Assembly (NCBI GenBank): GCA_015487235.1
Contig: WFQC01000080.1
Coordinates: 1 to 47,434, forward strand
From: Alteromonadaceae bacterium
GTDB lineage: Bacteria; Pseudomonadota; Gammaproteobacteria; Enterobacterales; Alteromonadaceae
Direction: 5' to 3'
DNA: 47,434 bases
Shown here: positions 1 through 47,434 of the stretch, in pieces
Position numbering within the stretch: the first letter of the stretch is position 1
How the letters are laid out: the number at the start of each line of letters is the position of its first letter
Position numbers and translations under genes: made by a program
Notes under the pieces: generated by a model
What the model saw: only the letters and a program-made list of their open reading frames with translations
The model's database searches: none
Told to the model about the DNA's origin: nothing

Positions 1-114
1 AGTGAAATTTTACCTTATGGTAAATTAAGCGCATTTGAAGAAAAAGCGAAAAACGATATGCTACCTACTTTGAAAAAAGATATCCAAGAAGGTATTGATT
101 TTATTAATGGTTAA
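1..114 (+). CDS. C-terminal fragment of an unidentified protein
   Basis: An open frame enters from the left edge in frame 1 and stops at TAA 112-114, giving 37 residues that end in EGIDFING. The composition is charged and helical, rich in Lys and Glu, with no membrane segment. I do not recognise the family. It is followed 23 bases later by a strong hairpin terminator, which supports a real gene end. It converges on ispB. Confidence 0.6.
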   Translation, partial: SEILPYGKLSAFEEKAKNDMLPTLKKDIQEGIDFING

Positions 115-137
115 TCATTAATAAATAAGCACATTTG

Positions 138-171
138 AAAAAACCGATCTATGCAATAGGTCGGTTTTTTT
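138..171. terminator. bidirectional Rho-independent terminator
   Basis: A 13-bp stem (138-150 with 158-170, one G-T pair) begins with A6 and ends with T7, around a 7-base loop. Because both flanks carry the A/T tract it can work in both directions. It sits between the rightward gene fragment and the leftward ispB, which converge here. Confidence 0.85.
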
Positions 172-233
172 ATCTCTTGGTATTTTTTATATTTTAGTAT
201 CGTCGAACGGTATAAATTGTTTCACGAAAAAAC

Positions 234-1205
234 TTAAGCACTACGATTTGCAGCAATATGTGCCAAACTGATCAAAGCTTGTTTGTAATCTGACTCTGCC
301 AAGTTAACTAACGCTTGAATAGCTTTATCAGCTTCTTGCTCTGCTTGTTTTTGGGTATAAACTAAAGCACCTGTTTGCTCCATAGCAAGCAAAATGTCAT
401 CAAGATGCTCCATTCCATTACCCTGTTCAATAGCTTCTCTTATACGCTTGCTCTGGCTTTCTGTACCATGATGCATAGCATAAAGTAAGGGTAAAGTTGG
501 TTTTCCTTCGGCTAAATCATCACCTACATTTTTGCCCATTGCTTTAGCATCGGCGGTATAGTCCATAATATCATCAACAAGTTGAAATGCCGTACCTAAA
601 TGTTTGCCATAATCGGCTAAAGCTTGCTCTGTTTTGGCATCTTTATTGGCAAGTACGGCGGGTAAACGGGTTGCCGCTTCAAATAACTTCGCAGTTTTGC
701 AGTAAATGACTTGTAGGTAACTTTCTTCTGATGTGTCAGGATCATTACAATTCATCAATTGTAATACTTCACCTTCTGCTACGATATTGGTAGCGTCAGA
801 AAGAATTTCCATGACCCGCATACTATTGATTTTTACCATCATTTGAAATGATCGTGTATATAAAAAATCGCCAACTAAGACACTGGCACTGTTACCAAAA
901 AGTGCATTGGCCGTTTCTCGGCCACGGCGCATATTTGATTCATCAACCACATCGTCGTGTAAAAGTGTAGCCGTATGAATAAACTCGATAATAGCCGCAA
1001 TGCTATGATGCTCTACACCTTGGTATCCTAAAGCCCGAGCTGCCAGAACGGTTAACATAGGGCGCATTCTTTTGCCGCCTGAATTAACGATATAAATACC
1101 TAATTGATTGATTAGAGCTACGTCAGACTGTAATTGAGCATAAATAAGGTCATTCACCTTGCTCATGTCATCTTTTGTTAAATTTTGTATTGTTTGAAGT
1201 TCCAT
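234..1205 (-). CDS. ispB: octaprenyl diphosphate synthase
   Basis: Cytosolic trans-prenyltransferase that lengthens farnesyl diphosphate with isopentenyl diphosphate to make the ubiquinone/menaquinone side chain. The 323 residues match the E. coli IspB length and align along the whole protein. GGKRMRP is at residues 43-49, the first Asp-rich motif DDVVD at 84-88 and the second DDIMD at 211-215; these bind Mg2+ and the diphosphates. ATG start at 1205; a ribosome site is not obvious. It is divergent from rplU, the usual arrangement in Gammaproteobacteria. Product chain length (octa- or nonaprenyl) cannot be read from the motifs alone. Confidence 0.97.
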   Translation of the reverse strand: MELQTIQNLTKDDMSKVNDLIYAQLQSDVALINQLGIYIVNSGGKRMRPMLTVLAARALGYQGVEHHSIAAIIEFIHTATLLHDDVVDESNMRRGRETANALFGNSASVLVGDFLYTRSFQMMVKINSMRVMEILSDATNIVAEGEVLQLMNCNDPDTSEESYLQVIYCKTAKLFEAATRLPAVLANKDAKTEQALADYGKHLGTAFQLVDDIMDYTADAKAMGKNVGDDLAEGKPTLPLLYAMHHGTESQSKRIREAIEQGNGMEHLDDILLAMEQTGALVYTQKQAEQEADKAIQALVNLAESDYKQALISLAHIAANRSA

Positions 1206-1226
1206 AAAACGCTATTTGGTAACCTG

Positions 1227-1255
1227 AATATATTTGCGAGTAAACTTGAGGCCAA
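1227..1255 (-). promoter_or_regulatory. candidate sigma70 promoter of ispB
   Basis: On the minus strand TTGGCC (1255-1250), 17 bases, then TATATT (1232-1227). This predicts transcription starting about 15 bases upstream of the ispB ATG. The -35 match is partial (4 of 6), so this is a moderate prediction. Confidence 0.4.
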
Positions 1256-1422
1256 CAGACCTTACCTGTTTAGTGTAGCTTATAAAATATGTGCCCGAGT
1301 TTACACGAAAAAATTAAACAATGTAGTAGTTGTATGCGATCTATCGAATATTGATGAAAAAAGTCTAAATGATTGTTTATTTAACTTGCGAAAAAATTAA
1401 TCTTCGCGTAGAATTCGCGCCC

Positions 1423-1428
1423 TATAAT
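1423..1428 (+). promoter_or_regulatory. -10 element of the rplU promoter
   Basis: A perfect TATAAT lies 50 bases upstream of the rplU ATG. I see no convincing -35 hexamer at 16-18 bases. The GC-rich stretch just before it resembles ribosomal-protein promoters, but that is only an impression. Confidence 0.45.
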
Positions 1429-1440
1429 TTTAAATTTGAG

Positions 1441-1461
1441 CGTCATGTTAAAAAGATGACG
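1441..1461 (+). other. hairpin in the rplU leader RNA
   Basis: CGTCAT (1441-1446) pairs perfectly with ATGACG (1456-1461) around a 9-base loop, between the predicted promoter and the ribosome site GGAG (1471-1474) of rplU. There is no T tract, so it is not a terminator. It could be a protein-binding leader that controls L21/L27 synthesis; the sequence shows only the fold. Confidence 0.4.
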
Positions 1462-1477
1462 TAAGTACGGAGTAGCT

Positions 1478-1789
1478 ATGTACGCGGTATTCCAGAGCGG
1501 TGGTAAACAGCACCGTGTTTCTGAAGGACAAACTGTCCGTCTAGAAAAGCTTGAGCTTGAAGTAGGCGCAACAGTTGAGTTCGATAATGTTTTAATGATC
1601 GCTGACGGTGATAATATCAATGTTGGTGCACCTTATATTCAAGGTGGAAAAGTTGTGGCTGAAGTGGTAGCACAAGGTCGCGGCGATAAAGTTAAAATTG
1701 TTAAATTCAAACGTCGTAAGCATTCACGCAAACAAGCGGGCCATCGTCAATGGTTCACTGAAGTGAAGATTACTGGTATTAACGGCTAA
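1478..1789 (+). CDS. rplU: 50S ribosomal protein L21
   Basis: Component of the large ribosomal subunit that binds 23S rRNA. The 103 residues equal the E. coli length. The N terminus [18 protein letters not shown] and the basic C-terminal region [16 protein letters not shown] are diagnostic of the family. ATG start with GGAG a few bases upstream. It is followed after 16 bases by rpmA, the almost universal partner, and the two are probably co-transcribed from the promoter near 1423. Confidence 0.98.
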
Positions 1790-1805
1790 TTAGGAGCGCT
1801 TTAAA

Positions 1806-2063
1806 ATGGCACATAAGAAAGCTGCAGGTAGTACACGTAACGGTCGTGATTCAGAAAGTAAACGTTTAGGCGTAAAACGCTTCGGCGGCGAATCTGTTTT
1901 AGCGGGTAACATTATTGTTCGTCAACGTGGTACTAAATTCCATGCGGGTACAAACATGGGTATTGGTAAAGACCATACTTTGTTTGCGCTAACTGATGGT
2001 AAAGTTCAATTCGATATTAAAGGTCCTAAAAACCGTAAGTTTGTTAGTATCGTTGCAGAATAA
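1806..2063 (+). CDS. rpmA: 50S ribosomal protein L27
   Basis: Large-subunit protein whose N-terminal tail reaches toward the peptidyl-transferase centre. The 85 residues, start [16 protein letters not shown] and the RFGGESV...[13 protein letters not shown] region are typical. The N terminus has the proteobacterial form, without the extra leader that is cleaved in Firmicutes. AGGAG precedes the ATG. It lies 16 bases after rplU and is closed by a strong terminator. Confidence 0.98.
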
Positions 2064-2081
2064 GCGTTTAAAACGCACTTT

Positions 2082-2117
2082 AAAAGCCCTGCTAATTTAG
2101 CGGGGCTTTTTGTTTTT
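2082..2117 (+). terminator. Rho-independent terminator after rplU-rpmA
   Basis: An 11-bp stem (2082-2092 with 2100-2110, one G-T pair) with a 7-base loop is followed by a run of T. It separates the ribosomal pair from obgE, which has its own TATAAT at 2142-2147. Confidence 0.85.
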
Positions 2118-2132
2118 TACGGAAAAAATTAA

Positions 2133-3344
<1,212 letters not shown>

Positions 3345-3373
3345 TTTGAGTTAAAACCAAGTAGTAATTGAGC

Positions 3374-3862
3374 ATGACAATATTATCCTTAATCGTGGCA
3401 ACAGCCAAAAACAATGTGATAGGAAAAAATAATAAAATGCCTTGGCATTTGCCTGCAGATCTCGCTTACTTTAAAAAAGTAACTTTGGGTAAGCCTGTTA
3501 TTATGGGGCGTAAGACCTTTGAATCTATAGGTAGACCATTACCTAAGCGCCGTAATATTGTGATCACTCGTGATCAAGGCTATCAAGCAACAGGCATTGA
3601 TATTGTCAATTCTATTGATGAAGCCTTGTCGTTAGTGAGTAATGTTGAAGAAGTGATGGTTATTGGTGGTGGTAGTATTTACCAACACTGCTTACCTCAA
3701 GCGGATCGTCTCTATATTACACATATCGATGCGGATATTGCTGGAGATACTTTTTTCCCTCATTATGACTTAGCTCAGTGGCAACTTATAAGCTGTGAAA
3801 ATTATCTAGCAGATGAAAAAAATGCCTATGATATGAAGTTCTGTTGCTATCAGCGCAAGTAG
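3374..3862 (+). CDS. folA: dihydrofolate reductase
   Basis: Reduces dihydrofolate to tetrahydrofolate with NADPH; the target of trimethoprim. The N terminus MTILSLIVATAKNNVIGKNN, the MPWHLPADLAYFKK segment with the catalytic Asp, VIMGRKTFESIGRPLP and the NADPH site VIGGGSIYQ all match E. coli FolA. A TTG two codons earlier (3368) is possible, but ATG 3374 gives 162 residues and the better family alignment; neither has a clear ribosome site. It lies 29 bases after obgE and may be read from that promoter. Confidence 0.96.
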   Translation: MTILSLIVATAKNNVIGKNNKMPWHLPADLAYFKKVTLGKPVIMGRKTFESIGRPLPKRRNIVITRDQGYQATGIDIVNSIDEALSLVSNVEEVMVIGGGSIYQHCLPQADRLYITHIDADIAGDTFFPHYDLAQWQLISCENYLADEKNAYDMKFCCYQRK

Positions 3863-3881
3863 TGATAACTGTTAACCTGAG

Positions 3882-3916
3882 CATAAAAAAAACCGCAATA
3901 ATGCGGTTTTTTTATG
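3882..3916. terminator. bidirectional terminator between folA and the chemoreceptor
   Basis: A long perfect stem (3882-3896 with 3902-3916, core AACCGCA/TGCGGTT) with A8 on one side and T7 on the other lies between two converging genes, so it can stop both transcripts. Confidence 0.88.
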
Positions 3917-3938
3917 CCTAAATATAACTTTCAATAAG

Positions 3939-5957
3939 TTATACTTTAAATTCTTGCACCGATTGCTGTAGTTCTTCTGCTAATTTGGCAACTTCACCAC
4001 TTGACGTTGCAGTTTGTTGTGCGCCTGTTGTTGTTTCTTCTGCAATGGCTACTATCGACTCTAAGTTTTCACTAATTTCATGGGCAACCACACTTTGCTC
4101 TTCTGCTGCGGTGGCAATTTGTGAGCTACGATCATAAGCTTGATGTACTGCGTGTGTAATCGTATCAAGCGCTGATGCTGCTTCTACTGTTTGTTCAACA
4201 CATTGCGCTGCTTGCTCTTTACCCGTATTCATAACTGCTACGGCTTTTTCAGCACCGGTTTGTAGCACTTCAATCATATTATGAATTTCTTGAGTCGATT
4301 CTTGTGTTCTGCTCGCAAGTGTTCTCACTTCATCGGCAACCACCGCAAAACCTCTACCTTGTTCACCTGCGCGCGCAGCCTCAATGGCTGCATTTAAGGC
4401 CAGTAAGTTGGTTTGTTCAGCAATACCACGAATAACATCTAATATGCCGCCAATAGAGGCGCTATCTTGTTGTAACTTATTAATAACTTGAGAAGCTGAC
4501 TCTACTTCATTGGCAAGTAATTCTATTGTACTGCGGTTTTGCGTTGAAATACTTTTAACGTTTTCTGCTTCGTCATCAGCATGTTTAATTTCTACCAGCG
4601 CATCTTTCGCGCTTGAAAGTACACTTTGTGCCGTGCTGCTCATTTCTGTTGTTGCTGTTGCGGCTTGTTCAACTTGATTACGTTGCTCTTCTATAGCGGT
4701 GGTGCTTTGTGCGGTTACTGCTGAAGTTTCTTCTGCGGCTGCGGCAAGTTGTGTAGAGCGACTAATAACCCCTTGAATAAGGTTACGTAAGCTATCAATA
4801 ACTTTATTACAGTTACGAGCTAATTCGCCAAATTCATCTTGAGCACTTTCATTAAGGTTATTTGATAAATCACCTGAGGCAACTACATTGAGCATTTTGT
4901 TTACCTCGGCTAAGGGGCGCGTAATACTGGTTAAGGTAATACGAGATATTACAACAGCAGCAATAATTGAAATAATTAAAATAACCGTTGTTTGGGTATT
5001 ACCTCCTGATACGGCGTCAGCAACCATTTCGCTGGTTTTCTTGGTGGTTTCATCGGCTAGTTCAACTTGTTTATTTAAGATAGTATTCGCGCGTTGAATA
5101 TCGGCTTCTGCTTCAGCTAAATTTTTAACTGCTTGCTCATTAGCATGTAATTGTGTTTGTTTATGGTAAGGAATGCCCGAGGTTGTTGAGAGTAACTCTT
5201 TTATTTCTGCAAAAGCTGTTGATAGCTCTTCAGCAACATCATCAACATTATTTGTGGTTAATTCATTAAGCTCGTCATTGATGGCTTTTTCGAGTTCACT
5301 TAGCGCTAGTGACATTTCTGTTTCAATTAACTCACTGGTTTTAGCATTATCTATATCTTTATATTCTAAAGCAGAAGCTACTAGGCTATTAAATTGGGTT
5401 TCAATTGTTTCCCCTAAGTCAATAGCTCTTTGTAATTTGGTGTCAGCTAAGTCATGGTCTGCTAAGTCTAATAATAAGGTAACGGTATCGTCTGCTTTTT
5501 CTTCTAGGGTATCAACTTTTTCTTTTAGTACAGCTAATTGTTCGATGCTAGTTTTACGATTATCAAAAACAGCCAAAGCGTGCTCATCAAAGGTATTCGC
5601 TTCTTTACTTACTTTACGTAACGAAGCAACCACATCGGGTTTGTCTTTAACAACCGCTGATAATTTTTTAGTGTCACTAAAAAAGCGATCTTTAGTTTCT
5701 ATAAAGGCTTTTTTATTTTCAGCAAGCGGGGCTAATTCAGTTTGGTAAAAACCTTTGAGGGTATAATTACCCATTTCGGTCAGCTCAAGTGACAAACTAT
5801 TGCTCCCTTTGAGCATCGGGATGGCAAGCTCGCTAACTTCGGTAGTTGATTCACTAATCGTGTTTAAATTCATTAGCGAGGATGCACTACTAAGGATCAG
5901 TAAAATACTGATAATAGTAAAGCCGCCAATAATTTTCATTGCCACAGTTAAATTCAT
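3939..5957 (-). CDS. methyl-accepting chemotaxis protein
   Basis: Inner-membrane chemoreceptor that controls CheA. TM1 is near residues 7-27. An all-helical, acidic periplasmic domain of about 290 residues follows, then TM2 near 322-341, HAMP near 342-395 and a long cytoplasmic coiled coil. The hairpin tip [19 protein letters not shown] near 512 is diagnostic. ATG 5957 is preferred over an upstream TTG at 5969, because GGTGGT lies 5-10 bases before it and TM1 starts directly. There is no CheR-binding pentapeptide at the C terminus (QEFKV). The ligand is unknown. The gene stands alone, with no che genes beside it. Confidence 0.95.
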
Positions 5958-6026
5958 ATATACCACCAATTGCGTGTTTTTAAATTAAATTATCTTATCG
6001 AATATTATTATTATTGTGCCGTTACT

Positions 6027-6053
6027 ATATCGGTAACAACTACTAAATATTGA
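6027..6053 (-). promoter_or_regulatory. possible sigma28 (FliA) promoter of the chemoreceptor
   Basis: On the minus strand TCAATATT (6053-6046), 11 bases, ACCGATAT (6034-6027) resembles TAAAGTTT-N11-GCCGATAA with 5/8 and 6/8 matches. It lies about 70 bases upstream of the start. Chemoreceptors are often under FliA control, but the match is imperfect. Confidence 0.3.
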
Positions 6054-6180
6054 GTAACTTATCAAACATTATAACAAGCAATTTAACTTTTACACCCTTT
6101 GTTCTGATTAGTTAGTAATATTTTCTACTGATCCGAGCTGTGAAACAGAATATTTACGTGAAATTTGCTTATTATTTGCG

Positions 6181-6987
6181 TTATATTTTTTGTTGTTGAA
6201 AAAGCTTTTTATCATGCCAGCGCAGCATAGTTAAATGGTTGCCCCAAACACAACCGGTGTCTAGTGCAAAAATATTAGGGTTTGAACATTTTCCCATCAA
6301 TGAAGCCCAATGGCCGATGATCCAAGGAATGGTTTGTGTTACTGCTGATAACTCGTACCAAGGTAATAGTGTATTAGGGGTGTCTGCGGGGTTAAGTTTA
6401 TGATTAAACTCTAGGCTTTTGTCGGCAAAGCAATAACGAATGCGAGTAAAGGCATTAATGCTAAAGCGAAATTTTTCCTCTTCTGAATGAGCATCGTGCC
6501 AATTATTAGGTTTTTCACCATACATGTGTTTTAGCCAATAATAGGCATTATTACTGCGTAATCGTTGTTGAACGAAATCGGCTTGTGTTATGGCATCGTT
6601 CAGTGACCACTGTGGTGAAATACCAGCATGAGTCATATAAGCTTGTGCATTGGGTACTTGTATTAATAAGGGTTGTGAGATAAGCCATGCCATAAGTGTT
6701 TCGCGATCTTTTGCCTTTAGCACTTCATCAAGATGATCAGATTTTTTGGCTGATTTTAAGCCTGCATGAATAGCCAGTAAATGGAGATCATGATTACCTA
6801 ATACCATATGAGCATTAGGGCCAAGTGCTTTGATAAAGCGCAATGTGGCTAAAGATTGTTTACCTCGGGCAACGACATCACCCGCTAAAAAAAGCTGATC
6901 ATTATCGGCATTAAAATTAACCTGTGCTAGTAATGCGTCTAATTCGTTAAAACAACCTTGTACATCACCTACAAAATATAATGCCAT
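6181..6987 (-). CDS. apaH: symmetrical bis(5'-nucleosyl)-tetraphosphatase
   Basis: Hydrolyses Ap4A to two ADP and can remove Np4 caps from RNA. It is a metallophosphoesterase, with GDVQGC at residues 7-12 and GNHDLHLLA near 64 carrying the metal ligands. The 268 residues are close to the E. coli protein (280). It is the last gene of the lptD-surA-pdxA-rsmA-apaG-apaH operon, 20 bases after apaG. No hairpin terminator is visible downstream before the chemoreceptor promoter region. Confidence 0.96.
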   Translation of the reverse strand: MALYFVGDVQGCFNELDALLAQVNFNADNDQLFLAGDVVARGKQSLATLRFIKALGPNAHMVLGNHDLHLLAIHAGLKSAKKSDHLDEVLKAKDRETLMAWLISQPLLIQVPNAQAYMTHAGISPQWSLNDAITQADFVQQRLRSNNAYYWLKHMYGEKPNNWHDAHSEEEKFRFSINAFTRIRYCFADKSLEFNHKLNPADTPNTLLPWYELSAVTQTIPWIIGHWASLMGKCSNPNIFALDTGCVWGNHLTMLRWHDKKLFQQQKI

Positions 6988-7007
6988 TGTTTGCTCTTTT
7001 TAATTGG

Positions 7008-7415
7008 CTAATTAAGAATATTGGGTACTGCTAGTCTAAATATTGGAATTTCAACAGAAAAACTAACACCATCGTCATTGACCATATGATAATGACCTTG
7101 CATTGTTCCCACCGGCGTATTAATGATTGAGCCACTGGTATAGCTATAGCTGGTATTAGGTAATAAGGTAGGTTGTTGACCAACAACACCCTTACCCTGT
7201 ACTTTGGTTACTTTACCATCAGCATCAGTTACTAGCCAATCACGTGCAATTAATTGTACCGTTTGCTTGCTGTGATTCATAATTGTGATGGTATAACTAA
7301 AAACAAATTCTGTGGCGTTTGAAGTTTGTTGTTCGGTCAAAAATTCTGTTTTTACGTGTATTTCAATCGCATTAGCTAATTCTTTTAGTGACATCAGTAA
7401 TACTTGTTCATCCAT
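7008..7415 (-). CDS. apaG: ApaG (DUF525) protein
   Basis: Small fibronectin-III-like beta-sandwich protein of unclear biochemical role, also found as a domain in eukaryotic proteins. The conserved core is complete: FSYTITIMNH, VQGKGVVGQQP, YTSGSIINTPVGTMQGHYHM and FRLAVPNILN. The 135 residues are about 10 longer than E. coli ApaG, at the N terminus. The ATG overlaps the rsmA stop by one base (TAATG), which supports this start and translational coupling; an internal ATG at residue 8 is the alternative. Confidence 0.95.
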   Translation of the reverse strand: MDEQVLLMSLKELANAIEIHVKTEFLTEQQTSNATEFVFSYTITIMNHSKQTVQLIARDWLVTDADGKVTKVQGKGVVGQQPTLLPNTSYSYTSGSIINTPVGTMQGHYHMVNDDGVSFSVEIPIFRLAVPNILN

Positions 7416-8230
7416 TATGATTTATGCTCAGTTTGTGTTGATAAAAAATTAGCAATACGTATATATTCGGTTGGGGTTAAATTTTCAGGCCTAATACCCG
7501 CATCAATGTCTAATGTTTGTAGTTGTTCAATACTAATGAGCTTTTTTAAGCTATTGCGAATTGCTTTACGGCGTTGATTAAATGCGGTTAAGCACACGGT
7601 ATTTAGCATAGCAACACTTTGTGCGGGCTCTGCAATTTGCTGGTGAGGAATAAGTCGAACAATAGCGGAGTCAACTTTAGGAGCGGGTTTAAATGCTTCC
7701 GGGCCAATTTCCATTACTGGAATAACTTGGCATTGGTACTGAGTCATAATTGATAAGCGACCATAAGCTTTGCTATTAGGGGTTGCCGCCATACGTTCTA
7801 CCACTTCTTTTTGGAGCATAAAGTGCATGTCTGCAATGACATTATGAAAGCTAAGTAGATGAAAAATCAGTGGTGTAGAAATATTATAGGGTAGATTACC
7901 AAAAATTCTTAATGGTTTGCCTGCGCTTGTTAACTGAGCAAAATCAAACTTGAGTGCGTCAGTTTCGTAAATGGTTAAATGAGGCGCTAAAAAAGGATGA
8001 TGGCGTAAGCGATGAGCAAGATCTCGATCCAGCTCGATAACTGACAATTTACCCGCTCTATCAATAACTGGTTCAGTTAATGCCCCTAAACCAGGACCTA
8101 TTTCAACAAGGTTTTCGTCAGGCTCTGGATTAATCGCATCAACGATCTTGCTGATAATAGCGTCGTTATGTAAAAAGTTTTGCCCGAATCTCTTTTTTGC
8201 TTGATGGCCTAAATGTGATTTATTACTCAT
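7415..8230 (-). CDS. rsmA: 16S rRNA A1518/A1519 dimethyltransferase
   Basis: KsgA/RsmA adds four methyl groups to two adjacent adenines in helix 45 of 16S rRNA during late 30S assembly. The SAM site is [13 protein letters not shown], preceded by RFGQNFLHN; the catalytic motif is [12 protein letters not shown]. The 271 residues match the family. It lies 22 bases after pdxA and couples to apaG through a one-base overlap. Confidence 0.97.
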
Positions 8231-8252
8231 AATATTTTTTACTGTAATCTTA

Positions 8253-9251
8253 CTAAGTAGAGGTTAGGGCAAGTTCGATTGCGGTATTCATTGCAGCGAT
8301 AATACTGCCTTTGTCGGCAATATTTTTACCCGCTAAATCTAAGGCGGTGCCATGATCTACCGAGGTGCGAATAAACGGGAGACCAAGGGTAATATTGACA
8401 GATGCGCCGAAGCCTTTGTATTTCAATACGGGTAAACCTTGATCATGGTACATGGTTAAAATAGCGTCGGCATCTTGTAAGTATTTTTCTTGAAAGATAG
8501 TATCAGCAGGTAAAGGCCCAATTAAATCCATGCCTTCAGCACGTAGCTCATCAAGTGCGGGGATCATAATATCAATTTCTTCCCGTCCTAAATGGCCATC
8601 TTCACCTGCGTGAGGGTTAATGCCACACACATAAATTCTTGGCGTTTTGATGCCAAATTTCTTTATTAAGTCTTGGTGCAAAATTCGAGTAACTTTTTGC
8701 AAACGTTCTTTCGTTATAGCTTTTGAGACATAAGCAAGCGGAATATGTGTTGTAACGAGGGCAACACGTAATCCTGTTGTTGCGAGCATCATGACCACAT
8801 CACTGCAATTAGCTTGGTGAGCAAAATATTCTGTGTGCCCACTAAAAGCGATACCTGCTTGATTAATTAATCCTTTGTGCACGGGCCCTGTCACAATAGC
8901 AGCAAACTCACCAGACATGTTTTTCTCGCCGGCAATTTTAAGTGTTTCTAAAACATAACTACCATTGTTGGCATTTAACACACCCACTTCACAAGGCTCC
9001 TTGAGTGGTTGTGCTAAAATTGTGAGCGTACCTGCTTTTTGTGCTTGAGCGGGCTTATTGGCGTCATAGTCAATTAAATGCAGTGGTAAGTTCAATAACT
9101 TTGCTCGTGCTAGTAGCAACTCTGCACTAGCAACGGCAACAACTTCTACAGGCCAATCTTGCTGTGCTAATGCAACAACTAAGTCAGGGCCTATACCCGC
9201 AGGTTCTCCGGGGGTTATTGCAATTCTTGGAATAGCCGGTGATGTAGTCAT
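8253..9251 (-). CDS. pdxA: 4-hydroxythreonine-4-phosphate dehydrogenase
   Basis: NAD-dependent step of the DXP-dependent pyridoxal 5'-phosphate pathway. The product decarboxylates and is condensed by PdxJ. Family motifs are [14 protein letters not shown] at the N terminus, [21 protein letters not shown] and [11 protein letters not shown]; the His residues are metal ligands. The 332 residues match E. coli PdxA. ATG overlaps the surA stop by one base (TAATG), so the genes are translationally coupled. Confidence 0.97.
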
Positions 9252-10543
9252 TACTTATCTTCTTGCTCGAATACTTCAATGTAAGCTTCGTCACGTAATT
9301 CTTTTAGCCAACGGGCGCTTTCCATACCAAACTTACGATTAAATAATACTTGATAGGCATGATTTTCATTAATTTGGTCGGTTGCATCAAGCATTCTACG
9401 CCCTTCAAGTTGTACAATATGCCAACCAAAAGATGAACGAAATGGTTCGCTATATTCACCTTCATCTAGTTTAGCTAAGGCTTCTTTAAAAGCTGGATCA
9501 TAATTATTAGGATCTGCCCAGCCAAGTTCCCCACCACGTACTGAAGTTGGTCCTTCTGAGTATTCCTTGGCTAATTCAGCAAAGTCAGCTTCACCCGCTT
9601 TAATTTTGTCTAAAAAGCCTTGTAACTTTGCCTTAGCTTTGGCCTCACTTAATATAATGGTGGGTTTGATCAATATATGGCGTGCTTTTACTTCTTCAAC
9701 TTCAACTTTTTTACGGCCGCGAATATCTAATATTTTTACAATACTAAAACCTAAACCAGTACGAATTGGCCCTAGCACTGCGCCTTTGTCTTGGCCTTTC
9801 ACTAATTCAGCAAAAAGCGTTGGCATTTCATTAATGCTTTTCCAGCCAAAATCGCCGCCCTTTAATGCATTAGCATCACCTGACGAGGCAATAGCTATTT
9901 TGGCAAAATCAGAACCTTTTTTTAGTAGCTCAACTACTTTGGTTGCACGCTCTTTAGCGGCATGAACATCATCTTGTGTGGGGTCGGTTGGAAATTCAAT
10001 TAAAATATGGCCAAGGTGATATTCAATATCATGATCAGTTTGTGCTTTCATTAAGTCTAAAAGATTTTTGACTTCTTGGGGCGAAATATAAATACGACGA
10101 CCAACAGCAGCACGACGCACTTCACTGGTAATTAATTCGGTGCGTACATTTTCACGATACTTCTCATAATCTATGCCATCTTGTACTAAACTCTCGCGAA
10201 GTTGCTCAAGCGTCATATTATTCTGTTTAGCCATATTGGTAATTGTTTGATCTAATTGAGCATCACTGACTTGTACGCCCATACGTTCACCTATTTGTAA
10301 AATGAGGCTGTCGCTGATGAGCTTTTCCATTGCTTGTGTGCGTAGTGCTTTGTCTGAGGGTAAGCTTTGGCTTTGTTTTTCTGCTCGACTTTTTACTGTT
10401 TTGATGAGTTCTTGCACTTCAGATTCAAGTATTACACCATCATTTACAATGGCAGTAACACGGTCAAGTAGCACTTCTTTTGCTATTACTTGGCTAGAAA
10501 ATAATAAAATGCTTACAATCAAGTAGTTTAAAAATTTATTCAT
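9251..10543 (-). CDS. surA: periplasmic chaperone SurA (peptidyl-prolyl isomerase)
   Basis: Periplasmic chaperone that delivers outer-membrane proteins, including LptD, to the BAM complex. A signal peptide ends near residue 21 (...SQVIA). The N-terminal chaperone domain follows, then two parvulin domains, the first starting at [11 protein letters not shown] (about 176) and the second at [11 protein letters not shown] (about 287). The C-terminal helix packs with the N domain. The 430 residues match E. coli (428). It lies 16 bases after lptD, one of its clients. Confidence 0.97.
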
Positions 10544-10559
10544 TTAGTTTTCTTATATA

Positions 10560-12857
10560 TTAATTATTGAGAAAATATGGACGTTTATAGCCAAATATAC
10601 TCGAGTTAAACATATCTTCAATGCCGACACTCGATTGTTGGCCTCCCAGACCTTTGATAACAAATTGTACCACAAAGCCTGCATCAAATTCATTGTGGGT
10701 TGTATTGGTCGCAAATTCATCAATTTTTGAATTAATACTGCGACGATATGCTAAACGAATAGCCCAACAACAACTTTCATATTGAAATCCTGCATAGCTT
10801 TCGATACTGCGTTTGTTCACTAAGTCTTGCGTTAAACGTCCGACAAATTGCCAATCTTTATTGATCCTTGCACTGGCAAGTAAAGAGGCTTGTTCAATTT
10901 TATTGCCTGAAACATTGCTTGCATAGCGATGATTTAGCTGTATTAAATGGCCTTTACTGTATTGGTAATCTATGTTTACTTCACTTTTTCGGGTGATGCT
11001 TTTTTCAGTATCGTATTGAATATCACCACTTAATTGCCATTTGTTGCTAATTTGATAAAACAAGTCGGCAGCCAATGCAGATTGATTAACCGCAACGCCT
11101 TGCTCATCATCAGTAATGACATTACTGTTATTTAAATATAAAATTTTACCTAAACTTAGTCGAAAAATTTCTTGATTAGTTCCATTAAAAATTCGACTGG
11201 TTAATCCCCAAGAAAATTGATTGGCTTGCGCTATTCTATCTAAACCGCTAAAACGCCTATCTCTAAATAAGCCATCGTAATCATCTTGTAATATGGTTGT
11301 GTCATAAATACCAATATTATTTTGATTTTTATAAGGAATATATAAATATTGTATTTGAGGCTCTAAGGTTTGACTTAAATTGTCGCCAAAATAAGAAAAG
11401 CTTCTATCTAAATTAAGCCCTGCATGTAATCGTAATTTAGGTAATGTTCTACTGACATATTTTGTGAGAGGGCTGTTAGCAAGTAACAGGGAGCTTTTAT
11501 AATCTTGTTGGTAATAGGTTTGTAATACTTTGATTTCTGAGTTTAAAAACCAAGCAGGATGTGAAACAGGAAAGGTAAAGCCTGTTTCTATATGATAACG
11601 GTTAGCTTCGGGCAAGTTAAGATCTGTGGTTTCAAAACGACTAATTTCTGAATAAAATTCAAAACTGGCTTCATTATTAAAAGGTAAAGGTTGAAAGCTA
11701 CTAAACTCTATTTGAGGTACGGTTTTATAGCTTTGTACATGGTTACCTAGTACTTCAAAATCTTGTAACTTAATGGTAGCTTGCCAGTTATTGGCAAAAT
11801 AAGAAAGCTCACCAATTTGATATAAATAAGCATCGTTTGAGTTGTAATGTTCGCTGCCTATGTCAACTAAATAATTGTCATCACTAATGGTGGTATAGTC
11901 GGCGTAAAGCCTAAAGTTATCGGAAAAAGTACCTGTATGTTGTATGCGGGCAAGATAGCGAGTGTCACCGTTAAGCGTATTTTCATCTTGACTTAAGTAT
12001 TCAACATTAATAGACCCTTGATGCAAACCTGATAAATAACGTAACTCTGTTAAAAGCTGTAAACCTCGCTTAGACATATAGCGCGGCGTAATTGTCGCAT
12101 CCATATTTTCAGCAATATTCCAGTAATAAGGTGTTGATATTTCAAACCCTGAACGGTTGGTTGACCCTATTTTAGGATAAAGAAAACCTGATTTTCGTTC
12201 GCTAGTAACCGGAAATGAAAAGTAAGGAATATAAAATACGGGTATATCAAATAGTTTTAATTTGGCGTGATAGGCTTCACCTTGATTTTTTGCGGTTGAG
12301 ATATAAATTTTGCCTGCTTCAAGTAGCCAATCGGGTTGTTCGCCTTGGCAAGTTGTAAAGGTAGAATCGCGTAATATTAGATCGCCACGTTGGGTTATTT
12401 GTAACGCTTTTGCACTACCATGAGCCGGATTATTCGCCAGTTGATAAGATGAGTCGTTAAGTATAGTGGATTTTTCGTCATTGTTGGCGTTAATTGATTG
12501 TGCTAATACATCAATATTGTTCGATTGATAATGAATATTACCTTTAGCGTTAAAGTTTGCTTTGATGCGGTTAAATTCTAAATATTCTGCTTTTAGGCGC
12601 TGATCTTTATTAATCATCACCACATTGCCAGAAAAGGTAGCGATTTCGTTGCGTGCAATCTCTGAATGTTGACTGATAATTGTGATGGCATTATCGTCGG
12701 TAATTGGCTGTGGTATGGTAATTTTTTGCTGTATTTTTAAGGGGCAAGTCAAGAGTAAAGCATCACCACTTGGTGGTAATGTCTTTACTTGTTCGGCTGC
12801 AAATGCATAAGCAGGAAAAAGAGCATAAAAAAATAAATAATTAAAGGAACAGCGCAT
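10560..12857 (-). CDS. lptD: LPS assembly protein LptD
   Basis: Outer-membrane beta-barrel that, with LptE, inserts lipopolysaccharide into the outer leaflet. A signal peptide ends near AYAFA (residue 20). The periplasmic jellyroll (OstA-like, about 50-150) is followed by the barrel, and the protein ends in a aromatic-rich strand. The four cysteines that form the two inter-domain disulfides in E. coli LptD are all present: C38, C170 and the adjacent pair C696-C697. The 765 residues are near the usual length (784). First gene of the operon. Confidence 0.96.
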   Translation of the reverse strand: MRCSFNYLFFYALFPAYAFAAEQVKTLPPSGDALLLTCPLKIQQKITIPQPITDDNAITIISQHSEIARNEIATFSGNVVMINKDQRLKAEYLEFNRIKANFNAKGNIHYQSNNIDVLAQSINANNDEKSTILNDSSYQLANNPAHGSAKALQITQRGDLILRDSTFTTCQGEQPDWLLEAGKIYISTAKNQGEAYHAKLKLFDIPVFYIPYFSFPVTSERKSGFLYPKIGSTNRSGFEISTPYYWNIAENMDATITPRYMSKRGLQLLTELRYLSGLHQGSINVEYLSQDENTLNGDTRYLARIQHTGTFSDNFRLYADYTTISDDNYLVDIGSEHYNSNDAYLYQIGELSYFANNWQATIKLQDFEVLGNHVQSYKTVPQIEFSSFQPLPFNNEASFEFYSEISRFETTDLNLPEANRYHIETGFTFPVSHPAWFLNSEIKVLQTYYQQDYKSSLLLANSPLTKYVSRTLPKLRLHAGLNLDRSFSYFGDNLSQTLEPQIQYLYIPYKNQNNIGIYDTTILQDDYDGLFRDRRFSGLDRIAQANQFSWGLTSRIFNGTNQEIFRLSLGKILYLNNSNVITDDEQGVAVNQSALAADLFYQISNKWQLSGDIQYDTEKSITRKSEVNIDYQYSKGHLIQLNHRYASNVSGNKIEQASLLASARINKDWQFVGRLTQDLVNKRSIESYAGFQYESCCWAIRLAYRRSINSKIDEFATNTTHNEFDAGFVVQFVIKGLGGQQSSVGIEDMFNSSIFGYKRPYFLNN

Positions 12858-13262
12858 TTATTACCCGAGAAAAAGTTACTGAAAATATCAAAACAGCGTA
12901 ATGATATAGTAATTTTCATTGTCTCGCTAATTTGAATACTAAATATTTTTGCAAATAATGCTGAGTGTAGACCTTATAAGTTTGAATTTTGTTCAATCTA
13001 AAAGTGCTTAGTTTATCGCGTCACCTTATTCGTGCTAATTTATCGATAACCTTTGACCAAGGCTTGAGTTAGCAATTAATTCGATAGAATGTTGATTAGA
13101 TCTTTTTAAAACTTCTTGTTAACTGTTAAAGTTAGCTATTAAAACAATCGTTGTCTTTGAGTGGGCTTGCGTTAATTTTACTGATCAGTTGTGTGTTATA
13201 TAGCTGGTGATCACTAAAGACGGCTGTTTTTGAGTTCACCTGTTAATAAAATAAGAGTTGCT
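12858..13262. other. 405-base intergenic region between lptD and djlA
   Basis: This divergent gap must hold promoters for the lptD operon and djlA. I see no gene and no consensus promoter with good spacing. It holds two short TGATCA-centred palindromes, ACTGATCAGT (13180-13189) and GTGATCAC (13207-13214), with centres 26 bases apart, just before the djlA start. The remainder is AT-rich and unstructured by eye. Confidence 0.5.
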
Positions 13263-14048
13263 ATGCGTATTTGGGGTAAAGTATTAGGCTTTTTGTTTGG
13301 CTTTATGTTGAGCAAAAATATTTTTGGAGCCTTATTGGGCATGTGGTTAGGTCATCGTTTTGATCGAGGTATTGGGCTTGATTTTAGTGATCTAACCAAG
13401 AATGAATCGAATATTCAAGCAGACTTCTTTTATAGTACCTTTTCAGTGATGGGTTTTTTAGCGAAAGCGAATGGTCGGGTGAGTGAGCATGAAATAGCTT
13501 TTGCCAGTGCTTATATGGATCAATTGGGCTTAACGGGGGAAATGCGCGCACAAGCACAAGAAGCCTTCCGTGAAGGAAAAACGGTAGGGTTTCCATTTGT
13601 TGATCGTTTGAAAAAATTTAAGCGCAGTTGTGGTAACCGTCATGATCTTTTATTAATGTTTCTTGAAATTCAAATACAACTTGCCTTTGCTGATGGAGAG
13701 CTTGATAGCGATGAGCGTCAAGTTTTACATACCATAGCTAAAACACTTGGTTTTTCACAACATGATTTAGATAGATTATTAGACATGATTATTGCTGGAG
13801 CGCAATTTCAGCAAGGTGCAGGTAATAATCATGTAGATCAAGCACAACAACTCAGTAGTGCTTATAAAATTTTAGGGGTGAGTGAAAATAGTACGAAACA
13901 AGAGATAAAAAAAGCTTATCGAAAATTAATGGCACAGCATCACCCTGATAAACTTGTCGCTAAAGGCTTACCGCCTGAAATGATGGAAATGGCAAAACAA
14001 AAAGCCCAAGAAATACAAGCAGCTTATGATTTAGTTACAAAAAAATAG
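13263..14048 (+). CDS. djlA: co-chaperone DjlA
   Basis: Membrane-anchored J-domain protein that stimulates DnaK. One N-terminal membrane segment (about residues 5-30, Gly-rich) is followed by a TerB-like helical domain (EIQIQLAFADGELDSDERQVL) and a C-terminal J domain. The J domain has the HPD motif at 227-229 and starts at YKILGVSENS. ATG 13263 with AAGAG five bases upstream aligns with E. coli DjlA. An upstream TTG (13230) would add 11 residues before the membrane segment and is less likely. 261 residues. Divergent from lptD, as in E. coli. Confidence 0.95.
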   Translation: MRIWGKVLGFLFGFMLSKNIFGALLGMWLGHRFDRGIGLDFSDLTKNESNIQADFFYSTFSVMGFLAKANGRVSEHEIAFASAYMDQLGLTGEMRAQAQEAFREGKTVGFPFVDRLKKFKRSCGNRHDLLLMFLEIQIQLAFADGELDSDERQVLHTIAKTLGFSQHDLDRLLDMIIAGAQFQQGAGNNHVDQAQQLSSAYKILGVSENSTKQEIKKAYRKLMAQHHPDKLVAKGLPPEMMEMAKQKAQEIQAAYDLVTKK

Positions 14049-14081
14049 ATTACACTTAGTTACACCATTTATGAGCAAAAC

Positions 14082-14094
14082 GACATATTATGTC
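14082..14094. promoter_or_regulatory. 13-bp palindrome upstream of the carbonic anhydrase gene
   Basis: GACATATTATGTC is palindromic, with 5-bp arms and a 3-base centre, and lies 56 bases before the start. The identical 13-mer recurs at 46708-46720 before nfeD, with a similar right flank (TGACGTT here, AGTCGTT there). It looks like a transcription-factor operator; the factor is not identifiable here. Confidence 0.5.
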
Positions 14095-14150
14095 TGACGT
14101 TGAATAAGTAAACAGTAAAAATTAACCTGGTAAAACTCTTAGGAGCAACA

Positions 14151-14888
14151 ATGAAACTTTTAACCCTTTCTTTATTACTTTCTAGTGTTGCGTTTGCAAG
14201 CACTGCGAGCGAAACACATTGGCAATATAGCGGTAAACATGGCGCTGCACATTGGGGAGAGTTATCTCCTAAATTTAGTACTTGTAGTACGGGTGTAAAC
14301 CAATCACCAATAGATATTAAAACGACAATTGAAGCACAACTACCTGTGTTAAAGCTTAATTATAGTGCCAGCAATGTAGAATTAATTAATAATGGTCACA
14401 CTATTCAGGCTAACATTAAAGGTAATAATACTTTTACAAATGATGATGGCCAATTCGATTTAAAACAATTTCATTTTCATGCACCAAGTGAAAATACTAT
14501 TAATGGACAATCGTTTCCTTTAGAAGCTCATTTTGTTCATGCGGATGCTAATGGTCGTTTAGCGGTTATCGGTTTAATGTTTAAAGCCGGTAGTGAAAAT
14601 AAAGTATTGGCAAAATTATGGAATAAAATGCCTGCAAAAGCAGGTCAAAAAGCACAAATTGCAGAAACGTTACAAAGCTTAGATTTATTGCCAAATAATG
14701 CCAGTAAAGATTACTATCGCTTTAATGGTTCGCTCACTACTCCACCGTGTTCAGAAGGGGTACGTTGGTTTGTGCTAAAAGAACCTGTTGAAGCTTCAAC
14801 AGCACAAATCGAAAAGTTTCATAAATTAATGGGTGGCGACACTAATCGCCCAGTGCAACCTGTTAATGCGCGAGTGATATTACGTTAA
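14151..14888 (+). CDS. periplasmic alpha-type carbonic anhydrase
   Basis: Interconverts CO2 and bicarbonate in the periplasm. A signal peptide of about 19 residues (MKLLTLSLLLSSVAFAS) precedes WQYSGKHGAAHWGEL, the usual alpha-CA opening. The three zinc ligands are H108 and H110 (FHFHAPSEN) and H127 (EAHFVH). QSPIDI and SLTTPPCSEGVRW are conserved, and C45 plus the Cys of PPCSEG probably form the family disulfide. The 245 residues are normal. GGAG precedes the ATG. It is a single gene closed by a terminator, with a palindrome 56 bases upstream that may be an operator. Confidence 0.96.
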   Translation: MKLLTLSLLLSSVAFASTASETHWQYSGKHGAAHWGELSPKFSTCSTGVNQSPIDIKTTIEAQLPVLKLNYSASNVELINNGHTIQANIKGNNTFTNDDGQFDLKQFHFHAPSENTINGQSFPLEAHFVHADANGRLAVIGLMFKAGSENKVLAKLWNKMPAKAGQKAQIAETLQSLDLLPNNASKDYYRFNGSLTTPPCSEGVRWFVLKEPVEASTAQIEKFHKLMGGDTNRPVQPVNARVILR

Positions 14889-14907
14889 TTGTTGCTTTAG
14901 CTCAAAT

Positions 14908-14937
14908 AAGGGTTACTCATTTGTAGCCCTTTTTTAT
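14908..14937 (+). terminator. Rho-independent terminator after the carbonic anhydrase gene
   Basis: AAGGGTTAC (14908-14916) pairs with GTAGCCCTT (14923-14931) with one G-T pair, a 6-base loop and a following T run. It lies between converging genes. Confidence 0.82.
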
Positions 14938-14954
14938 TGCTAACAACAGGCATA

Positions 14955-15908
14955 CTACCAACCTATCTTTTTCAACCAACCGTTAATTGTTTTGAGTAAT
15001 ATTTCTGGCGGATAATAACCACTGTAAATATTGTCGAGTTGTTTTTGCTGGTAATAGACTTTGAGTTGCCTTTTACTTTCAGCAAGACGTAGTGGTGCAC
15101 TGTAAATAGCTTGACGACTATCACGAGCAAGGTATAAATCTAAAACAGGTATTTCAAGTACTGCTAGTTGTTTCGCAAATTGCTGATTATCTGCTTCGGT
15201 AAGTAAATGCCCACTTAACATCACTAAGCTTGCTGGGTGTCCAAGCTTTTTTTCTTGATATAATTCAATTAATAAGGCGGCGTTACTACCTTCTGCAATC
15301 ATTAAAAATATACCTGGGTAGTTAGCGGCTTGTGCCATAACTTTAGTGATAATAGCTTGAAGCCTTTGCTTATATTGCGCAAGTGACTGTTTATTTTCTT
15401 CGGCTCGCTCAAGAACATTAAGTTTTGTTGATGGGTAATTACTTGGTTTTTCTGGTGATTGTATGGTAATGGTTGTCCAACCTTGGCGAGGTAAACTGTT
15501 ACGTAAAAAATTAATGGCTTGTGGTGCTGTGGCGACTTGCTGCCAGTTAGGAACTAAAATAGCCACGCCTTTGGCATTGGCGGTGGTTTGTTCATTTACT
15601 AAGGTAATAATGTCATCACTGCCGATTAATAATGGCTTTATTTGTTCATTAGTAAGGTAATGACTAATATCACTTTTGTAGAGTGCTTCTAAACTAATAG
15701 GTGCTTGAATGGGTGCGCGTTTAATCGTTTTTTGCGTTGAAGTAGAGGCTACACTATCATCTTGTTTGCTTGCTTTTGCAGGTTGGTTCTTTTCTTTAGT
15801 TGTTGTGGTGGCAGTGGTTTTACTGTCTTCTTTTTGTTGAGCTAGCGCGGGTGTAGATAAACCAATAAGTAAGGTAATAATAAGCGTAAATAAAAAATTA
15901 TAGCGCAT
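14955..15908 (-). CDS. DUF3530 family exported protein
   Basis: Exported protein of unknown function with an alpha/beta-hydrolase-like core. A signal peptide (ends near TPALA, residue 23) is followed by a low-complexity Thr/Lys/Gln linker to about residue 65. The domain has GVAILVPNWQQVA, LPRQGWTTITIQSP and MIAEGSNAALLIELY. The last has a nucleophile-elbow look (EGSNA), but Ser is not in a clean GxSxG, so activity is uncertain. 317 residues. It lies 61 bases after rluA on the same strand and may be in the rapA-rluA unit. The DUF3530 assignment comes from these motifs by memory. Confidence 0.75.
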   Translation of the reverse strand: MRYNFLFTLIITLLIGLSTPALAQQKEDSKTTATTTTKEKNQPAKASKQDDSVASTSTQKTIKRAPIQAPISLEALYKSDISHYLTNEQIKPLLIGSDDIITLVNEQTTANAKGVAILVPNWQQVATAPQAINFLRNSLPRQGWTTITIQSPEKPSNYPSTKLNVLERAEENKQSLAQYKQRLQAIITKVMAQAANYPGIFLMIAEGSNAALLIELYQEKKLGHPASLVMLSGHLLTEADNQQFAKQLAVLEIPVLDLYLARDSRQAIYSAPLRLAESKRQLKVYYQQKQLDNIYSGYYPPEILLKTINGWLKKIGW

Positions 15909-15969
15909 AGTTTACTAACATATTGTTAAGGTTATCGTCTTTAAGGTATCGGCCAATAACTTATTTTCT

Positions 15970-16638
15970 TTAAGTAAAAGGGCTGGTGCAAGTGAATTTC
16001 ATTGCTTTATTCGTAACAGGGTGTGTAATGGTTAGCATTTGCGCGTGTAGCTGTAAACGAGGGCTAACCGTTAATGCTTTATGGTGTGCGTATAAGCGAT
16101 CACCTAAAATAGGGTGACCTAAGGCCAGCATATGTACGCGTAATTGATGTGAGCGCCCAGTAATAGGCGTCAGCTCAACTAAAGTACTTTGTTGGTCTTG
16201 GCTTATTACCTTATACAGTGTTTTTGAAGGCTTGCCCCGTTCATGATCTACTTTTTGTTTTGGGCGGTTGGGCCAATCACAAATCAGTGGTAAGTCGATT
16301 GTGCCACTACTTTGTTCGATTTGACCATAAACACGTGCCAGATAAGACTTTTGGGTCTGTCTTTGTTCAAATTGGCGGCTAATATGTACATGAGCGGGTT
16401 TATTAAGCGCCATCAATAATATGCCAGAAGTGGCCATGTCCAAGCGGTGTACGATGGTTGCTGTTGGTAATACCCGTTGAACACGGTTTTGCAGGCAGTC
16501 TTGGTGCTCTGGTAAACGTCCTGGTACAGTCAGCAAGCCACTACTTTTATTTAATACAACAATATCATTATCTTGGTAAATAACATCAAGATAAGGGTGC
16601 ATTGGAGGCTGATAAATAAAATCAGGGTTTGCTGACAT
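15970..16638 (-). CDS. rluA: dual-specificity rRNA/tRNA pseudouridine synthase RluA
   Basis: Isomerises U746 of 23S rRNA and U32 of several tRNAs in E. coli. The catalytic Asp is in HRLDMATSG; RSHQLRVHML and GHPILGDRLYA are the other family motifs. The 222 residues and the absence of an S4 domain separate RluA from RluC/RluD. It lies 10 bases after rapA. The E. coli order also places rluA beside rapA, and djlA and lptD are near in both genomes, which supports the assignment. Confidence 0.93.
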   Translation of the reverse strand: MSANPDFIYQPPMHPYLDVIYQDNDIVVLNKSSGLLTVPGRLPEHQDCLQNRVQRVLPTATIVHRLDMATSGILLMALNKPAHVHISRQFEQRQTQKSYLARVYGQIEQSSGTIDLPLICDWPNRPKQKVDHERGKPSKTLYKVISQDQQSTLVELTPITGRSHQLRVHMLALGHPILGDRLYAHHKALTVSPRLQLHAQMLTITHPVTNKAMKFTCTSPFT

Positions 16639-16648
16639 AACTTTTCCT

Positions 16649-19564
16649 TTAGTGGCTTACCACAATTAAACGTACTGCTTCAAATTTTAATTGAGCATTG
16701 TTAATAACGTGGCTTAGTTCTTGTTGCTGATGACTAATAAAATCAATTTCTTCTTGCCTAACACTGGGGTTTATTGCAGCAAGTGCAATTAAGCGTTGTT
16801 TTTCTTCACTTAGCGCACATTGCATTTGCGTTAGAGCTTTGTCTTGTATGTTGGTCGTTTTATTTTTGGCATGCTGCTCTGCTTTTGTTACTAAAGGTGC
16901 AATTTGGTTGCTTAATGCTTTGGTTAACTGTAATGCAATTTGTTTTTTGGTTGGTACAAGCTGGCTATCTAACACTTTTTCTGAAATTTTATCACTTAAG
17001 TCATTACCATGAGCATCAATTAAAATACGTACTGGCGTGGTTGGCAAATAGCGGCCTACTTGCAGCTTACTCGGCGCCATTGCTGATAAGGTATAAATAC
17101 ATTCTAAGAAAAAAGTACCAACCGGCAAGGCAGGATTCTTTAGCAGCCCAATACTGGCGTTACCGATTTCTTGCGATAAAATTAATTCCATCGTGCCGCG
17201 TACCATTGGGTGATCCCATGTGAGTAAATGGTAGTCTTCACAGGCGAGAGCCGTATCACGATTAAAAGTGACGGTTGTTCCATCATCAGGTAAACAAGGA
17301 AAATTAGCACTAAGCATGTGCTCCGTTGGGTTTAAAGCAATAGCATTGTCAGCTTTATCGTCTTGAGCAATGCCAAAAACATCAAAGACCTGAAACATAA
17401 ATTGAGGTAAATGTATTTGTTGATCTTGTTGCTCAATGGCTGCTACTAATGCTTCGGCTTTACCTTGCCCTGATGAATGAATTTCAAGTAGTTTATCTCG
17501 TCCTGATTCCAACTCTTGTTTGATACTAAGGTGCTTTTGTTGGCTGTCTTTAATAAATTGCAGTGCTTGTTCACTACTTTCTAATCCTTGTAATGCTAGC
17601 GCCATTAGTTGTTCACCATAGCTTTCATAAACCGTTCGACCTGTAATGCAAGTATGTTCAAATGCATTAAGTGCTTGCTGATACCAGTTAAACAGTAAAG
17701 CTTGTGCTGAATTTTCAAAATAAGGCACATGTAATTCAATAGTATGCTTTTGACCAATACGATCTAAACGACCAATACGTTGCTCAAGTAGATCGGGGTT
17801 AGTAGGTAAGTCAAATAAAACTAAATGGTGGGCAAACTGAAAGTTACGACCTTCACTACCTATTTCTGAACACAATAATACTTGGGCGCTGTCTTCTTCT
17901 TGGGCAAAATAGGCAGCGGCTTTATCGCGTTCAAAAATAGTTAAACCTTCGTGAAAAACAGCAGCACGAATGCCTTGTTTTGTGCGTAAGGCATTTTCTA
18001 AATCGATCGCTGTTTGTGCGTGAGCACATATCACTAATACTTTTTCACGCTTTTCTGGACGATTAAGTGATTGCAGTAAATTAATGAGGTAATCAACCCG
18101 TGGGTCTATGTCATACCATTTATTAAGCGGGTTGGCTAAAGAATACAGTATTTCAGGCGTAAAGATATATTTAGCACGTTTAGACTGTGCCAAGATATCC
18201 CAGCTATCGCTATTAACAAAGTCATTAATTTGTGCTTGATAATGCTCTGGTAAACTTAAGGGCGTTGGGTTTAATTGACGTGCAGGAAAACCTTTAATGG
18301 TGTTGCGGCTATTGCGAAATAATATGCGACCAGTACCGTGGCGATCTAATAATTGCTTAAGAAGTTGTTGCCCTGCTGGTTGGCTAAGTGCGTTATCGTT
18401 ACTATTAAAGTCGTGAATTAATTGTACAATATCACTTTCTTTTAATAAGGCAGTTAATGTTTGTTGTTGATTTTGGTCGAGCTTTTCACCTGAAATAATC
18501 GCATTAGCTGCGCTAGCCACCTCGTTGTAATGACTTTCTTCTTCAACAAATTTTTGATAATCAAAAAAACGATCGGCATCGAGTAACTTTAAACGAGCAA
18601 AGTGACTTTCGTGCCCTAGTTGGTCAGGGGTAGCCGTTAATAACAATACACCAGGAATTTTTTGTGCAAGCTTTTCAACGCATTGATATTCAATGCTTGG
18701 GCTGTCTGGCTGCCAGTCTAAATGGTGCGCTTCATCAACCACCATAAGATCCCAGTTTTCAGCTAATAATGCTTGATACCATTGGGGGTTTTCACTGATA
18801 AAAGCAAGATTCACTAGCACCAGTTGTTCACTTGAAAAAGGGTTTTCACCGTCACTCTCAACGCAGCGATCATGATCAAAAATGCTAAAATGTAAATTAA
18901 AGCGGCGCAGCATTTCAACAAGCCATTGATGCATCAATGGCTCAGGTACAATAATAAGCACGCGTTGTGCTCTGCCGGTAACCAATTGCTGATGAATAAT
19001 TAACCCTGCCTCAATCGTTTTACCTAAGCCCACTTCATCGGCTAACAAAACACGAGGTGCAAAACGCTGACCTACTTCATCAGCAATATATAATTGGTGA
19101 GGAATTAAACTAACTCTACCGCCTACAAGGCCTGTTAAATGAGATTGTTGCTGTTGATATTGATGTTTTAAACAATCTCGACGTAAACGATACCAATCTA
19201 ATCGGTCAACTTGCCCATTGATCAATCGATCGTGTGGGTTATTAAATTTAATGAAATGATCGATCATCACTTCTTTTAAAGCGGCTTTTTCACCTGTATC
19301 TTGGCGTACACCATGATAGGTTAGTAGATGGTTTTCTTCGCTTATTGAATCAATTTTAAGTTGCCAGCCTTCATGGCTTGGAATGATATCGCCTACTTTA
19401 AATTTGATCCGAGTCAGTGGTGCATTTTGAATTGCATATTGTCGAGAATCACCCGTTGCGGTAAATAAAATGGTAACAAACCGCGGTTCTACCATCATTA
19501 CTGTACCTAAACCTTGATCTGATTCACCGTCGCTAATCCAACGTTGACCCGGATGAAAAACCAT
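16649..19564 (-). CDS. rapA: RNA polymerase-associated protein RapA
   Basis: Swi2/Snf2-type ATPase bound to RNA polymerase that helps recycle it after transcription. N-terminal tandem Tudor-like region (GQRWISDGESDQGLGTVM), then helicase lobes with Walker A ADEVGLGKTIEAG, the box DEAHH, LLLTATP, SEIGSEGRNFQF and QRIGRLDRIGQ. The C terminus ends in LIVVSH, as in E. coli. ATG 19564 is preferred over a TTG four codons earlier, because GGAG lies 6 bases before it. 971 residues, compared with 968 in E. coli. Probable first gene of rapA-rluA-DUF3530. Confidence 0.97.
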   Translation of the reverse strand: MVFHPGQRWISDGESDQGLGTVMMVEPRFVTILFTATGDSRQYAIQNAPLTRIKFKVGDIIPSHEGWQLKIDSISEENHLLTYHGVRQDTGEKAALKEVMIDHFIKFNNPHDRLINGQVDRLDWYRLRRDCLKHQYQQQQSHLTGLVGGRVSLIPHQLYIADEVGQRFAPRVLLADEVGLGKTIEAGLIIHQQLVTGRAQRVLIIVPEPLMHQWLVEMLRRFNLHFSIFDHDRCVESDGENPFSSEQLVLVNLAFISENPQWYQALLAENWDLMVVDEAHHLDWQPDSPSIEYQCVEKLAQKIPGVLLLTATPDQLGHESHFARLKLLDADRFFDYQKFVEEESHYNEVASAANAIISGEKLDQNQQQTLTALLKESDIVQLIHDFNSNDNALSQPAGQQLLKQLLDRHGTGRILFRNSRNTIKGFPARQLNPTPLSLPEHYQAQINDFVNSDSWDILAQSKRAKYIFTPEILYSLANPLNKWYDIDPRVDYLINLLQSLNRPEKREKVLVICAHAQTAIDLENALRTKQGIRAAVFHEGLTIFERDKAAAYFAQEEDSAQVLLCSEIGSEGRNFQFAHHLVLFDLPTNPDLLEQRIGRLDRIGQKHTIELHVPYFENSAQALLFNWYQQALNAFEHTCITGRTVYESYGEQLMALALQGLESSEQALQFIKDSQQKHLSIKQELESGRDKLLEIHSSGQGKAEALVAAIEQQDQQIHLPQFMFQVFDVFGIAQDDKADNAIALNPTEHMLSANFPCLPDDGTTVTFNRDTALACEDYHLLTWDHPMVRGTMELILSQEIGNASIGLLKNPALPVGTFFLECIYTLSAMAPSKLQVGRYLPTTPVRILIDAHGNDLSDKISEKVLDSQLVPTKKQIALQLTKALSNQIAPLVTKAEQHAKNKTTNIQDKALTQMQCALSEEKQRLIALAAINPSVRQEEIDFISHQQQELSHVINNAQLKFEAVRLIVVSH

Positions 19565-19730
19565 AAAACACTCCACAAATAACTAGCATTAAACAAATAT
19601 AAGCTTTATGCGCACAACCCTATTATTGTTATGCACACTAAAAAAGGGGCGCTATGTTAACGCTAACTTAGCTTTAATCATAGCTGTGTTGAGTAAAAAA
19701 TGCTGTTTTGTATGCTCGGGGGAGTTAAAA

Positions 19731-19776
19731 AATAAAAAAGCTGGCTTTAAACTAATCAATATAACATTAAAGCCAG
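19731..19776 (-). terminator. Rho-independent terminator after the PEP-CTERM-like gene
   Basis: On the minus strand a perfect 10-bp stem (19776-19767 with 19750-19741), with a 16-base loop, runs into CTTTTTTATTTTTT. It ends the transcript of the gene at 19856-20590 before rapA. The loop is large, but the stem and T tract are good. Confidence 0.7.
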
Positions 19777-19855
19777 TAAGCTAACTGTGAACAAAAAATA
19801 ATGACATTAGGTATGGTTGTTTATTGCTTGCTTTGACAAGCGCTAGTGCTGTGCT

Positions 19856-20590
19856 TTAAATCCTCTTTTGTGAGAGTGAGGTATTATTACGGATAAAAAA
19901 CAGCAAGGCTGTTAGTAGTATTAAATAACTTGCAGGCTCATTTACTGCCAGAGCGCGCGTATCTTGCACCAGAAAAGTGCCGCGACTATAAACTTCGTTA
20001 CTAGGATAGCTATTCCGGCTGGCAACATCTATGCTGTTAAATTGAACGTAATCGTAATAATTACTACTGTAACTTTGCATAATAACAACTTCTGCGCGAG
20101 TACCAATCAGGCCTCCGCCATCGTAATATACACCATCAACAAAGCCGACTAGCTTATCTGAACAAGTACTCCCAAAGGTAACGTAGTTCACATAAGTACA
20201 GGTTAGGGCACGGGTTATCGAGTCTAAAGCAGAGCTAGGATAAAATAAATAATTATCATAGCCTGTTGGAGCCACTCTAAAGGGGGGTCTACCTCCGACA
20301 GCATTATTGACTAAGGTTTTGACTTCTTCGGCTGTTGCAAGGCGATAACCGTCTAAAAAAGGGTAGGTTGGTTGCCAACTATTACCTGTATCACCAGTGG
20401 TTAAATAACGGTAGATACTATCAAAACTGAGGCTTTGGGTATAATTAAACGAAAGCCACTTCAGGCCGGTATCTTCATCAAATAAAAATCGATTATCACT
20501 GTTAGGGTAAATAAATCCTGCCTGTACGGTTGTTGTCACTAACGCTGTAAATAAGCCGATAAAAATATAATTAAGCATTTTTGTTGTCAT
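19856..20590 (-). CDS. exported PEP-CTERM-like protein of unknown function
   Basis: A signal peptide (cleavage near TVQAG) precedes a region like those of many PEP-CTERM proteins: LFDEDTGLKWLSFN, then GYRLATAEEVKTL, similar to Lcl/DUF1566-type repeats. The C terminus carries NEPASYLILLTALLFFIRN, that is an N/PEP-like tripeptide, a hydrophobic helix and a basic tail. This is a plausible exosortase sorting signal in degenerate form. ATG 20590 is chosen over ATG 20593 because GGAG is then 6 rather than 3 bases away. Four cysteines lie in the middle (TCTYVNY, STCSDK). Function is unknown, and no exosortase gene is in the window. A palindrome lies in its leader. Confidence 0.75.
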   Translation of the reverse strand: MTTKMLNYIFIGLFTALVTTTVQAGFIYPNSDNRFLFDEDTGLKWLSFNYTQSLSFDSIYRYLTTGDTGNSWQPTYPFLDGYRLATAEEVKTLVNNAVGGRPPFRVAPTGYDNYLFYPSSALDSITRALTCTYVNYVTFGSTCSDKLVGFVDGVYYDGGGLIGTRAEVVIMQSYSSNYYDYVQFNSIDVASRNSYPSNEVYSRGTFLVQDTRALAVNEPASYLILLTALLFFIRNNTSLSQKRI

Positions 20591-20608
20591 CATGAACTCC
20601 GCTTAAAA

Positions 20609-20622
20609 TTCATACGTATGAA
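20609..20622. promoter_or_regulatory. 14-bp perfect palindrome in the divergent control region
   Basis: TTCATACGTATGAA is perfectly self-complementary and lies 19 bases upstream of the start of the PEP-CTERM-like gene. It also lies in the 220-base gap before the divergent ToxR-like regulator. It could be that regulator's operator, but nothing proves the link. Confidence 0.45.
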
Positions 20623-20813
20623 CAAACATAGAATAACGATAACCTTAATGCTATTGACATTATTTGAGGGAATTTGATTTATTTTGATTGTTATAAAAAA
20701 CAATAAGTTATATTGGTTGTTTTTGCTTTTAAAACGCATTAATCTAAACTTGGTTATACTGTAAAGAGGCGCTTTATTTATAATCTAGATAATAAAATGA
20801 CGAGGGAATATGT

Positions 20814-21725
20814 GTGGCTAATGAGTTACTGGGCTATCAGTTTGGCGATTATTTTTTAAACTTAAAAGATAAAGCGCTTTATATAAATAATCGACAAATT
20901 GCTTTGTCAGAACGCATGTTTCTTTTTTTAAATGCGTTGTTAACAGCAAGCCCTGAGTTAGTTTCTAAAGAACACTTACATAAAACACTGTGGCCTGATC
21001 GACAAGTGAGTGATTGGGCTTTAGCCAGAATTGTGTCAGATACTCGCTTGTTATTAGAGCATAATAGCGATACAGCGAAAGAATTTATTAAAACCGCACG
21101 TGGTATAGGCTATGCTATAGTCGATGCGCAAGCCGTTTATGCTCCAGCAGAAGCTAAACCGATAAAACATTTTAAAGCATGTTTATGGGCAGGGGTTTTT
21201 ATTACCATATTTGCTTTAGGTTTTATGGCTTATAAGGCTCATCATTTTATTAAACAGCAACAACTTATTGCAGCGCTAACTACTATAGCTAAAAATCAAG
21301 ATTACAGTTATCGAGCCTTTAAATCACAAGCTTTAAGGCGAAATGAATTAGTTGCTCAAATAGAACAGCGTTTAAATATTAAGCGTAAACGTCAATTTGA
21401 AAAGTTTTTTGCTCACTATTTTGAACAAATGAATAAAGAAGAATTATTTATTTTCAGTCAAATAAGAGCCATCACCACGGGAAGTTTATATAAAGCCAAT
21501 CAAACGATTTATGATACTTTAGAAAATAACCCAATAATTTACGAAAAAATACCCCAAACGAAAGCACTGGCTGAACATTTAAAGTTTTGGCTTAACAAAT
21601 ACCATGCAATTTTTTTGCAAAGGTCAGATATGTGTTTATTATATGTAGGTGTTGAAGATGGTGTTCCTTATCCTAGCCATGTAGATCAACTTATTAAAGA
21701 TTGGTTGAAAAATAATAAAATATAA
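20814..21725 (+). CDS. membrane-anchored ToxR/CadC-like transcriptional regulator
   Basis: Residues 1-110 form an OmpR-type winged helix (FGDYFLNLKDKALYI, LSERMFLFLNALL, LWPDRQVSDWALARIVSDTR, IKTARGIGYAI), with no receiver domain. One membrane helix follows near 122-141, then a periplasmic part of about 160 residues that I do not recognise. This is the architecture of one-component sensors such as ToxR and CadC. GTG 20814 has GAGGGA upstream; ATG 20810 in another frame would give only MCG and stop. A TATAAT lies at 20779-20784. It is followed 13 bases later by a hybrid histidine kinase, probably co-transcribed. Confidence 0.85.
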   Translation: MANELLGYQFGDYFLNLKDKALYINNRQIALSERMFLFLNALLTASPELVSKEHLHKTLWPDRQVSDWALARIVSDTRLLLEHNSDTAKEFIKTARGIGYAIVDAQAVYAPAEAKPIKHFKACLWAGVFITIFALGFMAYKAHHFIKQQQLIAALTTIAKNQDYSYRAFKSQALRRNELVAQIEQRLNIKRKRQFEKFFAHYFEQMNKEELFIFSQIRAITTGSLYKANQTIYDTLENNPIIYEKIPQTKALAEHLKFWLNKYHAIFLQRSDMCLLYVGVEDGVPYPSHVDQLIKDWLKNNKI

Positions 21726-21738
21726 ATAAGGTGTTGAC

Positions 21739-24700
21739 TTGCCAACAAAATCATCAAAAGTTAAAGTCTTTAGTCGTTTTTATCGCACCGTGGTATTGGT
21801 GTTTACTTTAGTGATTTTTATTGCTTTAGCGCTTGCCACTACTCGTTATTTTCGAGAGTTTTCTCACTTTCATCAAGAAGCCGAACAGTCAATGCAGCTA
21901 CAAGCTGAGGTTTTAAATGACAAGTTGTCTCATAGTGTGCAGGCTTTATCTGGTTTATTAGAGTTTGCCAATTACTGTTTGAAATATCCCGAGCATGTCG
22001 AAAGGTTGTTACCTGATTTAGCTCAAGACGGTGACTACTTTTATTTGATCAGGCCTCGCCGTGATATTGTGCACCAACGTACGCAGTTAAGTGGCAATAT
22101 TACCGGTATTGGCAATATTAAAAAATTTGATTTAGCCATGAAACAAGAGCTGGCAATGGCAAATGCTTTAACACCTGCTTTTATTACCGCTAAACATACT
22201 AACCCTGAAGTCACTTGGTTTTATTATGTATCGAAGCGTCGTTTTGTACATTTGTTTCCTTGGGTTTCAAGGCAAAGCTGGCAATATTCAGATCGGCTTA
22301 TTGAACGAGAATATTTTGTTGAAATTCAAAAGAGAAGTTTAAATAATGAGTTTTATTGGTCTTCGCCTTATCAAGACTCTGCAGGTAAAGGCTTAACCGC
22401 TTCAGTTGCAGCTGGTGTAAAACAAAAAGATGAATTTGTTGGTGCCTTAGTGATTGATATTAACTTAAATAATTTATACCAATCTTTACCTAACATAACA
22501 GCAGCAGAGCAGGGCTACTTACTTATTGACCAAAATCAACGAGTTTTACTGCATAAATCGACTAATGAAACTACCATTACCGCCAATACTAAATGGCAAG
22601 AAGTAGTACCTAGCGTATTTGGTGATTTAAATAAAGAACAGTTGCAATCATTAGAATCTTCACAGCATATTGGTGAGTGGTTTATTCAAAAACAAAGCTT
22701 GCCGATTAATAACTGGGTACTTATTAAGTACCAGCCCTATAATGATTTTATTGCGCCATTGGCAGGGCAATTTGTTTTTTGGTTTTTTGTGCTATTTTCA
22801 GGGCTTGTCGCTTTTATTGTATTAATTTATTGGTTAACCAATAAAACCTTTATTAAACCAGCAAGTGAGTTTATTCAACATATTGAAAATTGTGCTAAAG
22901 GTGATTCTGGAAAAATTAAACCAACACCTGACTGGCGCCATTGGTTTCATGTTGTTGAAGATATTTTTAGCCAGAACCGCAGTTTAATGCAGCAATTAAA
23001 AGATAAAAATGCAGAACTTGATAAGCGTGTAAAAGAAAAAACCTATGATTTGCTGAAAACCAGTGAGCAGCACCAGCGAGATTATGCGCTGTTGCGTTCG
23101 GTGATGAATGCCATGCCTGAGTTAATTATTTTTAGTGATCCTCAAGGTAAATTAATAGGCTGTAATTCAGCAGTAGAAAAATTTATTGGCGAGAAAGAGC
23201 GTCAACTTTTAGGGAAATCAGCTTGCCAGTTATTACCTGAACAAATGTGTCAGGCCTTAGCTGAACTCTCAATTAAAGCCTACCAAGATGAAAATCGTAA
23301 GGCATACCAGCAAGTAGTTAAAACAACAGCACATACTTTTGAGTTATTTAGTCGACGCTTTTTTAATGAAGATAAAAAGCCACTTGGTACCATTAATATT
23401 TTTCGTGATGTTACTGAAGCTTATGCCGTTCAAGCTGCTTTAGAACAAGCAAAAACGCAAGCAGAACAAGCAAACCAAGCTAAAGGGCAATTTCTAGCCA
23501 ATATGAGCCATGAAATAAGAACACCGATCAATGCCATTCAGGGCATGATGTATTTATTGGCGAAAACACGGTTAAATAAAGCACAATTACAATATTTAAA
23601 AAATGCAGAAACCGCATCACAATCGTTATTATACCTTATCGATGAGTTACTTGATTTAGCTAAAATCGAAGCAGGTAAAATGCCGATATTACTTGCAGAT
23701 ACTGTTGTTGATGAAATTATTGATAAAGCATTAAAACTTAATATTGGTGCTGCACACAAAAAAGACCTGCCTATTTATGTTGATATTGCTGTTGAGGTGC
23801 CAAGGGTTATTCATAGCGATGAGATTCGTTTGGTGCAAGTGCTTACTAACTTAATTAATAATGCCGTTAAGTTTACCGCAGAAGGTAAAGTGAGTGTTAG
23901 TGTTGATCTTATTGAGGTTGATAATAACACTCATATTCAATTTACGGTTAAAGACACCGGTATTGGTATTGCTAAAGAGAAACAACAACACCTCTTTAAT
24001 GCTTTTACACAAGCAGATGAATCAATGACCAGAAAATACGGTGGTTCTGGGTTAGGACTTTCTATTTGTCAGCAAATCGTGCAATTATTGGGTGGAAGCT
24101 TGCATTTAAAAAGTGAATTAGCAGAAGGCAGTGAATTTTGCTTTTCAGTACCCATTAACGCCTCTTTACTTGAACAACATCAAGATAGCGTGACAGCACA
24201 ACGTAATATTGTTGCCTTTAATACATTGTTGCCACAATCGCTTATCGCTAAATTTGCGGCAATTGGCTGGCAATATCATTATTGTAATGATGAACAACAA
24301 TTACTGAAAGCCGCTCAAGAGCAAGCGTGTATTGTACTGATTGAAGCTGAGCTGCTTGTGAATAACCATACTTTGCTCGCCAAGCTTGCTGAGCATTTTG
24401 ATAGTATTGGGATTTGTTTACCAATGTTGGCAGAGCTTGATGAAAATTTAAATCAAGCACTTGAAGACTTGTCTATTCCATGGGCTATTATTGAAAAACC
24501 GTATTATCGCGCAGTGATTACGCAAATTTTACAAATATCACCTTCAGCTCCAACATCAGCCCGAGTAAGCGAAGAGCCGCAAGGCGATCTAAGTGGTATA
24601 AAAGTGTTACTTGTTGAAGATAATTTGGTTAATCAAATGGTTGCTCAAGAGTTACTGAAAAGTATGCAAGCCGAAGTGGTGATTGCGAATAATGGCCAAG

Positions 24701-24954
24701 AAGCCATTGAGCTGTTAACTCAACATGAAATTGACGTGGTGCTGATGGATATTCAAATGCCAGTTATGGATGGCTTAACCGCAACTAAAAAAATACGCAC
24801 TATGAAAAAATATCAACACTTGCCGATCATTGCCATGACTGCTCACGCACGCGCAGAAGACCATCAACAAAGTTTGGCTGCAGGTATGAATAAACACATA
24901 GCTAAACCCGTTACATATCAGGTTCTATTTTCAACAATTAAAGCGGTTATTTAA
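21739..24954 (+). CDS. Cache-PAS hybrid sensor histidine kinase
   Basis: Inner-membrane sensor kinase of 1071 residues. TM1 (about 17-35), a periplasmic Cache-like sensor (about 36-343, with LIDQNQRVLLHKS and similar), TM2 (about 344-366), coiled coil, then PAS (about 450-565). HisKA follows with phospho-acceptor H591 in NMSHEIRTP, then the ATPase domain with NLINNAVKFT, DTGIGI and GGSGLGLSI, a degenerate second region, and a C-terminal receiver with E960/D961 and phospho-acceptor D1004 (LMDIQMPVMDG). No HPt domain is present, so output needs a partner. The TTG start has AAGG 7 bases upstream. The 3' end overlaps the convergent next gene by 8 bases. Confidence 0.93.
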   Translation: MPTKSSKVKVFSRFYRTVVLVFTLVIFIALALATTRYFREFSHFHQEAEQSMQLQAEVLNDKLSHSVQALSGLLEFANYCLKYPEHVERLLPDLAQDGDYFYLIRPRRDIVHQRTQLSGNITGIGNIKKFDLAMKQELAMANALTPAFITAKHTNPEVTWFYYVSKRRFVHLFPWVSRQSWQYSDRLIEREYFVEIQKRSLNNEFYWSSPYQDSAGKGLTASVAAGVKQKDEFVGALVIDINLNNLYQSLPNITAAEQGYLLIDQNQRVLLHKSTNETTITANTKWQEVVPSVFGDLNKEQLQSLESSQHIGEWFIQKQSLPINNWVLIKYQPYNDFIAPLAGQFVFWFFVLFSGLVAFIVLIYWLTNKTFIKPASEFIQHIENCAKGDSGKIKPTPDWRHWFHVVEDIFSQNRSLMQQLKDKNAELDKRVKEKTYDLLKTSEQHQRDYALLRSVMNAMPELIIFSDPQGKLIGCNSAVEKFIGEKERQLLGKSACQLLPEQMCQALAELSIKAYQDENRKAYQQVVKTTAHTFELFSRRFFNEDKKPLGTINIFRDVTEAYAVQAALEQAKTQAEQANQAKGQFLANMSHEIRTPINAIQGMMYLLAKTRLNKAQLQYLKNAETASQSLLYLIDELLDLAKIEAGKMPILLADTVVDEIIDKALKLNIGAAHKKDLPIYVDIAVEVPRVIHSDEIRLVQVLTNLINNAVKFTAEGKVSVSVDLIEVDNNTHIQFTVKDTGIGIAKEKQQHLFNAFTQADESMTRKYGGSGLGLSICQQIVQLLGGSLHLKSELAEGSEFCFSVPINASLLEQHQDSVTAQRNIVAFNTLLPQSLIAKFAAIGWQYHYCNDEQQLLKAAQEQACIVLIEAELLVNNHTLLAKLAEHFDSIGICLPMLAELDENLNQALEDLSIPWAIIEKPYYRAVITQILQISPSAPTSARVSEEPQGDLSGIKVLLVEDNLVNQMVAQELLKSMQAEVVIANNGQEAIELLTQHEIDVVLMDIQMPVMDGLTATKKIRTMKKYQHLPIIAMTAHARAEDHQQSLAAGMNKHIAKPVTYQVLFSTIKAVI

Positions 24955-25909
24955 CTTTTTCTACTGTATATAAACCTGCCAGAATAGCTTGTTTAGAAAA
25001 TTCATCAACTTGCCCCAATGCGTATAAAGCTGGGCCTGTGGGCTCGGCTAAAACATAGGTAATACCCTGATGCGACAGTGTGAGTTCATCACCCTGTGGA
25101 ATAACCTCAATACCAAATAAAGCATGTTGCTCAATGTAAACAATAATAATACCAATACGCGGCATTAATGAGCGTAACATTGCCGCAGCCAAAGTCACTT
25201 TACTATCGCAGTCACCTTGGTTTTTATAAAGCAGAGTTAGCGGGGGTAAAAAGCCAGCGCCTGATGAGGTTAGGCGAGACTCTAGTGGGGAATAGGGAAT
25301 AGATTGCACAAAATTTAAGATAAAGTTAGTGACTTTACGGATATTTTGTACAGAAACTTTTTTCAAAATAATGGGTTTTAGTACTTTCACATCAAGTACC
25401 GACTTTGCCGCAATCTCAATATGATTAGGTTTTATTGCCTGCTCACCAGCATAATTAGTAAATCGGTGGTAACCTTGCTGAATTAAATACTCACTTAAAT
25501 ACTGTTCACCTAACTTTTTGAGTTTACGGTAAGCAGCATTAACGGCTGCTGGTTTTTTTCCTTGAATATCTATACTGATCTGCTGATTTTCTTTTTTAAA
25601 ATTAACGGTGACACCTTGAAAAGGATTTTCTGCACAATAAGCCTTTAATTTTTTTATCACATACGCTTCGCTATAGCTGGGATTATAACGTTTAAAGTTT
25701 CTAAAATGACCAAACAAGGTTTGTTTCGCTACGGTAAAACTGAGTGTCTGTTCTGTTTGGTGTTGATCTAGCCAGCGATAATTTAATTGCACGCTATCGC
25801 CCAAGTCAATGTGGGAATAGCTAAGTTGCTTTGCTTGAACGCTATTTATAGCCATCAGCAGAGCGAATAAAAGGTAAATTAGTTGGCAAAAAATCAGTTT
25901 GCTAGCCAT
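24947..25909 (-). CDS. exported transglutaminase-like protein
   Basis: A signal peptide (residues 1-26, ends NSVQA) precedes a protein of unknown role. The C-terminal part has a transglutaminase/cysteine-protease-like triad: C234 in NQGDCDSKVTLAAAML, H262 in EQHALFGI and E289 in VLAEPTGPA, in the order Cys-His-acid. Glu rather than Asp in third place is unusual. The N-terminal 150 residues have no family that I recognise. It faces the hybrid kinase gene tail to tail with an 8-base overlap. The acyl-CoA dehydrogenase gene diverges from it. The catalytic assignment is inference from spacing. Confidence 0.7.
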   Translation of the reverse strand: MASKLIFCQLIYLLFALLMAINSVQAKQLSYSHIDLGDSVQLNYRWLDQHQTEQTLSFTVAKQTLFGHFRNFKRYNPSYSEAYVIKKLKAYCAENPFQGVTVNFKKENQQISIDIQGKKPAAVNAAYRKLKKLGEQYLSEYLIQQGYHRFTNYAGEQAIKPNHIEIAAKSVLDVKVLKPIILKKVSVQNIRKVTNFILNFVQSIPYSPLESRLTSSGAGFLPPLTLLYKNQGDCDSKVTLAAAMLRSLMPRIGIIIVYIEQHALFGIEVIPQGDELTLSHQGITYVLAEPTGPALYALGQVDEFSKQAILAGLYTVEKVK

Positions 25910-25972
25910 AATTTTTAAAATTTCATCAGTATTTCGTATTAACCCTAGCGTAATTTTAGTGATAAAAGCAAC

Positions 25973-26020
25973 TTATACTCATGCCACTTGAAGAGACATC
26001 GGCACGTGGTCTAAGTATAA
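25973..26020. repeat. structured intergenic inverted repeat
   Basis: TTATACT (25973-25979) pairs with AGTATAA (26014-26020), and inside it CCAC (25984-25987) pairs with GTGG (26006-26009). Its left end resembles the element at the right edge of the window (TTATACCCATGATACTTC at 47284-47300). It may be a dispersed intergenic element. Confidence 0.4.
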
Positions 26021-26120
26021 ATGGTTCGTTACCAGCAAGTTTGACTTTACATTTGCATTAAAATCGCTATATTTAAAACACTTGTTTAAATCATCTGTTT
26101 AATTTTGGAGTGTAGCAATC

Positions 26121-27899
26121 ATGGCAGACTATCGAGTTCCCCTAAAAGATATGGGATTTTTACTGTTTGATGTATTCAAAGCTGAAGCGATGTGGCAGCA
26201 ATTACCGACATTGGCTGAGCGCGTAGATCGTGAAACAGCGGAGGCTATACTGCAAGAATGTGCCAAGATTGCTGAGCAAGAAATAGCCCCTATTTCTCGC
26301 CAAGGTGATGAAGTTGGCGTGAGCTTTAACGACGGTAAAGTAACTACGGCTCCTGGTTATAAAGAAGCGTTCAAAACTTATGCAGAAGGTGGTTGGACAG
26401 CTTTAGGTGGAGATCCTGAATATGGTGGTATGGGTATGCCCAAAATGCTTACCGCGCAGCATGAAGAAATGCTCTGTTCGGGCGATATTTCTTTTGCTCT
26501 CTACCCCGTATTAACTGCTGGTGCTGCGTTATCACTTGCTAAACACGGCAGTGAAGAATTAAAAAATTTATACCTAACTCGCATGTATTCTGGTGAGTGG
26601 TCTGCATCAATGTGCTTAACTGAGTCTCATGCGGGCTCTGATCTAGGTATTATTCGCACTAAGGCGATCCCACAAGAAGATGGTAGCTACAGCATAACGG
26701 GTAATAAAATATTTATTACTGGTGGAGAGCACGATCTTACTGAAAATATCATTCATTTAGTGCTTGCTAAATTACCTGATGCTCCTGCTGGTCCTAAAGG
26801 TATTTCTTTATTTTTAGTGCCAAAATTTCACGTTAATAACGATGGCAGCTTAGGCGAGCGTAATCAAGTACATTGTGGCTCAATTGAGCATAAAATGGGG
26901 ATTCATGCTTCAGCCACTTGTGTGATGAATTTTGACGGCGCCAAAGGTTATCTAATTGGTGACCTAAATCGCGGCTTAGCCTGCATGTTTACCATGATGA
27001 ACTTTGAGCGTATTGGTGTCGGTATTCAAGGCTTGAGTGCGGCTTCGCGTTCTTATCAAAATGCGCTTGAATATGCAAAAGAGCGTTTACAAGGTCGAGC
27101 ATTAACGGGAGCAAAAAATACTGATAAAGAAGCTGACTCTATTATGGTACACGGTGATGTTCGTCGTATGTTGCTTAACATGAAAGCAATGAATGAAGGT
27201 AGCCGAGCATTATCAACTTACATTGCTATGCAACTTGATTATGCCACATATGGTGAAGGTGAGTTACAAGCTAAAGGTGATGCTTTATCAACATTAATGA
27301 CGCCGCTTGCAAAAGCCTTTTTTACCGATTTAGGGTTTGAAAATACCGTTACTGGGCAGCAAATTTTTGGTGGTCATGGGTTTATTCGTGAATGGGGGCA
27401 AGAGCAATTAGTGCGAGATGCGCGTATCACGCAAATTTATGAAGGAACTAATGGTATTCAGGCAATGGACTTACTCGCGCGTAAGGTGGTTGGTAGCCAA
27501 GGTAAATTAATGCAAGTGTTTATTGATGAAGTTAATGATTATATCAAGGCAACGCCTGCTGAAAATATGCAAGAGTTTATTGCGCCATTAGCCGATGCTT
27601 TAAATGACTTTAGCGAATTAACCCAATATTTATTAACTAAATCTAAAGAAAACATTAATGAAATTGGCGCCGCTGCTAATGATTATTTACATGTGTTTGG
27701 TTACACCGCGATGGCTTTTGTTTGGGCTAAAATGGCAGAAGTTGCGCTTGAAAAACAAGGCAGTGATGATTTTTATCAAGCAAAAATTAAAACAGCACGT
27801 TATTATTTTACCCGTTTGTTACCGCGTCGACTTTCACTTATTGCTTCGGCAAAATCGGGTAGTGATACTTTATTTGATATTGATGACGAGCTATTTTAA
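26121..27899 (+). CDS. acyl-CoA dehydrogenase (long form with C-terminal domain)
   Basis: FAD enzyme that introduces the alpha,beta double bond in acyl-CoA. At 592 residues it belongs to the long subgroup with an extra C-terminal helical domain. Visible are MCLTESHAGSDLG (flavin contact), GNKIFITGGEHD, FGGHGFIREWGQEQLVRDARI and QIYEGTNGIQAMDLLARKV, where the catalytic Glu is expected. GGAG lies upstream of the ATG. The same subgroup includes 3-methylmercaptopropionyl-CoA dehydrogenase (DmdC) of DMSP breakdown, so the substrate cannot be decided. It is a single gene closed by a large hairpin terminator. Confidence 0.9.
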   Translation: MADYRVPLKDMGFLLFDVFKAEAMWQQLPTLAERVDRETAEAILQECAKIAEQEIAPISRQGDEVGVSFNDGKVTTAPGYKEAFKTYAEGGWTALGGDPEYGGMGMPKMLTAQHEEMLCSGDISFALYPVLTAGAALSLAKHGSEELKNLYLTRMYSGEWSASMCLTESHAGSDLGIIRTKAIPQEDGSYSITGNKIFITGGEHDLTENIIHLVLAKLPDAPAGPKGISLFLVPKFHVNNDGSLGERNQVHCGSIEHKMGIHASATCVMNFDGAKGYLIGDLNRGLACMFTMMNFERIGVGIQGLSAASRSYQNALEYAKERLQGRALTGAKNTDKEADSIMVHGDVRRMLLNMKAMNEGSRALSTYIAMQLDYATYGEGELQAKGDALSTLMTPLAKAFFTDLGFENTVTGQQIFGGHGFIREWGQEQLVRDARITQIYEGTNGIQAMDLLARKVVGSQGKLMQVFIDEVNDYIKATPAENMQEFIAPLADALNDFSELTQYLLTKSKENINEIGAAANDYLHVFGYTAMAFVWAKMAEVALEKQGSDDFYQAKIKTARYYFTRLLPRRLSLIASAKSGSDTLFDIDDELF

Positions 27900-27948
27900 T
27901 CAATATGCCCTAATTTCATTTAAGATAAAAATCTAGTATTGTTTAAGG

Positions 27949-28008
27949 CTAGGGTAATAATTTTGAGTCGTTGTCTATAAACACTCAAAGTTAAAACCCT
28001 AGTTTTTT
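27949..28008 (+). terminator. two-tier hairpin terminator after the acyl-CoA dehydrogenase gene
   Basis: CTAGGGT (27949-27955) pairs with ACCCTAG (27996-28002). After a 6 x 6 internal loop TTTGAGT (27962-27968) pairs with ACTCAAA (27983-27989). T6 follows directly. The long form and its place 20 bases before the GST start allow it to act as a leader for that gene as well. Confidence 0.65.
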
Positions 28009-28028
28009 ACGTTATCAGGAAAATTAAA

Positions 28029-28613
28029 ATGAAATTATATGGTTCTACGACGTCACCTTATGTCAGGCGAATTCGCTTATATTTAGCAAGCTTACATAAA
28101 ACAGCGCAAGATTATCAGTTTGTTAATTTAGATATTTTTTCCAAACAAGGGCGGGAACAACTCAAAAAAGATAACCCAACCTTAAAAGTACCTTACCTCA
28201 CTGATGGCAATATACAGCTGTTTGATTCAAGAATTATTCAACGCTATTTAGCTGAAAAATATCAAAAAGCGCCTTTAACATGGCCGCAAGAAAATATTTT
28301 AACCCTAATAGATGCAGCTAATGACTCTTTAGTTTCTTTATTGCTTTCTCAACGCTCAGGCTTTAACACGCAGCAAGATATTTTATTTTTCAACTTACAA
28401 AATGAACGCGTTACCAGTACGTTTAATGTGTTAGAGCAGTATGTTGAGCAAGGTGTTTTCGATAAATGGCACTATTTGTCAATTTGCTTATTTTGTTTAC
28501 TTGATTGGGTCGCCTTTAGGCAACTGTATGATCTCTCTTCTTATACGCACTTTGCCCGTTTTATTGAACAAGCAAAAACACATAATATGATTGATGAAAC
28601 GGATCCTCGTTAA
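28029..28613 (+). CDS. glutathione S-transferase family protein
   Basis: Residues 1-75 form the thioredoxin-like GST N domain, with SPYVRRIRLYLA at the start and the cis-Pro site LKVPYLTDG followed by LFDSRIIQRYLAEKY. The remainder is the helical C domain. The 194 residues are a little short for the family (about 200-220). A Ser in TTSPY is a possible catalytic residue. AGGA lies 10 bases before the ATG. The substrate is unknown. It stands between a terminator and the plsC promoter, so it is probably a single-gene unit. Confidence 0.85.
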   Translation: MKLYGSTTSPYVRRIRLYLASLHKTAQDYQFVNLDIFSKQGREQLKKDNPTLKVPYLTDGNIQLFDSRIIQRYLAEKYQKAPLTWPQENILTLIDAANDSLVSLLLSQRSGFNTQQDILFFNLQNERVTSTFNVLEQYVEQGVFDKWHYLSICLFCLLDWVAFRQLYDLSSYTHFARFIEQAKTHNMIDETDPR

Positions 28614-28727
28614 AAAAGCCTTGCGAATATATTGAGATAATTTGTCGAGAACTATACTCATTTTACTTGATTATAAATCGCTCTACTTTTCTAAAAAAAT
28701 ATCCAAGTGAATGGCTATACATACATT

Positions 28728-28756
28728 TTGGTATTCAGCATAATTCGCGCTATAAT
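28728..28756 (+). promoter_or_regulatory. sigma70 promoter of plsC
   Basis: TTGGTA (28728-28733), 17 bases, perfect TATAAT (28751-28756). The predicted transcript starts near 28763, so the longest open frame, whose TTG overlaps the -10 box, cannot be the true start of plsC. Confidence 0.7.
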
Positions 28757-28785
28757 TGCGCGTTTATTTTTTCAGGGGTGGTCTT

Positions 28786-29508
28786 TTGTTAGCAGTTGTT
28801 CGACTTATTTTATTGGCGTTAGGTCTTGTCGTTTTATCAGTATTAGTGTGTTTATACTGTATTGTTCGGCCGTTTAAGCGTAATAACGTCTATTACGCAT
28901 CACAATTATTAGGTAAGTTTTCAAAAATATTAGGGTTAACGGTTGAGATCAGAATTCCTGATTCAGTTAAAGGTAAAGGCCCTTTCGTATTCATCTGTAA
29001 CCACCAAAACAGTTACGATATTTTTACTATTAGTGGTGCAGTACAACCAGGAACGGTTAGTATTGGTAAAAAAAGTTTGAAATGGATCCCTTTTTTCGGG
29101 CAAATGTATTGGCTAACGGGCAATATTTTAATTGATCGTAAAAATAGCAGTAAGGCTATGAATACGATTAATCTTGCTGCAGATAAAATCAAAGAAAAGC
29201 AAATTTCAGTGTGGTTGTTTCCTGAAGGTACGCGTAGCAATGGTCGCGGGCTTTTGCCCTTTAAAACGGGCGCATTTCGTACCGCAATACAAGCTGGTGT
29301 GCCTATTGTGCCAGTATGTGCGAGTGACTTACATGACACGATTAAACTAAACCGCTGGAATAATGGTAAAATGATCATTGAATTTTTAGATCCTATCGAG
29401 TTAACAGAACGTAATCGTGAAAATATTCGTCAGTTGACTAATGAAGTACATGACTTGATGGAAGCTAAAATCAATCAGTTAAATGAAGAAATTAATAAAG
29501 GCAAATAA
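28786..29508 (+). CDS. plsC: 1-acyl-sn-glycerol-3-phosphate acyltransferase
   Basis: Inner-membrane enzyme that makes phosphatidic acid from lysophosphatidic acid. An N-terminal membrane helix (residues 4-26) is followed by the HX4D motif NHQNSYD, GKKSLKWIPFFGQMYWLTGN, the FPEGTRSNGRGLLPFKTG block and VPIVPVC. It aligns with E. coli PlsC from residue 1 if TTG 28786 is used. That start has AGGGG 8 bases upstream and lies downstream of the predicted transcription start. 240 residues. The stop overlaps the rraB ATG by one base. Confidence 0.95.
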   Translation: MLAVVRLILLALGLVVLSVLVCLYCIVRPFKRNNVYYASQLLGKFSKILGLTVEIRIPDSVKGKGPFVFICNHQNSYDIFTISGAVQPGTVSIGKKSLKWIPFFGQMYWLTGNILIDRKNSSKAMNTINLAADKIKEKQISVWLFPEGTRSNGRGLLPFKTGAFRTAIQAGVPIVPVCASDLHDTIKLNRWNNGKMIIEFLDPIELTERNRENIRQLTNEVHDLMEAKINQLNEEINKGK

Positions 29509-29855
29509 TGGATAACGAATTACAACAATGGCGAGCACATACCGATGAGTTGGTTGCGGCCTTGATTGAAGATGGTTCTAATGAGTCAGTGCTACACACA
29601 ATCGAGCATCATTTTGCCAGTGATAACTTTGAACATTTAGAACGTGCAGCGGTAAGTGCTTTTAAGTTAGGCTTTGAAGTTGAAGAACCTGAAGAAGCAG
29701 AGCTAGAAGATGGCAGTAAGGTTTTTGCTTTTGATATTATCACTGAACAACCACTTGACGCCGATATTATATTTGCTGAAACAGAAAAAATGTTTAATTT
29801 AGCCAAACAGTGTCATGTTGATTATGATGGCTGGGGTACTTATTTTGAAGAATAA
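29508..29855 (+). CDS. rraB: RNase E activity regulator RraB
   Basis: Small cytosolic protein that binds RNase E and modulates its activity in E. coli. It aligns well over the core: LIEDGSNESVLHTIEHH, LERAAVSAFKLGFEVEEPEE and VDYDGWGTYFEE. It stops at this point, so the acidic C-terminal tail of E. coli RraB (138 residues) is missing and the protein has 115 residues. One-base overlap with plsC (TAATG) indicates translational coupling. Confidence 0.93.
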   Translation: MDNELQQWRAHTDELVAALIEDGSNESVLHTIEHHFASDNFEHLERAAVSAFKLGFEVEEPEEAELEDGSKVFAFDIITEQPLDADIIFAETEKMFNLAKQCHVDYDGWGTYFEE

Positions 29856-29909
29856 GAGAAAAAACTAATTTTTTTGTTGTTTAATTAGTCATTTGTTAAA
29901 AAAATGTAT

Positions 29910-29915
29910 TATAAT
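29910..29915 (+). promoter_or_regulatory. -10 element upstream of the 53-residue gene
   Basis: A perfect TATAAT follows an AT-rich stretch, 154 bases before the small gene. No good -35 hexamer is visible. It would give a leader RNA of about 145 bases. Confidence 0.4.
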
Positions 29916-30068
29916 GCGCAAAATTTAACGCATCTTACTAGGAGATGTTGTTATTTGAGGTTAAATTTTATTCACTTTAACAGTATTAGGTGAAAGCAAA
30001 AATCAACAATTCCTAGTGATAATAATAAAAAACAGCTTAACACAGCACTAGACAAAGGAGAAAATATA

Positions 30069-30230
30069 ATGGAATGGTTAGGAGAACTGATCACAGCGTA
30101 TCCTTTACTGCTATTAATTCCTCTTGTTATTGTTGTAGCCATTTTTGCCGTTGCTACGCGCCGCTCTCATCTAAAACATTTAGAGCAGATGGAAAAAATA
30201 CAAAATAACTTTGATCCTAATTTAAAATAA
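30069..30230 (+). CDS. 53-residue single-pass membrane protein
   Basis: ATG 30069 with AAGGAG exactly 8 bases upstream opens a 53-codon frame ending at TAA 30228-30230. The product starts MEWLGELITAYP, has one strong hydrophobic helix (residues 12-29, LLLLIPLVIVVAIFAVA), then TRRSHLK and a short charged amphipathic tail (HLEQMEKIQNN). The family is unknown; the topology, with a helix then a positive cytoplasmic tail, resembles PspB-like or other small regulatory membrane proteins, but similarity is not shown. Its 3' end overlaps the convergent LysE-family gene by 9 bases. Confidence 0.75.
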   Translation: MEWLGELITAYPLLLLIPLVIVVAIFAVATRRSHLKHLEQMEKIQNNFDPNLK

Positions 30231-30830
30231 AACCCTTGCGGTTACCCCTAATAAGGCAACGCCTGTTGCCTTTTCTACCAAGTTAATATTATCACGTAAT
30301 TTATCAATTAATGTAGAGTGAGATAATACTAGTGCAATGAGTGTGTACCAAAGCGCATCAATACCTCCTACGGTCAGTACCATAATCACTTTATGATCAA
30401 CGGTGTCGGTAGGCGTAATAAACTGGCTAAATAATGCCAAGAAAAAAATCGCTAATTTAGGGTTTAAGAAAGCAATTAGAAAACCTTCAACAGCACTTTG
30501 TTTTATGGAAGTTTTTTCTGCTTTTTGCTCTATTTTGCCCAGTGATGATTTTGCCGTAAAAGCTTTAAAGGCTAACCAAAGTAAAAACAAGGCTCCAGCG
30601 TATTTGATTATGTTAAATAACCATGGAGTTTCTTTGATTAAAATAGCCATACCTAATACGGTAAGTACGGCATATAATGCAACCCCTAAGCCATGAGCAA
30701 TACCCGTTGCCACACCATAAGCTCTACCATTGCTAATAGTATGCTTTAAAACAATAGCTAAACTTGGCCCTGGTGTTATAGCGCCAAGTAAGCAGATGGT
30801 GGCTAATGAAAACCATGCACTTAGTTCCAT
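30222..30830 (-). CDS. LysE/RhtB family exporter
   Basis: Inner-membrane exporter of amino acids or similar small molecules. The N terminus carries the family signature (CLLGAITPGPSLAIVLKH); there are about six hydrophobic segments in 202 residues. The substrate cannot be predicted. It lies 19 bases after the RND permease gene on the same strand, so it is probably the third gene of the efflux operon under the TetR regulator. LysE-type genes inside RND operons are not usual. Confidence 0.92.
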   Translation of the reverse strand: MELSAWFSLATICLLGAITPGPSLAIVLKHTISNGRAYGVATGIAHGLGVALYAVLTVLGMAILIKETPWLFNIIKYAGALFLLWLAFKAFTAKSSLGKIEQKAEKTSIKQSAVEGFLIAFLNPKLAIFFLALFSQFITPTDTVDHKVIMVLTVGGIDALWYTLIALVLSHSTLIDKLRDNINLVEKATGVALLGVTARVLF

Positions 30831-30849
30831 CGTAAGTTAACTCTCATGT

Positions 30850-33800
30850 TTAATTGTTGGTTGCCTCACCCATTAATTCAAATGCTTTGCGTTGACTCAT
30901 CACTGCAAATGCAGCAGGAACAAAATAAAATGATAATAAGGTAGTTAATACGGTTCCACCTGCGACAGCTACAGCAAAAGGAGGCCAAAAGCCACCACCA
31001 GCTAATATCAATGGCAGAAAGCCGCCAACGGTTGTAATTGTGGTAGAGCTGATGTGTCGAGTACAGCTTTGAACCGATGCTACAATCGCGCTTGCATTGC
31101 CTTGTACCGCGTCAGCATTTGATTTTAATTCAGCAATAATAACAATAGCGGCATTAATTGCGAGCCCCATTAAGCCGAGTAGCCCAATTATTACGGTAAA
31201 ACCAAAAGGATAATCAAAAAGGTAAACACTAAGTAAGCCTAAACCCACAGACTGTATTGCTGAAAGAAATATAATTGCACTTAACCTAAAAGAGTTAAAA
31301 GATAAGACAACCACTGTAATTAATAGTGTGAAAATTAACCCTACACTGGCAAGTAATTTACCTACAGCCTTATTACGCTCTGCAGATTCACCACCCACTT
31401 CTATTTTGTATCCTGTGGGTAAGGTAAAGTTTTGTGCCTTCATTGCGGCTTTTACACGATTTAGTACTACTGAAGGTAAAACACCTGCACGAATATAGGC
31501 TTCAATGTCGTTAACGCGCATACCATCTCGATGGGGAATAGCGCCGCGACTTGGCTTTATCGTGAAATCGGCTAATGCAGATAAAGGGATCCCTTGTTTA
31601 GCCATAGGGCTAACAAGGTTTAAATTAGCCAGATCATCAAGTTCATTACGCTGCTCACCTGAAATTCTAACACGCACAGGAATTGATTCAGTTGCTTCTA
31701 TAATGGAGCCATTGGCAACACCAGACAAAGTACTATTAAGTTGATAAGCAATACTATTTAGCGTTAAACCTGACAGAGCCGCACTATTTTCATCGGTATT
31801 TAGCCAAATTTTAGGAGTGCCCGGTTGCAGTGTTGCTCGGGTGTGAATTACGTCTTCGGTAGCGATCATAATTGCGCGTAATTGATCGCCTAAGGTTTTT
31901 AAAGTATCTAAATTCGGACCAAAAATACGTAATTCTACAGGCGCGCTAAAAGGAGGGCCTTGCTCTAACTTACGCACTAATATTTGCGCTTGTGGAAACA
32001 TGTCGTCTAAGTCGATTTGTATTTTAGGGATCAAGCTATTGGCTACTTTAAAGTCATCAGCCGTTATCATTGCTTGTGCATAGTATTGCGCGCCATCTTT
32101 AGTGGGCATTAAATTATAGTAAAAAGATGGTGCGTTTTTACCTACAAACCAGCGTACTTTGGCAATACCGGGTTGTTTTTCTAAATACTGAGTTATTTTT
32201 TTACTCACCATTTCAGTGTTAAAAATGCTGCTTTGTGCAGGCATAAATAATTCTATTTGAAACATATCGCGATCTGATGGAGGAAAAAACTGTTCCGTTA
32301 GCTGTTTAGCATCAATAAACCCCAGTAAAGGTAACAAAAAGACAAGCCCTATAGTTTTTCTCGGATGTTTAATGACAAAATATAAACTTTTTTCAAACCA
32401 TTGGCTGAGTTTAGGTAAGGCAATACCGACATTGTACCATCGCTTACTATCAAGCTTTTTCGGCAAAAATCGACCAGCAAGGCCTGCGACTATGGTATGA
32501 GAAATAAGGTAAGAGCCAATTAAAGAAAAAATAACGCTTAAGGCAATACCACCAACAAACTCGCCTGCGGGCCCAGGCATTAAAATAATGGGCATAAAAG
32601 CAAGTATGGTTGTTGCGGTAGAACCTAACAGAGGTAACCATAAGTGTTTTACGGCATACATGACTGCGTCAAGACGACGAGCACCTTGCTGGCGCTTAGT
32701 TTGTATGGTATCGACCATCACAATGGCATTATCGACCATGATCCCTAACGCCACGACTAACCCTGTTACCGACATTTGGTGAATTGGTAAACCATAAGCA
32801 TTCATTACCGCTAAAGTAAATAATACGGTAAGCGGTAAAGACGCGGCAACAATTAGTGCAGAGCGCCAACCTAATGTGATCAACAGTACAATGGAGATAA
32901 GTACAAAACCTACCGTTATGTTGCTCATTAAGTCACCTAAACGCGCAGAGGTATATTTGTTTTGATCAAATAATACTTCTAATTTAATCGAGTCAGGCAA
33001 TAACAACGAGAATTCATCTAATGCTTTTCTTACCTCTTCTGTCCATTGATCTATGCGCAAATTAGGCAACATACGTGTAGAGACCACAACGGCTGTTTGG
33101 TTATTTACAATGGCAATTTCTTTAGGTGGCCAGGCGTGATCTTTACTTATTGTTGCAATATCGCCTAAACGTAAAATACTGCCATTAGCATTAACTTTAA
33201 GAGGAATATTGCGAATGCGTTCAACCGTGTCAAAAGCGCCAGTTAACTCAACTTGCATTTGATTTTTATGATTGATTAATTCACCCGCCGAGACTTTAGC
33301 ATCAGCAGCGAGTATGCGTTGTGAAATATCTGCCGCACTGAGTGATAGTTGAGTTGCTTGCTGAGCGTCAATTTCTACGGTAACTTCTTCTGGATTACGG
33401 CCAAAAATCGAAACTAAATCAGTACCTTTTACTAAACGTAAACGGTTTTGTAGTTCATTAGCATAACGACCTAAGCTGGCTAAATCTACGGCGCCTTTAC
33501 CTTGCCAATTTAAGGCAATTAATTGCGTAAAGGCATAACTGCGATCATCTTCAACCACTGGTGGTACTGTATTGGCGGGAAATTGAGGGGTGATATCAGC
33601 AAGTAAATCACGCACCCGAGACCAGACGGGGGTTGAGCTGGTTATTTCATCTTGTAACTCAAGCTGCACCACCGAAATATTAGGGCGCGAAACTGATTTG
33701 ATCATTTTTATTTCAGATAATTTTCTCAGCTTTTGCTCTATTTTTTCAGTGATCAACACTTCAACACGTTCAGCGCTTGCACCAGGTAATAAGGTGATCA

Positions 33801-33933
33801 CACTGGCGTGACGATTTTCAATACGAGGGTCTTCTGTACGAGGTAAATGTGATAATGCGCCTAATCCTGCCACAATAAGCAAAACAATCGCCAAAGACAT
33901 TAAGCGACCATTTTTTACAAATGATCTGATCAT
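30850..33933 (-). CDS. RND efflux transporter, permease subunit
   Basis: Proton-driven inner-membrane pump of the AcrB/HAE superfamily, 1027 residues. There are twelve membrane segments (1 + 5 + 1 + 5) with two large periplasmic loops. LPRTEDPRIENRHASV follows TM1. TM4 has MVDNAIVMVDT, so one of the two Asp of the AcrB proton relay is Asn here, as in many other RND pumps. The start overlaps the adaptor stop by 4 bases (ATGA). No outer-membrane channel gene is in the operon, so a TolC-type partner is expected elsewhere. The substrate is unknown. Confidence 0.93.
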   Translation of the reverse strand: MIRSFVKNGRLMSLAIVLLIVAGLGALSHLPRTEDPRIENRHASVITLLPGASAERVEVLITEKIEQKLRKLSEIKMIKSVSRPNISVVQLELQDEITSSTPVWSRVRDLLADITPQFPANTVPPVVEDDRSYAFTQLIALNWQGKGAVDLASLGRYANELQNRLRLVKGTDLVSIFGRNPEEVTVEIDAQQATQLSLSAADISQRILAADAKVSAGELINHKNQMQVELTGAFDTVERIRNIPLKVNANGSILRLGDIATISKDHAWPPKEIAIVNNQTAVVVSTRMLPNLRIDQWTEEVRKALDEFSLLLPDSIKLEVLFDQNKYTSARLGDLMSNITVGFVLISIVLLITLGWRSALIVAASLPLTVLFTLAVMNAYGLPIHQMSVTGLVVALGIMVDNAIVMVDTIQTKRQQGARRLDAVMYAVKHLWLPLLGSTATTILAFMPIILMPGPAGEFVGGIALSVIFSLIGSYLISHTIVAGLAGRFLPKKLDSKRWYNVGIALPKLSQWFEKSLYFVIKHPRKTIGLVFLLPLLGFIDAKQLTEQFFPPSDRDMFQIELFMPAQSSIFNTEMVSKKITQYLEKQPGIAKVRWFVGKNAPSFYYNLMPTKDGAQYYAQAMITADDFKVANSLIPKIQIDLDDMFPQAQILVRKLEQGPPFSAPVELRIFGPNLDTLKTLGDQLRAIMIATEDVIHTRATLQPGTPKIWLNTDENSAALSGLTLNSIAYQLNSTLSGVANGSIIEATESIPVRVRISGEQRNELDDLANLNLVSPMAKQGIPLSALADFTIKPSRGAIPHRDGMRVNDIEAYIRAGVLPSVVLNRVKAAMKAQNFTLPTGYKIEVGGESAERNKAVGKLLASVGLIFTLLITVVVLSFNSFRLSAIIFLSAIQSVGLGLLSVYLFDYPFGFTVIIGLLGLMGLAINAAIVIIAELKSNADAVQGNASAIVASVQSCTRHISSTTITTVGGFLPLILAGGGFWPPFAVAVAGGTVLTTLLSFYFVPAAFAVMSQRKAFELMGEATNN

Positions 33934-35075
33934 AATTGTTCACCTTGGTTAGTTGGATTTGCAGGTTTGCTTGACTGGTTAGTGCCAATACGTACTGTTT
34001 GACCACCAACAAAACGGTGTACGCCTTCAGAAATTATTTTTAGCGGGGTATTTTCTGTTAACTCAATATAGGCGTATTCTTTATTGGTTTGTAAAACCTT
34101 AACGGTTTTGACTGTAACTTTGTATAAATTCTGCTCGATATTATTAACGGTATAAATATTCCATTGGCCTCGAATACCATCTGTTAGGGCGCTAATAGGT
34201 ATCCAAGTACCTTGGCGATTTATTTTTTGTGGAATAAGCACTTGCGCTAGTTGACCATTAAATACATCGACGGCTTTATCGAGATCTAAGGCTAAGCGTA
34301 CTTCAATGGTTCTATTGGCAGGATTAACTTGTTTACCTATAGCGATAACTTTTGCCGAGTGATCTTTATTGTTAATGGTAACGGATAAAACTTGATTGAG
34401 CCTTATGCTATCAGCAAGTTTTGCAGGTAAACCAAAGGTAACCTGTTTATCTCCTTGTTGAATTAATTGCAATACAGGCATACCTGCAGCAACCACTTCA
34501 CCTTGAGTGGCATTTCTTGCATCTATCACACCATCAAAAGGCGCTATAATTTTAGTATGCTCAAGCTGGTATTTTAATGAGTTAACATTCGCTTTTAAGC
34601 CTTGTAAATTGGCGATCAAGGCTTCTTTTTCTGCGGTTAAGTTGTCTAAAGCTTGTTGTGAGCTATAGCCCTTTTTCTCTAATTTGGTTATACGTTTTAG
34701 GTTATGAGTATTTAAACTCAGCTTTGCATTCACTTGTTCTATTTGAGCTTGCAACTCTTGCATTTTTATTGTTAACAATTCTGTGCTTTGTTCGGCAAGT
34801 ACTTGCCCTTGCGTTACATGGTCTCCATTGTCGACAAAAACGTTATTAATTAATCCATTGAATTCAAAACCTAATTTGCTGACATCGCGAATGGATACTT
34901 GGCCCGTGTAGGCACGTTCAATTGCATAGCTTTCTTGTGGCTTTACATCAATCACTTGGGCAAGTAAGTGATAAGGTTGTTCTACTTCAGCGGTTATTGT
35001 TTTTTCGGAACACGCAATTAAAAAGGTTGAGAGAAAGAAAATATAGCTATATGTCAATAACTTTGAAATATTCAT
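33930..35075 (-). CDS. RND efflux periplasmic adaptor lipoprotein
   Basis: Membrane-fusion protein that links the permease to an outer-membrane channel. A lipobox LIAC ends near residue 22, so it is probably a lipoprotein. The lipoyl half-motif (GLINNVFVDNGDHVTQGQVL) and its partner (IIAPFDGVIDARNATQGEVV) flank a coiled-coil hairpin (about 80-145), then a beta-barrel domain. ATG 35075 with AAGG 7 bases upstream is preferred over a TTG at 35096 that lies closer to the operators. 381 residues. First gene of the operon adaptor-permease-LysE. Confidence 0.93.
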   Translation of the reverse strand: MNISKLLTYSYIFFLSTFLIACSEKTITAEVEQPYHLLAQVIDVKPQESYAIERAYTGQVSIRDVSKLGFEFNGLINNVFVDNGDHVTQGQVLAEQSTELLTIKMQELQAQIEQVNAKLSLNTHNLKRITKLEKKGYSSQQALDNLTAEKEALIANLQGLKANVNSLKYQLEHTKIIAPFDGVIDARNATQGEVVAAGMPVLQLIQQGDKQVTFGLPAKLADSIRLNQVLSVTINNKDHSAKVIAIGKQVNPANRTIEVRLALDLDKAVDVFNGQLAQVLIPQKINRQGTWIPISALTDGIRGQWNIYTVNNIEQNLYKVTVKTVKVLQTNKEYAYIELTENTPLKIISEGVHRFVGGQTVRIGTNQSSKPANPTNQGEQL

Positions 35076-35104
35076 GGTAAACCTTATGTTTGGCAACTTT
35101 ATAC

Positions 35105-35120
35105 TAGACTGTGTAGTCTA
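35105..35120. promoter_or_regulatory. TetR operator site 1
   Basis: TAGACT-GTGT-AGTCTA is an inverted repeat just upstream of the adaptor gene. It shares ACTAGACTGT with site 2. A TATAAT on the minus strand (35128-35123) lies between the two sites, so binding would block the efflux promoter. Confidence 0.6.
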
Positions 35121-35128
35121 ATATTATA

Positions 35129-35147
35129 AAACTAGACTGTCTAGTTT
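35129..35147. promoter_or_regulatory. TetR operator site 2
   Basis: AAACTAGAC-T-GTCTAGTTT is a perfect 9-bp inverted repeat around a single central base, in the gap between the divergent tetR and efflux genes. Its form and place are typical of TetR-family operators. It is the stronger of the two sites. Confidence 0.72.
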
Positions 35148-35245
35148 ATTTTGATAGAATATATATAATACTATTTCACTTAAATAGGTATTTTATTGAT
35201 TTCTCAAAATCTTTTCGTAGTCACAAAAGATGAGCTTACGGCATA

Positions 35246-35857
35246 ATGAATAGCAAAACTCGAAACAAAAGCACGGCTAAACGCCAACAAATTTTAGCTG
35301 CTGCAACGCAACTGTTTACAGAGCAAGGTTATGCTTCAACCAGTATGGACTTAATTGCTCGTCATGCTGACGTTTCAAAGCAAACGGTTTATAGTCATTT
35401 TGGTAGTAAAGATGAACTTTTTGCTGCGGCAATTGAAGATCGCTGTGATTCATACCAAATGCTTGATTTTTCACTTGATGATTTATCAAATCCCAAAGAA
35501 AAATTACTGACATTAGCGCAGCGTTTTTTATGTATGCTAACGTCTAAAGAAGCCTGTGCCGTGCATAAAATATGTGCTTATGAGTCAAAGTCATATCCAC
35601 TTTTGTCTGAGCTTTTTTATCAGGCGGGCCCTGAAAAAGTGACTAACGATGTAGCAGAGCTTATGACGGCCTTAGATAAGCATCAGATTTTAAAAATTCC
35701 TGATCCTCATTTTGCTGCATTGCAGTTCTTGAATATGATGAAAGGCGAAGCTTGGATGCGTGTCGAGTTTAATACTCAACATCAGCTCAGCCAAGAAGAA
35801 ATTGATGCTTACTTACGTTCTAGTGTTGAGCTTTTTATGCGCGGTTATGCACCTTAA
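35246..35857 (+). CDS. TetR family transcriptional repressor
   Basis: Residues 12-58 form the TetR DNA-binding domain (ILAAATQLFTEQGYASTSMD, HADVSKQTVYSHFGSKDELF). The C-terminal part is an AefR/TetR_C-like ligand domain. 203 residues. It diverges from the RND efflux operon, and two palindromes lie in the 170-base gap. It is thus very likely the local repressor of both transcripts, released by a pump substrate. It ends 5 bases before the convergent LacI-family gene. Confidence 0.94.
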   Translation: MNSKTRNKSTAKRQQILAAATQLFTEQGYASTSMDLIARHADVSKQTVYSHFGSKDELFAAAIEDRCDSYQMLDFSLDDLSNPKEKLLTLAQRFLCMLTSKEACAVHKICAYESKSYPLLSELFYQAGPEKVTNDVAELMTALDKHQILKIPDPHFAALQFLNMMKGEAWMRVEFNTQHQLSQEEIDAYLRSSVELFMRGYAP

Positions 35858-35874
35858 CAAGCTTATTGGCTTGT
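35857..35874. terminator. possible bidirectional hairpin between tetR and lacI-type genes
   Basis: ACAAGC (35857-35862) pairs with GCTTGT (35869-35874) around TTATTG. It covers the stop codons of two converging genes and lacks a long T tract, so termination is uncertain. Confidence 0.3.
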
Positions 35875-36888
35875 ATTTGGCGCGGCGGTTGATTTTCGTA
35901 CAATAAGTTGCGGCGTATAGCAACGAGTAATATTACCCACTTTTTGATTGCGCGTTTGTGCGATTAATAATTTTGCTGCATTTTCAGCAATTTGATCATT
36001 AGGTTGATCTGCTGTTGTTAATGTTGGCCATGTTTGTCGTGAAAAAGGGCTGTTTTCAAAACCTGTGATTGATAGTGCTTCTGGAATAGCAATATCCATT
36101 AAACGAGCAGCAAATAATGCCCCCGCGGCAATTTCATCATTACACGAAAAAATCGCTGTGGGTTTATTGTCTTCTGCCATCAGTTGTTTGGCACCATGCA
36201 CGCCCGACTCGAAAGAATATTCGCCAGGCACAATAAGGTTCTCATTAACGCTAATATTATTGTCGATGAGCGCTTGCTTATAACCCGATAAACGTTCACT
36301 GCTTGATTTATGTTCTGCTCCACCTTCAATAAAACCAATTTGAGTGTGCCCTAAATCAATTAAATGTTGTGTTATGTTATAGGCAGCCTCATGGTCATTT
36401 ACCATAATGCAAGGCGTTAAGTCATCAGGGGCTTTATCACCAGAAACAATACGTACCACATTAACATCAAGCGCTACCATTTGTTTTACAAACTCAGGCA
36501 TTTCAGAAAAGGGTGGGGTTAAAATTAAGCCAGCAATGCGCGAATACTTAACCATATTGGTGATTTCTTCAATGATATCATCAGCTTTAGCATTACAGGG
36601 GTGGATCAGTAATTCATAGCCTTGTTTTCTACAAGCTGATAAAATACCCTTTTGCATATCAATAATATAATAAGCATTCGGGTTATCATAAACATAAGCG
36701 ATACTATAAGATTTAGTGCCAGCTAAGTTTCTGGCCGCTAAGTTAGGTTGATAGTTTAATTCTTTGACGGCAGCCAGTACTTTGTCGCGTGTTATTTGAC
36801 GAACAGACGGTTCATTATTCATAACCCGTGATACGGTTTTTATTGAAACTGCCGCTAATTTAGCAACATCATTAATAGTAGCTTTCAT
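35863..36888 (-). CDS. LacI family transcriptional regulator
   Basis: Sugar-type repressor of 341 residues. The HTH and hinge are at residues 4-56 (INDVAKLAAVSIKTVSRVMN, NYQPNLAARNLAGTKS), then the periplasmic-binding-protein-like effector domain (GLILTPPF, HLIDLGHTQIGFIEGG, AIFSCNDEIAAGAL, ITGFENSPFS). It diverges from pgi. Palindromes of LacI type, TGACAACGCTGTCA, precede pgi and the TonB receptor, so it probably controls both. No copy of that palindrome sits at its own start, other than the pgi site about 220 bases away. The effector is unknown, perhaps a glucose-containing sugar or its phosphate. Confidence 0.93.
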   Translation of the reverse strand: MKATINDVAKLAAVSIKTVSRVMNNEPSVRQITRDKVLAAVKELNYQPNLAARNLAGTKSYSIAYVYDNPNAYYIIDMQKGILSACRKQGYELLIHPCNAKADDIIEEITNMVKYSRIAGLILTPPFSEMPEFVKQMVALDVNVVRIVSGDKAPDDLTPCIMVNDHEAAYNITQHLIDLGHTQIGFIEGGAEHKSSSERLSGYKQALIDNNISVNENLIVPGEYSFESGVHGAKQLMAEDNKPTAIFSCNDEIAAGALFAARLMDIAIPEALSITGFENSPFSRQTWPTLTTADQPNDQIAENAAKLLIAQTRNQKVGNITRCYTPQLIVRKSTAAPNTSQ

Positions 36889-37104
36889 TAACTTTTATAG
36901 CCTAAATTAGAGGGTTTATTGACCAATTAAATATGAGTTTTAGTTAATCTTCACTATTCAATAGACCCTGATATTATGTCATTGTGTAAATATAAAATGC
37001 GAGAATAGCATATTGCGTCTTGTTATTTGCAGCAATGATTAATTTTATTATTTCGGATCAATAGATTCTAATGATCTAAAAGATATTTTGTTAAAATACA
37101 ATAA

Positions 37105-37132
37105 TTGACAACGCTGTCATTTTGTATATGCT
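37105..37132 (+). promoter_or_regulatory. candidate pgi promoter overlapping the operator
   Basis: TTGACA (37105-37110) is a perfect -35 box; TATGCT (37127-37132) is a fair -10 box at 16 bases. The LacI-type palindrome covers the -35 box, consistent with repression. Confidence 0.45.
37106..37119. promoter_or_regulatory. LacI-type operator upstream of pgi
   Basis: TGACAACGCTGTCA, a CG-centred palindrome with one mismatched pair, is identical to the site at 39006-39019. It lies 50 bases before the pgi ATG and overlaps the -35 box. Confidence 0.75.
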
Positions 37133-37168
37133 GTGATAGTCATTAAATTTTATAGTAAAGGACAGAAC

Positions 37169-38809
37169 ATGAGCGAGCGACAAACTTTACCCAGTTGGCA
37201 AAAACTTACCCAATTAGCCCAACAAAAAAAATCACAACACATGAATACCTTGTTTGCGCAAGACAGTGAACGATTTAATAAGTTTTCTGTTGAACTGCCA
37301 AAACTCTTGCTCGACTATTCTAAAAACCGTATTGACAGCGAAACCATGACGAGTCTATTTGCCTTAGCTGATGAAACCGAAGTCGCTGCTTGGCGAGAAA
37401 AAATGTTTGCGGGCGAAAAAATTAACAAAACTGAAAACAGAGCGGTTTTACATACCGCTTTGCGTGGCTCTTGCGATAAAAACCTCGTTGTTGATGGTAA
37501 AAACGTAACAGAGCAAGTTGAAGCTCAATGGCAAAAAATGGAAAGTTTTGTTAATAAAGTGCGTCAAGGGCACTGGTTGGGCTACTCAGGAAAACGTATT
37601 ACCGATATTGTTAATATCGGTGTAGGCGGCTCAAATCTTGGCCCGCAAATGGTTACTGAAGCCTTAAAGCACTACAGTGATAATAGCGTTAATGTTCACT
37701 ACGTTTCTAATGTTGATGGGGCGCAAATTGTTGAAATTTTACGTCCGCTTGATCCTGAAAAAGTCTTATTTATCGTCTCGAGTAAAACCTTTACCACCAC
37801 AGAAACAATGACCAACGCCAAAACAGCCATAAAGTGGCTTACCGCTTCTTCTTTTGATGAAAGTGCGGTGGCTAAGCACTTTGTAGCGGTAACCGCTAAT
37901 AAAGAAAATGCGATGAAATTTGGTATTGAAGCAGACAATATTTTTGAAATGTGGGATTGGGTTGGAGGACGCTTTTCATTATGGTCAGCTATTGGCTTGC
38001 CGATAGCGCTTGATTTAGGCTTTGAACAATTTAAAGCCTTACTCAATGGAGCCCATGAAATGGATGAACATTTTATTAATGCCCCTTTTGAAGAAAATAT
38101 GCCCGTTATTATGGCACTGTTAAGTGTGTGGAATACCACGTTTCTGGGTTTTCAATCACAAGCCATTTTACCGTACGATCAAACACTGCATATGCTCAGT
38201 GCCTATTTACAACAAGCGGAAATGGAAAGTAACGGTAAATCAGTTTCATGGGACGGTAAAAAAATTGCCTACCCAACTGTACCCTCTATTTGGGGTGAAC
38301 TAGGCATTAATGGACAACATGCTTTTTATCAGTATTTACATCAAAGTAATAATATTGTACCGGCTGATTTTATCGGATCTGTTGCAAGTGTGACCCCAGT
38401 GAAAGGGCATCATGAAACCCTTATGGCTAACTTTTTTGCGCAAACGCAAGCATTAATGACAGGGGTTAACGAAGCACAGGTTAGAGCTGATTTAAAAGCG
38501 AAAGGGCGTAGTGATGAATATATTGATATGGTAGCGCCACACAAAGTACACCAAGGTAATAGACCAACTAACACACTCTTACTAAAAAGAATTGATCCTG
38601 TCACTCTGGGTAACTTAATTGCTTTATATGAACATAAAATATTTGTACAAGGGATTATTTTACAAATTTGTTCTTTTGATCAATGGGGCGTTGAGTTGGG
38701 TAAAGGGCTGGCTGCTAAGATCCAACAAGAACTTGAAACAAAAGAAATATCTGCAGAGCATGATTGTTCAACAGACAGTTTATTACGCTACTATTTGTCG
38801 GCAAAATAA
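37169..38809 (+). CDS. pgi: glucose-6-phosphate isomerase
   Basis: Interconverts glucose 6-phosphate and fructose 6-phosphate in the cytosol. The signatures are complete: VGVGGSNLGPQMV-like (VNIGVGGSNLGPQM), SKTFTTTETM, DWVGGRFSLWSAIGLP, the catalytic-His region GQHAFYQYLHQ and DQWGVELGKGLA with the catalytic Lys of the family. ATG 37169 with AAGGA 6 bases upstream gives 546 residues (549 in E. coli). A longer frame from 37133 would start inside the promoter. Control by the adjacent LacI regulator is unusual for a central enzyme. Confidence 0.97.
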   Translation: MSERQTLPSWQKLTQLAQQKKSQHMNTLFAQDSERFNKFSVELPKLLLDYSKNRIDSETMTSLFALADETEVAAWREKMFAGEKINKTENRAVLHTALRGSCDKNLVVDGKNVTEQVEAQWQKMESFVNKVRQGHWLGYSGKRITDIVNIGVGGSNLGPQMVTEALKHYSDNSVNVHYVSNVDGAQIVEILRPLDPEKVLFIVSSKTFTTTETMTNAKTAIKWLTASSFDESAVAKHFVAVTANKENAMKFGIEADNIFEMWDWVGGRFSLWSAIGLPIALDLGFEQFKALLNGAHEMDEHFINAPFEENMPVIMALLSVWNTTFLGFQSQAILPYDQTLHMLSAYLQQAEMESNGKSVSWDGKKIAYPTVPSIWGELGINGQHAFYQYLHQSNNIVPADFIGSVASVTPVKGHHETLMANFFAQTQALMTGVNEAQVRADLKAKGRSDEYIDMVAPHKVHQGNRPTNTLLLKRIDPVTLGNLIALYEHKIFVQGIILQICSFDQWGVELGKGLAAKIQQELETKEISAEHDCSTDSLLRYYLSAK

Positions 38810-38819
38810 CTGGCGCTAG

Positions 38820-38840
38820 TAGCCGTAATGGTTACGACTA
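38820..38840 (+). other. hairpin after pgi
   Basis: TAGCCGTAA (38820-38828) pairs with TTACGACTA (38832-38840) with one mismatch and a 3-base loop. There is no T tract, so this may be a 3'-end stabiliser or a weak terminator. Confidence 0.35.
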
Positions 38841-38970
38841 AGGAGTTTAAAATAAGCGCTAAAATGATTGCCTTCTTAATTATTTAAAAGAAAAAATTTA
38901 AAGTTAAATCAGTTGGATATAATATTTTGTGCAAAAAAGTGACAATTTTTTATTATTTGCTCTAGCCAAA

Positions 38971-38999
38971 TTGATTAATTATGTGTATGGTTTTACAAG
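38971..38999 (+). promoter_or_regulatory. candidate promoter of the TonB receptor gene
   Basis: TTGATT (38971-38976), 17 bases, TACAAG (38994-38999). The predicted transcription start (about 39006) falls on the first LacI-type site, which fits repression. Confidence 0.4.
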
Positions 39000-39005
39000 A
39001 TCTTA

Positions 39006-39019
39006 TGACAACGCTGTCA
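39006..39019. promoter_or_regulatory. LacI-type operator 1 of the TonB receptor
   Basis: TGACAACGCTGTCA, identical base for base with the pgi site. It lies at the predicted transcription start. Confidence 0.75.
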
Positions 39020-39027
39020 CCAAAATA

Positions 39028-39041
39028 AGACAGCGCTGTCA
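39028..39041. promoter_or_regulatory. LacI-type operator 2 of the TonB receptor
   Basis: AGACAGCGCTGTCA holds a perfect 12-bp palindrome (39029-39040). Its centre is 22 bases from that of operator 1, close to two helical turns, so two dimers could bind on the same face of the DNA. Confidence 0.72.
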
Positions 39042-39091
39042 TAAGTTCCTAATAACAACATAAATATGAAAACGTGTGTAAGGGAAAGTCA

Positions 39092-41770
39092 ATGTCAGTA
39101 TATAAATTTAAAAAAGGCTTGCTTGCTAGCAGTATTGCAATGATCTTATCAAGTACCGTAACGACAGGTGTTATGGCTGCAGAAGATGCTGAAAAAGCAA
39201 AAAAAGCAGAAAAAAAAGAAATCGAAGTCATTGAAGTGCGTGGTATTCGCGGTTCACTAAAAGAAAATATTAATGCTAAGCGCTTTTCTGATAGCGTTGT
39301 TGATGTGATCACCTCTGAAGATATTGGTAAGTTTCCAGACAAAAATGTCTCAGAATCGTTATCTCGTATTGCGGGTGTAGGTGTTAGCCGCGAATTTGGT
39401 GAAGGTGAGAAAATCACTATTCGAGGTTCAGGCCCTCAGCAAAATAGAACCTTATTAAATGGTCAAAATGTAGCCACTGCTGATTGGTTTATTTTAGATA
39501 ACCCATCACGAGGTTTTAATTTTACCTTGTTACCGTCCTCTTTAGTGCGTGGTTTAGAGGTGTATAAAACACCGCAAGCTAAAACAGACGAAGGTTCAAT
39601 TGGTGGTACCGTTGTTTTAAGAACACGTAAGCCGCTTGAGTTAGAAGCTAATACCATTAATTTAGGGTTACAAGCGCAATATTCAGAAACGTCAGAGAAA
39701 ACGGATCCACAACTTGATGCCTTATATTCATGGAAAAATGAAGCTGAAGACTTTGGTATTTTAGTGTCGCTTACTCAGCAAGATCGCACTGTGCAACGTG
39801 AAGGTTTAGAAGTATTAGGCTGGACACCTGCCGATGACAATGGCGTGAGAGCACCAAAAGATATAGGCGCGCCTATATTTAAGCAAGACAGAGAATTACG
39901 TACTGTTTTCGCTAGTATTCAATATGCTGCGAGTGATGATCTAGACTTTACTTTGAATATTCTCGATTCAAAAATGGATGCTAATAACGCTAATGCTAAC
40001 TTGCTTATTCGCCCACAGAATAATTTAGCCAATTTATCTAATACCTCAATGGTTAATAATAATGTGTATAAAGGCACAGTAGCGTCGGCGGGTTCTTATG
40101 AATGGGATTTTATTAATCGAGAATCAAGCACAGAAACATCGTCTTATGACTTAGAAATTAACTATGCAGGTGAAGGGTATAGCTTACATGCTCAAATAGG
40201 GCGTACTGAAGCTTCTGGTGGAACATACAATGAAGCCTCTTGGAGTTTTGTGCCGAATGTTGATGATGCTGACTCAGGCTATTCTTTTGATTTATCAAAC
40301 CGAGAAATTAACAGTGGTGTATCACCAACTGATGGTAGTCAATGGAAGCAAAATTGGACTTGGGGTGGTAATAAGCCGACCACAGATGAAGAAACCTATG
40401 CACAGCTAGATTTAAGTATTGATGTTGATTATGGTCCTTTTTCATCTGTTGATGTTGGTGTTAAATATAGAGATCATGATAGAACTCAAGGGCGTCAAGC
40501 TTATAGCTGGCATGGACCAGGTACAAGGCCAAGCTATACTGGCTGGGGAGGCTATTTAGGTTATATTTTTGAGCAATGCCCAACACTAGATACCTGCAAA
40601 CAAACTAATGGAACACAATCGGTGGCTGATAACGTTATTAATGGCAATCTAACTACTCAGTTACAAGGTGATCGCGAACAATTTATGCGCCTCGCCTTTG
40701 AAGGTGAAGCTGATTACGCTATTAGTAATGTTTTAGGTGAAATATGGGATATTAACGAAAGTATTTTAGCCCTATATACTCAAGGTAATTTCTCGGGTGA
40801 TAATTACCGAGGTAATGTTGGCGTTCGTGTTGTGCAAACTAAACAAACAGCGTCTAGTTATAACTTTAGTTTAGACTCATGGGGATTTTATACCGTAGAC
40901 AGAGAGTGGTTAACACCTTCGTATATGGAATGGGTTACAGAAAAACGTGATTACACTGAGGTATTGCCCAGCTTTAATATTGCTTTTGATGCGGCAGAAG
41001 ATCAGATTGTTCGTTTTGGTGCAGCACGAGTAATGGCGCGACCTAACTTTAGTGATTTAGCGCCTATTGAAAGTGTTGGTGCATTAAATGTTGCTTTTCC
41101 TACTGGCACTGCAGGTAATCCTAATTTAAAACCTCAAATTGCCGATCAATTTGATGTAACGTGGGAATGGTACTTTGACGAAGCTTCTTTATTGTCAATT
41201 GGTTATTACTATAAAGATATTCAAAGTTATCGTACAACGGGTAGTTATGTTGCTCCTTATTATAATGAACAAGATGACGAGTGGGTTGATGTAACTTTAA
41301 CTCGCCCAACAAATGGCTTAGGTGGTAGTACTGATGGTCTTGAAGTTGGCTATCAACAATCATTTGGGCATTTTGGTCTTGCAGCTAACTATACCTACAC
41401 CAACGCAACCAGCGACCAAGAAGTGGTTGAAGGTGTTGCGGGCTCAGGTCAAGTTATTGGTGCCTCTGAACATATGTATAATGTTACCGCTTTTTATGAA
41501 GACGATGTTATTGGCGCGCGCTTAATGTACAACTACAGAACGGAGTGGTACAAAGGCGTTTCATGGACAGGAGCCGAGTTGTGGAATGATGCATATGGAC
41601 AACTTGATTTTAGCGCATCTTATGAGGTGTCTGAAAACATTAAATTAGTTGTCGAAGCGGTTAATTTGACTGATGAAGAAGTGGTTGAATTTGATGGCGT
41701 TAAGTCGCGATTAATGTCTGTTTATCAAAATGGACGCCGATTTGTTTTTGGTGTTAATGTTAATTTTTAA
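39092..41770 (+). CDS. TonB-dependent outer-membrane receptor (sugar type)
   Basis: Outer-membrane active-transport receptor of 892 residues. A signal peptide ends near GVMAA. The region KEIEVIEVRG is a probable TonB box, then the plug (SEDIGKFPDKNVSESLSRIAGVGV, RGSGPQQNRTLLNGQ, GSIGGTVVLRTRKP). The 22-strand barrel ends in a terminal Phe (FGVNVNF). The plug motifs are those of the Xanthomonas/Caulobacter receptor group, often used for oligosaccharides. ATG 39092 has AAGGGA about 6 bases upstream. Two LacI-type sites in its promoter tie it to pgi. The substrate is not known. Confidence 0.93.
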   Translation: MSVYKFKKGLLASSIAMILSSTVTTGVMAAEDAEKAKKAEKKEIEVIEVRGIRGSLKENINAKRFSDSVVDVITSEDIGKFPDKNVSESLSRIAGVGVSREFGEGEKITIRGSGPQQNRTLLNGQNVATADWFILDNPSRGFNFTLLPSSLVRGLEVYKTPQAKTDEGSIGGTVVLRTRKPLELEANTINLGLQAQYSETSEKTDPQLDALYSWKNEAEDFGILVSLTQQDRTVQREGLEVLGWTPADDNGVRAPKDIGAPIFKQDRELRTVFASIQYAASDDLDFTLNILDSKMDANNANANLLIRPQNNLANLSNTSMVNNNVYKGTVASAGSYEWDFINRESSTETSSYDLEINYAGEGYSLHAQIGRTEASGGTYNEASWSFVPNVDDADSGYSFDLSNREINSGVSPTDGSQWKQNWTWGGNKPTTDEETYAQLDLSIDVDYGPFSSVDVGVKYRDHDRTQGRQAYSWHGPGTRPSYTGWGGYLGYIFEQCPTLDTCKQTNGTQSVADNVINGNLTTQLQGDREQFMRLAFEGEADYAISNVLGEIWDINESILALYTQGNFSGDNYRGNVGVRVVQTKQTASSYNFSLDSWGFYTVDREWLTPSYMEWVTEKRDYTEVLPSFNIAFDAAEDQIVRFGAARVMARPNFSDLAPIESVGALNVAFPTGTAGNPNLKPQIADQFDVTWEWYFDEASLLSIGYYYKDIQSYRTTGSYVAPYYNEQDDEWVDVTLTRPTNGLGGSTDGLEVGYQQSFGHFGLAANYTYTNATSDQEVVEGVAGSGQVIGASEHMYNVTAFYEDDVIGARLMYNYRTEWYKGVSWTGAELWNDAYGQLDFSASYEVSENIKLVVEAVNLTDEEVVEFDGVKSRLMSVYQNGRRFVFGVNVNF

Positions 41771-41810
41771 GTTGTTATAGTCCAGCGTATTATTCATAAA
41801 CCATAGCTGT

Positions 41811-41851
41811 AAATGCCGATAACTCATTGCGAGTATCGGCATTTTTATTTT
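41811..41851 (+). terminator. Rho-independent terminator after the TonB receptor gene
   Basis: An 11-bp perfect stem (41811-41821 with 41834-41844), extended by CTC/GAG inside, is followed by TTTATTTTT. Confidence 0.88.
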
Positions 41852-41889
41852 TAGCTTACAAAGCCTTATATTAAGATAGTAATTATAAC

Positions 41890-41901
41890 TTGTATATACA
41901 A
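41890..41901. promoter_or_regulatory. HutC-type operator 1
   Basis: TTGTATATACAA, a perfect 12-bp palindrome of the kind bound by GntR/HutC repressors. It lies 47 bases before the end of the hutC start region. Confidence 0.75.
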
Positions 41902-41917
41902 CTAAAATAGGTAAAAA

Positions 41918-41929
41918 TTGTATATACAA
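41918..41929. promoter_or_regulatory. HutC-type operator 2
   Basis: A second TTGTATATACAA, identical to site 1, with centres 28 bases apart. The longest hutC frame would start on its first TTG, which speaks against that start. Confidence 0.75.
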
Positions 41930-41947
41930 GTTAATGATCTCGTATGT

Positions 41948-42670
41948 ATGGTTATGGTTGCGCCTAAATTTATTCAAATTAAACAGTATATTTGCCAACA
42001 GATAGAATCTGGCAAATGGCAACAGCACAGTAAAGTTCCGTCAGAAAATGAATTGGCAGAACAATTTTCAGTAAGCCGAATGACAGCGCGCCGTGCTTTG
42101 CAAGAATTAACCGAGCAAGGCGTGTTAGTGCGGACACAAGGTGCAGGAACCTTCGTGGCTACCTTTAAATCGCAATCTTCTTTGTTAGAAATTCGTAATA
42201 TTGCTGACGAAATTAGTGCTCGTAATCATATTCATCATGCGAAACAAATCACATTATCGGTTCTTCAAGCTAGTGAAGAAATTGCTATTTTACTGAATAT
42301 AAATAAGGGCGATAAAGTTTTTTATGCTGAAGTTTTACACTACGAAACTACACAATTAGGTATAAGCGAAGCGATTCAGCTTGAGCAACGTTATGTTAAC
42401 CCAAAGCTTGTACCTGAGTATTTACAACAAGACTTATCGGTGATCACCAGCCATGAATATCTTTCCAGCAAAGCACCGTTAACAGAAGCAACCCATGAAA
42501 TAGAAGCTGTTGCTGCTAGCCCTAAAATAGCCAAATTATTAGCTATTTTCTTACAACAACCTTGTTTACAAATAAAACGTCGAACTTGGTCAAGCAAGGG
42601 GGTGGTGAGCTTTGCTATTTTAACTTCACCGGGTGATAAATATCGCTTAGGTGGCCACTTAACTTTTTAA
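41948..42670 (+). CDS. hutC: histidine utilization repressor HutC
   Basis: GntR-family repressor of the hut genes, with urocanate as inducer in known cases. The winged helix is at residues 5-70 (QIKQYICQQIESGKWQQHSK, VPSENELAEQFSVSRMTARR, GVLVRTQGAGTFV); the UTRA ligand domain follows (GDKVFYAEVLHYE, LSVITSHEYL, CLQIKRRTW). ATG 41948 or ATG 41954 is the likely start; no clear ribosome site helps. The longer frame from 41918 begins inside an operator. It precedes hutU and hutH on the same strand. Two matching palindromes upstream indicate autoregulation. Confidence 0.93.
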   Translation: MVMVAPKFIQIKQYICQQIESGKWQQHSKVPSENELAEQFSVSRMTARRALQELTEQGVLVRTQGAGTFVATFKSQSSLLEIRNIADEISARNHIHHAKQITLSVLQASEEIAILLNINKGDKVFYAEVLHYETTQLGISEAIQLEQRYVNPKLVPEYLQQDLSVITSHEYLSSKAPLTEATHEIEAVAASPKIAKLLAIFLQQPCLQIKRRTWSSKGVVSFAILTSPGDKYRLGGHLTF

Positions 42671-42724
42671 ATTAAAGTAGGCGCATTGCGATAAATATTG
42701 CGCATTATTGATGAGGACATTGAG

Positions 42725-44413
42725 ATGACAGAATTAGATCGTTTAGACACAAGCCGTACCATTAAAGCGGCACGCGGCAGTAAAATAACCGCTAAAAGTT
42801 GGTTAACCGAGGCGGCAAAACGCATGCTGATGAATAATCTTGACGCAGAAGTAGCCGAGCATCCACACGCATTAGTCGTTTATGGTGGCATTGGTCGAGC
42901 AGCGCGTAATTGGCAATGTTATGACAAAATAATTGAAACCCTTGATCGCTTAGAAGATAACGAAACACTACTTATTCAATCGGGAAAACCTGTGGGGGTT
43001 TTTCAAACACATAGCGATGCACCGCGTGTGCTTATTGCTAATTCTAATTTAGTACCGCACTGGGCAAATTGGGAACACTTTAATGAATTAGATAAACAAG
43101 GTTTGATGATGTACGGTCAAATGACCGCAGGTTCTTGGATTTATATTGGTTCACAAGGCATTGTGCAAGGAACCTATGAAACCTTTGTGGCAATGGCTAA
43201 GCAGCACTTTAACGGTGATGCAAAAGGTAAGTGGGTACTTACAGGTGGTTTAGGTGGTATGGGTGGTGCGCAACCATTAGCCGCAACTATGGCAGGCTTT
43301 TGTGCTTTAGTGGTTGAATGTGATGAGTCTCGTATCGATTTTCGCTTAAAAACTCGCTATGTTGATAAAAAAGCGACTAACTTAGATGATGCGCTCGCGA
43401 TGATTGAGCAAGCAAAAGCTACAGGCAAAACGGTTTCTGTAGGGTTGCTAGGTAATGCGGCAGATGTTTTTGCTGAGTTAGTTGAACGCAATATAACCCC
43501 TGATGTTGTTACCGATCAAACCTCAGCCCATGATCCTTTAAACGGTTATTTACCGCAAGGCTGGACTATGGAATATGCCGCGCAAATGCGTTTAAAAGAT
43601 GAAGCTGCGGTAGTCAAAGCAGCCAAGCAATCTATGGCTGTACAGGTTAAGGCCATGCTGACATTACAAGCACGTGGTGCAGCAACAACCGATTATGGTA
43701 ATAATATTCGCCAAATGGCTTTTGAAGAAGGCGTGAAAAATGCTTTTGATTTCCCTGGTTTTGTACCGGCTTATGTGCGCCCTCTTTTCTGTGAAGGCAT
43801 AGGGCCTTTCCGTTGGGTGGCTTTATCAGGTGATCCTGAAGATATTTATAAAACCGACGCTAAAGTAAAAGAGCTTATTCCTGATGATGCTCACTTACAT
43901 AACTGGCTTGATATGGCTAAAGAGCGTATTGAATTTCAAGGTTTGCCTGCACGTATTTGCTGGGTTGGTTTAAAAGATAGAGCGCGTTTAGCCTTGGCTT
44001 TTAATGACATGGTAAAAACGGGTGAATTGTCAGCTCCTGTTGTTATTGGCCGCGATCATTTAGATTCAGGCTCTGTGGCTTCACCAAACCGTGAAACTGA
44101 AAGCATGAAAGACGGCTCAGATGCTGTGTCAGATTGGCCTTTATTAAATGCCTTACTTTCTACTTCAGGTGGGGCAACTTGGGTAAGTTTACATCATGGT
44201 GGCGGCGTAGGAATGGGCTTTAGTCAACATGCTGGCGTGGTTATTGTTGCTGATGGTAGCGATGCAGCGGCAAAACGTATTGGCCGTGTATTATGGAATG
44301 ACCCTGCAACAGGTGTTATGCGTCATGCTGATGCAGGTTATGACATTGCAATAAATTGTGCGAAAGAACAAGGCTTAGATTTACCCATGATTGATGGGGC
44401 TAATGGCAAATAA
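42725..44413 (+). CDS. hutU: urocanate hydratase
   Basis: Second step of histidine breakdown: urocanate to 4-imidazolone-5-propionate, with tightly bound NAD+. Family motifs [51 protein letters not shown] and [16 protein letters not shown] are present. ATG 42725 with GAGGA about 8 bases upstream gives 562 residues, the usual size; a TTG at 42698 is rejected. It lies 54 bases after hutC with no further operator between, so it is probably transcribed with it. Confidence 0.97.
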
Positions 44414-44422
44414 TGAGGCGTG

Positions 44423-44445
44423 AAAGAGGTCATTACCCCTCTTTT
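44423..44445 (+). other. hairpin with short T run between hutU and hutH
   Basis: AAAGAGG (44423-44429) pairs with CCTCTTT (44438-44444) around 8 bases and ends in TTTT. It could be a weak intra-operon terminator that lowers hutH relative to hutU. Confidence 0.4.
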
Positions 44446-44468
44446 AATTCAATAAAATTTAAACTTGA

Positions 44469-44483
44469 AAGGCCATAGGCCTT
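44469..44483 (+). other. short perfect hairpin upstream of hutH
   Basis: AAGGCC-ATA-GGCCTT folds with a 3-base loop, 20 bases before the hutH ATG. It may affect mRNA ends or translation start. Confidence 0.35.
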
Positions 44484-44503
44484 AACAGATTAATGAGAAA
44501 ATT

Positions 44504-46051
44504 ATGACAACACCGATAACAGAATTAACGATTATTCCCGGTAAGTTAACACTTGCTCAATTACGTGCAGTAAGTCGTTATGATGGCATTCACTACCGTT
44601 TAGATGAAAGTGCTTTTGCTGATATCAATAAAAGTGCTGCTGCCGTACAGCAAGTTATTCAAGACGATAAAGTTGTTTATGGCATTAATACCGGTTTTGG
44701 TTTATTAGCGAATACGCGGATTAAAAAAGAAGAATTAGAGCTATTACAACGCTCTATTGTGCTGTCGCATTCAGCAGGTTTTGGCGAATATATGGAAGAT
44801 GCCACAGTACGCTTAATGATGGTTTTAAAAATAAATTCATTGGCACGCGGTTTTTCGGGGATCCGTTTAGCAGTGATTCAAGCGATGATCAAACTACTGA
44901 ATGCGCAAGTTTACCCTTGTGTGCCTAAAAAAGGCTCTGTTGGAGCTTCGGGCGATTTAGCACCACTTTCACATATGGTTTTACCTTTAATTGGTGAAGG
45001 TGAAATGTCGTATCAAGATCAGATCCTTCCTGCTAAAGAAGCCTTAGCCATTGCTGGGTTAACGCCTATTACTTTAGCAGCAAAAGAAGGCTTAGCTTTA
45101 TTAAATGGCACGCAAGCCTCTACCGCTTTTGCTTTAGAAGGTTTATTTGCTGCAGAAGATTTGTTTGCGAGTGCAGTAACTATTGGTTCGATGACCGTGG
45201 AAGCGGCTATGGGATCGCGGGCACCATTTGATGATCGTGTACATCAAGCGCGTGGTCAAAAAGGGCAAATAGATGTAGCACAGGCTTATCGCCATATACT
45301 TGGAGAAAGCTCTGAAATTGGTTTATCTCATTTCGATTGTGAAAAAGTGCAAGATCCTTATTCATTGCGCTGTCAACCACAAGTTATGGGTGCTTGTTTA
45401 ACGCAAATTCGCCAAGCAGCTGAAGTATTACATGTTGAAGCTAATGGGGTTACCGATAATCCCTTAGTATTCGCCAATGAAGGTGACTTTATTTCAGCGG
45501 GTAATTTTCATGCGGAACCCGTTGCCATGGCTGCCGATAACTTAGCTTTAGCTATTGCTGAGATAGGTTCATTATCTGAGCGTCGTATGGCATTATTAAT
45601 TGACGCGAATTTAAGTAAATTACCACCATTTTTAGTGGAAAATGGCGGGGTAAATTCAGGCTTTATGATCGCCCAAGTAACGTCGGCAGCGCTGGCCTCT
45701 GAAAATAAAACCCTTGCTCACCCTGCATCGGTTGATAGCTTACCTACGTCTGCTAATCAAGAAGATCATGTTTCAATGGCCGCTTTTGCGGGTCGTCGTT
45801 TAGCTGATATGGCTGAAAACACCAATGGTGTTTTAGCGGTAGAATACTTAGCTGCAGCACAAGGTTTAGACTTTAGAGCCCCCTTAAAAGGCTCGATAAA
45901 AGTAGAACAAGCCAAAGCTTTATTGCGTGCCAAAGTACCTTATTATGATAAAGACAGGTATTTTGCCCCTGATATTGTGGAAGCTTCAGCCATTATTGAA
46001 GACGCGGAACTTAACCAGTTTATGCCTAAAGCATTACTACCGAGTTTGTAA
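44504..46051 (+). CDS. hutH: histidine ammonia-lyase
   Basis: First step of histidine breakdown: histidine to urocanate and ammonia. The electrophile MIO forms from A148-S149-G150 in [15 protein letters not shown]. Other conserved parts are [43 protein letters not shown] and [11 protein letters not shown]. The 515 residues are normal. ATG start with a weak GAGA ribosome site, 90 bases after hutU. hutI and hutG, needed to finish the pathway, are not in the window. Confidence 0.97.
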
Positions 46052-46089
46052 TCATAGCAATTTTATTCGGGTTGTTATCATATGTACCT

Positions 46090-46120
46090 AAGCCAGCCGT
46101 CATGCCGCTGGCTTTTTATT
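46090..46120 (+). terminator. Rho-independent terminator after hutH
   Basis: AAGCCAGC (46090-46097) pairs with GCTGGCTT (46107-46114) and is followed by TTTATTTTT. It closes the hut operon. Confidence 0.87.
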
Positions 46121-46215
46121 TTTGAGTTACATCGGGTTATGTTAATAATACGAACTTTATGTCTGTTATTTTGTCGTATTAGCAGTAACTAATTAAATTA
46201 TTTAAGGGTATTACC

Positions 46216-46638
46216 ATGAAAAACCTTTTTATTATGCTATTTTCTTTCGCCTTGCTTGCTGCTTGTTCCTCAACAGGTATGTCTTATCAAGAGCGTAATG
46301 CTGCTTATCTAACTTACGTCAAAGAACATAATATTGAAGCCCTTGATAAAGTTAACACCTTTACTTACCAAAGCTGGCAACCATTAACAGATAAGTTTTT
46401 AATTATTAGAACTCGCGTAAAAGATCGTTATTTGTTGCAATTAAACAGTTATTGTCCCGATCTAAGCTTTGCCAATGCAATCACTATAAACCAAACCATG
46501 GGCTCAACGTTAGTGACTAAATTTGACTCTATTTATGTACTAGGTACCAAGCAACCTAAATGTTATATCAAAACTATTTTCCCATTAACGAAAGAGCAGT
46601 CTGAAGAAATTTCGGCTATAGGTAAAGCGACATCATAG
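46216..46638 (+). CDS. DUF6491-like lipoprotein
   Basis: A lipobox LAAC at residues 14-17 predicts a lipid-anchored protein of 140 residues. The body has IEALDKVNTFTYQSWQPL, YLLQLNSYCPDLSFANAI, FDSIYVLG and CYIKTIFPLTKEQ. This pattern (a Trp turn, one central Cys, a late Cys-x-Ile) recalls DUF6491; I assign it from memory. The two Cys after the lipobox may form a disulfide. AAGGG lies before the ATG. Function unknown. Confidence 0.72.
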   Translation: MKNLFIMLFSFALLAACSSTGMSYQERNAAYLTYVKEHNIEALDKVNTFTYQSWQPLTDKFLIIRTRVKDRYLLQLNSYCPDLSFANAITINQTMGSTLVTKFDSIYVLGTKQPKCYIKTIFPLTKEQSEEISAIGKATS

Positions 46639-46706
46639 CGTAAGGTATTATGTAATATTGGTAGCATCGTTATATTAGGTTATTTTACGGTGCATAATAT
46701 TTAGCT

Positions 46707-46721
46707 TGACATATTATGTCA
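46707..46721. promoter_or_regulatory. 13/15-bp palindrome upstream of nfeD
   Basis: TGACAT-ATT-ATGTCA is a perfect palindrome. It contains the same 13-mer as at 14082-14094 and overlaps a TTGACA (46706-46711) that could be the -35 box of nfeD. Confidence 0.55.
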
Positions 46722-46768
46722 GTCGTTCTACCTTAAGTCACACTTTTTAACAAACAATGAGGCAAATG

Positions 46769-47218
46769 ATGGATTTTTTGTTGATGTTTGAAACGTGGAT
46801 CTTGGTGGCGATAGTGTTATCTTTAGCCGAGATTATTATTCCTGGTGGTATCTTGCTCAACTTAGGTATTGCCTCATTAATTGTTGCTATTAGTATAAAA
46901 TTTGCCATTGTTGACACTTGGGTTATGGTGTTAACGCTGTGGTTTATTGTGGCAACCTTTCTGCTTTTTATTTTGAACTTTTTTACCAATAAAATCTTTG
47001 GTAGTGCCCAATTAGTTGAAAATGTTGATGATGAATTGGATCTTTTTGGCCAAGAAGTGGTGGTTATTGAAAATATTGGTCCTGGTACTAAAAAAGGGCG
47101 CGTTGAATTTCAAGGCACCACATGGACTGCACTCGGTGACGGTTCTGAAATTAAAGCGGGTAGTCATGCCAAAATTGTCTGTAAAGAAAATATCTCGTTA
47201 GTAGTTGAGCAAGTGTAG
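46769..47218 (+). CDS. NfeD family membrane protein
   Basis: Short NfeD-type protein of 149 residues. Three or four membrane helices fill residues 4-78 (WILVAIVLSLAEIIIPGG, IASLIVAISIKFAIV, TLWFIVATFLLFILNFF). A C-terminal OB fold follows (LDLFGQEVVVIENIGPGTKKG, VEFQGTTWTALGDGSEI, AKIVCKENISLVVEQV). Partners of this family are usually SPFH/stomatin proteins; such a gene is often next to it, but none appears in the last 216 bases. ATG 46769 has GAGG 6 bases upstream; ATG 46757 and 46766 are the alternatives. Confidence 0.9.
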   Translation: MDFLLMFETWILVAIVLSLAEIIIPGGILLNLGIASLIVAISIKFAIVDTWVMVLTLWFIVATFLLFILNFFTNKIFGSAQLVENVDDELDLFGQEVVVIENIGPGTKKGRVEFQGTTWTALGDGSEIKAGSHAKIVCKENISLVVEQV

Positions 47219-47224
47219 CGTGTT

Positions 47225-47242
47225 GTTTTCAGCGCTGAAAAC
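47225..47242. other. 18-bp perfect palindrome after nfeD
   Basis: GTTTTCAGCGCTGAAAAC is fully self-complementary, 6 bases after the nfeD stop. It could fold as a 7-bp stem with a GCGC loop, but no T run follows, so its role as a terminator is doubtful. Confidence 0.4.
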
Positions 47243-47275
47243 TATCGCAAAACTCATAACATAAATTCATAGAAG

Positions 47276-47352
47276 AAAATATTTATACCCATGATACTTC
47301 AAGATGCGAGTTTCAGGATGCCTGAGCGATTCATGGTCAAGGCGCATCTTTT
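47276..47352. repeat. structured intergenic element at the window edge
   Basis: AAGATGCG (47301-47308) pairs with CGCATCTT (47343-47350), and within it TCAGG (47313-47317) pairs with CCTGA (47321-47325). The left flank TTATACCCATGATACTTC resembles the element near 25973. No open frame covers 47219-47434. It may be a copy of a dispersed intergenic repeat and may extend beyond the window. Confidence 0.4.
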
Positions 47353-47434
47353 TATTAATGGTGTTCCCTTAAAAATAGATGCAACGAAGAGCATGATTTG
47401 CTCAGGTATCTCCGTAGGGCTGGTTTATAAACGC

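Follow-up and report, generated by a model that had tools for sequence, protein, structure and literature searches.

A conserved gene for a predicted small membrane protein lies behind plsC-rraB in the Colwellia group of marine bacteria

A reading frame of 53 codons on the plus strand of the window (the whole 47,434-nucleotide stretch of Alteromonadaceae DNA analysed here) is almost certainly a real coding gene, and its product is very probably a single-pass membrane protein. The gene, which we call the smORF, is vertically inherited and present in most members of the Colwellia group. It represents a new family among small single-pass bacterial membrane proteins, one that no curated family claims. 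The smORF is likely to be co-transcribed with the preceding gene, rraB; taken jointly, gene, membrane protein and co-transcription still make a likely combination. The product has the look of an unremarkable small membrane protein, though an uncatalogued one.

Results

The first-pass annotation had placed the smORF behind plsC-rraB and had it overlap the end of a convergent exporter gene by nine bases. Both upstream genes were identified by their domains, with the smORF third in order, and the overlap was found as described. The features of the region are:

28786–29508, plus strand: plsC-type 1-acylglycerol-3-phosphate acyltransferase gene (PF01553, Acyltransferase, E = 2.6e-36 on the 28756–29508 frame)
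29508–29855, plus strand: rraB, regulator of RNase E (PF06877, E = 4.8e-29)
29856–30068, plus strand: rraB-smORF gap of 213 bp, without a terminator-like hairpin (family median gap 40 bp)
29886–29915, plus strand: TAGTCA-18-TATAAT, a weak resemblance to a sigma-70 promoter, no better than chance
30055–30060, plus strand: AAGGAG ribosome-binding site, with an 8-base spacer to the smORF ATG
30069–30230, plus strand: smORF, ATG to TAA, gene for a predicted 53-aa single-pass membrane protein, called from family matches and dN/dS
30222–30830, minus strand: convergent LysE-type exporter gene (PF01810, E = 4.6e-35), overlapping the smORF by 9 bp

The start of plsC was set at TTG 28786, matching the start seen in relatives, and plsC and rraB share one base of overlap. 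Just 5′ of plsC, at 28746–28772, the window carries CGCGCTATAATTGCGCG and then a T run, a site that combines the end of a promoter-like match with a terminator-like hairpin; a similar GCGCTATAATTGCGCG lies upstream of plsC at locus L002.

The smORF is translated as MEWLGELITAYPLLLLIPLVIVVAIFAVATRRSHLKHLEQMEKIQNNFDPNLK. Its AAGGAG, eight bases before the ATG, is present as first annotated, and most of the 30 homologues printed have a purine-rich Shine-Dalgarno-like motif 5′ of the ATG. When 29856–30230 was resampled as a first-order Markov sequence, an ATG-initiated frame of at least 53 codons with a Shine-Dalgarno-like motif and a transmembrane-like segment arose in 6 of 20000 resamplings. A search with the single protein matched four of the four genomes searched in its genus, the other three at 38–53% identity. 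Sixty smORF coding sequences, 43 of them distinct, gave 903 pairs, of which 405 were usable (0.05 < dS < 2); the median dN/dS of these is 0.15, a ratio that is rough because dS is near saturation in many pairs but clear in its direction. Counted over the full 903 pairs, codon positions 1, 2 and 3 differ 12743, 6463 and 24026 times, a third-position excess. These comparisons indicate that the frame is under purifying selection.

The first-pass annotation had made its reading depend on conservation of the frame in relatives, and the frame is indeed conserved, with matches in 62 of 196 genomes of the family. Its length of merely 53 codons and its fast evolution in the window genome might suggest a spurious reading frame. 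However, conservation in 62 genomes refutes that reading, and together with purifying selection and the rarity of such a frame among the resamplings it leaves only a negligible chance that the smORF is spurious. The further claim that standard length cut-offs miss the gene is doubtful: its 162 nt exceed the minimum gene length of Prodigal, 90 nt, and only cut-offs of 100 aa would drop it.

The window protein contains one hydrophobic segment, residues 12–30, with a mean Kyte-Doolittle hydropathy of 2.82, followed by a basic and amphipathic tail, as had been read from the sequence at the outset. AlphaFold2 gave a short helix at residues 3–7 and a helix at residues 10–47 (mean pLDDT 81.6, pTM 0.46), in a monomer model that is silent on partners. 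All 43 distinct copies (49–58 aa) possess a 19-residue segment with a mean hydropathy of at least 2.07, and they have 3–6 K/R in residues 30–46. Their net charge is −3 to 0 on the N-terminal side and 0 to +5 on the C-terminal side; by the positive-inside rule, the N-terminus is predicted to lie outside and the C-terminal tail on the cytosolic side. The hydrophobic moment of the tail helix is moderate (0.38–0.45 in the four copies computed), and the conserved consensus of the tail is KAHHKHQERIEKIKxGFDPD. Positions M1, W3, L13, I17, P18, F26, H34 and H37 are invariant in a 19-row alignment. Across 30 loci the overall mean identity is 0.68, but the window copy averages 0.45 against the other 29; the RraB and PlsC encoded beside it are ordinary (window copy/overall 0.71/0.74 for RraB and 0.67/0.67 for PlsC). 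Constraint on the smORF may therefore be relaxed in this genome.

To define the family we used a profile of 19 rows (A1), the window protein being one of them. At E ≤ 0.001 it matched the 62 genomes mentioned above, which include 56 of the 184 better genomes and span 18 of 52 genera. The window protein itself matched A1 over its full length (positions 1–52 of 53, E 9.3e-25), and single-sequence searches, which are independent of the profile, also matched relatives. The 30 best loci of the single-protein search come from Colwellia, Thalassotalea, Cognaticolwellia and Pseudocolwellia, from MAGs labelled Alteromonadaceae, Colwelliaceae or Gammaproteobacteria alone, and from one record titled Endozoicomonas sp. 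At the level of the class, 2 of 369 genomes matched at E ≤ 1e-4, both from the window's own family. Order-level searches matched 27 of 295 genomes at E ≤ 0.01, and 18 of 295 with a wider profile at E ≤ 0.001; beyond the family, these comprise a 74–78-aa protein type of genus g57 at other loci, and one f14 genome with a 52-aa ORF bearing a similar tail and a site inside a 495-codon frame. The remaining weak order-level matches beyond the family were not counted as relatives.

Gene order on the 5′ side is strongly conserved. Of the 62 matching genomes, 57 carry the smORF behind rraB on the same strand, at a gap of 17–229 bp (median 40 bp), and the window smORF, directly behind rraB at 213 bp, shares this position; in most relatives it starts less than 60 bp from the rraB stop. 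The order plsC, rraB, smORF was found at 30 of 30 loci. The 3′ neighbour, as judged by reading translations, varies among LysE-type, DjlA-like, LacI-like, RND-type, CcmE-like and CydB-like genes, and the nine-base overlap seen in the window is local and no family trait. Since the 3′ neighbour changes and the 5′ order is constant, the 5′ linkage appears to have been kept by selection or by history.

Terminator-like sites were found in the rraB-smORF gap at 0 of 30 loci and within 100 bp after the smORF stop at 4 of 30. Given short gaps without such a site in most relatives, read-through from plsC-rraB is a simpler account than a private promoter. The promoter and leader of about 145 bases first proposed for the smORF did not hold up: TAGTCA-18-TATAAT does not stand above shuffles (10 promoter-like matches in the region, against 7.5 ± 3.1), and by eye it has no obvious counterpart in the gaps of three same-genus relatives. 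By the same inspection, the window's gap looks unrelated to theirs, whereas the ORF is conserved.

A cut set by hand at an rraB E value of about 2e-42 or better delimited a Colwellia-like set of 66 genomes. Of these, 57 have the linked smORF, one (G014) has it elsewhere, and eight bear rraB with no smORF match. Those eight keep plsC-rraB. Neither in their stretches nor in the G014 plsC-rraB locus, nine stretches in all, did tblastn reveal a convincing smORF remnant. Six genomes with a more distant rraB (G031, G185, G024, G179, G144 and G106) have plsC-rraB with other genes downstream.

The gene preceding the smORF in G014 is a second one with an RraB domain (PF06877, E = 4.7e-22). Colwellia-like genomes have two to four RraB-domain matches (G042 has one), and the second such gene of the window genome is at C87 (G000:C87:2678-2977, L147). 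This second paralogue, which has an FPNDDTG-type start (L147, L148–L158), is usually preceded by a small gene, lipoprotein-like or TM. It is often followed on the other strand by a UPF0126-like gene: among 11 loci examined apart from G014, that gene is directly 3′ in six, lies behind intervening genes in three (L149, L151, L156) and is missing from the stretch read in two (L147 and L150, both of the window's genus). In G014, the UPF0126-like gene is instead found behind plsC-rraB, with one gene between; most simply read, a rearrangement with breakpoints at the two paralogues has swapped what lies downstream of them. G014 was therefore withdrawn as independent support for a link to RraB. Its loci L099 and L157 are consistent with an inversion between opposite-strand paralogue loci, at about 0.69 Mb and 2.83 Mb.

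Other homologues lie outside the plsC-rraB locus. Three genomes of genus g45 (G047, G084 and G136; L101, L102 and L110) encode a 52–62-aa homologue with the same tail motif behind a DUF413 (maoP-type) gene, a second setting in which the family recurs; the DUF413 domain was identified in the protein from G084. A fourth g45 genome, G175, also matches the family. G101 has a second smORF copy with no RraB neighbour. The homologues behind DUF413 and the eight Colwellia-like genomes without a smORF argue that RraB is not an obligatory partner.

Discussion

We propose that the smORF forms the 3′ end of a plsC-rraB-smORF transcript and yields, once translated, a small inner-membrane protein whose basic helical tail would face the cytosol as a docking surface. 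The protein would then be a membrane adaptor or modulator, its partner bound through the tail; we put an adaptor acting in this way at slightly less than an even chance. That the partner is specifically RraB is unlikely: only gene order makes RraB the first candidate, the distance correlation between smORF and RraB is lower than that between RraB and PlsC, and the partner may be another protein because homologues occur outside the rraB locus. If the smORF protein does bind RraB, it would carry it to the membrane, the tethering site of RNase E. PMC3997798 describes this tethering as due to an amphipathic helix, and describes RraB as binding both the C-terminal half of RNase E and RhlB itself. 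The RraB encoded next door is acidic, with 29 D/E against 6 K/R. In its full form, the idea is of a clade-specific membrane anchor that recruits RraB, an inhibitor of RNase E, and is co-expressed with a phospholipid-synthesis enzyme; we consider this improbable. Were it true, inhibition of the membrane-tethered RNA degradosome would be controlled in space, and, given binding to RraB, the smORF would help to show at what place and time inhibition of RNase E occurs. The full physiological role of RraB when it is not over-expressed is described in PMC3997798 as still to be determined.

About as likely as the adaptor role is a function of the smORF's own, for example as a stress-linked modulator of a transporter or of a respiratory complex, with the plsC-rraB transcript merely used for expression and the adjacency inherited; this is a serious candidate, if one we hold at somewhat below even. 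It would account for the g45 loci behind DUF413, the second copy in G101 and the eight genomes that keep rraB without a smORF, and the confinement of the adjacency to one clade means that it may reflect a single origin. On the other hand, adjacency to rraB has been kept in 57 of 62 genomes despite repeated rearrangement on the 3′ side. If the smORF is such a passenger, it is one more among many small membrane proteins.

Partnership with PlsC is a further reading, in which the smORF product would be a small membrane subunit that regulates phospholipid synthesis; this would suit two membrane proteins encoded in one gene cluster at 30 of 30 loci. Yet the direct neighbour is rraB, those genomes examined that lack the smORF retain plsC, and the distance correlation is lowest with PlsC (smORF-PlsC 0.49, smORF-RraB 0.60, RraB-PlsC 0.82), so we think this role quite unlikely. 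More remote still is a type I toxin or a phage-derived hydrophobic peptide, to which the small, hydrophobic product might point, as might isolated weak PHROGs and PADLOC matches (best E 0.011 and 0.0037, in one or two of 19 members) to models that are uncharacterised, holin-like or 1TM effector. Such a peptide is hardly credible given one copy in nearly all genomes, a fixed locus and a conserved tail; moreover, an Rfam search over the whole window returned nothing at gathering scores, and a plasmid search with one smORF relative gave no match.

Whatever its partner, the smORF adds a conserved family without a Pfam or NCBIfam model, adjoining rraB. Family searches with the single protein and with 19 homologues drawn from the 30 loci found nothing significant in Pfam, NCBIfam, PHROGs, PADLOC or PDB sequences. 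A literature search combining rraB, plsC and small membrane protein found nothing treating rraB in that combination, and among the papers listed on Colwellia small proteins none was evidently on this gene.

Among known families, DUF6249 (PF19762) is the closest lead; it shares an N-terminal hydrophobic segment with an IP motif and then a basic stretch, and two g45 homologues gave sub-threshold matches to it (E 0.03–0.04) across the hydrophobic segment and tail. The smORF could thus be a remote DUF6249-like member reduced to the N-terminal module, but this is very unlikely. DUF6249 has 104 profile positions and further hydrophobic segments, and the extracted proteins are 110–148 aa long; hhalign gave a probability of 9.7, with an alignment confined to 17 columns of the hydrophobic segment; and DUF6249 is absent among the matches of the 19 members at E ≤ 1 (curated cut-off 33 bits) and from the smORF's own genome. 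Membership was largely refuted, failing both the score cut-off and the profile comparison across segment and tail, and the literature on DUF6249 held nothing related to the smORF.

PspB (PF06667) and the 74–78-aa g57 proteins resemble the smORF product in having a single hydrophobic segment ahead of a charged helix. In the g57 proteins (from a genus that by impression we take to be Shewanella) the hydrophobic part matches the smORF profile, but these proteins differ in a longer coiled-coil-like tail, another C-terminal motif and another locus. This PspB-like type (L040–L050) reads MNPATLALLIPI...LERLVTDD, also given as MNPATLALLIPI...RVEVLERLVTDD, and several times faces a convergent DEAD-box-helicase-like gene; the one member scanned had no Pfam match over cut-off (PspB E 0.2). 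PspB was rejected for the smORF itself, as it is not among the matches of the 19 members at E ≤ 1 and the neighbours are plsC and rraB, not psp genes. YajC (PF02699/TIGR00739) likewise has one hydrophobic segment and then basic residues, but its best E values (0.082 in Pfam, 0.014 in NCBIfam) are sub-threshold, the window protein scores 12.5 bits against a Pfam cut-off of 28.2 bits, and the neighbours are again different; it too was rejected.

CydX, AcrZ and KdpF are, as a class, small single-pass regulators of membrane complexes, the kind of role to which the first-pass annotation pointed; for the smORF product such a role is hypothetical. Their models are absent from the Pfam and NCBIfam matches of the smORF, which is not encoded with a large membrane complex, but the smORF shares with them its size (under about 60 aa, with smORF copies of 49–58 aa) and a single hydrophobic helix.

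Follow-up and report, generated by a model that had tools for sequence, protein, structure and literature searches.

A LacI-family regulator, three operators, an accessory glucose-6-phosphate isomerase gene (pgi) and a TonB-dependent receptor gene lie together in a 47,434-nucleotide stretch of an Alteromonadaceae genome (contig WFQC01000080.1; hereafter, the window). The explanation that best accounts for the data as a whole, and in which we place considerable confidence, is that they belong to a NagR-like regulon in which the accessory Pgi would act as an adaptor from fructose 6-phosphate to glucose 6-phosphate. This reading is built on operators read from the sequence, the genes that stand behind them, the conservation of the sites, their co-occurrence with the regulator and the presence of a second pgi gene. 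It would tie an isozyme of central metabolism, and probably also the recapture of acetate, to chitin use in marine bacteria, and it corrects both the sugar and the flux direction of the original prediction.

The window contains two identical copies of TGACAACGCTGTCA and a close relative, AGACAGCGCTGTCA, with the perfect 12-bp core GACAGCGCTGTC, so the three near-identical operators first described are indeed present (Table 1). O1 spans the −35 element of the top-scoring promoter-like match on the pgi strand and extends into its spacer, in agreement with the earlier placement of an operator over the pgi −35 box. The start of the receptor transcript had been placed at 39006; this was not confirmed, the promoter scan returning no promoter-like site for the receptor. 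The adjoining LacI-family gene was found as described and is divergent from pgi. Both pgi and the receptor gene most likely start at the ATG codons listed in Table 1, each of which follows a purine-rich ribosome-binding site, and not at the GTG codons of the mechanical open-reading-frame list.

Table 1. Features of the regulator–pgi–receptor locus in the window
Feature	Position	Strand	Basis
LacI-family regulator, likely NagR counterpart	35863..36888	-	Pfam LacI, Peripla_BP_3; orthologue context; motif co-occurrence
Promoter-like site of pgi, TTGACA-16-TATGCT	37105..37132	+	Promoter scan; same layout in orthologous spacers
Operator O1, TGACAACGCTGTCA, overlaps pgi −35	37106..37119	.	Sequence; orthologous spacers
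pgi, accessory glucose-6-phosphate isomerase, probable start ATG 37169	37169..38809	+	PRK00179; accessory clade
Operator O2, TGACAACGCTGTCA, upstream of TonB receptor	39006..39019	.	Sequence; relatives' loci
Operator O3, AGACAGCGCTGTCA, 22 bp from O2	39028..39041	.	Sequence; relatives' loci; 22 bp is the commonest tandem spacing
TonB-dependent receptor, likely for chitin sugars, probable start ATG 39092	39092..41770	+	TIGR01782, 643 bits; 78% identical relative in L097

The genome assembly (3.07 Mb, 195 contigs, 99.96% complete) was then searched with the degenerate motif TGACARCGYTGTCA, a check proposed with the original prediction. Exact matches occur at four places, against about 0.03 expected in 3.07 Mb, and a reversed control motif gave no match in the genome. 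The four places belong to pgi, the TonB receptor, nagK-nagB2-nagA-nagP (an exact 14-mer upstream, at C134:5317) and a hexosaminidase-like gene (an exact site upstream, at C134:8224). NagP, NagB-II and NagK exceed the cut-offs for NCBIfam equivalogs named for S. oneidensis SO3503, SO3506 and SO3507, and nagA is above the cut-off of TIGR00221; the hexosaminidase-like gene has no NCBIfam match and is named from sequence resemblance. The exact sites include no mcp or cbp target. Another site of this kind, near hinT (C92:15926), was considered as a further member and is taken as chance, since it is not conserved in 16 relatives. Because the nag pathway and the hexosaminidase-like gene stand behind common operators, gene content identifies the sugar of the regulon as N-acetylglucosamine/chitin. 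The central claim of the original prediction is supported: a single sugar regulon, with one LacI regulator and CG-centred palindromes, takes in both pgi and the TonB receptor gene.

In addition, acs in the same genome is preceded, at a distance of 311 bp, by a site (C178:5598) that has one mismatch and a perfect 12-bp core. The exact motif precedes acs in 11 of the 18 acs-bearing relatives, mostly at about 140–290 bp, and G057 has a site before acs with one mismatch. Deacetylation of N-acetylglucosamine-6-phosphate releases acetate, and acs thus fits the regulon; it is probably under the regulator, with the acetate released by NagA being recaptured.

A receptor 78% identical to that of the window lies in a hex-nagK-nagB2-nagA-nagP cluster of a relative (L097). 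A tandem operator pair is common upstream of the receptor, with 22 bp the most frequent spacing among 24 such pairs, and the receptor at the equivalent place in relatives is often of another type, about 31–37% identical. In the closest relatives (L028 and other loci) a receptor of different type (~35% identical) stands behind kept operators, often followed by tryptophan-halogenase-like genes, an arrangement that reads as receptor exchange under a conserved promoter. Directly downstream of the window's receptor, at 41918–46051, a GntR/UTRA regulator, urocanase and a histidine-ammonia-lyase-like gene (hutC-hutU-hutH) form an ordinary histidine-use cluster.

The controlled gene had been taken for the central glycolytic pgi, an assignment that does not hold. 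The window Pgi scores 810 bits against PRK00179 (cut-off 492) and carries the GGRFS signature, and a second pgi, 47% identical to it, lies at C37:43340–44905 with no operator nearby. A rapidly built tree of 90 sequences, which drew a long-branch warning within the housekeeping rows, places the window Pgi in a clade (SH-aLRT 100) separate from the housekeeping enzymes, and it does not group with the single-copy pgi of relatives. Housekeeping pgi genes in relatives have no exact operator upstream; one string with one mismatch occurs inside the gene of L157.

A genome can hold as many as six accessory copies, and these often lie in loci for sugars leading to fructose 6-phosphate. Among their neighbours are nagA or nagA-nagK; xylB-xylA-tal-tkt with a LacI regulator; mannose-isomerase-like and fructokinase genes; sucrose phosphorylase with a fructokinase-like gene; nanE; and zwf-edd. 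Among relatives, nagA-pgi and nagA-nagK-pgi neighbourhoods occur, with nagP-nagA-nagK-pgi in L070, and two loci (L183:6542-11397 and L219, genomes G019 and G065) show the order nagR, operator, pgi, zwf, pgl, operators, receptor. One genome (G004; L171–L175, L144 and L186) holds seven pgi genes, spread over different sugar loci; six of them belong to the accessory clade. Another (G079, L202:7247-12275) has pgi, zwf and edd in a row next to a TonB receptor, and the NagR motif is absent there. In G009, of the same genus as the window, nagA is followed by a pgi (88% identical; L187), and neither a LacI orthologue nor sites were found in that genome.

Context labels cluster on the Pgi tree (22 changes vs 56.5 in shuffles), in part since near copies cluster. 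Marker genes counted in neighbourhoods within 1.5 kb were present for 26 of 43 accessory and 15 of 20 housekeeping copies (p = 0.40, not significant), a result explained by the fact that all 15 housekeeping matches are transaldolase; with transaldolase removed, an exclusion chosen after the result had been seen, the counts become 24/43 and 0/20. In some genomes, G039 and G019 for example, a search at E 1e-90 finds no pgi other than a member of this clade, so that the term ‘accessory’ is not valid everywhere.

In the mechanism proposed here, the LacI protein would bind TGACARCGYTGTCA and repress pgi, the TonB receptor, nagK-nagB2-nagA-nagP, the hexosaminidase-like gene and probably acs, and N-acetylglucosamine (or its 6-phosphate) would bind the protein and lift this repression. 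Chitin sugars entering via the receptor and NagP would yield fructose 6-phosphate and acetate; from the fructose 6-phosphate the co-induced accessory Pgi would make glucose 6-phosphate, supplying Zwf and the Entner-Doudoroff route, and the acetate would be recaptured by Acs. We infer the binding, the repression and the effector, and, with less assurance, the direction of flux. The feed into Zwf/Edd is argued from the zwf-pgl and zwf-edd neighbours of accessory copies.

An alternative keeps the same NagR regulon and has this Pgi provide glucose 6-phosphate for biosynthetic or gluconeogenic needs (glycogen, the cell wall or NADPH), or add gene dosage, in place of a catabolic Entner-Doudoroff feed. 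Shewanella has no phosphofructokinase, and its sugars must pass through the Entner-Doudoroff or pentose phosphate routes (PMC2996990). The present genome has both an ATP-type phosphofructokinase and edd, so that Pgi is not strictly needed for the use of fructose 6-phosphate and catabolism could go through Fru1,6P2; furthermore, some accessory copies adjoin genes with no clear link to fructose 6-phosphate. The finding of zwf-pgl or zwf-edd directly 3′ of accessory pgi in L183, L219, L217 and L202, however, speaks for the catabolic role, and we regard the biosynthetic or dosage role as the less likely one.

The opposite direction of flux fares much worse. The original prediction suggests that import delivers glucose 6-phosphate, for pgi to pass into glycolysis, which the reversibility of Pgi and the presence of phosphofructokinase would allow. 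The other genes under the common operators, however, are those of the N-acetylglucosamine pathway (nagK, nagB-II, nagA), which leads to fructose 6-phosphate (PMC2996990), and entry as glucose 6-phosphate was rejected on this ground as highly improbable.

The window's regulator has PF00356 and Peripla_BP_3 above cut-off and falls below every NCBIfam equivalog cut-off; it is likely the counterpart of Shewanella NagR (SO3516 in S. oneidensis), an orthology resting on gene context in Alteromonadales relatives and on shared operators. Orthologues (51–64%) in Alteromonas, Catenovulum, Alkalimonas and Microbulbifer adjoin receptor, hexosaminidase or nag genes, and these loci have identical or near-identical sites. 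In some Colwellia the motif is also found upstream of a nagB-like gene, so named by sequence resemblance. Co-occurrence was scored in 119 genomes of the family at an orthologue threshold of our own choosing (E <= 1e-110): 72 have both orthologue and site, one the regulator only, three the site only and 43 neither (Fisher p = 1.3e-27, a value inflated by the relatedness of the genomes). Many genera contain two kinds of member, some with regulator and site and others lacking the two together. The discordant genomes, two of which are 85–87% complete, comprise G116, with an orthologue (63% identical) and no exact site anywhere in the genome, where the motif of the regulator may have changed, and G058, G074 and G105, which have sites without a LacI orthologue.

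Binding of these operators by another LacI protein, or by a different regulator altogether, could be imagined given that the genome yielded two further LacI genes, for a total of three. These two are, however, only 29–30% identical to the window's regulator and have no operator within the sequence fetched around them; together with the co-occurrence and joint loss of the window-type regulator and the motif, this makes a different binding protein very unlikely.

The absence of the palindromes from orthologous promoters had been named as the observation that would count against the original prediction. Loci holding relatives of the LacI gene were collected, 75 in all. Of the 44 nagR-pgi spacers, with that of the window counted in, 43 contain the exact motif, against 0 of 8,800 dinucleotide shuffles; the site typically reads AATTGACAGCGCTGTCATT and is followed by TAGGGT-like boxes at −10 distance. 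Such strings are common at 2–3 mismatches, and the one near hinT is not conserved, but the number of exact sites in the genome, their conservation and their co-occurrence with the regulator leave chance palindromes with practically no credibility.

Taken more widely, Colwelliaceae-type bacteria may hold sugar-specific Pgi isozymes, one for each locus handling a sugar that is converted to fructose 6-phosphate (N-acetylglucosamine, xylose, mannose, sucrose/fructose, amino sugars), with every isozyme controlled by the local sugar regulator and serving as a modular adaptor into the Zwf/Entner-Doudoroff route. We advance this only tentatively; it offers a testable rule for why a single genome may contain as many as seven pgi genes, which annotation would treat as redundant.

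The closest known system is the Shewanella NagR regulon (PMC3223726, PMC2996990), which likewise combines a LacI-family regulator, nagK-nagB-II-nagA, nagP, a TonB receptor, a hexosaminidase and the N-acetylglucosamine pathway. There, NagR binds nag promoters in vitro, N-acetylglucosamine releases the binding, and deletion of nagR raises target transcripts 5- to 50-fold (PMC3223726). The regulon described here differs in the addition of a pgi paralogue, and of acs as judged from conserved sites; pgi does not occur in either of these two papers. The RegPrecise LacI-family NagR regulons of other Proteobacteria (25 genomes in 4 groups; PMC5343134) similarly include TonB receptors and chitin genes. 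The main text of that study names no pgi target, and pgi or acs may already be among its supplementary targets for Colwellia.

In Bacillus thuringiensis, too, an N-acetylglucosamine regulator named NagR is tied to the pgi promoter, by binding there and by prediction here, but that protein is of the unrelated GntR family and weakly activates pgi, in contrast to the repression proposed for the present system (PMC6141813). The NagC regulon of Vibrionales (PMC5343134) also extends an N-acetylglucosamine regulator to central glycolytic genes, though NagC belongs to the ROK family. No earlier description came up in searches of the literature on the 14-mer, on NagR together with acs, or on paralogues of pgi in Colwellia. 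The regulator is thus of a known type, while the membership of pgi and acs and the Pgi isozyme family look new in the literature, RegPrecise entries and supplements aside. In this context, the system is a known type of regulon with an unusual expansion of Pgi isozymes.
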